This document shows, piece after piece, positions 1-64,000 of a stretch of DNA of 64,000 nt. The stretch is from the NCBI GenBank assembly GCA_021432635.1, contig MU270106.1:154399-218398 (forward strand), given 5' to 3'. The notes under the pieces were generated by a model. It was not told the DNA's origin, did no database searches, and was given only the letters and a program-made list of their open reading frames with translations. The DNA comes from Thozetella sp. PMI_491. Lineage: Eukaryota > Ascomycota > Sordariomycetes > Chaetosphaeriales > Chaetosphaeriaceae. Position 1 is the stretch's first letter. Every line of letters begins with the position of its first letter. The translations under genes and the position numbers were made by a program.

Positions 1-24
1 TTCCTAGCTGCTAACGTAATACAG

Positions 25-2931
25 AGCTACTGCGCTCGTACCGAGTCGCCCACGGCCGGGCCACCTCCATCGAACCCTTCGAGAAGGCGCTACGCGAGAA
101 CACCCCGCTCACTACGATCAAGGACCCCGATGCCCTCGTGGAATACCTCAACCAGCTCAACCTGAAGGGTGATATGGTCATGGACGAGTTCAAGCGGGTT
201 TCGGCTGAGAAGGACACGTTCAAGAAGAAGGCCGAGGATGCTGAGAAAGAGTTGGCCGCGCTGAAGGAGGAGGTTGTCACACTCAAGGCTGCCGAAGCCG
301 AGCGCGAAAAGGCCAAGGAAGAAGAGAAGTCCAAGGGCACGGATGCTTCAGACCAGGCCAAGGAGGGAGACGACATCTTTTCTTATGATAATGAGCTCCC
401 GCAGCTGCAGGCCGAGGTGGAAGCTAAGACGGAGGAGGTGTCGAAGCTGCGGGTGGAGGTCGGCAACTTGAAGGAGGAGCTCGCCCTCGCGAAAGAGCAC
501 AGCTCCGGCCTGGTCGAGAGTCTAGAGAATGCGACCCGGGAACTCAGCGAGTCACGGGACGCCGCGGCGGTCAAGGCCTCTGTCGAGGTGGAACTCGAGG
601 CTCGCAAGACGGAGATCAAGGCTTTGGAAGAGCGCCTTGAGACATCCCAGACGAAGCTGAAGGACCTGCAGTCGAACCTCGAAAAGGAGAAGACGGAGTC
701 GGCATCCGCCATCAAGGAGCGCGAATCGAAACTCGCCGCCGCTGCTACGAAGAACTCGGAGCTAGAAGGCGAAGTTGCTAAGATAACCGAGACGAAGACG
801 GCGCTCGACAAGAAGATTGGCACTCTAACATCCGAGATCGAATCCCTCAAGAAGGCAAAGACCGAGGCCGAGGCGAAGATCGAAGAGCTTGACAAGAAGC
901 TGCAGTCCGCCCCCGCGACTTCTCAAACCCCTACTGCTCCTACCACCCCTGCCACTCTTCAGGTTCCGGACACTGGCGCTGGCGGTGCTGCTGGGAAGAA
1001 GAACAAAAAGAAGAAGAAGAAGGGTGGCGCAGGAGCCAGCGCAACTGAGTCGTCCACTGCCGAGGCTGCTGAGGCGCCACCGCCCTCGCCAACTGAGGCT
1101 CAAGGACACGGCGAGCTGCAGGCCGAGATTGACCGCCTCAAGGAGGACATCTCCAGCAAGGACAAGCAGATCGAGAAGCTGTCGAAGCAGCGCAAGACGG
1201 AGGAGGATCTCCGGGAGGAGATTGAGAACCTCCAGGAGAACCTCATGACGATCGGGCAGGACCACGTCGAGGCGAAGGAGAAGATCAAGAGCCTGGAGAG
1301 CGAGAAGAAGGCATTGAAGGAGCGCATTGCCGAGCTCGAGAAGGAGCTCGAGACGTCGGCGTCAGCTGCCAAGACGAACAGCAAGCTACAGGGCGAGTAC
1401 GAGTCACTAAAGAACGAGTTTGACGACCTCAAGCTCAAGTCAGGCACGCTCCAGAGCGATCTGGCGGCGGCCCAGCAGCTAGCCCAAAGCCGCTACAAGG
1501 ACCTCGCCGACCTACGCGAGGTGCTTACCAAGGCACAGCCCGAGCTCAAGAGCCTGCGGCAGGAGTCGGTTCTCCTCAAGACGACGAAGGAGGAGCTTGC
1601 CGCCAAGAACACCGAGCTTCGGAACCTCGAAAAGCGCGAGAAGGACCTCAAGACGGAGATTACACGGGCCCAGCGCCTGGCTTCGGACCGCGAGGCTGAG
1701 ATCAAGTCTCTCCACGACAAGGTCCAGGCAGAGACCAACGCGCGGCTACGGCTGGAGGATGAGAAGCGCATCGCCGGCCGCGACCTGCGTCGCTCCGAGG
1801 CTGAGAAGGTTGAGCTATCCTCGAAGGAGGAGAAGGCTTCGCGCGAATTGCAGCGCATCCAAGAAGAAGCCGCTAAGCTTCGCCCGCGCATCCAGGAGCT
1901 CGAAGAGGAAACGGCGCGCCTCAAGAAAGAGCAGGAGACACTAAAGGGGGATGCGGAGCTCAGGACGAGCCAGTACACCAACGCACAGAATCTGCTTGGC
2001 AGCATGCGCGACCAGACGGCCGAGCTGAGCGTCCAGCTGAAGGAGAGCCAGTCGCAGTGCGAGAGCCTCGACGAGGAGCTGGCTGAGACGCGCAAGATGC
2101 TGGGCGAGCGCACGCGCGAGGCCGAGACGATGCGGCGGCTGCTCGCCGACGTGGACGAGCGCGCCGACTCCAAGGTCCGCGAGATGCGGTCCCGGATGGA
2201 CGCCGCTGTCGAGGAGCGCGACCGGCTCGAGGACGAGTCCAGCACGCTGGCGCGGCGCAAAGCCCGCGAGACGGAGGAGCTGCGGCAGAAGATCCGCGAC
2301 CTGGAACGCGAAGTCAAGTCGCTAGCGACCGAGAAGGACGACCTGGAGCAGAAGGAGAAGGAGTGGCGGCGGCGACGCGAGGAGCTCGAGGCCTACGAGG
2401 AGAAGGCCGGAGCCGAAGTCAGCGAGATGCGCACGACCGTGTCCAACCTACGCACAACGCTTGACGCTTCCGAGCAACAGGTCCGTGACGCCGAAAAGCA
2501 GAAGGGCGAGCTGCGCCGCATGCTCGACGACTACCGTGTGCGCTACGACAAGATCACCAAGGATCTCAAGGCCGCCCAGGCCAAGCTAAGCTCCGCTACG
2601 ATTGCCAGCTCTGGACGGAGCTCCATGGAGTCGGGCCGCTCGGGCACACCCGCCAACGGCGCGGGCCCAGCCGCTGGTGGCACCGACGTACTCTACCTCA
2701 AGACCATCCTACTGCAGTTCTTGGAGCAAAAGGACAACAAACTACGGGCCCAGCTGGTGCCGGTGCTGGGGAAGCTGCTCAAGTTCGACAAGTAGGTGCC
2801 CTCCCTTACCCCGCCCCTTTTCCTGGCCAGTCGCGTTCGCCCCCCTACATGGATGCATGTGCTGACAGGCGTATCGCAGGTCTGATGAGCAGAAGTGGAT
2901 GTCGGCAGTCCAGCACATCGCTGCTCGATAG
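25..2931 (+). CDS. GRIP-domain golgin, 5' partial
   Basis: Long coiled-coil protein that would sit on the trans-Golgi through a C-terminal GRIP domain, which in this family binds Arl1-type GTPases. The window opens inside an intron: a CTAAC branch point at 11-15 and an acceptor AG at 23-24 place the first visible exon at 25, so the N-terminus lies outside. Exons 25-2791 and 2880-2931. Almost the whole protein is Glu/Lys/Leu-rich heptad sequence, broken by a low-complexity Pro/Thr/Ala and Lys-rich stretch encoded at about 900-1090. The GRIP domain begins near 2690 (YLKTILLQFLEQKD). A plain reading stops at 2795, but that TAG lies inside a GTAGGT donor. Removing intron 2792-2879 (CTGAC branch at 2862-2866) adds SDEQKWMSAVQHIAAR, the expected end of a GRIP domain. 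Confident in family; symbol not assigned. Confidence 0.9.
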
Positions 2932-5900
2932 CATCCCTGTTGGGCCGGGACTGCGAGTAGCTCACTCATGGCGCGACGCTGGAATGGAGGTGCATGCATC
3001 CCATGCCACGGTGGCAGTTGTAGAAGGGGTAAGCTTGCTATATGGGTACGCATGTGCCAGCGCGAGAAGCATGGGCACAGATGTGAGAGCGTGTGTGTGT
3101 GAGTGTGTGCGTGTGTGCGTGTGTGGCAAGGCATGGTCTCGCCTGTCAAAGTGGTTTGCGCATAGCGATTGTATGTGGCGGGCGCGGACCCTAGACTGGG
3201 CTAGAAGGATAATGTACTTTTACTGTGTACTCTGGCAATCTTTTTGATTCGCCAGCCGGGGAATTCCTTTGAAGATGGGAAACCCGGCGGCACCCAACCC
3301 AACAGACCCTGTCCTGCAACGCGTGTTGGTGCAAGGGTCTTGTTGCCCGACGACCCCTCCTTCCGTTAGCAATATGCCTCACGGAGGACGACAGCCGTCG
3401 CTACCCATGGCGCGCTGCTGGCGGGTCTAGTTCGCCACCTCCAAGCCTCCCGAGGTATATCTACGTCTGGAGGCAGCTAGGCACTATGCAATACCTGTGC
3501 TGCGGTTTTGTGTAACCCCAAAACTCTTGAGCTGGGCGTCGCCCTCGTAGTCGCGTGGCACGAGGTGATAAGCTGTCCGTTCCTAGGTGGAGCGCCGCGG
3601 GTGTGTTGGGGGCTGCTCCTGATGCACGCCTCCAATAGAGCCCGTCTGTCGCCCGCCGCAGAGACCGGGAGCCCCTTGTGCGAAAACGGCGCCGGCGGCC
3701 CTGCTATTTCCTCGTCCTTCCCCCGCCAGAAGGGAAGCGAGCACCTAGCTCTTGCTCCGGACCTCGGGACAAGGACGAGGCTAAGAGAAGACGGCTAGGC
3801 CAAAGCTGTTGGCGGGAATTTACATATCTAGTCCAACGCGTGGAACTTCCGGATTCGTGTTTACTGGACGACTTGCGAGAAACCAGTGGCGGGGGAGGGG
3901 GGTTTGGGAGAAGTGAGGCCCTGTACTACGTCGCAGCGACCAGCAAGACAGAAAGCTCGTCCTTGCAGTTGAGGCAAAAGGAGAGGGGAAATATGATGCA
4001 ACGCCCGGCGTGTCATTGTCCATCCCCCAATCTGGTACCCGTTCCTCCGTTTTAGATTCTGACGTTGCACTTGTTGCATGCCACTGATTTGGCTCCCCCC
4101 GACCGTCTCGTCGCACAAAGCAAACAAACGGATTCCCGCCCACACGCCCGACCATCAGGGAAGCGCCAGACGACACCCTCTCATACCCCAACTGCCGGCA
4201 AAACGGCCGCATGGCGGCGGTGTGGTTGGACAACTAGCCGTGGTGTCCGGCCATCCCTGCCTGCCGGGTCTGACTGCCTGCCGGGGAAGCCATCCCGGTC
4301 ATCGTTCGATCCTGCAGCTATGGAGCACTTTAAAAACCTTCTCCGGTGCAACCGGGGAGGGGAGGGGGGTACACCCAAAATAGCAAGCCTACCTCTGGCG
4401 AGCAAACAAGAAGAAATTCGCAAGGGAGCCGGCCTCCTTCAAAGTGGCAGCTTGCGCTGGTCTCACGGGCGTTTGCACGCCTCACTTTTGATGCGGGCAA
4501 CGCCAGTTTGAGATGGGCGTCATGCGGCTGCGCCGGTTGATTGGCTATTTCGTATAAGCGAAAGATCGTCACGCCCCCAGTCCTCAGAGAGGGAGACAAA
4601 GACGCTCCTGCGCTGGGGACCGGCGTCAAGAAGCTCGAGCGGCTACGGCCTCTAGCCCCATGCATATGGGAAGTGACATGTCGAATGCGGTTGCTTTCGG
4701 AGCCGTATCGTCACGCGCCCTTGGGGAAGCATTTGAGGGCGACTCTCTTTTTCGCCAGCTCGCAAGCCAACCCGGCTACGGAAGTCCAGCCCCAGCGGGC
4801 TGCCGCGTGCCTCGCCGTGGAAAGACGCTGTAATCGCAGCTCTTGGTAACGAGTTCGCCATCCCACATCCCAGCTCCCTGCAATAGCTGCCGCGATTTAT
4901 CGGCTCGCCCACGCTCGATGCAAGGACAACCCTTCCTCCCGCGCGGTCAGGCCTCCCAGGCTGTCTGGGGATTGATTTCCTGGTCCAGGGGGGCCCCTGC
5001 CTTCCGTTCTTACCCCGTCTCGATCTGGATCGAGATACGCCGATGGAGGTGAATCGGACCAGAGCCCTGTGCGAAAAGCGAGACCAGCAAGATATCCCTC
5101 TTAACTTGCCAAGGGCGACGCTGCGAAAGGCATGGAGCAACGCTGCGCACTAGTTTATTGGGAGATGACAAGCATGCGTAACTGCGCATGGGGGGCGTCT
5201 TTCAGTCTCGCCCGGGCCGTACCTCATGGCGTGTTCGGGACTCCCCACCCACCTGCAGCACACCGGTTGCCCGATGGTGGTGTTGGCGTGGGAATATCTG
5301 AGTGTTCCAGACCTCGCTTCCAGCGCCCCCCCCTCTCCAGCTCGTCATTGATCTGGTGGCACGCAGCTAGCCATCCCCCTTCGGGTGCTTGGCCGTGACT
5401 TTTCTTGTTGCCTGGAGTCATATGCACCGCCTAACCGGGATTCGGCGTCTATCATGCCGCACATGGCATCGAGGAGCCGTCATGCGGCGCGAGCTCGCGG
5501 CTGGGAGCCCTCCAAGGGGGAGCGTCGAAGAAGTATAGCACAGCGCTGTACTGCAAGGCCGGGGCCCGGGAGGCTGGAACTTGTACTACGGGCGAAATGG
5601 GGCGGTTCGAAGATCAGCGCGGTTTGATAGGAATGAGATAGGGGAATTTAAGCACACACCAAGGAGAGAGGCACAAGAGGAGGGGTCTGCAGGCATGACC
5701 ACTGGCTCCCCTGTCAGTCAGCTTGCAGCGCAGAGGGCCTCAGAGCGGCAAGCAGCTTTGGCTGTTGGGATACTCGCGACGGAAGTGTAGGCCACTCTGG
5801 GGTGGAGAATGGGCGATCCCTCCCGCAACGTTCGACTGAGATCTTGCCATCGGCACATGAGAAGTGACAGAGTTCTTGAGGGGGGCGTGTACTTCAGCGG

Positions 5901-6644
5901 TTGAGCGCATGCCACGAAACAGGTCCGGACATTTTAGGAGGTGATGTGGTGATTACGGGCTAGGTTTTGTCCATTGAGCGAATACTCCGCACTCACTTGT
6001 CATACCATCCTCCCGGGAACACCTGGTCACACACGCATAAGGCCAGGACTATTGTTGCCCCCATCGTGGAGATGCCTGCCGGCAAGGTGCGTTTGCGTAT
6101 GAAGACGCGTTTGGGGGGCCCAGGTCTGCATCCGCCTCTAACCCTTCGAATCGGAGTCCTGGGCTGGGATGCACGATGGTTCCCCCCTCAGTATTCCCGG
6201 AGCATGTCCACAACCCCGGCCGTGATACTTGCCATCCCCCCCAGCGCCGTGTCTCTCATCTCTGAAGTTTCCTTGGTCCGTGACTCATCCCTGGTGTCAT
6301 CGGCTTGAATACCATGGCTGCCGTCGTAAGACACACCTTCCGATTCCGTTCCGATTGCCTGCCGCCTCTATCACGAACTGCACAAAGAAACTGCGCCAGT
6401 CGGACGGAGCCGTGCTGGCTTATAGCTGACAATTCACCAGGGCAGGGGTGGGGTGGGGGTTCGGGGGATACTTGTATAGGGCATGGAGATATCATAAAGG
6501 GGACAGACCACTGCCTTCCTCAGCCCCTCAGCCCCCATTGGTATTTACTGATTATTCCAACGGTCTCTTGTCGTATTTCGGCTTCCGCTGTATCTGAAAT
6601 TTCATACTGGACACAGTGTCGTTTCTATTCTTATAATATTAGAC
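2932..6644. other. 3.7-kb stretch without a recognisable gene
   Basis: Short open frames occur on both strands but none shows a known motif, a plausible intron pattern or a convincing start. The sequence is GC-rich with homopurine/homopyrimidine patches (for example near 3885-3915 and 6444-6466). I saw no tRNA T-arm, rRNA or repeat family. The last few hundred bases must hold the promoter of the dioxygenase gene starting at 6645. Confidence 0.5.
3091..3125. repeat. GT-rich microsatellite
   Basis: An imperfect (GT)n run interrupted by GA and GC steps, lying downstream of the golgin gene. Probably a neutral simple repeat in the 3' flank. Confidence 0.8.
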
Positions 6645-8444
6645 ATGGGCCTGCTTCCTAGGGAGCTCAGCCTCTCAAGCTCCGCCTTGACCGGCCTCGT
6701 CACGAGCCCTACAGAGGATGATCCGTACCGATACCAGGTCGGTTTCGGTAATCATCATATCTCGGAGGCAGTCCCTGGAGCTTTGCCGCGTAATGGAACC
6801 AACCTGCCGCAAAAGTGCCACCTCGATCTCTACGCCGAACATCTGAATGGGACGTCGTTCATCTCCTCGCGTGACACCGTCTCCAACCTGTACGTATGCT
6901 ATATTTCACGCATCGCAGGGGAGGGATACCTAATCGAATGATCTAGCTGGCTCTACCGAGTCCGACCTAGCGTTGCCCATACGCCGCTTCGTCCGTCCAA
7001 ACCTACATCAGACGTATGAATTCCGCTGCACGTTCCGTCCAACCCAGTCCCGGACCGGCTAACATATGTGCACAAAGATCGAGTCATGTTTTCTCCCAAC
7101 GAATCCAAATGTGGCTTTCACACCTCTAGGCCATACATGGGGGCCTCTCAAGGCGCCTGCGTCCGGAGAGAAGATAACATTCATGGAAGGCCTGAAGACT
7201 GTATGCGGCCATGGGGATCCTACTCTCAAAGAAGGACTTGTCGTCCACCAGTACCTCTTCAACACCAACATGGACCGGCAAGCTTATGTGAACAACGACG
7301 GAGATTTCCTCTTGGTGCCCCAGCGTGGAGGGTTAGATATCCAAACGGAACTCGGTCACCTACGGGTCCAACCTGGAGCTATCGCCGTCATTCCGGCCAG
7401 CATCCGCTTTGCCGTCCGTATTGTCCCGGGTAACTTTAACCCCGACTCCCAGGACTCGTCCCAGATCGAGTCTGTCGCAGCCGGATATGCACTAGAGATC
7501 TTCGGTACGCACTTTGCACTGCCCGAGCTCGGCCCCATCGGCGCGAACGGACTCGCTCACGTCCGGGATTTCGAGTACCCCGTGGCAAGCTTCGAGTTGG
7601 ATCCGCCAGCCGCCTCTTCGGAGGAAGCCTCTCTCGTGCTGCCTCCCTGGGTCATCACCATCAAGTTGGCCGGCAAGCATTACAACTACACACAAGCACA
7701 CACTCCATTCGACGTGGTCGCCTGGCACGGCTGCTACGCTCCATACAAATACGACCTCTCGCGCTTTCACCACCTCACAGCCAACACAGATCAACTCGAC
7801 CCGACCGCGTACACGGTACTGACGGCTCCAAGCAAGTGGCCCGGCGTGAGCTTGATGGACTTTTGCATCTTCGCCGAGAAGTGGGCGGTGGCCCAGAACA
7901 CTATCCGGATCCCGTACCACCACCGCACCATGGCGACCGAACTGGTCGGGATCATCAAGGGCAAATACGGGGGCAGCGTCCGGGATCTCGAGGCGGGTGG
8001 GCTGAGCTTTGAGCAGAGCTACATGCCGCACGGCGAGAGCTACGAGGCATGGATGCGAGCGAGGGAGTCGGAACAGGGAGCGATGAAAGTCGGGGAAGGT
8101 TTCTTAGGTAAGCTGCGATGGTGTCTATTGTGAACAAGTGTTCCGTCTAACTTCTGGCGCAGGCTTCATGTTCCACGTCTCTTCGCATGTTGGTCTCACT
8201 AAATGGGCAACGGAGAGGCATCCCGACATTCGCAGTACGTAGGATATCTCTCTTGGCAAATTGCATCAAGACTAAAATTTACCTAGTGGAAGTACCGGGG
8301 TTCTGGGACTCGCTCCAGGGCCACTTCGTCGACAACACGGCCGAGATCAACGAGACCCTGGCTGCGGCTGGCATGCCGACGCTGGAGACGACCATTCGCT
8401 ACGGAAATCCCTCTCCGCCATTGTCGGTCCACAATGTCGAGTGA
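6645..8444 (+). CDS. Homogentisate 1,2-dioxygenase-like ring-cleavage enzyme
   Basis: Non-haem Fe(II) cupin dioxygenase of the homogentisate dioxygenase family, which opens the ring of 1,4-dihydroxylated aromatics. Five exons: 6645-6889, 6947-7013, 7078-8107, 8163-8234, 8287-8444, giving 523 residues against about 445-480 in the family. Family landmarks are [19 protein letters not shown] near the N-terminus, [13 protein letters not shown], and [17 protein letters not shown]. The three iron ligands are kept with the spacing of the human enzyme (H335, E341, H371): His386 in PYHHR, Glu392 in ATEL and His422 in MPHG. No fumarylacetoacetase or maleylacetoacetate isomerase gene lies next to it, unlike a classical tyrosine-degradation cluster. 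The neighbours (flavin monooxygenase, esterase, maleylacetate-reductase-like enzyme) suggest another hydroquinone-type substrate. That specificity is inference; the family call is firm. Confidence 0.88.
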
Positions 8445-9106
8445 ATGAACCTGTTTCGACGTTTTGCAAAATGCCCACTCAACTCAAATTTTTGGTTTCC
8501 CCTATTTTATATTCGATCGTCGTTGCTCCCTTCAGAGGTATGGGCACATACAAGGGAGGCCGATGCCTCTTGTCCCTGCATGTTTCACGATATCCGGCAT
8601 TGTGACGAGGAACTGGCAAGGGCGATCCAGCAGTAACATCATCATTCTATCACCCCAGAAAAAAGAACGAACTAGCTACCTACCTATGTAAATTACGAAA
8701 TGGTATCAAGTGTGCGATTACAAGTAATGGGGAAAACTTTGGAGTGAGCTGTTTCGGCCCCCACACTTCCTCCTAGCCCGTTAGTCGTCGACCTGCCGCT
8801 CGTACATGATCATATGACCTCGTCCTTTCGGCAAAAAGTATTAAACGTCAAGGTCTGTGCACAGAGGCAATCAATCTCATTTGCTGCGTCACTGTTTGGT
8901 CAACAAAAGGGGGCTCAACTGCATTCAGCTGGCAACTACGCCGCACCCCGGCGTAGGCTCCCTATCAGTTCGGTTTGAAGGTAGGCGCTCTTTATTGGTA
9001 TGCTATCGCTAATACACGGTATTGTGATCTGCCCAAGAAATAATCTTCCATTGTCGGCCACTACGTAGGGCTCTGCGAAGTGTCCGACAAACAACATTGG
9101 ATCCAC
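8445..9106. other. Convergent intergenic region
   Basis: Lies between the 3' ends of the dioxygenase (+) and the flavin monooxygenase (-). No coding frame of note; it should hold both polyadenylation regions. Confidence 0.5.
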
Positions 9107-11085
9107 TTAGATCTTGGTAAAGGGATCATCAAAATACCACACAGGATCTCCGTCTACGCTTGACTCGCAGTGGGTGAAACCGTTGCCCATAAATTGGAAA
9201 CGGTTTTCGGTCTTGTAGTCGATGTCGTAGTCTTCCCACCGCGGGGTCTTCAACATCTCAAAGAAATGAAGCCTGGAGCCCGGGTAGATAGCCGTCACTG
9301 GCCCGTGGATTTTGCCGTTCTTGAACCAGGAGCGGCAGGCTGGTACGTTGATCATTAGCTCATGCATACTTAGATCTACGGCCTTTCGAGATGAAGGAGA
9401 ACCTACGAGAGGACCACGCTAGCCGCTTCATCAGCTCGTGGGTGTGGTTGTAGAACTCCTTGATCACCTTATCCTTGGGCTCGAATGCCTTGATGTTTTC
9501 TGTCTGCATCTTTTCAATCATCTGGAAGATGTATCGTGTGTACCACTCCATGATAGGCAAGATGGAACTGTGGCTGGAAGGGCTGTTCGGCCCCGTCAAG
9601 ACTGCGCACCGAGCGGTTAGTACGAAGGGACCACGCGACGGCGATTTCGGTAAATAGAAAGCCCGCTTAATCTGACTCACGGAAAAAGTTGGGGAAGTTC
9701 TGGGCCGTGATTCCAAGGTAGCCCTGGGGGAAATCGCCAAACTGCTCCTTAATGTCCGAGTTCTTCCTGCCAATGAGGCGGAAGTGAGGCGTAAAAGAGG
9801 TATCGAACCCTGTCGCGCATACAACGACATCTACCGGGTGCTCAATGCCCGACTCATCCACGATGCCGGTCTCGGTCAACCGTGTCACACTCTCGTGGAT
9901 GACTTGGACGTTCTCTTTTGACAAGCTCTCAAGATAGCCGGAGCCCGGTGTCATGCGGCGGCATCCTAGCGCGAACTCGGGGATCAGCTTTGCCGCCAAC
10001 TTGGGGTTGTTCAGCTTCTCCTCCATGATGTTCCCGATGAGCTCGCGTGCCTTCTTTTGGTCTTCCGAGTTGAGGTGCATGAGGTTAAAGCGCTTGTTCA
10101 GCTCGCCCTCAACGGCGCGGCAGTACTTCAGATACTCTTCGGGATTCTCATTGAAGTTCTTAAGCTGTTCGGGCGAGTACTCGAAATTCGTACCGCCCGG
10201 GCCGGCGTGCTTCGCACCGAAGCCGGTCGTGATCCAAACTGATGACCGCAAGAAAGCAATGAGCTTTCCTACACAAGGTTGAATATTGGGCACGATCTGG
10301 ACGGCCGAGGAGCCGCCTCCAATCACGGCGACGGTCTTTCCGGTCAGATCGAAAGAGTTGTCCCATTGCGCTGAGTGCATAAGCTTTCCCTTGAAGACGT
10401 CGAGGCCAGGGATGTCAGGGTATTTCCACGAGTTGAGCACGCCCGAAGCCGAGATGAGAATGTCGCACCAGTCGTCCACCTGGGTGCCGTCGGAGGCAAC
10501 GATCTTGAGCTTGTACTGGCCGGATTCCTCATCCCACGTCGCGCTCTCGACCTTTGTGTTGAGCTTCACATACTTCTCCAAGTTGTATTTGACAGAGACA
10601 TCCTTGAAGTATTGCCAGATCTCCTCGGATGACGAATAGAAATGCGACCAATTGGGGTTGCGGGCCCAGGTGTACTGGTACGAGTGACTGGGGATATCAC
10701 AGGTGCAGCCGGGGTAGCTAGCGCGGAGAGTCAGCCATACGCGCATATCGAATCCATGGGCAGTTGTAAGCGCTTACCGGTTCTCGAGCCAAGTGCCACC
10801 GACGTCCGCATTCTTCTCATAGATCTGCAGGTCTATCCGCTCCAACGCCCGCTCGGCTTTGTAGGCAATCTGCAGCCCGGCAGCACCAGCGCCGACGCAT
10901 ACGATGCGGAGTTGCCTCTTTTCGAAGAGCGGGTGTTCCGAGATGCGGTACCCTTCAAAGTCTTGGTTATACCAGGAGTTCAGGTGCACCGCGTCCGACG
11001 CGGGTATGAGGCCCGGGTCTGGCGCGCCAGAAATCTCCATGATACGGGCAGGGGCCATGGTTGCTTCCGTTCCCTCTTTGACCAC
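9107..11085 (-). CDS. Class B flavin monooxygenase (Baeyer-Villiger type)
   Basis: FAD/NADPH-dependent monooxygenase that in this family inserts oxygen next to a ketone to give an ester or lactone. Exons in transcription order: 11085-10778, 10717-9681, 9601-9407, 9339-9107; 590 residues. Visible motifs are the first Rossmann fold CVGAGAAG (about 63-70), GGTW plus ENRYPGCTCD, the Baeyer-Villiger fingerprint FKGKLMHSAQWD (about 211-222, with Asp in place of the usual Pro at the end) and a second Rossmann fold VIGGGSSA (about 234-241). It is divergent from the iron dehydrogenase gene across 734 bp and convergent with the dioxygenase. In this context a role in turning an aryl ketone such as a 4-hydroxyacetophenone into an aryl ester is attractive but unproven. 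The ATG at 11058 is an alternative start. Confidence 0.88.
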
Positions 11086-11819
11086 GGACGGGGAAGTATT
11101 CTGCCAGGGGGTCTACAGAGGAGGGGTATGAATGTGGGTAGCCTTTGGGAAGTGAAGTCAAATCTCGTGATGTCTTGGATGGCGTAAGTAACGAAGCAGT
11201 CTAGTCTCTCTCGGCGACGCACACCAAGATATTTCAATGTTTGCGCATCCGGTAACCGGCACGAAGAGCTACAAACTGGAAGATGGTGACGCTGGAAATT
11301 CCGAATAATCGTCCGACTAAGGGGACCGGTCGCCTTCGGCATCAGGGGCCCGATACTCGCTGGCCCTTGATCAGGCGAGCCCCGTGCGGGGAATTAGCGC
11401 GAATGCCCCCCAGACAAAGCCGCAGCATCTCCGCATTCCCCAGGCCACCCGACGGACCCGACACACGCGATCAGGTCGCCATCGAGCTAGCGCGTGACGC
11501 TTGCCTCGCCCCAGACCTAGCCTGCTAGCCTAAGCCTGCCGTCGGATACCAAAACTTTCCCCAGGCGCTTACTCCAAGACCGACCCCTCATCGCGAAGTG
11601 TTCTCGGCGCGGGGTAGCGAAGAATGGCTCTCGCGAGGGCCAATAGTGCCTGCGAGAGCTACACCACTGTGCCGGCTACCCGACATAGATCTGCCCTGGC
11701 CAGCCTGCGTCTTGTCTGTTGTCGACGTCCCGAAGACGCTGAATATCAGAACCCGCCAGGCCAGCTGTGTGACGTGCTCTCTCAACGGCTGATCGTCACT
11801 CGCCACCAATCTCACAACA
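11086..11819. promoter_or_regulatory. Divergent promoter region, monooxygenase / iron dehydrogenase
   Basis: 734 bp between two head-to-head genes. It contains TAATCGTCCG at 11306-11315, which is close to TAGTCGTCCG upstream of the esterase gene (18568-18577). GC-rich and CT-rich tracts are present; no other gene was recognised. Confidence 0.45.
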
Positions 11820-13223
11820 ATGGATGCCACTGAGACGTACAAACCGGCCTTCGATGAGCCCCCTGGCACCAACCTTGCTGGTATCCCTATCACCGGCCTG
11901 GTGCTCCCGTCACCATACATGTCCTATGGCCGCCCGTACCACGAGTCTTGCGTTAAGCACGTACGGGAGACGTTCAAGGCGTCGAGGGTCTACATCGTCG
12001 TATCCGGATCGCTGGCGCGGAACACCGACAAGCTCGAGACACTGATCGACGCGTTGGGGAAGGAAACTGTGGTGGGCGTCCGGAAAGGCATCACACCCCA
12101 CACCCCTTGGTCTGAGATCCTCAGCATCACCGCCGAGTGCCGCGCGGCCAAGGTAGACTGCGTCGTCACGCTGGGAGCTGGGAGCACGACGGACGGCGCG
12201 AAGCTAGTCGTCCTGGTAATAGCCCTTCCGTTTCCTCTGCTGCATCTTGACTTGCTCCTCTAACACGCGCCGCTAGTGCCTTGCCAACGACATCTCAGAG
12301 CCATCCCAGCTGGCGCGCTACTCAGTAGAGAGTACCGACATCCCTACTGATGTCAAGCAGCCCACCGTGCCCCTAATCACCATTCCGACGAGTTTGTCCG
12401 GCGGCGAGTACTTCAGCCTGGCTGGCGGCACCGACGATGCGACGAATCATAAGCAGGGCTTCCTGCACTCGGGTATGGGCTCGAAGCTGGTGATCCTCGA
12501 CCCCGAGCTCAGCATACTCACGCCCGCCTACCATTGGCTCAGCACGGGCATCCGCAGCGTCGACCACTGCGTGGAGGCGCTCTGCTGCTTGACGGCGACC
12601 GAGGCGTCCGACGACAGGGCGGAGCGCGGGCTGAGACTCCTAGTGCCTAGCCTCCTCAAGTCTAAGACGGATCCAAGCGACGTTACCGCGCGCCACCGGT
12701 CACAGCTGGCGGTGAATCTCGCCATGTTCAACGTCCGCGCAGGCATCCCCATGGGCGGAAGCCATGCGATCGGGCACCAGCTAGGTACAGACTCGGGCGG
12801 CAGGGGAGCGAACTATGGCGTTTGTTAACTTTTGGGACAGGACCTTTAGGAGTCCCTCACGGGATTACGAGCTGCATCATGTGTCCCGCTGTCATGAAGT
12901 ACAACATTCGATACGGCAGCGACATACCTGAAATTGCAGCGCGTCAGAAAAAGGTGCGGGACATTCTGTGGTCGGAGCCCGACGTAGCCAAGGCCCTGGA
13001 GGCGGCGGGTCTGTCGCCGGACTCGGCCGACCTCGGCGACCTTCTGGACGCCATCATTCGCGCGCTCGACCTGCCGCGCACGCTAGCGGCGCTCGATATC
13101 TCGCCCGACGTGATCCCGGCGCTCTCAAAGAGGGCACTGGACGACTTCTGGGCGCCTACAAATCCTGTCCCACTGCTGAAGGCGGAGCAGGTGCAAGAGA
13201 TCCTCGAGGTTGTGGCGCAGTAA
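11820..13223 (+). CDS. Iron-containing alcohol dehydrogenase / maleylacetate reductase-like
   Basis: NAD(P)H-dependent group III metal dehydrogenase; the closest functional class I can name is maleylacetate reductase, which makes 3-oxoadipate from maleylacetate. Exons 11820-12215, 12277-12784 and 12841-13223; 428 residues. Supporting sequence: GAGSTTDGAK (nucleotide-binding part), then the metal-site signatures SVDHCVEA, GGSHAIGHQLG and LGVPHGITS, carrying the Asp and three His of the family. Intron 1 has the branch point CTAAC just before its acceptor; intron 2 runs from a GTACAG donor to GGGACAG. The C-terminus is tail-to-tail with a Zn2Cys6 regulator only 55 bp away. Substrate is inferred from context; a general Fe-alcohol dehydrogenase is the fallback. 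Confidence 0.87.
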
Positions 13224-13278
13224 AGTTATTTTGTACATATACATCCATATAGCGTATTGGCTACGTAAGTAGGTACTG

Positions 13279-15555
13279 TTACACTATCGAGAAGTAGCAT
13301 CCAAATAGCTTCATCGACAATTCCCGGTCGTCCACTCTTGCCTGCTGTGCCTGCTGCTCCTTAATTAGCTCCCTCAGAAGCACCGCCGCCCGCTTCGCGT
13401 TCCGCGTCGCCCCCGAGCTGAGCCGGAAAGGCGGCAGCGTGTTTGCATCCGTCATCTCGTTCTGCAGTACGGGCTTGGCCTCGCCCAGAGCCTCGAGCTG
13501 CTCGATGGCCCAGGTCTGCTGGGAAGGGTCTAGGCACTCTGTCCCAAACAAGAAGAGAGGCCACAGGAGGCTTGGGTGGATGACCTTGCGCAGGGGGCCG
13601 TTGACCTCTTCTCCGTAGGCCCGCTGCATATTGTGCCATACTTCGACTAGCGCCCGCTTCGTCAGGGTCGAGTGCGGGAAGTTCCACCAGCTCACACGGT
13701 GCAGGTAGACAAACAGGATCCAGAAACTGGCCAGATACACGCTGAATATCTCCTCTAGTCGCGTGGCGATGTCCGGAGAGACTACGGCCATCAGCTGCTC
13801 TGCAGCGACCGAGATGATGGCCGGGCGGTAGTCCCACAGCTCGAAGAGCTCGGACTCAAGCTGCTTGCATGCTGTGATGACCTCGTACTCGTCGTCGCTT
13901 GTCGAGCGCTTCCGGTGGTGTTTGTCGTGGGCGCTGATGCGCCGGCAGTACGACTGCGACGTCAAATACCACTCGAGTGCCGGCTGTAGGATGGTGTTGA
14001 GCATGACCTGCTTGACCTGCCCCATCCTCAGCAGCGGGGAACGCGAGTCTTCGGCCGGCGAGTGGTGCGATTCGCCGGGGGATTGCTCTGAGACTGACAG
14101 CTCCGAGTCGTCCGGATCTCTCTCGTTGTCATTCTCGCCGTGGTCTAGGGACGAGGTAATCTGGGTGGGATAATGTGACACCACCTCGAGGGACTTGGGC
14201 GACAAGAGGTGCTCGCCCCCGAGATGGGTCGCTTTGCTGTCCAGCGTGTTGAGCCATGAGAGCAACTGCTGCGAGTACCGGCTCCAGGTCGCGTCGCTGG
14301 TGATGACAGCATCGGCCAGATGGCGTGGGAAGAGCATCGACTGCGTGTCTTGGTCACGAATCACCTCGAACCATGAGAGTAGAAAGATGGCGGCTAGTAG
14401 GTGCTCCCGGGTCTTGGGCTTGAGCTCTGCGTGCTTGGACAGCTTCATCTCGATCTCGGCCCGCGCAGCGGCGTGACGCTCGAGGATCCGCATCATGCAG
14501 GCCTCACGACCCTGGTCCTGCTCCCGCTCCGTCTCGTCGATGACGAGAAGCTCGATTAGGCACAGCAGCGAGCTCCGGACCGCGCGGGATTGGTCGCTTA
14601 GCTTGCAGAGGTAGTGCTGGAGGCGGCGCCAGCGCTCGAAGCCTCCAATCAAGATGGCCGCCGGCGGCTGCACGATCTTGCGGAAAAGCTGGAGCAGATG
14701 GGCGGAGTTATCGCCGTCCGAATCGCGTCGGTCCCTGAGCTCCAAGACCCTGGACGATGCGAGACTTTCGTTCGTGTACCGCCGGAGCGCAGCTTGGCGA
14801 GGAGGGACCGCCGCGGCCTCGGTTCCACCCCGTGCCGGAGACGACGAAGGTTGGGATGGATTCGTATTCACTGGCATCGAACTCTCCGCGCTGGAGAATC
14901 CCGCGCTTAAACCGCCCGAGGTGGCGTGTTGGAACGCGTTGCCAGGTGGGCTGTCGACGTCCGGGAGCATGCAAGAGAACTCGCCGGCCCACGATGTGTT
15001 CAGATCGGAAAAGATGTCATTGAACTCAAATCGCCTAGAAGCGTCCCAGAACATGGCACTGTTGGGGTTGGGTGTGGCCTGACCGCTACGGGAATAGGGG
15101 TTGAATGCGGGCTGCCCGCCAGCGGATCCAAACTCATGCGCATTGGGCGGGTTCCTCGGGGTTCGACGTGCGAGAGACAGGCTGAGGAAGTCGACATTGG
15201 TGTCGTGCGTCGAGTCGAACGGAGCAGGGGGGTCGGCCAGGTATGGCTGGCCGCTTGTCGCTGCCGGAGCCTGCCCGTCGTCCTGCCTGTCTGCAGCGCT
15301 GCGAGCCTGCCTCCATCGCTGGAGGGGCAGCTTGTAGACACAGTCCAGTTCGAGCCTCTGGCAGGCGCCGCAGCGCGGGTGCTTCTCGTCGCAGCGGACA
15401 CGTCGCTTCTTGCAAGTCGCGCACCCGGACCGGGACCGCGGGCCCGACCTGCCTAGGCGGGTCCTCCCAGCCGTGGTGGTCCGCGAGGCGTCCTCCGCGT
15501 CCGGGTTGCTTGGTTCGGAGGGGTGGGGCTGCGAAGCGACAGGGTTGGCCTCCAT
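13279..15555 (-). CDS. Zn(II)2Cys6 transcription factor
   Basis: Fungal binuclear-zinc regulator, 758 residues, with no intron seen. The zinc cluster is at residues 45-72 (Cys45, 48, 55, 62, 65, 72; [11 protein letters not shown] then [11 protein letters not shown]), followed by a long middle region with Ser/Pro-rich and Gly-rich patches and a C-terminal helical part of the fungal-specific regulator type. The ATG at 15555 is chosen because the frame upstream has no earlier ATG. It is divergent from the MFS gene at 16503 and convergent with the iron dehydrogenase, so it sits in the middle of the catabolic cluster and is the obvious candidate regulator of it. Target genes are inference. Confidence 0.88.
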
Positions 15556-16502
15556 TGCCCGACGAGCATCGCGATGTGAGGGAAGGGAGGGGTGGACGAG
15601 GAAGAGATGCGACGCGACAGTCGGTGGTAGACGACGAGAGGTAACGGAGACAAAAGAAGGCCTCGCTAACCCTGGCAAAGATACCCGACGAGTGCTACCA
15701 CGTCTGGTCCCGGGGGCCCCGTGGGCCTACGGGATCCTGGGGAGCAGTCAAAGCTGGGGAAATGCGGAGGGGTGGGGTCGAGGTGGAGGCACAGCCTCAG
15801 CAGAGGGGCTTGTGATCCTGGGGAAGACTCGGTAGGCTGGGGGATCTTAACCAAGCGGTCTTGGGGGTGGGGGGAGATTCCCCATCGTGCCAGTCGGCGC
15901 GAGGGAGTGGATATTGACGAGGAGCGCTTGTAACGCACTAGTGCATGGGCTTGGTTGCGGAGCGGGTGTTTTTGCTAGTAGCCAAACAAGCCAAACAAGC
16001 CAAACCAGGGGATGGGCGCCGTCTTGAGGGGTGTTTTTGGGGAGGCGAGCTAACCCCCCGCTAGGAAGCGGCGGGCACCAGCTACGACCGCGTTCGTCGG
16101 CTGTCGGGTTTCTCGTCGTCGTATGCCCGGGCCCTAGACCCGGGGACGTGGTAGCGGAATATGGGGTTAGGACGCCATGGCCAATTTCACGCCGAAGATT
16201 AGGTCGAATCTGGGGTAGGATAGGCGTCGGGCCTGCCAAGGGGGCCAGCCCGGGAGTCGAGCAGGCCGCTGCGACGATCTAGCCTCTGTCAACTTGAAGA
16301 TATTACAAGGCAACGCGCTTCCCCAGATTTTCCAAAACGACACATATCGAGTTCTTCAAGAGCCCCCGGATGGACCCCATCTAGACCCTTGAACTGAACT
16401 TCCTCTTTGTCCCTCGTGTCTCTCCTGCTGCCTTAGGAGTTGTCTAATTCCATTTTTGCCACACATACCGGGCCTGCAGGAGCGCGCCCTCGCAACACCA
16501 CC
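15556..16502. promoter_or_regulatory. Divergent promoter region, regulator / MFS transporter
   Basis: 947 bp between head-to-head genes. It includes a short direct repeat of the type CAAGC/CAAAC (about 15981-16010). The end is pyrimidine-rich before the ATG at 16503, as expected of a fungal 5' leader. No gene was recognised. Confidence 0.4.
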
Positions 16503-18245
16503 ATGGCGTCCGACACGGTTGTCGAGCATGGCTACGCCGGCCATAGCAACAAGCGGCAGTTTCGCCCATACAACATCGCGGTCATTCTGGCCATGAGCTT
16601 TGGCTCCATTGCCATGGGCTACAGCGGCTCGATTATCGGTTCAACGCTCGCCCAGCCGTCCTTCCTCAAGTATTTCGAGCTCGATACACGGCCCGATGCT
16701 ACATCTCTCATCTCGGCCATGAACGGCCTCTTCCAGACAGGTGCCTTCATCGGGGCTCTCTGCATCTCCTTCGTCGGAGACCGTTGGGGCCGCAAGATGA
16801 GCATCGCCATCCCTGCCTTCCTCGTCGTCCTGTCCGGCGCCTTCCTCTCTGGCTCCGTTCATATTGGCATGTTCCTCACTTTCCGTTTCGTCTCCGGCAT
16901 GGGATCCTTCTGGCTCCTCGGTTCTATCCCTGTTTGGATGACCGAGATCGTACCACCTAAGAACCGTGGCCTGCTGGTCGATATCCACTCCGCTGCCTTG
17001 CTCTTCGGATACGCATGGGCCAGCTGGATGGGGTTTGCTTTCTACCAACTAGAAGGAGGAGACGTGAGTTTTTGCCCAGTTTCTATTAGACTTGGTGTTG
17101 CAAGCCAACGCTATGCCCGCTCAGATGCTGACCGTCATCCAAGAACCCGAATGTGTGGCGCGGTCCCATTGCGCTGCAGTGCCTCCCCGCTCTTATCGTT
17201 CTGGGTGCCATGCCTTTCTTGCCAGAGAGTCCTCGATACCTGATCCAGAAGGGCCGAACCGATGATGCTCGACGGGTGCTCTCGAAGCTCCACGAGGCGG
17301 AGGAGGCCGAGATTGAGTTTAGTCAGATCGAGGCCCAGATCTCAATGGACAATTCGCTCCCCAATTCTTGGAGCTCCCTCATCAACAAGAAGTCGTACCG
17401 GAAGCGAACTATCCTCGCCCTCGGCCTGGCGTGTGGAATTCAGTTCACCGGTGTGCTCGTCATCAACAGTACAGTTCCAGTCTTCCCTAGGTACATTTTC
17501 AGCTTTGCTAATACAATGAACAGACTACGGAGCCATCATCTACGGCGGCTTGGGCTATGGCGAAAAGACGATCCTGATGTACCACGCTGGCTTCAACACG
17601 CTGGCCTTCGGGTGTGGCCTCATTGCCATGTTCATTGTTGACCTCTTCCCCCGCAATCGACTCGTGGGCTTCGGTACAGCTATTGTCACATCGTGCTTGA
17701 CGGTTGAGGCAGCCTTGGTGGCCAACTTCCCCGTCGGCCCCAACCAAAACAATAATGCTCTGCGGGCGGCAGCAGCTATGACTTTCTGCTACATCGCGTT
17801 CGCCCAGCTCTTCCTTGACGGAACCCAATATGTCTAGTATGAGCGGCCCCACCTCCGCCTTTAACAGTCGAAGGCTAATCTCCATGTTTCTAGCTTTGCT
17901 GAGCTCTTCCCCAATCATCTACGCGCCAAGGGCATGACGATCGGCATGGGTGCCATATCGTTGATGAACATAATGTGGTTGCAGGCTGCGCCGACTGCTT
18001 TCAAGGAGATCTCGTGGAAGTTCTACCTCTGCTTCATCATCCCGGCCTATATCTTCTCCATCATCTGCTTCTTCTTCTACCCTAATACTAAGGGCAAGCC
18101 CCTGGAGGAGATCGCTGCTATGTTCGGAGATGAGGTGCAGCAGGTTCACTACGGTGGCCCAGCGGTCCAAGAAGTGCAGGCGCAGCTGCAGGACAAGGAC
18201 TCGCAGCTCACCGGTTCCGGTGCGGAGCACCACGAGAAGATCTAG
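16503..18245 (+). CDS. MFS sugar-porter-type transporter
   Basis: Plasma-membrane proton symporter of the major facilitator superfamily, sugar porter branch; 516 residues. Exons 16503-17063, 17144-17468, 17524-17836, 17894-18245. The start ATG lies in a strong context (CACCACCATGGC). Family marks are GDRWGRK in the first cytoplasmic loop, the sequence PESPRYLIQKGR after the sixth helix, INNYGAIIY (across intron 2), YFAELFPNHLRAKG and PNTKGKPLEEI at the end. Intron 2 (55 bp) begins with a weaker donor GTACAG, but only this choice keeps the frame. Clustered with aromatic-catabolism genes, so the cargo may be an aromatic acid or ketone glycoside rather than a sugar; this is not decidable from sequence. 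Confidence 0.88.
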
Positions 18246-18871
18246 GCCTCGTTTAGGGAGGAAAACGATTGGATCTAGATATATTAGTTTGAGTCACACT
18301 CGAGGATGGATATGGATGTAGTAGCTACCTAGTTAAGGTTAGCTGAATGCAAATGCAGTGCCATTCTGCACCGTTCACAAGACACCACCTCGATCATGCC
18401 CGAATATAGACCCGTGCGTGGCTGCTAGGCACGAGTCTCCACGTGAATATCGGGCGTTAGTCAGATTTCTCGCCACAGCTTTGAATGCATCTTAAGTCCG
18501 AGTGGTGGCAGTAAGGCCAAAGTTCTTCGCCTGTCGGGATGAGGGGACGCCCGCACATTAGGCGGATTAGTCGTCCGTAATCGGATCTGCACCGCCATTG
18601 GTTCTCACGGTGTTGTCATTGTTTCCGAAAAGACCGGCGTTAGCTTCTCCTGCACATGCTAAGACAAATACGGACCAGATCCTGGATATGGCGTATAGCG
18701 GGCCGGGTCAGTGCAAGAACACCCAACACCTATGAGGGATCCCGCCGTGCATCCTTTGTTAGCGGACCATTTTAACCTCGCTCTTGCTGTACAGCCCCGC
18801 CCCGCCTATTGCCATACTTGCTCGGCACTGAAGCATCACCACATAGCAAAGACACCTCGGAGACCCTGAAC
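18246..18871. promoter_or_regulatory. Upstream region of the esterase gene
   Basis: 626 bp. Contains the inverted repeat GATTA-N8-TAATC (18565-18582) that encloses TAGTCGTCCG, similar to an element in the monooxygenase/iron-dehydrogenase promoter at 11306. No gene was recognised. Confidence 0.4.
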
Positions 18872-20007
18872 ATGACGGACATAGAACTTATGAAAATCCC
18901 AGGGTACACCAACCCTGAGCTCGCCGAGGTAGGACTTCGCTTGCAGGATGTTCATGTAGTCAGCTCCTGGAGATCAGTGGCTAACACATATGCAGATACT
19001 TGCTCAAGGCGGTCCTGTGGGATCTCTAGACGAGACCACCGACATTCACGCGCTTCGAGAGACGTTGCGGAAAAGGAAGTTGGAACTCACCGCGTCTGCC
19101 GGTCCATCCGACTCGTCCATAACCGAGACTGACCACCAAATTAAAACTCGAGATGGGTCTGAGATCACTGTACGGGTTTACAAGGGCCCAGAGAGCGCCA
19201 ATGGACCGGTGATGATGATGTTCCACGGAGGAGGATGGGTGCTCGGTGGCCTGGACAACGAGGCTCTCTTGTGCCGGAAGTTCTGCACAGAGCTAGGGGG
19301 GGTCTCTGTGAATGTCGACTACCGCCTCGCGCCGGAATTCAAGTTCCCTACGGCGGTCTATGACTGCTATGACGCGGTAAAATGGACAGCTGCGAACGCC
19401 AGCATCCACGGCGGTGATCTGAGCAAGGGATTCATCGTCGGCGGCGTGTCAGCCGGGGCAAACCTGGCATGCAGCTCGGCGCACCTGGCGAGGGACGAGA
19501 ACCTATCGCCCAAGATCACCGGAGCATACCTCAGTATCCCCAGCGTGCTGGCCCCGCAGGCGGTGCCGGCGAAGTGGAAGGACAGCTACCTCAGCCGTGA
19601 GGAGAACAAGAACGCACTTGTCTTGAACGAGGGCGCCATCGCTCTCTTCCGTCGTAAGCATAAGCGCATTCCCTGGCATCTTTACGGCGTTACTAACAGA
19701 CAGCTTTCCCTGTGTAGGCCTCTACGAAGATGATCCGACCTCCCACCTCATGTCGGTCGTCAACTGGCCTTCCGGCCACGAGAACACAGCGCCGACGTAC
19801 TTTCAGGTGTGCGGCATGGACCCGCTCCGCGACGAAGGCTTAATCTACGAGAAAATACTACGGGAGGAGGCCAAGGTGCCGACCAAGATGGACCTATACC
19901 CAGGACTTCCGCATGGCTTCTGGTCATGGTGGCCCAAGGCGGGATTCACTCAAAAGCAGCAGTCAGACTCCATCCAAGGGCTCCGCTGGCTGCTGGATCA
20001 GCATTAG
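18872..20007 (+). CDS. HSL-family alpha/beta hydrolase (esterase)
   Basis: Serine esterase of the hormone-sensitive-lipase family, 334 residues. Exons 18872-18928, 18996-19653, 19718-20007. Visible: oxyanion-hole motif FHGGGW, DYRLAPE, nucleophile elbow GVSAGAN, the acid in CGMDPLRDE and the catalytic His in GLPHGFW. Intron 1 starts either at GTAGGA (18929, preferred, giving ELAEILAQGG) or at GTTCAT (18947); both keep frame and share the acceptor at 18995. In the cluster it could hydrolyse the aryl ester made by the flavin monooxygenase; this role is inference, the enzyme family is clear. Confidence 0.87.
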
Positions 20008-20633
20008 CTACCATAGACATTCCCAATGAACATACCGATTTGTGATCTGCTGATTACAAGGCACGTGGCGCGTCAGATCAGCCCAAAGCCGCTTCATTCC
20101 CGCTTCCGGCCCAGGGGAGCGCACGAGGCCTGCTAATGCGCGCTCAGAGGTGGTAGGCCCGGCATATGTCCAGCCCTTGTCCGACCACCACTTCAAGGCC
20201 CCAGGAGCTGCTCCATCGGATGCTGCCTGCCGCACGTTCGACCACTCGCATGCTTGCGCTGGCACCCCTACCAAGCCTGCCCGTCCACGCTAAAGGAGGC
20301 GAGTGCGGGGAGAGAGGGGCTACGCGACAGGCGACGAAGTGCGACGCGAGAGACGAGCAGCCCTTCTCCACAACCCCAAATTTCCGTCGCTAGGCCCGGG
20401 ATCAACACAGTAGCTACCCCAGAATCAACAGGGGTTGGACGCATTGCCAGATACGGAATGCCCTCTGCCCACTAGGGCGTACCCACCGGCAGGCCGATGG
20501 CTCTCGCCATGGGCAAGGCATCGCTGCATCGGCGGCCAGCTACCAAAAGCCTAAATCCTAGTGGTCGCGCCCGGATGCTAGACGCGCGCGCAGGTCGAAT
20601 TTCCTGCTTTCACTGTCGGTTGCGTGGGACAGC
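20008..20633. other. Intergenic region upstream of the acyl-CoA synthetase
   Basis: 626 bp, GC-rich, no gene recognised; must contain the synthetase promoter. Confidence 0.4.
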
Positions 20634-22642
20634 ATGGCCACCGCAACACTGCCACCCTCGAAGCAGCGGCTCTCCATCATCAGCGGCCCAGCGAGCCCGC
20701 CGCTGCTGGATTGGACCTTTAACGATCTACTGCGGAACCAGTGCGAGCAGAACCCGGACAATGTCGCCGTGGTCTCCCAGCACCAGGATGAGTCAATAAC
20801 CTACCGGGAGCTGGATCGCCGCAGTGAGCAGCTGGCGGCTGGCTTGCACGGTTTAGGCGTCAGGAGAGGTGATAGGGTGGGTGTTTTGCTGGGAAACCGG
20901 TCAGAATATGCCGTCGTAAGCCTAACCAACAACTGCTTTGATTTCCGCAGGACGGAGCTGACACGGCTAGCTAGATCATGTTTGCCTGCTCCAAGCTTGG
21001 GGCCTACTTCACCTTGTTTAACTATGCTTATACGCCCTCCGAGCTCGCGAACGCGCTGAAGGCAACAACACCCAAGGTTCTGCTCGCGACATGGACAACA
21101 TGCAGATTGGACTACACAGCAATCTTAGAGACGGTGCATGCTTCTATTACGCAGCTCGAGCAAGTCATTCTTTTGGAAGATACCTCGCGGCCGGGGAAAG
21201 TTCGAGTGCCTTCGACCGGTTTCAAGAGCTACGCAGATGTCATGGTGCAGGGGTCACAGTCCCGAGTAAATCTGAGGGACATGGAGAAGGCGGTCAAGGA
21301 TGCAGACATTCTCAATCTCCAGTTCACCTCCGGGAGCACGGGGCTTCCCAAGGCGGCGGCCCTGACGCACCACGGCATGCTGAACAGCGCGAGGTACATC
21401 GGATTGCAGATGAAGATTGCCGCACGCGACAGTATCAATATACCCGTGCCCTTGTTTCATGCATTTGGTTTAGTGATTGGTACGTGCTTCTCGCTCTCAT
21501 TGAGTGTAGTCTCTCCTTTACTGTGCTCAGGCTAACTAAACAGGTCTTTGCACCGCTATGATGTATGGGGCCTCGATTGTTCTTCCCTCGGAATACTTCG
21601 ATCCTGGAGAGACTCTCCGCGCCTTGGAGAGATACAAATGTACCGGCCTTTACGGAGTGACGACCATGTTCGTGGACATGCTTTCGCATCCCGAGTTCGA
21701 AAAGACACAGAGGACATCTCTCCGGTGTGGCACCTACCTTCCTCTTAAAAGCTTCTTCTCTGTCATTTCAAAACTAAATAAATTTTAGGTTCGGTTTAAT
21801 GGCCGGCTCTGCAATGCCCGAAGGACTTTTAACACGAGTCATCAACTACTTCCCAATCCCTGACGTCTACACCAACTGGGGGATGACGGAGCTCTCATCA
21901 ATAGCAACCATGACCACGGCGGCCGATCCGGTGGAAAAGAAGCTCAAATCAGCCGGCAGATTGCTGCCTAACTTCATCGGCAAGATTGTGGACCCCGAGA
22001 CAGCGCAGACACTTCCATACGGACAGAGGGGCGAGATTGTCGTCAGCGGCTTCGGAGTCATGCACTCGTACTACGGCCAGCCCGACCGCACCGCCCAGGC
22101 CATCCACGAGCACAAGGGTGACGCCGGCCGGCGGTGGATGCACACGGGTGACGAGGGCTACCTCGATAAGGACGGCTACTTCGTCATCACGGGCCGCATC
22201 AAAGATCTTATCATCCGTGGCGGAGAGAACATCTCGCCCAACGAGATCGAAGGCCGCCTGTTCCAGCACCCAGCGATCAAGCAATGCTCCGTGTTCGGCG
22301 TCCCGAGTGCTAGGTACGGCGAGGAGGTGGCGGCTATCTTGGAGCTCAATGAAGGCGCTACACAGCGCCCGCCGGACAGCGAGATCAAGACATGGGTTCG
22401 CAAGGAGCTGAGCAGGTTCAAGTCTCCCGTGTATATATGGTGGCTCGGCGACGAGGCTGCCGGTGTCCCGAGTGAGTGGCCCAAGACGGCGAATGGGAAG
22501 CTCCGGAAGGGCGACATCCGAAAGATCGGGGAAGGTAAGACCACGCCAGTCTCACGAAACATTCTCCATGTGCTGACATTTGGTGGCAGACCTACTGAAG
22601 AGAGGTATGGTGGCGCAGCCAGAAATCCGGGCCTCGCTCTAG
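20634..22642 (+). CDS. AMP-dependent acyl-CoA synthetase (ACSF2-like)
   Basis: ANL-superfamily ligase that activates a carboxylic acid as acyl-AMP and then acyl-CoA; 588 residues. Exons 20634-20915, 20975-21479, 21544-21724, 21789-22534, 22590-22642. The P-loop-like core FTSGSTGLPK is near residues 211-220, the aromatic/acceptor motif NWGMTELSS, the hinge GRIKDLIIRGGENISPNEIE, and the C-terminal lysine motif PKTANGKLRKGDIRK. The first intron ends at GCTAG before ATCATGTTTGCC; the nearer CGCAG acceptor would bring in a stop. It is convergent with the thiolase, so activation and thiolysis genes are adjacent. No peroxisomal SKL-type ending (it ends in ASL). The acyl substrate (for example 3-oxoadipate or an aromatic acid) is not known. 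Confidence 0.9.
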
Positions 22643-22936
22643 GAAAGTCAACGCGCCATGGAGGCCGTGCCAGATGGAGTGGGTGCATACGGGTATACTA
22701 CACAACATACGGCACTGGCATACCATTACAAGTAGCAATTGCACAATATTGTACACACATAATAGCGAGTGTTCAAGCTTAGCTCGTGATACTCAAGAAT
22801 ATGTGATATGTTCTTGGTGGCATTCTCTGGCCTGAACAGGCTGTCAACTGCTTGTATTCAGTAGCCATAGATCTCAGTGCTTGTTTTGAAGGCTCTTCAC
22901 TACATACATCTCGGTCGGAAAAGACTATGTCTTGGA

Positions 22937-24282
22937 CTAAGCTGAAACGCTATCTACCCTCTGGACAATCATTGCGCTCGCCGCACCACCACCATTACAG
23001 AGACCCACAACGCCATACTCGCCCACCTTGAGCTGATGGACGAGCGTTGTCAGGATGCGGGAGCCGGAGCTTCCCAGTGCATGACCCAAAGCGATCGCCC
23101 CGCCTAGCACGTTCATCTTGGTCGTGCCCTCCAGCCCCAACAGCTTCTCGGTCACCCTAATGACGGCGGCAAAGGCCTCGTTGACCTCCCATAACGCGAT
23201 ATCATCCTTCTTCAGGTTCGCGCGCTGCAGCGCAATCTGGATAGCCTTGCCCGGGGCGATGGAAAAGTCGATGGGATCCACCGCGGCGTCGGCGTAGGAC
23301 ACGATTCTGGATAGCACGCGAGAGCCCTTGCCGTACTTGGCGGCCAGGTCGGCCGAGACGAGCACCAGCGCGCTAGCACCGTCGTTCATGGAGCTGGCAT
23401 TGGCGGCCGTGACGGTACCCGAGCCGTCCTTCACGAAAGCCGGCTTCAGCGTCGGCAGCTTGGCCTCGTCCAGGTTCTTGTAGCCCTCATCCTCCCGCAC
23501 GACAATCGTGCCCTTCTTTCCCGGGACCGAGACAGGTGTGATCTCGTCGTCGAATCGGCGCGCCGCCCACGCCTTCTGGGCGCGCTTGAAGCTGCGGACG
23601 GCATAGGCATCCTGGTCCTGCCGCGTGATGTTGAATTGCTTGGCTGAGTGCTCCGCGCAGTTTCCCATGTGGAACTGGTTGTAGACATCCCATAGGCCGT
23701 CCTTGATGAGGCCATCCTCCATATTGATCTGACCGAAATTGGGGTTCTGACCCGCCCGCGGGATGTAATATGGAACCCGCGACATGCTTTCCATGCCGCC
23801 TGCGATCTCGGCGTCGGACAGACCGAGGGCGATGTTCTGTGAGGCGAAGATGACCGCTTTCAGCCCCGACGCGCACACCTTGTTTACGGTGACGGCCTCG
23901 ATGCTCGTGGGCAGGCCGGCGAAGATCATGGCCTGCCTGGCAGGGGCTTGGCCTTCGCTTGCCTGCAGGACATTGCCCATGTACACATCCCGGATGTGTT
24001 CTATCGGGATGTTTGACTTGGACAGAGCGGCCTTGATGGCTGTGGCACCTAACTGAGGGGCGGGTATGGATTTGAAGGTGCCATTAAACTAGACCATGTA
24101 AGCGAACCGTCCAGTTTGTGCTTCATAATAGGAATAGGAATCAGAGTGCTGACTTTAGCTGTTGGCGTCCGCGCCGCAGAAATGATGTAAACCTCCCTCC
24201 CCCGCCGCCATGAGTCTGTTGCAGGTGATAGATGGCCACCAACTTGTGCAAGGCGGGCTCCGGCTGTCTGGTGGTCACCCAT
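22937..24282 (-). CDS. Acetyl-CoA acetyltransferase-type thiolase
   Basis: Thiolase that cleaves (or makes) a 3-oxoacyl-CoA. Exons 24282-24154 and 24088-22937; 426 residues. Exon 1 gives [14 protein letters not shown], joined across a 65-bp intron (donor GTCAGC) to [15 protein letters not shown], the normal thiolase start. The nucleophile is in NKVCASGLK (about residue 115); the other catalytic residues are in [20 protein letters not shown] and [10 protein letters not shown]. The first about 30 residues before EVYII have no family counterpart, so the true start may be a further upstream exon. Tail-to-tail with the acyl-CoA synthetase 294 bp away. It could perform the last step of a 3-oxoadipate-type route; a general acetoacetyl-CoA thiolase is the alternative. 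Confidence 0.88.
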
Positions 24283-24594
24283 TGTTCTGATAATATTATG
24301 TGTCCTCGTGATGCCGTGGTGTAGTAGCGCTGCAGCTGGTCAGAGGTGGGAGATACGCTTCTACCAAAGTTGATAAGACAAATTCGCAGCAAATAGTCCG
24401 CCCCCTGTATAATACAATCTAGGTAAATTTCTCGCAACAGGCCGCGTTGCACCCCTTGCTACTGGGATGAAGGCGGTCTTGGCGAGACCGGCTGCTTGCA
24501 TAGCGCGGGGACCCCGCATTAGCGAACCTGGAGACCCCATAATCCGTCGTCTCCGTCGCTTGTCGGCTACTGGTACTCCGAAGTGGCCCACGCT

Positions 24595-24628
<34 letters not shown>

Positions 24629-24823
24629 AGTGTTAATCGACCGCCCGAGCCTCCCGATGCTCGGATCTGGCTTCAGATAGCCATGAACACATGGTCGAGG
24701 CCATAATCTTGGCAACCTAGCCGCAGACATGCGACCCAACACGGATGGTGTAGGCGTTGTAGAATCTTGGCGCGAATTAGGCTCGAAACATGTCATTACT
24801 GAAGCCTGCAGTCTTACAAACTT
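24283..24823. other. Intergenic region with a long poly-C run
   Basis: Upstream flank of the thiolase gene. Apart from the poly-C run listed separately I see no gene. The SDR remnant starting at 25177 loses similarity before reaching this region. Confidence 0.4.
24596..24628. repeat. Homopolymer of 33 C
   Basis: Thirty-three consecutive C bases, flanked by GCTA and AGTG. Such a run is rare in fungal DNA and unstable; its exact length may be a sequencing or assembly artefact. Confidence 0.9.
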
Positions 24824-25177
24824 TCATGTACCAGGGACTACATCTGGGCATTGGCCATTCAAGGAGACCGGCATAGTCATGGTGAATTTTGGGCCCCTAC
24901 GTCTTTGTTTGGGGTCAGGCTTCAAGGTGGTATCGAGCGGGAAGATCACGATGCTCGGCGGGCTCTTCAGGGCAGACTTGACAGTCTCAAAGACGGAGGG
25001 GATGGAGGCAGGGTCCGAGATATCGGTCTTGATAGACAGATATCCCTCCGGGGTCGTGCCAGGCGTGGCAGACCGAGAGATCACCGCAACTGAATATCCA
25101 GAGCTGGCCAACTTGGCGGCCACCGAAGTGCCGACGCGGGCACCGTAGCCGAGGATGAGAGCAATCTTGGAACTCAT
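24824..25177 (-). pseudogene. Truncated short-chain dehydrogenase/reductase
   Basis: The first about 90 codons read as a normal SDR N-terminus: ALILGYGARVGTSVAAKL (Rossmann fold), VAVISR, GYLSIKTDISDPASIPSVF and SIVIFP. After that the similarity ends, and no catalytic Tyr-x-x-x-Lys can be found on this strand before the poly-C run. The start ATG (25177) and reading frame are intact, so the break is a 3' truncation, not decay from the front. It could once have been part of the neighbouring catabolic cluster. An alternative, that an intron leads to a missed second exon, is possible, but I found no SDR sequence downstream. Confidence 0.65.
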
Positions 25178-25510
25178 TGCGGTTTAATTTTCGAGGCTCG
25201 TGTTCTTGCGAGTTAATGCTGATGGTTTGTAGAGGAGGACTTGCAGGCTTCTCAACGCCGTTGTCTAGGCCTTCTATAGATCTTTGCACATTCCCAAGTA
25301 TGCGATCCTCTCCCACATATGGGGCAGCGACACCAAAGAGGTCATCTAGCAAAAGCTCAATGATAGCACCGGCCAGATATACTCTCCATTGGCGGTTGCA
25401 CTGTATTTTGATGATATCTCCTTCCACAAGCTTCTCCATTTCCAAGACCCATTCCAGTGACTGGGGAGATGTAAAGATATAATCTAGCTTGTGAAAATAG
25501 ATCGCGAAAG

Positions 25511-25736
25511 CCTCTGGAACCTCGGAGCTCTAGGCTCCGCGGAACATCTTCCGTGGGCCCTGAGAATCATGTGAGATCTATCTGGGAGCCCTCAGGAGCT
25601 AGGAGCCCTGGGCTCCGCGGAGCATTTTCCGGAGACCCTAAGCATGTGATATCTCTTGGGACCCCCCAGGACCTAGGAGCCCTAGGCTCTGCGGAGCATT
25701 TTCCGCGGACCCCCAATATCATGCGAGATCTCTCCG
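25511..25736. repeat. Three imperfect tandem repeats of about 75 bp
   Basis: Three diverged units in direct order, each with the core GGCTC[C/T]GCGGA followed by CAT(T)TTCC, a run of C and (C)ATG[T/C]GAGATCT-like sequence. The core occurs at 25533, 25611 and 25685, so the period is 78 then 74 bp. No coding meaning is seen. Confidence 0.8.
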
Positions 25737-25749
25737 TACGTGGGCGCTA

Positions 25750-26031
25750 GGTCAACTACGGCTCGTTGACGTCCAGGTCGGCGCGCAGTTCTCCGAGATC
25801 ATCTCGGTCTGCGACAAGTTTGCATTGGAGGCGCTGCCGGGGCTACAGACAGAAAATGCGAAGAAGCAGAACGAGTTTTTGGTCGATCAGATTGCCCGCC
25901 TGCAGCAGATGAAGGCCGAGCTGAATTCTATCGAGACAGGCGCCTCAGTCCCTGATCCACCGATACTATTCAAGGCGGCGTTGCCACAGATTCTTGATAG
26001 TAGAACGCCTGCGTCTCATTTGTGCTTGTGA
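25750..26031 (+). pseudogene. Fragment of a coiled-coil coding region
   Basis: An open frame without a good start reads GQLRLVDVQVGAQFSE, then a Lys/Gln/Glu-rich helix (NAKKQNEFLVDQIARLQQMK) and ends at 26031. It may be the last exon of a lost gene, entered by the acceptor-like CTAG at 25747-25750. Family unknown; could also be chance. Confidence 0.3.
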
Positions 26032-26065
26032 GAAAGAAATCACAACTACATAACCCCGCGAATTC

Positions 26066-27598
26066 TTAAATTCCTAGTCCTGTGGCAACTACTTCATTGC
26101 AGCGGTCTAAAAAGCTCACCACCGTCTCTTGATCGTGCCAGGCCTCATTGTACGCAGCGCTTAGACAAAGCTCTCCCCTGTAAGTGCCCAGGAATAGGCC
26201 GAGACCATTACCAAGCTCCTCGCCGGTTACCCAGGGGTCGTACGCCTGGATGGAAGTGCGATCTGGCTTGATGAGGTTGTCGACGAGACCCATGCTGGAA
26301 ATAGAAGCCGACGGGTCCTCGGCAGGAGGCGGCACAGGGCGCGTGGTAGGGTCCACACCTGGCTCAGGCAAAGGCAGCGGACGTTCACCCCAGATGAAAG
26401 GTGCCAATTGGGGATGCTCAACATCGTTCCGCACCTCCTCGTAGAAACTGACCATCACTTCCAGGATTCGCAGAAACTCCGCTTTGCGCTCCGGAAGGTC
26501 AATGGTCACCCCAGCCGCGGGCAGTGCCATCTCTACGACCAGCGCCTGGCCGGAGACTGAGTGGTAGACTGCAGCGGCGTGCTTTGCCGTATTGTAGGGT
26601 TCAACACAACTCTGACGTTCGTTGCGCAAGATGTATCGAACATATTCGGCTGGCATCGTCTCGGCCCCGCGCTCCTGGAGGTCGCGGAGAACGATCGCGA
26701 TCGCAGCATGGTAAGCATGGGTAACTGTGGCGTTGCGCTCCTTGCAAGTAGCTATCAATGCCGCCGTCTGGTCCCTGGAGAGCGTGACAGCTTCTCGCTG
26801 ATGTTGGCCGGGGCGCGTGCTACCGCGCTTATACGGCAAAGTGAGTATTCTGACGCCGGGCTTCTCCTTCGCGGCAGCCGCCTTCTGCACAGTCATCTCA
26901 GCTAGCCGCTTCTTCTGAGTCTCGGAGAGTTGTGGCGGGACGTTTGCGGCAATGCGATACGAAGGGCTCAGGTTTTTCACCTCAGAGCCATCCAGCAACG
27001 GCCCGCGGTACATGTCGCCGTCCACGTTGGCCTGATCAACCAACCTAGACAAGTTATCAAACAGAAGCAGCGTCCCTATCCCATCCATTATATCATGAGG
27101 GGACCGGATAACCAAATCTCTTCGCACCTCGGCGGGACCAGATGCAGGACTCAGCACAAACAAGGTAGGGAGGTCCGGGAATGGCGGGTCGCTGTTAGCC
27201 CACTGGGCTCCTGTCTGGCCGGTGCGTATGTGCACAAGAGTATTATTGAGCCATGTGTTCTGCTCGGCGTCGGTTCTGCAGACGTTGTAGACCTTTCGTA
27301 GCTTGTTGTCATCGGAGTTCTGAATGACCTGTGCCGCCACCGTCGGGCATTCGTAACGTAGGGAGAGCCACGCCTGCTTCAAAGCGTTGTCCAGTCGGTG
27401 GTTTGCTTGTTCTTGAGTTTGTCCCTCGGGTATCGCGGCGGTGATGGTCATGTGGCCAGTAATGAAGAAGCCCTGGCGACCGCTTCCGGAAAATAATCTG
27501 GCAAAGGCGAAATAGAAGTGCTCAATCTCGTCCACAGAGCGCCCCCACACGCCTGGCGATGTCTCTCGCCAGATCAGGTCGTCGTAGCTCGTCGTCAT
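26066..27598 (-). CDS. Condensation/BAHD-type acyltransferase
   Basis: Acyl-CoA-dependent O- or N-acyltransferase of the chloramphenicol-acetyltransferase superfamily as found in fungal secondary metabolism; 510 residues, one exon. The catalytic motif HxxxDG is present as HDIMDG (His168, Asp172), and the C-terminus has the usual NEAWHDQETVVSFLDRC. The start is the ATG at 27598, the first in the frame. Members of this fold include trichothecene 3-O-acetyltransferases and polyketide-tailoring enzymes, but no polyketide, peptide or terpene synthase gene lies in this window, so the acceptor cannot be named. It stands alone between remnants and repeats. Confidence 0.72.
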   Translation of the reverse strand: MTTSYDDLIWRETSPGVWGRSVDEIEHFYFAFARLFSGSGRQGFFITGHMTITAAIPEGQTQEQANHRLDNALKQAWLSLRYECPTVAAQVIQNSDDNKLRKVYNVCRTDAEQNTWLNNTLVHIRTGQTGAQWANSDPPFPDLPTLFVLSPASGPAEVRRDLVIRSPHDIMDGIGTLLLFDNLSRLVDQANVDGDMYRGPLLDGSEVKNLSPSYRIAANVPPQLSETQKKRLAEMTVQKAAAAKEKPGVRILTLPYKRGSTRPGQHQREAVTLSRDQTAALIATCKERNATVTHAYHAAIAIVLRDLQERGAETMPAEYVRYILRNERQSCVEPYNTAKHAAAVYHSVSGQALVVEMALPAAGVTIDLPERKAEFLRILEVMVSFYEEVRNDVEHPQLAPFIWGERPLPLPEPGVDPTTRPVPPPAEDPSASISSMGLVDNLIKPDRTSIQAYDPWVTGEELGNGLGLFLGTYRGELCLSAAYNEAWHDQETVVSFLDRCNEVVATGLGI

Positions 27599-28251
27599 TG
27601 CCAACAGAGACGCTATTCACAGTAGACAGAACTTTTGGTTTTCGGTGCACGATAGGATTCGACGTGGCAAGGCAAATAATAAATTAACTACGCAAATAAC
27701 ATGACTTGGCAAGGGGGGCTAGAAAGGGCAGCTAATATAAGGGTCGTGACAGGACTTGGGACCCTGTGCTTCCCCACCTCCGCGCGGATTATCCTCGGGT
27801 GCGCTATGTCAGGTTTCTACTTCGCCTCATGCAATATTTCTCCAAGGTTTCTCCGCTTTGGGGGTCAAGTGATCGCCTAACACGGGCCGGTATACCGACC
27901 AGGTGCATAGCATAGGGCATAGCAAGAGACACGGGGTTAGTTAGGCTTACATGGAGAGCAGGCCCGTCTAGGCTCGGGAATCCAATGTTCAACTAGTTCC
28001 CAACACAGACAAATATGATACAATCCAACGTACCCGAGGATGTGCCGGGGAGAGACAATGCCCAGCTTTGCTGGGACAGCTAGGCCCCCAAAGTGCTAAG
28101 AGAAGCAAGTATTGTGTGCAAGGCGCTAGATCGTCCCTAGAACCTGCATGTCACTACGGCCTGGCTTCTGACTGGGGACCGAAATTTTGCCGCTCTAGAA
28201 ATTCCATGGAACAGAGGAATTCGGTACATTGGAAAGTGTTGACCACGACGA

Positions 28252-28506
28252 CTATATAGAGTCACCGGTTGATATACTCGGCCGGCTTCCCATCGTGATT
28301 GTTCCAGCTGGCCGGCGCAGTGGACTACATTGCACGTGGCCGCGACGCCACCGTCGAAGCGGGTCGCGTATTCCACCATCCACCGCGAGCTCGTGCTGAA
28401 GGCCGGGTGGTCGGTGTTCATTGAGCTGGGCACCGCTCGCCAGCGCATAGTCCTGGTAGGAAGTGTTATAGATAGTGGAGATGGTGTCGTCAGCAAAGGT
28501 GCACAT
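28252..28506 (-). pseudogene. Unidentified coding remnant with a frameshift
   Basis: One minus-strand frame reads TISTIYNTSYQDYALASGAQLN, after which the protein-like sequence continues in another frame as TDHPAFSTSSRWMVEYATRF and GGVAATCNVVHC. The jump between frames near 28420 suggests a frameshifted piece of a once-coding exon. I do not recognise the family. Confidence 0.35.
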
Positions 28507-28637
28507 CTAGTAATTAGTGAATATTCCAAGAGCGAATGCTCTTTGAAAGGAAGTAGTTTCTGGTACCTGCCTTCAGCTGTCGCTCTGTCTTCTCCTCGCG
28601 ACGGACGACCAAACGGCCATGGTCGAACTCTTCTGCG

Positions 28638-28952
28638 CTTCAGTATTTTTACGTTGCCCGTATTATGCTCAACGCCCCAGCACTTGGTTTAAGCAACACT
28701 GGTATGTTTTAACGTCTGATCCCTATCTGCCATGCCGCCACTGGCTAACAATTTTTCTAGTCTTCTTTTTGCTGGAACTGGAACCCTCATCTATGTTCTA
28801 GTTTGTTTTCTTGTCCCCGAGACTAAAAGGGATGATTCTTTGGTGAGCTTGATGAACTTTTTGCGCGCAAAATTCCTGCTTGGAAATTTGCCGAGACAAA
28901 GGTGGACGTGGCGGAGCACTCAAGCCAACAGGAGCACAGGGAGGCGTTGTAG
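28638..28952 (+). pseudogene. 3' remnant of an MFS sugar transporter
   Basis: Reads as the last part of an MFS sugar porter: a first piece LQYFYVARIMLNAPALGL, a still recognisable intron (GTATGT donor near 28701, acceptor TCTAG near 28761), AGTGTLIYVLVCFLVPETK, then LGELDELFARKIPAWKFAET and a stop at 28950-28952. These pieces are in different frames: at least one frameshift lies in the T-run after the acceptor and another between PETK and LGELDE (extra bases near 28830-28845). The first ten helices are missing. Clearly non-functional. Confidence 0.7.
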
Positions 28953-29917
28953 GGAACAGTACTCGGTAGTCCTTAGGCGCTAATAGTAGCTTTTGTTTTC
29001 TTCAAGATCCATTCAGCGTATAGCGGCTAAGCAACCATCAATGAATTCACGTAGTCACTCCCAAGCGCAACTCCTAATCTCCGAGTTCGGTCTCATTGAA
29101 GGAGAAAATCTATGTCGGAAACAAGCCAACAGAATTTAATGTTGTGTCAATTAAATATTGTGAGCTAATGGTTTCATATTGCTCTCTCGCTGCGAATTAA
29201 CAAGCTTTTATGTATATATGAGCACAGAGCCTGCCACCTTTAAGGTAGTACAGTGCTCAACTTTGATAAGGCGAGTTCAGCTTTTGGCTAGTCTCGAACA
29301 CGTCTCCCGCTTCGAAACAGCCATCAACCACCACGAATACGGAGGCATTGAACCCAGGCCGGCTCGCTTCTACAAGGCGGAGGCAATAGGACATTGTACG
29401 CTGTAGTAAGACACCAGCTGTTGCCGTCGGATATAATCTGGCCTAAAGGAGAAAATAATAGTGACGCGCGTCGCAGAGCTTTCCTATCGACATATTTGAG
29501 GCACTTCTTAAACTGCTAGTCAGAGGAGGGGTTGTGTAGAAGCGCCATCGCTAATCGGCAGTTGGTATGTATTCTTGCCAAGCCTATTTTATGTGCAAGA
29601 CTTGTGGTACTGCGGCGGAGTCCGCCAACCGAACACGAGAAGCTGACAATACTATCTGCAGTGCAACCTAGGCCTCAATCCCCGCGTCGTACAAACACTG
29701 TGCGCGGCTGCCGAAGTTACACGGAATATCTCTTTCCATCGCCGCATTCACCTTACGGGTAGCACGGCATTGCAGAATCGTATATGTTTCCTAGTGTGTT
29801 TCTAAGCGGCCCTCAACAACTTCACTCGGTTGTGGGATGATCATGTTAAATTCTCATGAATGCATTCGAACTTCCTGGAGTAAATAAAAAACCTTGTACT
29901 TAAGAAATACTCTCTAC

Positions 29918-32053
29918 ATGGCGACTCGTAAACTAGGCCTCTTGCCTATTATCGTCCTGACGGCATCCCTGGCGTGTTTACATGCAGGTGCACTACCGCA
30001 TGATTCATCTTATGACTATGTGATAGTCGGAGGAGGCACAAGTGGTCTCGTACTAGCCAACCGATTTAGTGAAGATCGCAAGGGTAAGTCTGGAGAAGCT
30101 TGAAGGTGATGCGAACAAAGGAGGTCGCCCCATACGCTGACCACTACTTGTACAAGTCACGGTCCTTGTGGTTGAGTATGGTGACTTTGAGAACACCTGG
30201 GACACAGCTTTACCATACAATGCCAATTTTAACCACCCAGCTGTCATGTTCAACATCACCTCGGCTCCGCAGGCTGGCCTGGGAAATCGGACATCCACGG
30301 TGCCGGCCGGCGCCGTGGTTGGCGGTGGGTCGGCCGTGAATGGAATGACTTTCGACAGAGGGTCCAGAGCGGATTATGATGCGTGGGAAGAACTGGGCAA
30401 TCCCGGATGGGGATGGGAAAGCCTATTCCCTTACTTCAAGAAGGTCCGCAATGTGATCAACTTTCCCGCTCTCTGAGGAGTTTCGGCTGAGAATTGTGTA
30501 GTCAGAGACGCTATCGCCGCCCCCACAGGCTTACCAAGAAGCATATAACTTTACATGGGAGCCTCATGACTATGGATACGGTCCAGTCCAGGCCGGATTC
30601 CCTCGTTGGCAGTGGCCAAACACTCGTAAGCTTTGGAACACTTCTACCTTGCCTCTTCTACTTTCCAAGTAGCTCATACCGAGAAAGCAATGTCTCGAGC
30701 AGCATACCTAGACGCCGGTATACCGTGGCGGGACGACGGAGGTGCGGATGGGAATAATGTCGGGCTCGCCTGGATCCCTGAAAACATTGACCCGAACAAC
30801 GTCACTCGGTCCTATTCGCGCACTGCATATTACAACCCGGCAGCAAGCAGGAGTAATCTCCGTTTACTAACTAACAGCTATGTATCAACAATCATTCTAG
30901 AGCGAGGAACAGCCAAAGGTGTTAATATCGTTAGTCGTCAAACGGGCGAGCTGTCCATTGCGAGAGCGAAGGAAGAGGTGATACTTGCAGCAGGATCCAT
31001 CCACACGCCGCAAATATTGCAGCTAAGCGGTATTGGACCTGAACCGGCCCTTCGGTCATTGGGGATAAAACCTAACGAGAACTTGCCTGGCGTGGGTGCA
31101 AATTTCCAAGATCATCCGACGACTCGCATGTCCGTCAATTGTAAGTGCTACGGATGAGGCCTGGATGTGTCTCGCCTGAAAGCAAATTCCTAATCAGTAT
31201 TATAGATACCAGTCAATTGCCAGTAAATCCTACTATTCTCTCGAATGCGACCTATTATGCTGCTGCTTGGGCCGAATATTTGGCCAACCGTACTGGGCCC
31301 TTGACACAGGCCCATGGCCAGCTCATCGCCTTCCTCTCACTCCAACAGCTTACGCCCGACTACCAGACGATTGCGGCGTCTCTGATAGCCCAGAATGCGA
31401 CGGCCTACCTCCCGGCAATCTACTCAGCCGAACCGAGTCTGCTGGCAGGCTTCCTCGCCCAGCGCGCCATCCTCGCCTCTCGGTTCAACGCCCCGAATGC
31501 AGCTGTTCTCGAGAGCCTGCACACCAACGGTGTCCTACAGCCTGCCTACGCGTTGCAGAAGCCTGTTTCACGAGGCACCGTCCTCGTGAAAAGTACCTCT
31601 CCAAACCCTCAGGATGCAGCACCGGTAGTTGATTGGCACACGCTGTCGAATCCCACCGACGTCGAGCTTGCGATTTTGGCTTTCCGGTTTTCGCGCCGTA
31701 TCCTCTCGGCTCCTAGCTTAGCCCCCCTCGGGCCGGTAGAGACAGTCCCAGGGCCGGGGGTGACGTCGGATGCCGACATAGAAGCGGCGCTGCGGCTGAA
31801 TATCATGGTCCCGTCGTTTGCTCACCCCTGCTGCACGGCGGCGATGATGCCGCGAGAGCTAGGCGGCGTGGTGGATTCACAGCTGAGGGTTTATGGGGTT
31901 GATAAGTTGAGGGTTGTCGATGCCAGCATCATGCCGCTGATTCCTGCAACTCATCTCCAAGAAACCGTATATGCAGTAGCCGAGAAGGCTGCGGATATTA
32001 TCAAGGCTTCGAGGGTATTCGGAGATTCAGCTTCTAGCACGGAGCCTCTCTAA
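29918..32053 (+). CDS. Secreted GMC oxidoreductase
   Basis: FAD-dependent glucose-methanol-choline oxidoreductase, probably secreted and acting on sugars or aryl alcohols. Exons 29918-30083, 30157-30443, 30502-30625, 30670-31140, 31206-32053; 631 residues. An N-terminal signal peptide (hydrophobic core LPIIVLTASLACLHAGALP) precedes DYVIVGGGTSGLVLANR, the FAD-binding motif. Further marks: VVGGGSAVNGM, EVILAAGSIHTPQILQLSGIG, HPCCTAAMMPRELGGVVDSQ, and VVDASIMPLIPATHLQETVYAVAEKAADII with the active-site His in ATHLQ. Intron 2 starts with the unusual GTCCGC; the acceptor at 30501 is chosen because it restores SETLSPPPQAYQEAYNFTWE, typical for the family. Intron 3 is only 44 bp. The gene appears intact despite decayed neighbours. 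Confidence 0.85.
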
Positions 32054-32871
32054 ATGTGGATGGATTCCGGGTATCAGCCGCCTTAGGAAGCTTGGAAATT
32101 CGACAACTCAGTTAAACAAGCTAACATATGCTCGCTCTGACTAATATTCTTCGACATTGCCCGGGGACATACAGTGTAACAAGAGTGAGAGCTAGGCAGA
32201 TCATAATATGTATGAATCCATCTACATTTCCAAGATGCGGTGAGGAAAGGAGGTGAAGCAACACGCGGTGTGTTGTCGGAACGACCCAATTCTACCAGTT
32301 TTTATAGCTTACATCCCCACCTACTGAATAATTCTCCCCTGGAATAGAACACTCATTTGCGGCGTTTGGTAGATAAACCAACTACCTAGCATAAGTATCT
32401 ATATGCATGTCTACCAGCTCAAGCCGCTCTGCGCCGTTATTCGGCAAGGTTTAGCTGTGCCGCTTGCCACGCTGCAGCCAACAGCCTATTACGAATGCAG
32501 CCTTCGAATTGTGGCGTGGGGGTTCCTGTCTGGCGTCACATCGGCGTCGTGGTACCCGGCACTCGAGCTGTTAGTGCTGGCACTCAAGAGCCCGCCGCCA
32601 CCTGGGTCGAAGCTAAACGGTAGCCCAGCGAGATCTCATCAACCGAGCCGATTCGCCACAGTTACATTATGCTCGCTCAGGTAGACCGTATCGAACTAGT
32701 ACCCTATTTCGAAGACGTGCAGGTTGAAAAAGGGTGGAGCCAAACAATCTGTATACCTACCCAGGTAGTTAATATAGTGAAATATTCTACCAATAGACGT
32801 CTAGCTTTCCTAGCTGAAATCTTTCTAGACTGGAAAATTCCTCTCGAAATTCCGAGTGAGAGTTTTGCACA
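32054..32871. other. Intergenic region between GMC and HET genes
   Basis: 818 bp between two convergent genes. Short open frames only; no motif recognised. Confidence 0.45.
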
Positions 32872-35064
32872 TCACACGATAGTAATCGTCTCCTCCCGCG
32901 GATCACTTATTCTCCTGCCCACCATTCCTAGATCTAGCACCGTATCACTCCCATTCCCCTTGAGCTCCACGATCCCAAGCCGCTTATACTCATTCGGCCG
33001 TTCCGTTGGTACCAGCATCAGCATCACAAGCCAAGCCCAACTTCCAGAGCTCTGACGACGGATGGTGCTCTTTTGTTTGGACTGCAGGATCGGTAGTACG
33101 CGGATGTCATTTCTTTCACGGCTCTGTCCATCCACAAACGACTCGTCAGGCAAGATGGAAAATGAGCCCTTGAACTTGTTCGATATCTTGGATAACGCAG
33201 TTCCAATGGTGAGCTCAGGCCAGTCTCTCCCGGCGAAGCGAGCATACTGGAAGCGAGCCTTGTACATTGTACCTTTGATCCTGAGGCAAGCACCCGGATG
33301 GATCTCGCCGAATGGGTCTAGTTTTGGTGTGACCTGAACTTCCTCAATAGTGGCAAGTATATCGTGTGGAGTACTGTGCAATCCATAGTTGAATTGAATG
33401 AGCCAGTTGACTGATGCCCAAGACCACGAAGGAGCTTGGTATGGCTGACTCGCGCCTGGGCGAACGCGGCGACTCTCTAGTCCCGCTGTTACCGGTGTTT
33501 TCCAGAGGAGTCCACATAGAAGGTCCTGGCGCCATAGTCCAGCGAGATAGTCGCCTTCTGTAGCTCCCAGACGTGGCATGATCTCCCGTGCAACACCAGA
33601 CAGGGCAATTAGCTTGTCCGTGGTCTTTGTCAGACCGCCACGCGAGTAAACGCTAACGAGCTCGTACCAGAGGTGATGCGGATTTTCAGGAAGAGCTTGT
33701 ATACATGCAGGAAGTGGCTTTGGAGAGCTCAGATTGTCCGCGGCTATTCGACCCAGAAAAGTCTTAGACCTTGGCGAGCTACGGTACAGCTCGATGGGAT
33801 CAGCTTTTGGATAGGTCTCGGAGCAGATCGTTTCGTTGCATTCCCATATTATCTGATGGTCTGCGAAGTGGAGGACTCGGGGGGCCATGTGTCGTTCTTG
33901 CATCACCCAGGCTCTTCGATTGAGTGGAGCGTTGACTATATTTCCGGTCATTTGGCTCATAGGAATGACAAAATATTCTGTCAACTCAGCGCTTCCTTTT
34001 TGGGCCGCGTTGACTAGGTCTCCTATTACCCCGTCTCGCCGGGTCTGCTTTTCATAGTTGCAGCTCGCGGTGATGACATTTGGCAAGACGAGAGAGGAGG
34101 CCCTGCTCCGAAAGAACCCTTTATGAAGACCGTCTTCGCCATCGGTCACAGAGGTCGCTGCTATATTGACGAGGCCGTGCTTGTAGACGGCTCCCATACG
34201 AGCGGCTTCTCGCCGCCAATCCTGGCCCTTGTCCCCGCGCTGGATGATACAGAGCGAATCGATCCAGAGGTATTCGATAGAAAGATGCTTGCAAACTGCT
34301 ATTGCATCTCGAAATACCGTGGAGAATGTCTCACCCTGTTCTATTTCGACATGCCATTGTTGGAGATTATCCGTTGTCAGCTGCAGGAGGCTGTCGGGAT
34401 TCAGGGGCCACCGGTGGCTTAAGGTGGCGTACTGAAAGTCTTCGCCCTCGGATCCACTTGTGGTGTATAGCTGTATTGATTGAGGAAGAATACGGATAAC
34501 CCGCGTGGGACGAAAGCGGAGATTCTGCGCTTTCCCAGGTAGCGGTAATCCAACCTGGCACAGAGAGTGACGCACTAGGCATTCCTGCAGCCACTTGCTC
34601 GCCATGTCTAGAGCAGGTGGATTTGCTGTTGTGGGAGAAACTTGACCGCGGTCCTCATAGCCACAAATATCAGCAGTCCGAGATATTGGAACGAGGAGAA
34701 ACTCGGAGAAGATCCTCTGATCCAGATCTGACTGCAGCGGCGCCCTGAATTGTCGATCTCCGACCCTGTCTAGACGCAGGGTAAGTCGATAGGTACCTTT
34801 TGACCTCGAGCTCTCATTGAGAGAGGCAGTATAGTGCGCGTCATCGTCGGAGCGAAGCTCGAATTTCTTCCGCCATACTTGAAGCGATGCCGGGTCGTTC
34901 GACGGCAGCTTTCGGGCTAAGGCTTCACAGATGCTACAAGAGGCAGAAGTCGACTTCAGTTCAGGGACGGACCGCGAAAATTTGTGCTCGAACAACTGCT
35001 CAGATCCGGTATCGTTGATCTTATATCTCGGACGCAAGAACTTGCAACATTCAACACACACCAT
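32872..35064 (-). CDS. HET-domain protein (heterokaryon incompatibility family)
   Basis: 730 residues, single exon. A HET domain of about residues 211-400 shows the three usual blocks: YATLSHRW, EYLWIDSLCIIQ, and ARMGAVYKHGLVNIAATS, followed by LNRRAWVMQERHMAPRVLHF. The N-terminus has a Cys-rich start (CVECC, CSICEAL). In the family the HET domain triggers cell death after non-self recognition; individual genes are very variable and often of unknown role. The C-terminal part (about 430-730) has no recognised domain beyond the conserved GLLWKTP and APSWSWASV of these proteins. It separates the two metabolic clusters. Confidence 0.9.
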   Translation of the reverse strand: MVCVECCKFLRPRYKINDTGSEQLFEHKFSRSVPELKSTSASCSICEALARKLPSNDPASLQVWRKKFELRSDDDAHYTASLNESSRSKGTYRLTLRLDRVGDRQFRAPLQSDLDQRIFSEFLLVPISRTADICGYEDRGQVSPTTANPPALDMASKWLQECLVRHSLCQVGLPLPGKAQNLRFRPTRVIRILPQSIQLYTTSGSEGEDFQYATLSHRWPLNPDSLLQLTTDNLQQWHVEIEQGETFSTVFRDAIAVCKHLSIEYLWIDSLCIIQRGDKGQDWRREAARMGAVYKHGLVNIAATSVTDGEDGLHKGFFRSRASSLVLPNVITASCNYEKQTRRDGVIGDLVNAAQKGSAELTEYFVIPMSQMTGNIVNAPLNRRAWVMQERHMAPRVLHFADHQIIWECNETICSETYPKADPIELYRSSPRSKTFLGRIAADNLSSPKPLPACIQALPENPHHLWYELVSVYSRGGLTKTTDKLIALSGVAREIMPRLGATEGDYLAGLWRQDLLCGLLWKTPVTAGLESRRVRPGASQPYQAPSWSWASVNWLIQFNYGLHSTPHDILATIEEVQVTPKLDPFGEIHPGACLRIKGTMYKARFQYARFAGRDWPELTIGTALSKISNKFKGSFSILPDESFVDGQSRERNDIRVLPILQSKQKSTIRRQSSGSWAWLVMLMLVPTERPNEYKRLGIVELKGNGSDTVLDLGMVGRRISDPREETITIV

Positions 35065-35862
35065 CGTGGAATCGCTCTACCGTAGCCTTCCTTGAGGTGC
35101 TATGAGGATTTTACGTGAGTGGCCCCGCGCATTCGACTAGACAACGAAGTCACGTGGATAATTGGAGGATTCAGATCCCTGACGTACTGAAGCATTCAGT
35201 CGCATACATCATACCAGAGGCCGAATTGTATATTTACTAAATCTTAATCTTCGATGGATACATCGGGAGTAGAGATCTATTTACTACTACCATTGATAGC
35301 TAATAGTTTCGGGTCTAAAAGCCGAAAGGGGTTGAAAGTTTGTAGGTTTATTGCGAACCAGTTTATGGCCACTGCACGATAAAGTATCAGGCGATGCTCA
35401 AGGTACTCAAGATATAGTGATAGTAGCCTTAGTAAGACGCTTTAGCCTTACAGCTTGTTTATATTGGTAACTTGTGGCTGGGTGGCGGCTACCCTCAGCG
35501 AGCATGCTAAACTATTCCCTAAGCCGAGAAACTGAAATAGTGGGCCAGATTCGGTCCGGAGAGAAGTCCGGGGCAGGGTTTGGGGTTGTGGAGTCAAGGT
35601 TCCATAGCCGCCGATGGTGCGGGACACTACCTCGACCGGAATCGACCGTTCGGCCAAGCGGTTCTTCCGGCGTCGGATTTCAAAACTGTGACGTTCGCAG
35701 GCATGAGGATGTAGCCGGGATGTGATGATCAGAGCTACCACTGATATCTTTAGCCCTCGTCCTGCATGTACGATAAGATACCTATCTAGGTACCTTAGAG
35801 CACCCCCCTTCAACGCCCAAGGTACCTCTTTACCTTCTTACCCCAAGCTGGAAACAGAAAGC
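35065..35862. promoter_or_regulatory. Promoter region between HET gene and aldolase
   Basis: 798 bp between divergent genes, AT-rich in its first half (35170-35460). It carries one copy of the cluster element at 35556-35571. An ATG at 35725 is in frame with the aldolase and would add 46 residues, but the ATG at 35863 is preferred. Confidence 0.55.
35556..35571 (+). promoter_or_regulatory. Cluster element copy 1 (CGG-N8-CCG)
   Basis: CCGGAGAGAAGTCCGG, 292 bp before the aldolase ATG. Inverted CGG/CCG triplets with the 8-bp spacer AGAGAAGT; near-identical copies lie at 38366, 44700 and 48475. Confidence 0.75.
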
Positions 35863-36902
35863 ATGGCATCCAAAGTCTCCACTCCCAAGTCGAAACCGCT
35901 GCCGCCCGGGGTCTACACACCGGTAATTACCATCTATGAGAATGCGCCCTCACAGCCTGTCAACCTCGACGCCATGTACCGGCACTGCCAGTACCTCGTC
36001 AACAGCGGCATGCATGGGCTCGTCTACCTCGGTACCAACGGGGAGATGGCTCTGCTCACCCATGACGAGCGCACGGCCATCATTGCCAACGCCCGGCGAG
36101 CTGTGACGGACCTCGGGCGCCCGGACTACCCGATTGTAGCCGGCATCTCGGCCCAAAGCACAGTCGAGACCATCCAGTTCGCCAAAGAAGCTGCTGAGGC
36201 TGGGGCCGGTTGGGGCCTGCTGCTTCCTCCGAGCTACTGGGCCAAGGCACTGAGCAGCGATGCGCTCGTAGGGTACTACCGGGATGTTGCGGATGCGAGC
36301 CCTATTCCCATTGTTGTCTACAACGTGCGTTGCTCCCTGGGTTAGTCATGGCAGTTCAGTAATCAAGGCTAACTACGTCTCAGTTCCCTGGCGTGACAGC
36401 AGGCGTTGATCTAGATTCAGACCAACTCTCTGCGCTGGCGTCGCACCCCAATATTTCCGCCGTGAAGCTCACTTGCGGCAACGTCGGCAAAGCCATCCGC
36501 CTGACATCCAAGTTTGAGCCGCAGCACTTTGGAGTCTACGGCGGTAGCAGTGATTACTTGCTTCCGACTTTGCATGCAGGGGGCAGCGGGTGTGTCACGG
36601 GCATGGGCAATGTGTTCCCGCGGTCGACGTCGCGGGTATTCGACCTATGGAAGGAGGGCCGATTGGATGAGGCCCGCGAGCTCCAGGATAAGGTAGCGAA
36701 CGCCGAATGGGCGTGCAAAAAGTCGCTCGCGCTGACCAAGTACGGGGCATGGTATTATGTAGGCAAGCATATCGGACTGGAGGACGAGGCTATGTTTGTC
36801 ATGCGGAAGCCGTATCTACCAGCCGCCGAGGCACAGAAGAAGTGGGCGGTGGAGATATTCGCGGCGCTCGTAAACGACGAGGAAAGGTTGAGACAAGAGT
36901 AG
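35863..36902 (+). CDS. DHDPS/NAL-family aldolase
   Basis: Class I pyruvate-dependent aldolase of the dihydrodipicolinate synthase/N-acetylneuraminate lyase family, 326 residues. Exons 35863-36324 and 36384-36902 (intron with GTGCGT donor, GGCTAAC branch). The Schiff-base Lys182 lies in NISAVKLT, the catalytic Tyr153 in PIVVYN, and the carboxylate-binding loop is GTNGE (57-61), closer to the GSNGE of 4-hydroxy-2-oxoglutarate aldolase than to GTTGE or GSTGE. Fungi do not use this family for lysine, so a catabolic role on a 2-keto-3-deoxy sugar acid, an ulosonic acid or 4-hydroxy-2-oxoglutarate is likely. Tail-to-tail with the sialidase-like gene, 52 bp apart. It carries the cluster element in its promoter. 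Confidence 0.88.
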
Positions 36903-36954
36903 GCTAAGGGTGTGAATGGAAGTAAATAAATAGTTTAATAGTTTAGATGTTCTA

Positions 36955-38136
36955 TTACGATCTCGCAAAAGCTTCTACGTCTGCGACGTGTACATACTTG
37001 ATGTACTGCCTATGATATGTGTAGGCAATATGAGCCGCTTTAGGGTCGTTTGTGTCCACATATATGCTCGGATAGCTCAACTCGCGGTTTGTCTTTTCCA
37101 CCGAGTTATTCGTCATACAAAATCCGTCGCCATCCTCTAGTACCTTGTACTTCCATGTCTTGCCGTGGTCCTTGGAGAGGCCCACAGACAACGCCTTACG
37201 AGGAGTGCCCCAGATGGCGCTTCTCCCGTCGACTTGCGGCTGGTTGCTCCTTGTGTCGTCCTCGGAAGTAATATCGTCGTACAGGCCTTCCCGGCGTTGC
37301 ATGCCGACGCTGGCGCACGAATCGTTAAAGACAATCGCCAGGTCTCCATTTCCCAGGACGGCAGCACATATCCCCGAGTTGGGGTTGGCCAGAGCTGTCT
37401 TCTCCGGGGCGGCCCAGTCTATGCCATCCTTGGAGGTGGATCGGTAAACATTGTCAGCCCACCGGCTGCGGAAGAAGGAGACATAACCTCCTCCACTCTC
37501 CTCCGTTAATGGCACGATGTTCATATGAACGCAGCCCCTGGACTCGGGAACCGGCTTTTCCTCCCAGGTCTTGCCGCTGTCCTTGCTGAACAGCACAGTG
37601 GACACATCGTCGGTTCCATTCCACCGAAAGCCGGGTGGTGAGCGACAGTACCACGCGGGCAGAACCCATGTGCCGTTCGGCAACACCACCACCGGCTGCC
37701 GGACGAATAGTCCCCGCTTTTCCGGGAAGGGTGAGATGGGAGACGACCAGGTCACGCCCTGGTCAGCAGATGTGCGTGCCACCACTTCGGCCTCGTTCTG
37801 GTTCCCGGCGGGCTGGGCCGTATGAAAGAGCCACAGCATGCCACTTGCCGGGTCACGGAAGAGAATAGGATTTTGTTCGCTCCGGTTGGGGTCTGACGAG
37901 ATGCGCGCGGGCTGGGACCAGGACGCGCTGCCGGGTAGGCGTCTCGAAAGATAGACGGAGATATCAGCGGTGCCTTCTTGTGTTCCTCCAAACCAAGTGC
38001 AGAGAAGCGTGCCATCTGGGAGTTGGAGGAGATTGGATGCGTGACACTGGGCGGTGGCCGCCGGGATGGCCTCGACTCTGGAGACTGCCGAGGCCTGCAC
38101 GGTGGGTTCGACGAGCATTGTGCTGGTTGCGGACAT
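36955..38136 (-). CDS. BNR/Asp-box sialidase-like protein
   Basis: Six-bladed-propeller protein of the BNR (sialidase-like) superfamily, 393 residues, one exon. Asp boxes of the type S-x-D-x-G-x-T-W are visible: SADQGVTW, SKDSGKTW and SKDHGKTW, plus the degenerate SKDGIDW. The N-terminal HASNLLQLPDGTLLCTWFGG and SEQNPILF regions match family members annotated as exo-sialidases, but no secretion signal is seen, so it would work inside the cell or not on polymers. Neighbours include an NAL-family aldolase, which fits release and cleavage of an ulosonic acid, but many BNR proteins have other substrates. It shares a divergent 524-bp promoter with the MFS gene at 38661. Confidence 0.8.
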   Translation of the reverse strand: MSATSTMLVEPTVQASAVSRVEAIPAATAQCHASNLLQLPDGTLLCTWFGGTQEGTADISVYLSRRLPGSASWSQPARISSDPNRSEQNPILFRDPASGMLWLFHTAQPAGNQNEAEVVARTSADQGVTWSSPISPFPEKRGLFVRQPVVVLPNGTWVLPAWYCRSPPGFRWNGTDDVSTVLFSKDSGKTWEEKPVPESRGCVHMNIVPLTEESGGGYVSFFRSRWADNVYRSTSKDGIDWAAPEKTALANPNSGICAAVLGNGDLAIVFNDSCASVGMQRREGLYDDITSEDDTRSNQPQVDGRSAIWGTPRKALSVGLSKDHGKTWKYKVLEDGDGFCMTNNSVEKTNRELSYPSIYVDTNDPKAAHIAYTYHRQYIKYVHVADVEAFARS

Positions 38137-38660
38137 GATGCCTCTCTCGAGCAGTGACTCGCTGACGCGTATCGGGCAATTGGCCCTCCGAGATACGACG
38201 TGTAAATAGCTGCAGCCATCTCACATCGTCAGTCACGCGTCGCTATGGCGCCACTAGGTAATGCCGATCCGCTCCACTAGGTCACACCGTCGGAGGCCGG
38301 GCCGCAGCAGGGCATTGCCTAGGCTGAAACGATGTGCAGACTTACAACTGGTTTCGCCCCCACACCCGGCCTTCTCTCCGGTCTGAACTTTAATCCCCGC
38401 ATTTCAGGAGGCCGTGCTACTAGGTCTGGGGAAGCAGCCACTGAGGATACCAAGTCTGGGGTAAGCGTCCGGGGCTATCATGCGGAGGTTAGCCCCACCA
38501 GAGCGAGACGAAAGACTCAAGATATCACTTAGCTCAAGAACCACCTGAGTGTCTTCGTCATGCCTCAGACCACCCGAAATCTCTTCCAATCTCTCGTGTA
38601 GAAACTTTGTCTTCGCATCTTCAGCTCGCATTCAGTTGTCGGTCAGACAAATAACACAAC
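38137..38660. promoter_or_regulatory. Divergent promoter, sialidase-like / MFS
   Basis: 524-bp head-to-head promoter carrying cluster element copy 2 at 38366-38381. A CCCCGC (CreA-type SYGGRG on the other strand) lies shortly after it, at about 38395. Confidence 0.6.
38366..38381 (-). promoter_or_regulatory. Cluster element copy 2 (CGG-N8-CCG)
   Basis: On the minus strand reads CCGGAGAGAAGGCCGG; differs from copy 1 at one position (T to G at spacer position 8). Confidence 0.75.
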
Positions 38661-40588
38661 ATGGGTGGTGGCACTTCACTGTGGGCGGCTCCGGAATGGA
38701 AGACCGACCCTAAGGAAATCTTCAACGGGAAGTTGTACTTCCTTACCCTTGCCGTTGGCATGGCGGGCTGCTCCTATGGGTTCGATCAGGGCAACATCGG
38801 GGGCGTCCTGACGCTTCCAAGCTTCAAGCATGCCTTTGGACTTGACACCATGAGCGCCGCCGACGCCGACGCGACGAGTAAGTCATACTTGCCCAGGCTA
38901 CACGTTGTGGACGCTATAGACTAATGGGCCGCTAGAGGGCAATATTGCCGCGATGAGTAAGTGATATCGATCGTCCTCAACTCGCAACCTATATCTAACG
39001 CGCCGTTCCGGAACAGTGGCTGCTGGAGGCGCTGGCGGCGCCTTGCTTGCAGCGCCTTGCTCAGACTTTCTCGGTCGCAAGGAATCCATGCTAATCTTTG
39101 GATTCATATTCCTTGTTGGGTGTGCCATGCAGGAGGTCGCACAAATTGGAGTGTTCTATGCCGGCCGACTTCTTGCGGGCATCGCCATCGGCGGCATGTC
39201 GATGCTTGCGCCGCAATATCTAGCCGAAAACTCTCCCAAATCGGTCCGAGGGTCTGTGACAACAACTTACAATCTCTTCATCATTCTCGCACTAGCACTG
39301 GCTTTCTGGGTCAATTATGGCGTCAGCCTCTGGGCGCACCAGAGTAACACGCAATGGCAGCTGGCTCTAGGCATTCAGCTGATCCCCGGGTTCTTTATGT
39401 TCATTACCATGTTTTGTGAGTGGATCAGTCGACGGAAAGAGAAATTGGAAGGAGCTAACTTGCGTAGTTGTCATTAATACCCCGAGAGGGCTAATTGCTC
39501 GGGGCAAGCGAGAGCAGGGGCTCAAGAATCTCTGTAAACTCCGGAACTTGGACGCCGACCACCCTTATCTTCGACAAGAGTACATGGAAGTGTGTGCTCA
39601 GGTTGACGCCCAAGAGGAACTCGCATCCGGTATGTTTAGAACAGGGTGTCTATACCTCTTTCGCTCCGCCCGTTCCCTGCTAACCGAGGCGGTAGGAATG
39701 AGCTACTGGCAGATCATTAAGGACATCGTCTTTATCCCCAGCAACTCTCGCCGCTTCTTCCTTGCCTCGATGCTGTTTCTCTTCCATAAGTTCACGGGGA
39801 CAGATAGTCTAAATTACTTCGCGCCCGAGATCTTTCAGATGATCGGGGTGTCAGCTGGATCGACTTCCCTCTTGACCACGGGAGTCTACGGTCTCGTCAA
39901 GCTGGCTGCCACTGTCATTTATGTAACTCTTATTGTTGACAGAGTCGGGCGAAGAAGGCCACTTCTGGTTGGAGCGTTCCTTCAGGCAACAGCGATGCTC
40001 TACATTGCGCTTTACGTTCGTTTTGGAGACCCTTCACCGACTCACGGGACCGAAGCTGGAGGCATCGTCGGCATCATCTGGTAAGATTCACAACCCCAAC
40101 AAGGCCTTCTCCTCCGTATCAAAACTCACTTTATGCGAAGGATTTACATCTATGCCTTCGGCTGGTCGTTCGGCTGGTCGGTCGCTCCGTACGTCGTAGC
40201 CGCCGAGATCTTCCCGTCCCGCATCCGCTCCTTCTCGATGTCGTTCTGCTTCTTCTTGAACTGGATCGTCGACTTCGGCATCACCAAGGCCACCCCTGTC
40301 ATGTTCACCAGCATGGGCTGGGGCACCTTCCTACTCTATGCGGTTCTCACTTACATCGGCGTGGTATTCGTCTACTTCTGCTTGCCCGAACTCAAAGGTC
40401 GCAGCATCGAATCGACCGACGATCTGTTCCAGCACTCGCTCTGGACCATGTTCCGACATGCATACCCAACAGAGGAGGAGAAGGTACGGCATGATGTCCA
40501 GATGCAACTGGTCGCGAAGGCGGCCGACGAGGAGGCGGCTACCGAGAAGAGGGATGGTGCCACGGCTGAGCATGCGGAGCTGAAGTGA
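38661..40588 (+). CDS. MFS sugar/quinate-type transporter
   Basis: Sugar-porter MFS protein, 543 residues, similar in layout to fungal quinate permeases. Exons 38661-38877, 38936-38956, 39017-39415, 39468-39629, 39696-40080, 40141-40588. Exon 2 is only 21 bp and supplies KGNIAAM, needed to join the DADAT end of exon 1 to MAAGGAGGALLA in helix 2. Family marks: SYGFDQGNIGGVL in helix 1, DFLGRKES in loop 2-3, GRLLAGIAIGGMS, VDRVGRRRPLLVG in loop 8-9, AAEIFPSRIRS and PELKGRSIE at the end. The usual PESPR after helix 6 is NTPRG here. It probably imports the substrate of the surrounding sugar-acid pathway. Confidence 0.88.
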
Positions 40589-41103
40589 TGAGCGGTCGAG
40601 TTAAAATCATCATTGGCTTATCTGCATCCCCTCTGTCTAGATTTTTCCGGTTGCGCGCTCGTATTTGCCAGGTAGCCTTAAATATGAATGACCAGACCAC
40701 GAGCTAAGATACAGATGAGTGGGCTGCTCTATCACTCCAAATCGCCCCTGAATCAACTGTTCGAGCCATCCATGCCTATGCCAGAACAGCAGAAACGTGA
40801 TGCCATTGCGGCGCTTGTCTGGGGTTTGTGAGCTTCCTCAATACTGACCCCAAGACATGGGTCTATCCATGTGTGCTCATCTCGCACGGCTCCCTGCCGG
40901 TCTCGTCCCATGTATCCCCCTGGCCCTGGCCGCGAGCATGACTCGTGAAGCCGTTAGTCCACCCCCGCAAGGCCCACCTCTTCAGGCGCCAATCATCCCA
41001 TTCGCCCGTTTCCCCGCCACTCCCTTGGAGAGATCCCTCCGTCGCGGACGGGGTTGCTGACCCTTCGAGTTTTCCCCATTGGCAGCGCCAGCATTCGCCG
41101 AAG
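40589..41103. other. Intergenic region upstream of the second regulator
   Basis: 515 bp. No copy of the cluster element seen here; no gene recognised. Confidence 0.4.
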
Positions 41104-43363
41104 ATGTCGAAGCGATCGTGGACAGAGGCGCGGCTGGAAGATGACGAGGCATCATCATACTCCCAGGTAAGCGTCCCTTTATTGCAAATGCATGGCCACG
41201 GATTAACCTGGGTAGCGTGCGAGCCACACCCAGAGCAGCACGTCTGGGCTTCACCAACAGGTGGCGACGATCTCAAGACGCGTCAAGGCATGTGCAGCCT
41301 GTCGGAAGCAAAAGGTACCGTGTAAAATCCTCACCCGTTCCAATGAATCACCCTGATGCCTGTCTCTAAGACGTCAGCAGATCAAGTGTATTATGGACGA
41401 GAGCGGCCCGCCATGCCGCCGCTGTGAGGAAAAAAGTTTGGGCTGCGTATTGAACAAGAGCCTCCAGATGCTCATAAACGAAAGGCTCCCGTACGCCCCT
41501 TCCTTTCCTAACTCCCTTGGTCCGAACATTTTTCACCAACATGGTATCTGCCGAAACTAGCCCCACAGAAACGCTGGTCCAGGATCTAGACACGCTCCAT
41601 AACGCCCTTCAAACGGTTCTAAGAACACTCAACCTGCCGCCTCTGGAAAGTTTACAGAGTTCCCGCCACGTCTTGGCCCACTCACCAGTATCTGAAGAGC
41701 CCGTCGACATGCGCCACTTGGACGAAGTCGGCCCGTCATGTGACAATTCGCCCAAGCCGACACCAGAAGACGACGAAGTTCTCCCGAAGGTTCCCATCCA
41801 CTCCGTGTACCGCCTGACCAAACTAAGCGCACTACGGTCTCCGGAGGCCGGCGAGCAGACCGGAATTGTGGACACTGCCGGGAATGCCATCGACGATTTT
41901 ATCTCGCGAGGAGCCCTGCCGGTTGAGGACGCGGCCCGGCTCTACAAACTGTACATGGATCGTCTCGACCATTTCCTGTACGGTATTGGGGGAACAAACG
42001 CGACACTGGACGAGGCGCGAAGCAAGAGTCGCATCCTTACAGCGGCTATTTTGACGGTGGCCGCAATGCATGATCCTCAAAGCAACGCTCTGTACGATAT
42101 CTGCAGTAAGGAGTTCCGCCGACTCATGTCGGAGTCCATATTCGATCGTCGCATCAGCCGCGACTACCTTCGCGCCATGTGTGTCGCGTCCTACTGGCTA
42201 AGTGATATCTCATGGATGGTGTCTGGCTACGCCATGCGCCGGGCGGCGGAGTTGAACCTGTCGAATCAGTACCACCGCCTCCTCTCGGAGCATCGGAAGG
42301 AGTCGGCCGACTATGTCAGGCTCTGGTACATCCTGTACATATGCGACCAGCACCTCTCTACACTATACGGCCGTGCACCTGTTCTGCGTGAAGACCTCAC
42401 GGTTTTCGCCTGGGAAGCATTCCTGCAGACGCCGATCACGACTGCCGACGATGTCCGGTTGTCAAGCCAAGTTGCGCTCGTGAATATTGTGCACAGCATC
42501 AAGGAGATGATGGGACCGGACAATGGAAAGGGGCTTCCACGAGCCTTTCTCCCGCAGATTACCGCATTTTCACGCCAGCTTGATCACTGGATTGACCATT
42601 GGTCTATAGCTATACAAGGTGCGTTCAAGTTCACAGCAGGGGACGGTTATCCAGCGCGGCAATGCTTACACCACGTTAATTCGCAGAGCGCCATGACCAG
42701 ATTGGTGGATTTCCCAGGAAAGGGGCACAGCTGCATTTCTACTTTGCCAAGCTGCACCTATACTCCCACGTCTTTCGTGGCCTAGGACGATCACCCATCC
42801 CTCCGTACTACCTGGAAAGTGCCGCCGCGGCGGTATCCGCGGCGACATCCATCATCGACTTCATCACCTCAGACGGCGAACTACATGCTGCGCTAGCAGG
42901 GATGCCTTCCTATCTCCATTCCATGACGGCTTTCGCCAGCATGTTCTTGGTCCGCATGACCATGATCCACGGCGACAGCCTAGTCGAGCGATCGACCGTC
43001 CTCGGTCTTGTATCCAGACTTGTTGCCATTTACCACTCCGCGCCGGTAGGCAAGTGGCATCTGGTTCGCCTCATGGCCGTGGGACAGGAGAAAATTCTCG
43101 AAACTCTCAGACAGCCCAGTGCTGTGCTGCCTATGGTGCTTGCCCCGGCCACAGTAGTTCCTATAGCTCAGCCATCCGGCTTGTCGCCGGATTTCGCGGA
43201 TCCCGGCCTCCTCGGCAGTGGCATCTTTGCTCTAGATCCCAACTCGATGCTCGACTACGATATGAATCTAGACATGTCAGCACTCTTATACTCCAACGCC
43301 GCCACGTTCGAGGCAAGTGGGTCAGGACATGGCGAATTTCACCACACCGGTGCTTCGTTCTAG
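41104..43363 (+). CDS. Zn(II)2Cys6 transcription factor of the second cluster
   Basis: 653-residue fungal regulator. Exons 41104-41166, 41261-41314, 41381-41490, 41561-42618, 42687-43363. The zinc cluster is split over exons 2 and 3 (Cys32, 35, 42, 51, 54, 61: CAACRKQKIKC then CRRCEEKSLGC). A short helix with heptad character (TLVQDLDTLHNALQTVLRTL) follows as dimerisation region, then the fungal_trans middle domain (SYWLSDISWMVSGYAMRRAAEL). The acceptor at 42686 is chosen because it gives QERHDQIGGFPRKGAQLHFY, standard in the family. It lies between MFS and SDR genes whose promoters carry the CGG-N8-CCG element, making it the best candidate for binding that element; this is inference. Confidence 0.87.
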
Positions 43364-43427
43364 TCTATTAGCAGCTAACTTAATCGACTATCCAAAAAGT
43401 ATAAGCCAGTCTGGTTCGTATCACCGC

Positions 43428-44426
43428 TCACTTCTTCAAGCTCTCAGCGAACGCCGTCACCGTCTCAACCAGCGACACATCCCCCACTAGCCCGAGCCCC
43501 GTCGCCCGATTGACGTCGAATCGCGCAGGCCAGCTGCCTACAATCGCCTCGATCTTGCTGTCTGGCTTCTCTTCCACGAGTGCCAATGCCTTCTGACCGC
43601 CTACTGCCTCGAGTGCCTCCAGGATCTCCTGTACCCGGACCGTGATGCCTGGCAGGTTGACGACCCTAGATATTCCAAACTTCTCCTTGGGGATATCTTT
43701 CAACGCCGCCAGATTCCGCACCACCGTGGAAGGGCTGCACACCCACATCTCCAGATTCCTGGACACGGGAAGCACGCTTGGTTCACCCTTGAGAGGCTCT
43801 CGCACAATCCCGCTCGCGAACGAGCTTGCGGCCGCCGATGGGGCACCGGGCCGCACGATCACGGTGGGAAGGCGCGCGATGCGCCCATTGAGCAGGCCGC
43901 GCCGCGACATATCGGAAAGGAACGTTTCGACCATGAGCTTTTGGGCGCCGTAGCTAGACTGGGGCGTCGGACATGTCGCCTCACTCGTCTGTTGCCCAGG
44001 CGTCGCTGGCCCGTACACAGCTAGGCTACTAGGGAAGACAACTACGGTGTCTGACCCGTGCGGCTTTGCGCGAAGTCCGTCGATGAGGGCCCGGTGGCTA
44101 TCCCAATTGACACGCCACCCCAGCTCGAGGTTTGCCTCCGCGCCTCCAGACATCAGGCCATGGAGAAGATATACTGCCCTGAAGGGGGTCTCGAGAAGGG
44201 CGGAAACCGCGGCGGGGGAGGTGAGGTCGCTTTTGACGGCGGTGACGCGGGAGGAGGAGCTTGACTGGCTGCTGACAGTGGGAATCGGCGGTTCGATCAC
44301 GTCGGTGAGAGTAAGGTGGATGGAAGGAGAGGCTGCTAGCAGGGCCGCGCTCAGCTCTTGCCCGATGAAACCCGCAGCCCCGGTGATGAGGACGTGTTCC
44401 TCCCCTGCGACAGATTGAGAACCCAT
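43428..44426 (-). CDS. Extended SDR, D-erythronate dehydrogenase-like
   Basis: NAD-dependent epimerase/dehydratase-type SDR, 332 residues, one exon. NAD motif LITGAAGFIGQEL near the N-terminus; catalytic SSLAVYG and YGAQK; the downstream RLPTVIVRPGAPSAAASSF and GIVREPLKG resemble the D-erythronate dehydrogenase (DenD) group, which oxidises C2 of a sugar acid. The ATG at 44426 is the first in the frame. Divergent from an aldo-keto reductase gene across 473 bp that hold cluster element copy 3. A nucleoside-sugar epimerase is less likely from these signatures. Confidence 0.82.
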   Translation of the reverse strand: MGSQSVAGEEHVLITGAAGFIGQELSAALLAASPSIHLTLTDVIEPPIPTVSSQSSSSSRVTAVKSDLTSPAAVSALLETPFRAVYLLHGLMSGGAEANLELGWRVNWDSHRALIDGLRAKPHGSDTVVVFPSSLAVYGPATPGQQTSEATCPTPQSSYGAQKLMVETFLSDMSRRGLLNGRIARLPTVIVRPGAPSAAASSFASGIVREPLKGEPSVLPVSRNLEMWVCSPSTVVRNLAALKDIPKEKFGISRVVNLPGITVRVQEILEALEAVGGQKALALVEEKPDSKIEAIVGSWPARFDVNRATGLGLVGDVSLVETVTAFAESLKK

Positions 44427-44899
44427 TGTTTGGTAACTATTGGGCAGCGGTGGATCAATTTTGCGGGTAGGATTTCCAGAATCGGGAACACACAATTGTA
44501 AAAGTTCTTGTAGCAGCCCAACGTGGTCCACTACTAGTAAACAAAACCTACCCTTTCATCGGTTGATCGCGCGCATATTCAAGCTAACCTGTGTGCATCG
44601 GAGAGCTGCGCGGGCTGCTATGACGCAACGCGGACCCTGAGCTAATCGCTGCTCAAGGGTTTCCCGAGGGACGCCGACCTAGCATTGGCCGGTTGGCGCC
44701 CGGCGAGAAGTCCGGGACCCACCAACATCACGAAGACTCTGGGACGACTACCCCATGAGGCTAAGTGCATACCTCCAACTGCTTGGGTCAAAAAGGCATG
44801 GGGGGAAATTGGGGACGTTGTTCGAACCTACATGTGCTTTCAAGCTCCCCAGACCAACCACCAAGTACCCGATAATATCACGTGCGAAACTGCTTCACA
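44427..44899. promoter_or_regulatory. Divergent promoter, SDR / aldo-keto reductase
   Basis: 473-bp head-to-head promoter carrying cluster element copy 3 at 44700-44715. No gene within. Confidence 0.6.
44700..44715 (+). promoter_or_regulatory. Cluster element copy 3 (CGG-N8-CCG)
   Basis: CCGGCGAGAAGTCCGG, one base different from copy 1 (A to C at the first spacer base), and extended to CCCGG/CCGGG arms. Confidence 0.75.
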
Positions 44900-46088
44900 A
44901 TGGAATACACTAGGTCAGTCGCGTCTTCACAGCCAAGAGAAAGAGAATGGCTTCTAACACTATGACGTAGACTTGGCAACAGTGGCCTCAAAGTCTCCAA
45001 GATCATCCTGGGATGTATGAGCTTTGGATCGAGCAAATGGGAAGGCTCACCCTGGGTGCTAGATGAGGAAGAGAGCTTCAAGGTGATCAAGAAGGCCTAC
45101 GACTTGGGCATCAATACCTGGGTATGATTACTCGCTTGGCTCTGCACATCCCGTTCATCACTCACTATGGCGTTAGGACACGGCAGACACGTACTCCAAT
45201 GGCAAGTCCGAAGTCATCGTTGGCAAGGCCCTGAAGAAATTCAACATTCCCCGGAGCAAGGTGGTCATCATGACGAAGATCTTCAACCCGGTAATGGACG
45301 ATGACTCGCGGCCGGCAGCCGTCAATGATGGTCCTTTGGTCAACCAGATGGGCCTCAGCAGAAAACACATCTTCGAGGCCGTGGATCGGTGCTTGGAGAG
45401 GCTCGACACCGACTATATTGGTTAGTTACAGTCCTCTACTCCATTGACTATCTCGCCTGGTTCCTAACATGCTTTTTCAGATGTGCTTCAGATTCACCGA
45501 CTGGATCGCGACACACCCCCGGAAGAGATTATGCGCGCCCTTCATGAGGTGGTCATGAGCGGGAAGGTACGCTACATAGGCGCCTCTTCCATGTACACAT
45601 GGGAATTTGCACGCCTCCAGTACATAGCCAAGCTCCACGACTGGACAGAGTTTGTAAGCATGCAACCTTTCTACAACCTCCTCTACCGTGAGGAGGAGCG
45701 GGAGATGCTGCCCTTCTGTCGCGCCACGGGCGTCGGCGTCATTCCTTGGAGCCCACTTGCTCGTGGAGTGCTGGCGCGATCGAACAGCGCTGCCGCCAGT
45801 GAAAGCGAAACCACCAGGGGTTCGTCAGACGCCAAGACAAAGAAGTGGTTTGCGAGTGCCAACCTGGAGATTGTGGATGCTGTTGAGAAGGTAGCTAAGG
45901 ACAAGGGAGTGGGCATGCCGCTGGTCGCAACTGCTTGGGTGCTCCGTCAGGGGTGCTGGCCTATTGTGGGACTCAGTAGTGAGAGGAGAGTGGAGGAGAC
46001 AGTGAAGGCGTTGAGCGTTCAGTTGACGGATGAGGAATGTAAGTTTCTCGAACAGGGATACCGGGCGCGAGATATTGAAGGGATGTAA
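44900..46088 (+). CDS. Aldo-keto reductase
   Basis: NADPH-dependent (beta/alpha)8 oxidoreductase, 338 residues. Exons 44900-44913, 44971-45121, 45177-45420, 45481-46088. Exon 1 is just 14 bp (MEYT plus two bases of Arg) and joins to RLGNSGLKVSKIILGCMSFG, the normal start of this AKR branch. Catalytic tetrad Asp56, Tyr61 (DTADTYSNG), Lys89 (VVIMTK) and His142 (LQIHR). Cofactor and substrate segments: PFYNLLYREEERE and PIVGLSSERRVEE. It is likely to reduce or oxidise an aldehyde or ketose formed in the cluster, for example the aldehyde half released by the aldolase. The latter is inference. Confidence 0.9.
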
Positions 46089-46418
46089 ATAGGACGTACT
46101 CAGGCAAATTGATAGATACATCGCTCCCTTCTTGCATAATTCATGCACTGTCTCATATCAGCAACCTCATTGGATGCACTCGTTTGCTAGAACCATCTGC
46201 TGTTTTAACTAATCTATATTCTCTGAACCTTGACTTGGCGTTACAAGAGATGATGTAGGTGATCGTTGCGATGTCAGTGTGTTATCCAGGTACAGCAATT
46301 ATTTTCGGTCAAAATACATAGTTCCTCCGACTGATACAATAAGGAATATGTGAGTATTTGGAATCTAAATTCTATTCTAGCACAACGCCGTCTCCCCATC
46401 TCCCCTAATGCATAGCCT
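46089..46418. other. Convergent intergenic region
   Basis: 330 bp between the 3' ends of the aldo-keto reductase and the flavocytochrome gene. AT-rich; nothing recognised. Confidence 0.5.
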
Positions 46419-48160
46419 TCATAATCTGGCCTTGGGAGATCTCCTAGGGATATCAGGGAACTTCTGGGATCTAACGAGATGGTCTACGTCTGCAGTGTTC
46501 AACATATCCGGAGTGACTTCGCCCAGCGTTCGCACACCACATAACCTCATCGAAGTCTCTAATTCGTCTTTCAGAACTACCGTTTGTCAGTATCGGGTTG
46601 ATCAGTCTCAGTATCGGTATGGCCACTCACTCTGTGTCAGATGCTCTGCTCCTTCCTGGCCATACACCAAGGAGTAAAGGTACGGCCGTCCCACGCCAAC
46701 GGCAGTGGCCCCCAATGCAATTGCTTTGAGAATATCTGTGCCTCGCTCAAACCCTCCATCGACGAAGACCTCGAGGCGTGAGAAAACTTCGGGGCACTTG
46801 AGCCTGAGCTCGAGCAGGTTCAAAATAGCGGGCTGGCTTCTACAGTGCGGCTTTCGTTAGTAACCGTCAGTCACTCGTGGGGAGTCAACATACGTATCCA
46901 GTGACCTCCCGCCATGATTGCTGAGCATGATGCCATCTACCCCATACTTGACTGCCATCTTCGCATCCTCCACGTTCTGCACGCCCTTCAGGATGATTGG
47001 TGCGCTAGACGTCTCCTTGATCCAGGCCAGATCCTCCCAGGTCAACCCCTTGTCAATATACTGGGCCATCAGGCGGCCTAGTCCGCCTCCTTTCTTATCG
47101 TTCGCAGAGGTGGCCCCACTAATCGCGGATTGGACGCTCCCGGCCGCGATGCGCTCGTCAGCCTCGCGCTTTCCAGGCACAGGCGCATCTACCGTCACAA
47201 AAATGGCCCGGATACCCAGGCTTTTGGCCTTGCGTAATAGCTCGGTCGTCTTGCTCCTCTCCGAGTTGACGTATAGTTGGAAGAAGAATGGCTGCTTAGG
47301 GGAACCGGCTTCGACGATCCTGGCTAGTGGGAACGACGCGTTGTTGGAGATCTAAGTGGAAAAATCAGTAACACGATGTAGTCCCAGAGCATCAGAGAGA
47401 GCTTACACATTGGATAATTCCCTCACGTGCGGCGGCCTTTGCGAGTGCAATCTCACCATCTGGATGCGCGAGCTTGGCCATGGCAGCTGGGCTGATGAAA
47501 AAAGGAGCCTCGCTTTCGAAGCCTAAAATACGCCTCCTCAAACTTATGTGCCGAACATCTCGCAGGATGCGAGGCTGAATCATGATCCTTCGAAGCAGTG
47601 CCTTGTTTTGGCGGTGCGTAATGAGATCCGTTGCTGCCGACGAGTAAAAGGCCCAAGTTTTGGGAGACAGCTCGACCTCGGCCACCTTCTCGAAATCGGC
47701 TGCGCTGATTAAATTGTGCAGGCCCGGCGGGCCCGAGACTTCTTTCCTCACTCCAGCTTCAATCTGCCTTTGTGTAGCTACCGTGGCATCTTGGGGAGGA
47801 GGGTCCATGGCTGAGTGCTCGAGCAAGCCCTTAAATTTGGTTGCTGGTAAGGTGTCTTCGAACATGCCCGGCGCATGGACTTTGTCAAACTCTTCAGTTG
47901 CATGACCTCCAGCGCAGCTCAGAATAACTTTACCCTCTTTGTCAGTCAACGGATCCAATAGATCAAGGCTTCGTTATTCTCGTACTTTCAGGGCCACCGG
48001 GGTGTTCATCTAGAAACTCTGTGACGTCCCATACTTTCCTGTGAACGACAACCCAGCAGTCATCTTTCCTATTGTGCCTATGGAGCTCCTCCAGCGACAC
48101 GTATGCTGGCTCATCCATGTAGGTGCTCGATTCTGTAGTGTTGGATGGGCTTTCGTGCAT
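46419..48160 (-). CDS. Flavocytochrome b2-type FMN 2-hydroxyacid dehydrogenase
   Basis: Cytochrome b5 domain fused to an FMN-dependent alpha-hydroxyacid dehydrogenase, as in L-lactate:cytochrome c oxidoreductase. Exons in transcription order: 48160-47986, 47927-47407, 47351-46894, 46839-46631, 46576-46419; 506 residues. Haem ligands are His53 (HPGGP) and His76 (KVHAPG), 23 apart as in yeast cytochrome b2; this spacing is why the acceptor at 47928 is preferred over an AG 9 bp earlier. FMN/active-site marks: [56 protein letters not shown] and [16 protein letters not shown]. No mitochondrial presequence is obvious. Divergent from the D-2-hydroxyacid dehydrogenase gene; the ATG at 48118 is an alternative start. 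Confidence 0.9.
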
Positions 48161-48784
48161 CTTTGCTATGTAGGGAAGCCGATACAAGGTTCGGAGGCTA
48201 AGTCAAAAGGTCTTAATGCTTCCTTGCCCTCTCATACCTCAGTGAAAAGACCAGAAAGAGCGTGATCGCTGATCGCTTATGCAGGCTCTCCCACGACCGG
48301 AAAGCTCGCTGCGCCGAAGAACAGGGAGAAATGCTCAAGGCCAGCGACGCAGTGAGGGTGAAGGGCCAATGTTTGACAACCAATAAGACGACGCGGGCGT
48401 GCCATACAGATTGTCTGAGACTGCATGGAAATAATCGGCCATTATGTCCAGGGGGCCTCGTCTCGATGCATACATCGGCCTTCTCTCCGGATGGCCGCGA
48501 AGAGCGGGTGGAGCCAGTTCGTTAAGCGGCCGCCTCCTATTCCAGAGCACTTCCCCACTTGTCCCGCTCGGGGTCGTCTATGCCGAGATCACATGGACAC
48601 CTGCTCGAGTCAAGGAAGTACCAGTGTTAGGAAGCTGTTGGGGTAGCTACTCTCAAGAAGCCTGTGTACTGATCTCGCGCGAACGTGCCCACTGATGCCC
48701 GGGGTTGTTTTTTGTTGTCAAACAGTTACAATCCCACACTGTACTATTGCACCGTTTCTGTATGCTTTCTAATGCAAAGGAGCC
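48161..48784. promoter_or_regulatory. Divergent promoter, flavocytochrome / D-2-hydroxyacid dehydrogenase
   Basis: 624-bp head-to-head promoter with cluster element copy 4 at 48475-48490. No gene within. Confidence 0.6.
48475..48490 (-). promoter_or_regulatory. Cluster element copy 4 (CGG-N8-CCG)
   Basis: On the minus strand reads CCGGAGAGAAGGCCGA; identical to copy 2 except for the last base, with both CGG/CCG triplets intact. Confidence 0.75.
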
Positions 48785-49912
48785 ATGTCGAAACCAACCG
48801 TGCTACATATTGGGGAGCCCATCAAGTATAACCATGAGTTCTACAAAAATGAGTTCACAAAACGATTTAATGTCGTACGCAGCGAGGAGACCAGCAGGAA
48901 GGCTTTCATCCAAGCACTGAACGAGAACAAGTCCGTAACTTTCTCAGCTACCCTGAGCATGATATGCCGCCAATGCTAAGCATTCCACCTCACAAGCAGA
49001 TATGGTAACTTCTCGGCGATCTTCCGACCACACTTCCAAACAGGAGGCGAAATGGGCCAGTGGGATGAGGAACTCATATCCCTCCTACCTCCCTCGGTGC
49101 ACATATTCGCCTCGGCCGGCGCGGGGTTCAACTGGGCCGATGTCGACATTCTCGGACAGCGTGGGATATGGTATGCCAATGGTGCCGGCGCGAGCGATGA
49201 GGCGGTCTCGGATACCGGTTTATACATGATCCTGTCTGTCTTCCGCAACTTCACGCGTTCGCAGCTTGCGGCGCGAACGTGCGATCCGGCACAGTTTGAA
49301 GCGACGCACAGGTTGATCGCGACTATCTCGAAGAACCCGCGCGGACACGTCCTCGGTATCGTTGGGCTCGGAAATATCAGCAAGAAGCTCGCCTACAAGG
49401 CACGGACGGCGCTAGGAATGAAGATTCACTACTACGACGTCATCCGCGCTCCCCCCGAGGTTGAGGAAGAACTCGAGGCGACCTTCCACGAGACTCCACA
49501 CGACCTATTCGCTGTAGCCGACTGCGTGACCTTACATACGCCTCTGAACAAGCACACGCAAGACCTGATCGGCGTGGAAGCCCTCGCAACCATGAAGGAC
49601 GGAGTCCGGATCATCAACACGGCAAGAGGGCCAGTGGTCAACGAAGCCGCGCTAATCGAGGCTCTACGGAGCGGTAAAGTTGCCGCGGCGGGATTGGACG
49701 TACACTACTACGAGCCGCAAGTTTCTAAGGAGCTGGCAGCCATGGAGAACGTGACGTTGACGACACACATTGGGGGCGGAGCTATAGACACAAGAGTGAA
49801 TTTTGAGCTGAACGCTATGAAGAACATCCTAGCAGTTGTTGGGGAGAAAGGCGAGTTGATCGGGACCCCGTTGACGCCGGTGAATAGCCACGCATTTAAG
49901 CATGCGTCATAG
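48785..49912 (+). CDS. D-isomer-specific 2-hydroxyacid dehydrogenase
   Basis: NAD(P)H-dependent D-2-hydroxyacid dehydrogenase (glyoxylate/hydroxypyruvate reductase-like), 352 residues. Exons 48785-48930 and 49000-49912; the donor is the unusual GTCCGT, and splicing gives NENKYGNFSAIFRPHF. Marks: ASAGAGFNWADVD, the Rossmann motif GIVGLGNISKKLA, NTARGPVVNEAAL with the catalytic Arg, AAGLDVHYYEP with the Glu, and THIGGGAID with the His. In its setting it could interconvert a D-2-hydroxyacid and the 2-oxoacid made by the aldolase or SDR. It and the neighbouring flavocytochrome act on opposite sides of the same chemical class (2-hydroxyacids). Confidence 0.9.
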
Positions 49913-50408
49913 TCAAGGACTATCTGAGCAACTGATATTCGCGAAAGTGTTTAATAGATAGCAAAATAGCAGAGACTAATCCCATAGAGTCGAATAGCAC
50001 CGACAAGACAGGTTACCACAGGAACGTCTATTAATTAGACCGTATAATTTTACCACCCCCCTGACATAGGCTGCCTTGTCTTTGCCGTATTTCTTGGCAC
50101 GCAATCTCGTCTCTATCGTCTCTCGCTCCATTCCTAGATAATGAGGCCCTTGTCAAAAACGCAGCCTTTCCTTACCTGGTACTCCCCGCGGTCTAGCGCG
50201 GGGAATCTGGGGAGCGGGGAAGCCTTGTAGTCAGCGTTTCTCTCGGTGTTGTCTCCGAGAAGTCTCCCCCACAAGGGGTCCCTGGTCTCCAGCGTGGGGT
50301 GATACGGCCTATGCAAAACCATACTTTACTAAAGTTTCTAGCTCAGTAAAGCCAGGTACGCACCTTTTCACTCTGCATCTCGTGCGAATTACCAACTGCT
50401 CGGACGCC
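49913..50408. promoter_or_regulatory. Promoter region of the Dal5-type transporter
   Basis: 496 bp. It holds a dense group of CreA-like sites and an inverted repeat (listed separately). A half-match to the cluster element, CCGAGAAGTC, lies at 50255-50264 but lacks the second CGG. Confidence 0.5.
50183..50219. promoter_or_regulatory. Four CreA-like sites and an 8-bp inverted repeat
   Basis: SYGGRG matches: CCCCGC (50184-50189, minus strand), GCGGGG (50198-50203), CTGGGG (50207-50212), GCGGGG (50214-50219). The first two form the perfect inverted repeat TCCCCGCG-GTCTAG-CGCGGGGA (50183-50204). This is typical of carbon-repressed fungal promoters; function not shown. Confidence 0.5.
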
Positions 50409-52226
50409 ATGTCGGACGTCATTCACCAAAACAAGATCGACTCGGAGCATCACGAGGACTTGAAGCCTCGGATGCTCTTGCCCGATGAATTACCACCTCC
50501 GGAAGAGCTGGCTGATCTCAGCAATGAAGAGCTGAAGGCTCTCGAGCGTGGTTTAACCCGCAGGCTCGATCTAACGCTCATGCCGGTGGTGTTCCTACTC
50601 TTCCTACTCAATATCCTGTGAGTTCCGCGACATGAGGCGTGATTTACCGCAAGGAATTCCTTCTGACAATATCTACAGTGACAGGAACAACATCGCCAGT
50701 GCCAAGATAGTGGGGCTACCCAAGACGCTCGGCTTGACCAACGACCAATACAATACCTGCCTGCTCATGTTCTACATTGGCTGTATGACCCAATTTCCCC
50801 TTGGAGGCTTTCTTCATCGCCGCTAATCCAGTATAGACTGTATAACACAGGTCCCGTCTAACTTAATAATCGGAAAAGTGAGACCTTCCTATTATATTTG
50901 CCTCTTGACATCGCTATGGGGAGTTGTCTCGATGAGCCAAGCATTCACACACAACTTCGGAGAACTAGCAGCGGTGAGGTTCATATTGGGCCTAATCGAG
51001 GCTCCATTTCTCCCAGCCGTGTTTGTCCTCATGTCTTGCTGGTATACGCGGGCAGAGCTTCCGCCGAGAATTGCCATTCTTTATGGAGGCAACATGCTGG
51101 CCACGGCCTTTTCTGGTCTCATCGCGGCGGGCATCACAGCGCGCATGGAAGGCGTGGCTGGTCGACCTTCTTGGGTAAGCAGAGACATTCAAGATACTGG
51201 ATGGAGCAATTCAGCTGATTTGTATCTTGCTAGGAATGGCTGTTCATCATCGAAGGCTCCATGACCGTCGGGCTGGCGCTGCTACTGCTACCCCTCCTCA
51301 CGGACTACCCCTTACAGAGCAACCATATGTTCATTTCGCGCAAGCATCAGCTAATTGCGGTAAGATCCTGCAGCACACAGTCTTGTTAAGAGCTAACATG
51401 CTAACGTTCGGGGTAGGAATGGCGGATCCGCAAGGAGAATGCTGGTATTATCGATGAGGACCCCGAGTCGATATTTTGGGGACTTAAGCAGGCGCTCGTT
51501 GACCCCAAGCTGTACATGTATATTGTACTGCAAATGGCCCTCATCACGGCGCAGTCTTTCAACAACTTCTTCCCTTCTATCGTGGGGACTCTTGGATATG
51601 ATGGAACCACGACGCTACTGCTAACCTCGCCGCCGTATTTCTTCGCTTTCATCGTCTCACTATGTGTCTCATTTCACGCAGCGCACCGGCGCGAGCGTGG
51701 CTGGCACATCGCCGTACCGATGATATTTGCCCTTCTCGGCAACCTCTTGGTAAGTTTCAGTCTGGGGAGTATTTGGAAGCACGCTTTCTCCTAACATCAA
51801 TCACAGGCCATGTTTGTTCCATCTAATGGCGCTCGCTATTTCTCCATGTTTCTCATGACAGGCGGCTCCTATGCGCCATACAACCTTTGTGTGAGCTGGC
51901 TGAGCGCATCCCTGCCGCGGCCGAGGGCAAAGAGAGCTGCGGCACTGGCTATTGTCAATTTCATGGCAGCAGGTGTCGCTCATTTCTACACTAGCTACAT
52001 GTTCCCGGACAGTCAGCAACCGCGCTACTATGCAGGAGGTGGTGTTATGAGTGGTGCCTGCTTGGTTTGTGCTGGCACAGCATTATATTTGAAGCACTAC
52101 CTCCGAAAGCAGAACAAGAAGTTGGAGGAAGCGGAACAGCGCGGAGTCGTCAGCCATTCGCAGATTGCGGGCTCGAAAGCTGGGCACGGTGGCGAGGGCA
52201 TTGTATCGTTTAGATATGTGCATTAA
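50409..52226 (+). CDS. MFS transporter, Dal5 (anion:cation symporter) type
   Basis: Major facilitator of the allantoate/nicotinate permease group, 509 residues, twelve predicted helices. Exons 50409-50617, 50679-50782, 50837-51174, 51234-51359, 51417-51749, 51807-52226. Family marks: LDLTLMPVVFLLFLLNILDRNNI in helix 1, QVPSNLIIGKVRPS after helix 2 (restored by the intron 50783-50836), GLIEAPFLPAVFVLMSCWYTRAELPPRIAILYGG, EWLFIIEGSMT and PYNLCVSWL. Members carry carboxylates such as tartrate, allantoate, nicotinate or sugar acids, which suits the preceding hydroxyacid genes. Cluster membership is likely from position, although the promoter lacks a full cluster element. Confidence 0.88.
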
Positions 52227-52429
52227 GTCTCGATCACTACGGTGGAAGACCGTCAGGATATATCGGAAAGCATCTTAGAAGCCCAAATAGCTAGCCTGTC
52301 TACAACTGCAGAAGACTTTGTAGGCTAGCGTTCTCACTCTTATTCTGAATACCGCTTGCGTTAAGACGGGGTATGTTCCGAGGTATAGATACGTCGCTAT
52401 TTATTAGAACATAATTAGTAGATCTATTT

Positions 52430-53305
52430 CTACATGCTCAATAAAAACAATACAGCAGCTACGATAATGGACAGTATTGCTAGATATCGGCTGCCGTGCA
52501 GCCTCGATGAAGCATTTGTCGAGGCTGTCGGAGCTGTCGCCGTCTCCGAAATAGTGCCAGAGGTAAGACGGCTAGACGTCGATGACAGGGACGATGAAGG
52601 GGTCGCGGAGGTGACAGCAGCCGCATTCTCCGTGATGCAGTGGCTGGGATCCCAGCCCATCCCTGGGCAGGCCTCAACGCATTTGTCCAACTCCGGGAGG
52701 CTACCAGCGACATAGGGGACCTTGGGTGCCTCATACTTCAAGGCACACTCGCGCACACACGCCAGAGCATCGCAGGTAAGGTTTGCCCACCACGAACGGC
52801 TCTCATTGTCCGTGCTAAAGCGGCCGCTTTGCTTGTCATAGTCGTTCCACGTCGTATTCGCGCCAGTTATATTGAAGATGGTGCTCTCGAAGGAGGACCA
52901 GATGGGCGAGTTAAAAGTATAGTTGCCAGTCTTGTCATCGCGCCGGAACAACTGATACGTCATCCCGTATGGATATCCGTCGGGGACGGCAGAGGGGGGA
53001 ATGGTGATATCGAAGCTGCTTAGATTCGTGCTCACGCATGGCGAGAGCGTGCAGTAAGGTCGCCATACAATAACGCCTTGCTCATATGCCGGATCGGCCA
53101 TAAGCCATAGCTTGAGGTAGGGCCAGTCGCAGTCTTGGCTTTCGGACAGCGGTGAGCTGCAGGACGAGGCATTGAAATTAAACTCCACTGGCGTACGTAC
53201 GCCTGCGGTCGCGACGGGTGGGATTGAGAAGACACTTGTAGGATTGATGGCGTTGGAAAGCTTTAAAGAAAATAGGAGGACCGCAAGAGAAGCGGCTCTG
53301 GACAT
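52430..53305 (-). CDS. GPI-anchored-type cell-surface protein
   Basis: 291 residues, no intron seen. A signal peptide (AASLAVLLFSLKLSNA) is followed by a globular N-glycosylated part with many Cys (SSCSSPLSESQDCDWP, CTLSPC, CDALACVRECALK, CVEACPGMGWD), a Ser/Thr-rich linker (from about residue 232) and a hydrophobic C-terminus (YLAILSIIVAAVLFLLSM) of GPI-signal or membrane-anchor type. The ATG at 53305 is chosen because it places the signal peptide at the start. Function unknown; similar Ser-rich surface proteins are common in ascomycetes. It is not evidently part of either cluster. Confidence 0.75.
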   Translation of the reverse strand: MSRAASLAVLLFSLKLSNAINPTSVFSIPPVATAGVRTPVEFNFNASSCSSPLSESQDCDWPYLKLWLMADPAYEQGVIVWRPYCTLSPCVSTNLSSFDITIPPSAVPDGYPYGMTYQLFRRDDKTGNYTFNSPIWSSFESTIFNITGANTTWNDYDKQSGRFSTDNESRSWWANLTCDALACVRECALKYEAPKVPYVAGSLPELDKCVEACPGMGWDPSHCITENAAAVTSATPSSSLSSTSSRLTSGTISETATAPTASTNASSRLHGSRYLAILSIIVAAVLFLLSM

Positions 53306-53967
53306 GTTGCCAGTAGCTTGTTGGGTAGTATCGTCTTTGTTGCACCAATATACTCGATGACCGACGCGAGAGATTTGCAGCTGTTTGTTGTGGCACAGTC
53401 GAATTCGCCTTCGGGATTGTACCCTGTACCCTGTAGGGAAGAGGAACCTCCGACCCACTTATTATTAGACTAAAGTCAAAGCCTTTGATTGGTCGATACC
53501 ACCCCTTGCGGTCTGCCTCCCCTTGCTCTGGAAGTCACGACTGTAGATGGGGTTCTCAGAAGATCTCAATATCTACTAAGCGTTCCGATATGCGACGAAA
53601 GACCGATTTTCTGCATTTCTAGCTCTCAGTTCATTCTCGGCTTCATCCTTTCCTCAGGAATATGGTTCTAGTGGAGTCTTATGGCCCTATCCTACTATAG
53701 TTTCCGGCCTGCAACATGATTGGCGACCCTTGGGTCCTCTCTCGAAGCGGTAGGTTATCGAAGTAGCCCAAACGAGGGCACATGAATGATTATTGGAACG
53801 AAGATGCATAGGACCTATTGATAGATCTAGAAAGGCGCAGCCCCGGATTCTACCCAAATTCCCTCCCAGACTAGGGATATTTAGTCATTTTTGAGATGTC
53901 TGCTCAGACACAGAGGAAGGGTTGAGCAAGCACGCGCATAGAAGCACTCTGAGCTCGCACTTCCATA
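53306..53967. other. Intergenic region
   Basis: 662 bp between two minus-strand genes; promoter of the surface protein and 3' flank of the permease. No other gene recognised. Confidence 0.4.
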
Positions 53968-56384
53968 CTAAACATGGTTAGAGTTGACTGTTGGCCAGTG
54001 AGTGGGCGCTGGAAAGCCGCTCGGGCGTTGGTGTGGCCTGCCCATATGCCGGTTATCCATTTGCTGGAAAGAGTCGCTGAAGTGCCGGTCTCCAAAGCTC
54101 GACGTCCAAGTGTCTGGAGGTGGAGAATAGCTAGCTATGTTTCGATCCATATATCGTTTCACCGGTTCAGACTTTTCTGTGGCTTCCCTCGCGCGCCAGG
54201 CTAGATACACTGTCTCATGTGACAGGATAACATCCGTGCTGTCGTCGATGGAATTAGGGTCGACCTCGACCCCGTCGGCCGTCTCGAATTCAGGCTTCTT
54301 GGTCACATAGTAGACCTGGCAGTGTCGCCACTCTCGCCACTTTGAAATTACCAGGAACCCGAGGAACCACGCCGCTCCGATGCCAAGGGTGAGCGAGCTG
54401 ACAAGAGGAACTAGGTACCAAGCGAGAGCGCTGACGAATGCGGCTGTGGGTGGAATCCACATGACAACAATGGGGAACGCATTGAAAACCAAATAGATTG
54501 TAGCGGCCATAATGCTGATGCTCTTTTTAAACCCTGGGCCTGTCATTTCGGCCCAAGTCCGGGTCCTGGAGCCCTCAGCCCCCGGAGGACATGGAGGCGG
54601 CCGTACGTGGAGAATGAGGATGCCAAGGGCAAGAAGTATGCCAAACAAACCATTGAACAGCCATGCATCAATGCCGGTGAGAAGCTCGTACGCAACCATT
54701 GGGTCCATGCCCCAAGTTGCCAAAACTAAAATGACGCAGGCTGTGAAGTGCAGTGAGATGGCTGCGACCGGCGTCTTCTCGGAGTGTTGCTCAGGGTTAA
54801 ACCATTTTCGCCCAAACGAGGAGGTCAACCAACCGCGGCTCTTTAGCCAAGCGAGAACACGGCCGACACTAACATCGTAATTCTGGGCAAGAGTCTTCGC
54901 CATCGGCAGGATTCCCTGCTTGGCAATTTCTTGCTTGACCCGCGCGGCCGTGTAAGTCGTTACGATGATATTGCCAAGGCATGAAATGGCGATGAAGGAA
55001 CTGAAGACGCGGTAGCCCCTGTTGTCATCGTGCGAGAGCCGACCAAAGGTTAATTCAAAGAATCGCTGGACAACGATGTTGGTTGCCTGCTGGTCCTTCG
55101 GAACAACGACCATCTTGAATCAATTAGTCATTGCCATAACGAATCCAAAGATTCACGAAGATGGGAATCCTTACATATGCAACGTTAGTTAGCATATACA
55201 AGACAGACACCAAACCAACCCCTGTGATCATGGCTAGGGGATACTGTTTCCGAGGTCGCCGAATTTCTCCCAAAACGTAGTTGGGCTGTTCGAAGCCAGA
55301 AAATGAAAAGACTGAATAAGGGCGAGAAAGATGAGGGTTAGCAAAAATACCCCAGTGAGGTGAATCTGATTATCATACTGATATTTAAAAATGCTTGAGC
55401 ATAGCCGTACGGAGACTGACTGGCATTCGCAAACGAGACCGCCGGGGTGGTGTTCGGGCCGATCACGTTCTCGGTTTGAGGGAAGCCACCAGCCCACACA
55501 ACGATAGCCGTGATGATGATCAGTAGAAGGATCGCCGCCTTGGCAACGGCGCAAATATCATTGACCACAATTCCTCCTCGGCGCGAGAAGGCGTGTATAA
55601 CGCATGTGAAGGCAGCGACACCGACGGCAAGGCCTCGAACAGCAGCATTCGTCTGCTCCACATTGGCTGCCCTCAAGGCCCAGATGGCAAAACTTAGAGC
55701 GTTCCCTGCCACGTTTCCGAAAGCAATAAACGCGATACCAAAAATGCAGGTGATTGGCAACACAACATCATGACGGTATCCGAACCAGCGGTACACATAT
55801 TGAAGCTAGCCCGTCAAATCAGCAGCTTGAACTACTCCGGCCCTAAATAGGAGTAATTTCGCAATTTTCTCTCTGTAGATCGGTGAAAAACTCACATAAT
55901 GAAGAGCCCCACCACTTCGTGGAAATGCCCGCTCGGTCCCGTCATCTCTAGCATATCTAGGGACGTTTAAGCCATACTCGATATAGACATGTATGCCAGC
56001 CAGAGAATAGACAATGCCGGCAAGCCAGAGCAGCAAAGCGGCTCCAGTACTATCGATGCCAAGCATAATGGTTTGTGGTGCCATGAAGATGCCGCTTCCT
56101 ATGCGATCTCATCTCAGTTCTCCCATCCCCAGCTCAAGTTCGCTGATAAACGATGGTTGCTGATGCAACTGACCTATCATTTGATTTACGACAAGGCAAA
56201 CGATGTCAACGAACCCCAAGCGAAAAGGCAGGTCTGGCGCTTCAGTGAAGATGCCGTTTGGGTCGTCTATCGACTCAGCTCTCAGAGCAGCCCGCACTCC
56301 GTCTATCGGTTCGTCAATGGAGGCTTCATCATGACCATGATGTGCAGGACGTTCTTGACCGTCGAGGTCCTCAGGTCTAGCCAT
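53968..56384 (-). CDS. Amino-acid permease of the APC family (methionine-permease-like)
   Basis: APC-superfamily transporter of the L-type/Mup1 branch, 707 residues. Exons in transcription order: 56384-56174, 56098-55896, 55805-55379, 55311-55175, 55113-53968. Marks: LGFVDIVCLVVNQMIGSGIFMAPQ at the first helix (restored across intron 1), IVYSLAGIHVYIEYGLNVPR, the helix 6 region FSFSGFEQPNYVLGEIRRPRKQYP, and GNIIVTTYTAARVKQEIAKQGILP. About 150 residues of hydrophilic C-terminal tail (CQVYYVTKKPEFETADGVEVD to the end) make it longer than yeast Mup1. The promoter contains four TGATA[A/G] sites, consistent with GATA-factor nitrogen control. Substrate not certain. Confidence 0.87.
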
Positions 56385-57026
56385 ATCAGTTCCTCGTTTT
56401 GTGGTCAATGAAAGAGAAGCGATGTAACTCCTGAGAGAGGGAAAGAAAACGGGTGTAAGATAGGAAGATTACACAGTTTTCCTCAGACTTGGGGATTAAA
56501 ACTTAAGACTCTGTGATAAGGCGAAAGGAGGAGAAGGAGAAGGATGAAGCGAAAAAGGATTAGCAATGCGGGATATTCTGGCACGCTTTCATGACAGGAA
56601 GGTTGGTCATTCCGCCTTGCATCTAGCGAGCTAATACTGCAAGTAGACGACTTTGGCCTCTAAGTGGTCAAGCACTCAACAAGGCGACCAGGCCATTCCT
56701 ACCTAGGTGGCCTGGATGTGGAAATATTCCGCCTTGCCGCAAAATGGCGGTGGCAGAGCATGATAAATGCAGAAATACGTGATAGGCTTTAGCTGAACCG
56801 AAGCTGATAATGATGTGCACTTGCGGGCGGGACATGTATGAGTCGACGGGAAAAGCCGCACATCTCAGCTGAGGGTATCTCAGCCTCCCCGCTCTTTCGA
56901 TCCCCATTTTTCCCTTCCGCATTCTAACTTCTCTATATCTGCTGCTGCACCTTTGCTCACGCATTACACGACCTGCGTGAATTCCAGGGGAGTGCTCACG
57001 AAACCTGCCAGCTCTCCTACAGCCCT
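56385..57026. promoter_or_regulatory. Divergent promoter with four GATA-factor-type sites
   Basis: TGATAA at 56514-56519, 56761-56766 and 56805-56810, and TGATAG at 56780-56785, between the amino-acid permease (-) and an unknown gene (+). HGATAR is the AreA/Nit2 consensus. Confidence 0.45.
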
Positions 57027-59940
57027 ATGGCGCTCCCTTTACAGCCTGGTGATATCATTGCTTTGGCTCAACTTGCCGTCACTGTAGTGCAGTATGGCTG
57101 GTCTAGAGGGTACAATGCATGTAAGGCTTCCCAGTCAGAAATTGCTCGTGCCGGCCTACAGCAAGTTCGAAACCCGCAGTCTCGGTGTTGGTGTGGTCGT
57201 AGCAGGAGAGGCAGGAGTCACCTCGGCGAGCATTAGCAATTGCTGACGAGTTACAGCAAATCAATTCAACGAGCTCGCGGAAGAAGCGAGAATCCTGGCA
57301 GGGAATCTAAAGTTCTTGGTACAAGTGATTGAAACCGCCAGTGCGGGGCTTTACAGAGTCTCCGGGGGCAGACACATACGCCTGCGATGGGATAGCTTCT
57401 CTCTGATGCAAATTATTGGCGATTCTGGCCGAACGTTAAACGACACGATGGATTTGCTGCAGGAGAATGAACACTTTGCTGCAAGGACCGGACCAATGAA
57501 TAATATCGTCTTCAACATCATGGTATGTTAACCAGCCTGTGGGAGCTCTCGTCGACCACTTATTGCTATACGTCGTATTCGGTTAGCATGGTGTTCTAGG
57601 TCGCGTGTCGAACCCATCGAATCAAAACTCTCATTGATGCTCTTCTCACTAGGTGCGACAAGAATTTGAAGCCCTACGGCAACGGTTGTATCAGCATAAT
57701 ATAAGGATTATTCTTGCTCTTGCTCCATTTGAGATGTAAGGGATATCATCTCTGCCCATTGCTCTTTCCTCGCTGTCCACTAATACAGCACAGAGATCTC
57801 ATATCACGGATCCGTGAGGACCTAGGTCAGATCATGGTGGAGCTCATAGATATGAGAGAAGACATTCGTCAGATTCTTCGTCATATCGTTCCAGACTGGC
57901 AACGGGTACAGGAAGCGCAAGATTCGATAAGAGAGGGTATACAAATACCCGAGCACCTCGCCCTGCGCTTTGAAGAGGCTGCATCGGTAGGATTCAAAGA
58001 ATCTTCTGTCGACGAGTTTCCACTTCAGAAACTTTTCGATGCGTTCCTAGTGCATTTTGATAGCCTCCGCCAGGAAGGTGAAACGCCGGAAACGCAGTAC
58101 CTCAACGTCCTGAAATGCGCTTGGATCCTAAAGAGAATTTCTTCGTCGCGTGAGCTTCGCGATACTGGCGCCAATTCGCATTGGCCGTCGTTCGTCCGTA
58201 GACTAGAAGCCGTGAGTTGGACCCCAGATCCAATTTTTTTGGTTATCCAATGACTCTAACACTATGCTAGGAGCTTGTAGGCCAGCTTCCGGATGTTCAA
58301 GACGCAGAGCTTGCTCGTGTCGCAGACTCGACTCCAGATATTTTCAGCATCTGGCCGCCAAGAGAAGCACCCAGGGCAGTAGACGAAGTGGATGCGAACG
58401 AGATGTTCGAAGCTGTGCAGACACTGTAACAAACACACCTGATGTTTCAGCTGCATGAGCAAGAGACTAACTCGATATTCTAGCACCACTAGGCATGCGA
58501 CAGATCGTTCCGCCATGACATTACTCCTGGACCGCCGAAAAGATTCGCACAGCCAAGGCTTTAGGCTTAGATTTACCAGTGATCAAGCAGACTTAGGCAA
58601 GCACTGTCGCCTGAGAAACCTTGTACCGTATGAGAGTTAATGTGTTTTTTTCTGGCAGAACCGAGATATTTCGATCTCCAGACAGCCAAGATAAAACCAA
58701 CTTACGTGGTGCAAACCCAGGACGCGTTTGACATAGTCATAGCATCCAGCAGAGTGACCACGCTTCACTTTTTCCGCATGAAAGAGGCTTTCCGGCTCCA
58801 GCACGCAATCACTAATTATGAAGTTCTTGGTTATACCCAGTAAGAATTCGTATCAACTTTCCAGATCTCTGAGTTCTAATCCTAGGGAATAACGGCAGAT
58901 TCATTGTCAGAGCAACATTCACTATTTTGCGCAGTGTTCGGAGCACTCAGTACATATTTGAAAATGTCCGGGCGCAGATTTGGGCCTACAACTCGATGGA
59001 AGGCAAGCTGCTACAAGGGGAGCCGCAAGACTCTGTGCAAGGGACGAGTCGAAGATCATCAAGAGCGAGCCTCAAAACAACTTCATCTCCTGACCAAGGA
59101 TGGCGTGAATTTTTGAGCCCAACATCCCCGATATTCACCGCAGGAGGTTTAGACGAAATATTCAGTCCAAGACAGGCGTTCGAGGAGGTTCAATCGGCCT
59201 CGGGTTCCAACGGCCAGAATCACCTCCGCAACTCCCTCCCCGGTATCCTCCCTAACTTGAATACCTCCTTGCATGGACCTCCACTCTCCGGCCAGCCATT
59301 GGCAACCTCTACCAGCAGGAGCGACAGCTGGTATCGGACTAGTGTATCTCCGACTCTCGACTCAGCCAGCTCCACAAGCAGCAGCGATCGAACCACGCTA
59401 TCTGCTAGCCAGACTGCCTCCCTACGGCTCAGGCCGCCCCGCCCCCTCCTCGTTCTCTTTTGTGAGGCATCCAATGGCCGGCCCCGTACCACCGTGATCA
59501 TAGAGCTGGACGCCACGACCGATATCAACACAAAGCGGTGTGCATGCGGCCAAGTCAGCGACGCTGCTAGCAGAAAATGTCCGTCCATATCGCTAGAACG
59601 CAGTGCAGGCGGGGACTTCCTCGTCGTGCGTCGAGACAAAAGCGGTGACTGGAATCTCGCGAGCCGGGGTGAGCCGTGGCAGGACGTGCGCCGCCTCACA
59701 CTGGAGTTCCTCACGGCTGACGGTCAGCTGTCGCCGATGGAGCGTGAGCGCTTCTCGGGCGGATCGTGTCGGTGTCCCGGGAGGGGTCGGAGGGGCGCGG
59801 AAACGAGGAGACAGCGGCGCGACTGCGTCATTGCTGGGCATCGCGGGCTGCTCGGGGAAATAAGAGAGGTGTATAACTCCCAGTGTGAGAGGTATCAAAA
59901 AGAGCAACGAAATAGAGACCATGTAGGGTCCTCGCCATAG
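57027..59940 (+). CDS. Unknown protein with a fungal regulatory-type N-terminal domain
   Basis: 783 residues over eight exons: 57027-57120, 57257-57522, 57653-57735, 57794-58211, 58271-58425, 58484-58596, 58659-58839, 58899-59940. The N-terminus (LQPGDIIALAQLAVTVVQYG, then FNELAEEARILAGNLKFLV) resembles the helical domain at the start of many fungal STAND/NACHT-like and related proteins. A second helical part follows (REDLGQIMVELIDMREDIRQ), then a segment reading EPRYFDLQTAKIKPTYVVQT. The C-terminal third is low-complexity Ser/Pro/Arg-rich with a CACGQVSDAASRKC patch. Intron 6 (58597-58658) uses a GC donor. No NTPase, kinase or enzyme motif is seen, so no function is proposed. The exon model is moderately sure, the final exon least. 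Confidence 0.6.
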
Positions 59941-62900
59941 GCTTGTACCTATTAGATAAATACAATGCTAATGTTATCGATACGTTGCTTCCACTGGGCT
60001 TGGAGCCAGAGGTTAGAACCCCCCTAGTCATTTCTCAGCATGCATCAGAAACAGCCCGGGCGTGTCGTTTCTAGGACTGCCAAGGGAGTGTGGGGAACGG
60101 AGAAGAGGTCGATTTTGGGAATGTTTCCAGAAATACTGCCTCTAGGGTTCGAGCTGAGCGAGGGTGAGACGGACACGGACCAGCTGATAGTCCACAGTGG
60201 CCGACCGGTAGAATCGAGGTTGGACGAACACAGTGAAGGAGAGGCAAAGTGGAGGAAATTTGACGAGACGAATACCAGACCGAATCTCATCCAGGCTGAG
60301 AGGCGAGTGTATAAGCTTATAGGTGCGACGCAGCGATGGCCGATCTAGTATTTAGTTGGCGACTTGACCATGTATCATGGGCAACCGTCCGTGTGTAGGC
60401 ATTTACACAAGAGTGGCCTCAATACCGGGGACCCTGGCCACATCACTTGAATCACTATCATGTACACGTGTCAGCAGGAATACATACATAAACACCTCGG
60501 TGTACTCGGCACTTGCTCCCATGTAGTCGGGGTCGAAGCATGCAGGTCGAATTATGGGTCGGATCCGCTCTCCCGGGAATGATCTTGAGGAGATGGTGAG
60601 CCAATCACAAGGCCAAGATGGCCTCTAACATGAAATCCTTGTAACCAATGCTTTATTAGCTTCCAGAAGGGTCAGTTTTGAGTGCCGGGATGGGTGCAGG
60701 GCGGCGCTAAATGCTCGAGGCGCGTCGTCGCTCGAAGCGCGCTAAGGGCTCTCGGGGCTGTCCCCATATATCTGTTGGACGGATGATGGAAAAGGTCAGA
60801 ACGGCTACTACGGTATCCAACTGAACGTGTTGAGTTTTAATATATGGGGATAAAGCGGCCTCCTTGGGATTAGTACCGTCTGGGTTAGAAACGTCTACGG
60901 ACTCGGAGGTTGAGAACTTTGCCAATGGCTATAGTTTCATGGCCTCCCATTCTAGCACCGACCTACAGTGTTTCAGACTAAGAAATTTTGTCAGAAATCA
61001 TATATATATGTATATAGATCACCAACATAAATACAAGAAACAAGCCCGCTTTAGTGGCTGTGAAGCAGCAACTCGCTGGTAGGTTTGATAGTTATAAGTA
61101 CCTTGAGGCTACTGCCCTCAGGCGTGGAATCCAGCAAAGCAATGACATCTTCATTAACGAGTCGTCTTACTAGGTTAAGGTCAGATGTTGATCCGATATC
61201 CCTCTCCAAGGGAACTAGAGGATGCAATGTGTCCAATCAGCTTAGTGCTCACGGCATATGTAGTTCTATATGAGCAAGACGGCAACTCCCGCTGTGCGGG
61301 GACAGCCGCTCTCTAGGAGCCAGTTAAATGCGGATTGGGTAAGCTCAAATGTTTGGTAGAAGAGTAGTCGTCGCGAGTAAGCGTCCTTGTGCACATGGGA
61401 GATCTAGTGTGGAGAGGTGCAATAGACTCATTGGCCCTACAACACCCGCTATACCGAAGGCACGTCGGCTATTGGAGCTCAGCTTTGGCAGTTCTCAGAC
61501 CAGCGTAGCATTGTCAGCATTGGGTACGAGGATATACCCTTGGCGCTCTTAGGGCCTGAGCCCCCATGGTTCTGCGACAGAGCTGAACTGCCTTCCGCAT
61601 TTCGCTCATTGCCGATGCCCGTGCCAAAGACAAGAGCGAACTTGACTGGGATTCGACAATCCTTGCCGATGGCCGGTTCAGCCAATTTCGTGTCTTTACG
61701 CGTTCTCAAGTTTCTCAACACCAGCACGGCCATGCGATAAGGGAATCTCTAGAACGTGGTACGGGTTCGTGAGACGTATTTTTTTGGGCATGGTACCATT
61801 CTGGGCATCGGATCGACACTACCACGTGATCGACGATATCTCTGTCGGTGGAGGCAGTACGATCGAAGGCAACGTTGGATCCCCTGGTGCGCCAAGCACA
61901 TACAGTACGCAAAGACGGGGGTGCTCCGGAATGTGTGTGATTGTTTCCGGGGTCCGGAATCGGGCGCGGTAACCGTGTACGGCACTGCACAATGGCGTTA
62001 TTGCAACCTATTTCTTCTCGAACACGACGCTGTGGCTAGGGACTCCGGAGTGGAGACGGATGAAGAGGAGAGAGTTTGGCTAGCCAAGGGAGCGCTCGAT
62101 CAAGCTCGATTTAATCCCTATCCTCCCCTAACGGTAGCCGAGACGATCACTGAGCGGCGCTTCCTCGGGATTGTTGGTTCCAAGGATGGATAAAGGCTGC
62201 GTAATGCTTATGAAAATCACAGTTGCCCCCGCTGCCTTGGCCTATCTCCAAGGGGGTCCCTAGTACACCCGACCCCGCGTTTACTTCCTCGGCAAGTGGG
62301 TGGTGAAATGGATGAGGCTCTCCCCTCGGCCACACTCTCAATAGATAAGGGGGTGCTGATGGCTGACACTGGCCAGATAGCCCGTCACATTCTCCGTCAT
62401 GCTATCTGCTCGAGCTGAGGGGTTTGCTCGTGCTGTGCAATACCTCTCCACATTCACCCCCAATGGCTCACGGGAAGCGGGCCGGCCGAGGTGCCGGGCA
62501 CAGGAGAGCCTCATTATTGCCACCCGGTCTATGCATTTCTGCACAATCTTTGCTTCTCTTGAGACCTCGAAGAGAGTGAAATAGTTTGCGAGGTGACGGG
62601 GCGCTGAGATTACATAATTGGGTTATCCCGAGCTACTTCTGCTTGAAGACATCAATCCCCGGCGCACGAGTCCCCAGGCCCCCCCTTGTCGGACAAGTTC
62701 CGGCTTCTCGTGGAGGCCGAGGCCGCCGTTTCTGCCCCCGTAGGAGTCTGCCCCGTAGGAGCGAGTGCACCCTGGACCGACCGCGGTCTACGACGTGGTA
62801 GCGATCGATGCTATGCTGGCTTGGCTGGTTAGCGTGGGGCGCTCTCCCTCGCAGCCCGACCGCCCTTTTCTTCAATTCGCTGTCTGGCTCGGCTGGGTAG

Positions 62901-64000
62901 GCCGGCTCGTATCTTGTCTCATGATTCCATGCCTTAGCGACAAAGTCAAGAAACCCTGCTCCGCCTGCACGCCTTGCAGCATCCTTTAGACGATGGGACG
63001 GCGTCCGCCACCGGGAGCCTACCAGCGTCTTGGCGCTCCTACGTCTCGCGGAGTTTTCCCCGGGAAGACCTGCGTTTTCTCGAACGGGGCATGTGACGAA
63101 GGCTCGCTTCCACTTCGCCCTTGATTGGATTCGACGAGACGACCCGGAGAAATACCCCGCGACCGTCCAGGAGCTTGCTGCGCGCCCGGGAGTCGGTGTG
63201 CCGCCTGCACCGCTGCTGCACCTCCGACATGGGACATGGGGGGGAGGGGGGAGTGGCCGCGACACGGTGGCCTCGGGGCCTCGTCCGAACCCGAAGGCAA
63301 ATCGAGCAGCCGCATGCGTTGCACAGCAGCTGGGAGGGCTGCGACGCGTGTCTGATGTTTGCTGGCTCCCACGTCGACGTGGTGGCGGCGAGAGGGCAAC
63401 CACTTCGCCAGCCAAGCAATCGCCGACTTTGGTGGGGGCCAACTTTGGTGAGTTTGTTGTCGCTAGTGGCGTGCTACCGTAGCAAGCGTAGCTTCTTTCC
63501 CCAGTTTGGGCGCTTGGTAGGCTGGCGACCGAATAAGGCGGGCGTGCAAAGGGGCAAGCCAGGGAGTCAGCGCCGCGCCGGACAGGGCCTAGGCAGCAGG
63601 GTTTAGCCTTGCGCTAAGGGTCCTCCCGAATCGTGCCGGACAGCGCCAGTGGTGTCGTCCCTTCCCCCCCTCACCCTCGCAGGCTTTGCTAGGCCCCCCG
63701 GTGCCAGGGCCGCTGGCTTTTTGCTCGCTGCCGGCCTCGCCGCGAAGCGGTCGACGACGCAAGGGTTTCCAGAAGGGCGGGCTCGCACGAAACTAAACTC
63801 AGGAACCTCGACCAGGGAACCAACCTAGGGCCGGCTCCCAGACCCGATGGGCGCGCGCACGCCTTCTCCCAGCAGCTGCACGGGTCGACACATGTGCGAT
63901 ATCTCGAGGTGCTGCCGCCGCAGACTGACCCAATCACGCGGCCCGGAGATTCCACGGCAACAACTCCCAACTCTCAAACTCCCAACTGCACTTTCCTCCT
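59941..64000. other. 4-kb stretch without a recognisable gene
   Basis: Short frames at 60040-60348 (+) and 61756-62193 (+) have no family signature. From about 62650 the DNA becomes very GC-rich and opens long but low-complexity Arg/Pro/Ala frames on both strands (for example 62633-63442 minus), which look like composition effects. The last about 60 bases (CAACTCCCAACTCTCAAACT) resemble a pyrimidine-rich fungal 5' leader, so a gene may begin just beyond the window. Confidence 0.45.

Follow-up and report, generated by a model that had tools for sequence, protein, structure and literature searches.

A CGG-N8-CCG element with a common GAAG spacer in one fungal gene cluster and beside sister Zn2Cys6 regulators

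Zn2Cys6 proteins form a very large class of fungal regulators. Most descriptions of their sites give two triplets flanking a free spacer of set length, and the usual account is that triplet spacing separates the regulons of different members.

The CGG-N8-CCG arrangement has been reported for ClrB (PMC8313289) and BcSpd1 (PMC9280406) and suggested for GliZ (PMC4006717). In the accessible portions of these reports, triplet orientation and spacing are those of the elements described here, and the sites are written with a free N8, without mention of GAAG. The Put3 operator of Saccharomyces is recognized by a Zn2Cys6 protein that, according to the available part of PMC5729217, reads the sequence of the spacer as well as the inverted CGG triplets. 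However, this operator is CGG-N10-CCG, a spacing that the N8 elements lack. Put3 matches the regulator of the present locus weakly (E 0.02). Pho7 of fission yeast, also a Zn2Cys6 protein, has an asymmetric site that extends past one CGG, but this site includes a single CGG-type triplet, whereas the present elements contain a pair (PMC5559640, as excerpted). The solved DNA-binding domain closest to that of the present regulator belongs to Leu3 (E 9.9e-06). Leu3 binds everted triplets, to go by the title of a reference in PMC5559640, in contrast to the inverted triplets found here.

Elements and genes of the cluster

The window (the whole stretch of DNA that was analyzed, 64 kb) contains four 16-bp elements that match CCGGMGAGAAGKCCGR with 0 mismatches, at the coordinates and on the strands given in an earlier note. 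Putative operator 1, CCGGAGAGAAGTCCGG (35556..35571, plus strand), is in the aldolase promoter, 291 bp ahead of the ATG. Putative operator 2, CCGGAGAGAAGGCCGG (38366..38381, minus strand), lies in the divergent promoter of the BNR and sugar MFS genes, 229 and 279 bp from their ATGs. Putative operator 3, CCGGCGAGAAGTCCGG (44700..44715, plus strand), is 273 bp from the epimerase ATG and 184 bp from that of the aldo/keto reductase, in the divergent promoter between them. Putative operator 4, CCGGAGAGAAGGCCGA (48475..48490, minus strand), occupies the divergent promoter of the cytochrome-b2-like and D-2-hydroxyacid dehydrogenase genes, at 314 and 294 bp, where the cytochrome-b2-like model is incomplete. 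By these distances, all measured to the ATGs of gene models, the promoter assignments of the earlier note hold for all four sites.

Paired CGG triplets, a trait of the Zn2Cys6 class, are thus present in the sequence of the cluster promoters, with a spacing of 8 in every element. Because plain CGG-N8-CCG is frequent in the window (37 occurrences for 22.75 expected), the geometry by itself says little, and the signal is the common spacer. The pattern CGG-N3-GAAG-N-CCG occurs four times in the 64 kb, precisely at the four promoter sites. A look-alike with 2 mismatches at 41848 lies in an exon of the regulator gene itself and has no GAAG, and no site was found in the promoter of the regulator gene (41104-43363). 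When the four promoters were searched without a preset pattern, this element emerged as the best common 14-mer, with 5 mismatches summed over three promoters, whereas 150 Markov controls gave a minimum of 7 and a median of 10.

The aldolase gene (35863..36902, plus strand) has one intron and encodes a 326-aa protein of the DHDPS family, according to its gene model and profile matches. It is followed by a gene for a 393-aa BNR_2 protein (36955..38136, minus strand), assigned as a sialidase-like propeller by domain and fold match, and by a 543-aa MFS sugar porter (38661..40588, plus strand; gene model and profile matches). Beyond the regulator gene are a member of the NAD-dependent epimerase/dehydratase family (43431..44426, minus strand), which narrowly passes the cut-off of the D-erythronate dehydrogenase (DenD) model NF043036 (325.5 bits against 325), and a 338-aa aldo/keto reductase (44900..46088, plus strand; gene model and profile matches). 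Next come an FMN-dependent dehydrogenase that by eye has a cytochrome-b5-like start (46407..48160, minus strand; incomplete model, one exon scanned) and a protein of the D-2-hydroxyacid dehydrogenase family (48785..49913, plus strand; main exon scanned).

GH33 sialidases have a six-blade fold with a catalytic Arg triad, Tyr/Glu and Asp. The BNR protein resembles 1eus in fold (Foldseek E 2.6e-17, 16% identity), and no paralog of it was found in the genome. In the fetched flanks of bacterial loci of BNR relatives, a DHDPS-family aldolase occurs at 26 of 70, an aldo/keto reductase at 16 of 70 and a D-hydroxyacid dehydrogenase at 8 of 70; 28 of the 70 relatives were used for the fold alignment, and two loci were read for neighbours.

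Occurrence in the genome and beside paralogous regulators

The exact 16-mer has five matches in the 72.3-Mb genome, and four of these are the cluster elements. The fifth (C12:4989) is inside a 214-aa open frame that by eye resembles an amino-acid permease. The scatter of matches unrelated to these genes, which the earlier note named as its refutation, therefore did not occur for the 16-mer. Its 14-mer core, CGGMGAGAAGKCCG, has 14 exact genome matches, including 4 in the cluster; at least four of the ten outside the window (C12, C34, C39, C80) are in open frames resembling known proteins by eye. Looser searches approach chance: the core at one mismatch gives 287 matches against 219 for a reversed control, the family pattern CGG-N3-GAAG-N-CCG gives 96 against 81, and a narrower pattern gives 79 against 76. 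Because the family-pattern total is near chance, lone unlinked matches carry little weight. C2:2027593 and C96:41509 are coding by reading of the frame, and three DenD paralog loci (C82, C2 and C20; 3-4 kb each) contain no GAAG site.

The regulator gene inside the cluster (41104..43363, plus strand) encodes a 653-aa Zn2Cys6 protein in its spliced model. Its class, as proposed in the earlier note, is borne out by PF00172 (Zn_clus; E 9.3e-07, 29.3 bits, cut-off 21). The genome contains seven clear paralogs, whose DNA-binding domains differ; the closest, C22, is 44-51% identical to the window regulator. Weaker matches (C1, C20:293-294k and C27; E 1e-5 or worse) were left out of the seven, and no family-pattern match was found near them.

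Three paralog loci have CGG-N3-GAAG-N-CCG sites that are intergenic by reading of open frames: two at C36, three at C6 and three at C15. Each of these eight sites precedes either the regulator gene or one of its neighbours, and three are in divergent promoters. At C15, the transporter promoter was predicted beforehand to have such a site, and the sole CGG-N8-CCG in it contains GAAG. Two further matches near paralogs, C15:60360 and C36:259174, are coding by reading. Among the 92 non-window matches to CGGVRVGAAGDCCG, seven are no more than 3 kb away from one of the seven paralogs (0.069 expected), and eight are within 5 kb (0.105 expected). Without the four non-window sites used in designing the pattern, four remain within 5 kb (0.10 expected, P 3.9e-6); when the coding match is also removed and the C6 pair, 34 bp apart, is counted as one, two remain (P 0.005). 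Within the same 5 kb, the reversed pattern has 0 of 81 matches, a control with GAAG shifted inside the spacer has 0 of 69, and a GAAC-for-GAAG control has 1 of 51, which is that control's own source. The near-confinement of the 16-mer, the Markov controls and this proximity to paralogs led us to reject a chance origin of the cluster elements.

At the other four paralogs, no such site was found in the stretches examined. Those at C22 contain no GAAG site and one upstream variant, CGGAGCGAACGCCG; a GAAC pattern for this paralog revealed no cluster in the genome. No GAAG site is present at the C34, C20 and C56 paralog loci (approximately 4 kb each), and among the matches listed none to the family pattern is within 8 kb of the C22, C34, C20 or C56 paralogs. 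An element look-alike is located at C56:370265. By eye only, a C6 neighbour is PhyH-like and a C22 neighbour Dabb-like; Pfam scans of short pieces returned nothing, and neither label enters the argument below.

Both phosphonoacetate-hydrolase (PhnA)-like genes found in the genome, at C15 and C41, have a pair of sites upstream. The partial protein of 106 aa matches TIGR02335 with E 5.2e-40 and that of 68 aa with E 1.3e-25; neither of these partial sequences reaches the full-length cut-off. Among the literature matches listed, nothing was found on a fungal regulator of phosphonoacetate hydrolase or on the spacer word itself.

Candidate readers of the element

The Zn2Cys6 regulator encoded in the cluster very probably uses the element as its operator and would also read the GAAG in the spacer, and this operator type would serve several paralogs. 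A homodimer may bind the inverted CGG triplets on either side of the eight-base spacer, with base contacts predicted at GAAG in spacer positions 4-7. If GAAG is read, the site has a direction although the dimer has none. From three divergent promoters and the aldolase promoter, the four sites would switch seven genes jointly in what appears to be a catabolic cluster of the sugar-acid type. The regulator probably activates these genes, presumably in response to a pathway intermediate, and each paralog using the same operator type would stand beside its own small gene group. Because the same GAAG occupies the same spacer place at three sister regulators, the element is tied to this regulator family. 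GAAG was part of the pattern by which later sites were found, so its constancy is in part a product of the search. The sites at the sister regulators favor the earlier note's proposal of a cluster-specific Zn2Cys6 site with extra spacer contacts. The note had also called the conserved spacer unusual. Reading of a spacer is less unusual than claimed, because Put3 does likewise (PMC5729217, in its available part).

Alternatively, the dimer might contact the CGG triplets only, while a second, common protein binds the GAAG/CTTC of the spacer. One common partner would require what is observed, a constant place for GAAG across paralogs with differing DNA-binding domains, and it would fit the asymmetry within a dimer site. 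However, GAAG would be between dimer heads 8 bp apart, which presumably leaves little room, and Put3 is a precedent for a single protein reading the spacer (PMC5729217, as excerpted), so we regard this arrangement as rather unlikely. It is less likely still that a non-local regulator, such as a general factor, binds the element and that co-location with paralogs is indirect. The promoter of the window regulator and the stretches examined at its nearest paralog, C22, are without a GAAG site, as this would allow, but the sites adjoin three other members of the regulator family, which a general factor is not expected to favor.

The similarity to the Leu3 domain raises an everted reading, in which outer CCG-N10-CGG half-sites are taken from CCGG...CCGG. 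All four window sites start with CCGG and three end with it, but 48475 ends with CCGA, and the outer C and G are mostly missing at paralog sites. All 14 sites contain the inner CGG...CCG, most of them having been found by patterns demanding it. We rejected this reading as quite improbable, because what persists at the paralog sites is the inner, inverted pair of triplets and, for the most part, not the outer bases. Finally, it is scarcely credible that the four elements are recent copies of one DNA piece, made by duplication or a mobile element: their identity is high, spacer included, but the 40-bp flanks agree at 5-15 of 40 positions for each pair and side and so do not align, orientation varies, and an all-against-all alignment of 11 promoters yielded three matches at E 0.01 or better, 17-20 bp long and all at the element.

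The spacer as a possible address

Returning to an operator read by the cluster's own regulator, each of the four window sites has (A/C)GA as the three bases before GAAG, and 0 of 10 sites of other loci have GA at the last two of these positions. By exact count this split is 1 in 1001, for a contrast picked after the fact. We tentatively suggest that the spacer might be a two-part address, in which GAAG stands for the regulator family as a whole while the preceding three bases distinguish paralogs, although this is doubtful. If true, paralogous dimers would separate their regulons by spacer sequence at a fixed spacing, not by triplet spacing.

We infer a Zn2Cys6 subfamily that may use an asymmetric operator with GAAG in the spacer and whose paralogs may run separate catabolic regulons. 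A short DNA word of this kind can point to regulons, as it led here to two phosphonoacetate-hydrolase-like genes. With a subfamily whose conserved, directional spacer word is reused at several loci, how paralogs would avoid cross-talk becomes testable.

Four sites in the window gene cluster

The four CGG-N8-CCG 16-mers described in the earlier note are genuine, exact matches in the window (35556, 38366 on the minus strand, 44700, and 48475 on the minus strand). Intron-containing genes and the presence of a Zn2Cys6 regulator suggest that the genome (72.3 Mb, 157 contigs) is fungal. It was scanned for CCGGMGAGAAGKCCGR, as the note had proposed, and contains five exact copies; four are the window sites and the fifth is within an open frame reading like an amino-acid permease, so the 16-mer is nearly confined to this cluster. 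A pattern-free search for the best 14-mer common to the four promoters returned the same element. The 40-bp flanks of the sites share 5 to 15 identities of 40 and show no homology, which rules out that the four are copies of one longer stretch.

A single site in the aldolase promoter and one in each of three divergent promoters do cover seven genes, as had been claimed. These encode the aldolase, a sialidase-like (BNR_2) protein (36955-38136, minus strand), a sugar porter, a dehydrogenase resembling D-erythronate dehydrogenase (DenD), an aldo/keto reductase, an FMN-dependent dehydrogenase and a D-2-hydroxyacid dehydrogenase. No such site is present in the promoter of the Zn2Cys6 regulator gene within the cluster (41104-43363), and a look-alike with two mismatches, CCGGCGAGCAGACCGG (41848-41863), is inside this gene's own exon. 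The downstream MFS gene (50409-52226), a permease gene that is allantoate-permease-like by eye, also lacks the site in its promoter. That promoter includes one CGG-N8-CCG (50244-50257) without the GAAG that the four sites carry at spacer positions 4 to 7, and the gene may or may not be a member of the regulon.

The BNR protein has no second match in the genome. Its bacterial relatives, at approximately 50% identity, are found in Pasteurellaceae, Gilliamella, Comamonas, Azospirillum and Actinobacteria, and a DHDPS-family aldolase is nearby in 26 of 70 loci. The predicted structure has a sialidase-like fold (pLDDT 88), and the protein may plausibly have come from bacteria. In Actinobacillus sp. 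GY-402, the relative occurs in an operon-like row beside a PdxA-family gene, a DHDPS-family aldolase and an iron-containing alcohol dehydrogenase; the same row holds a permease that matches DASS weakly and, by eye, a DeoR-like regulator.

Recurrence beside paralogous regulators

Good matches to the window regulator were found by genome search at seven other loci, on contigs C22, C34, C15, C20, C56, C36 and C6. In a tree built from tblastn pieces, the window regulator groups with C22 (support 100/100), C36, C15 and C6 form one group (100/99), and C34, C20 and C56 are set apart (100/98). Scanning these loci with the note's motif, allowing up to two mismatches, revealed look-alikes upstream of four paralogs: CGGCACGAAGTCCG (C36:251755), CGGCAAGAAGTCCG (C6:30281), CGGAGCGAACGCCG (C22:232804) and CGGCGAAAAGGCCG (C56:370265). 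The C36 and C6 regulators have a site in their own promoters, whereas the window regulator does not.

A wider pattern, CGGMNNGAAGKCCG, designed from the sites of the window, C36 and C6 (79 genome matches versus 76 for its control), added C36:255864 beside the C36 regulator. This site lies in a divergent promoter shared by a transporter-like gene, named from its likeness to the C15 transporter, and a gene of the ureidoglycolate-lyase family. Because a transporter gene of this kind is also near the C15 regulator, a site was predicted in its promoter before that stretch was examined. The prediction was borne out: the sole CGG-N8-CCG in 1.4 kb, flanked by the transporter gene and a gene of the carboxylesterase family, is CGGGACGAAGACCG (C15:68475).

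A pattern spanning the eight sites then known, CGGVRVGAAGDCCG, also matches at C6:32127 and C6:32161, which are 34 bp apart, and at C15:61889 and C15:60360, and C15:61957 fits the looser CGG-N3-GAAG-N-CCG. Reading of the frames places C15:60360 and C36:259174, which is slightly farther out, in coding sequence. At the nearest paralog, C22, a GAAC variant alone occurs in the stretches examined, and no GAAG site was found at the C34, C20 and C56 loci.

The genome-wide count of CGGVRVGAAGDCCG is near chance (96 matches versus 81 for the reversed control), and unlinked matches taken singly are not to be trusted. The core evidence, from one genome, is proximity to the seven paralogs: 7 of 92 non-window matches are within 3 kb (0.069 expected) and 8 of 92 within 5 kb (0.105 expected). 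Without the four non-window design sites, 4 remain within 5 kb versus 0.10 expected (P = 3.9e-6). The strictest count, with the coding match removed and the C6 pair taken as one, is 2 versus 0.10 expected (P = 0.005). Within 5 kb of paralogs lie 0 of 81 reversed-pattern matches, 0 of 69 matches with GAAG elsewhere in the spacer, and 1 of 51 with GAAC for GAAG, this one being the C22 site that prompted the control.

Spacer sequence and phosphonoacetate-hydrolase-like genes

CGG-N3-GAAG-N-CCG is present in 14 intergenic sites (window 4, C36 2, C6 3, C15 3, C41 2). The constancy of GAAG is partly built in, because later sites came from GAAG-containing patterns; it was not presupposed for the four window sites, C36:251755 and C6:30281 (mismatch scan), or C15:68475. 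Of the three bases preceding GAAG, the second and third are GA in all four window sites and in none of the other ten, a split with an exact chance of 1 in 1001 for a feature picked after the sites were known. This split raises the rather doubtful idea that the three bases act as a paralog address.

The unlinked C41 pair (C41:203103 and C41:203170) precedes a gene that matches the phosphonoacetate-hydrolase model over its first part (C41:203103-203899 with its sites); the pair C15:61889 and C15:61957, on a different contig, is upstream of a second gene of this kind (C15:61889-62419). A genome search with the 68-amino-acid first part of the C41 protein matched only these two genes; both have a site pair upstream. 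Beyond short words, the element alone aligns between the two promoters, with the best-aligned C41 element in the orientation opposite to the C15 elements, and the promoters are not evident copies of each other. The two genes could possibly constitute a phosphonate regulon. When 11 promoters were compared all against all, three matches reached E 0.01 or better; each spans 17 to 20 bp and coincides with the element. None of the four window promoters produced a match at this threshold, because their sites differ by at least one base from one another and from the others.

Proposed regulation of the cluster

The closest solved chain to the DNA-binding domain of the window regulator is Leu3, with weaker matches to Lac9, Ppr1 and Put3. 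Put3 reportedly also binds the spacer between its half-sites (PMC5729217), and is therefore a precedent for spacer reading, but its spacing differs. CGG-N8-CCG with a free spacer has been published for ClrB and others (PMC8313289, PMC4006717 and PMC9280406). No spacer containing GAAG is described among the matches listed from open-licence literature, which is not proof of absence.

The local regulator would bind the element as a dimer and would itself contact the GAAG bases, and the seven genes would be induced jointly. Two observations weigh against this: the window regulator's own promoter has no site, unlike those of the C36 and C6 regulators, and GAAG sites are missing from the stretches examined at C22 and from the C34, C20 and C56 loci. 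Because a DHDPS-family aldolase, a DenD-like dehydrogenase, an aldo/keto reductase, hydroxyacid dehydrogenases and a sugar porter occur together, the gene set suggests that the cluster encodes a sugar-acid catabolic route.
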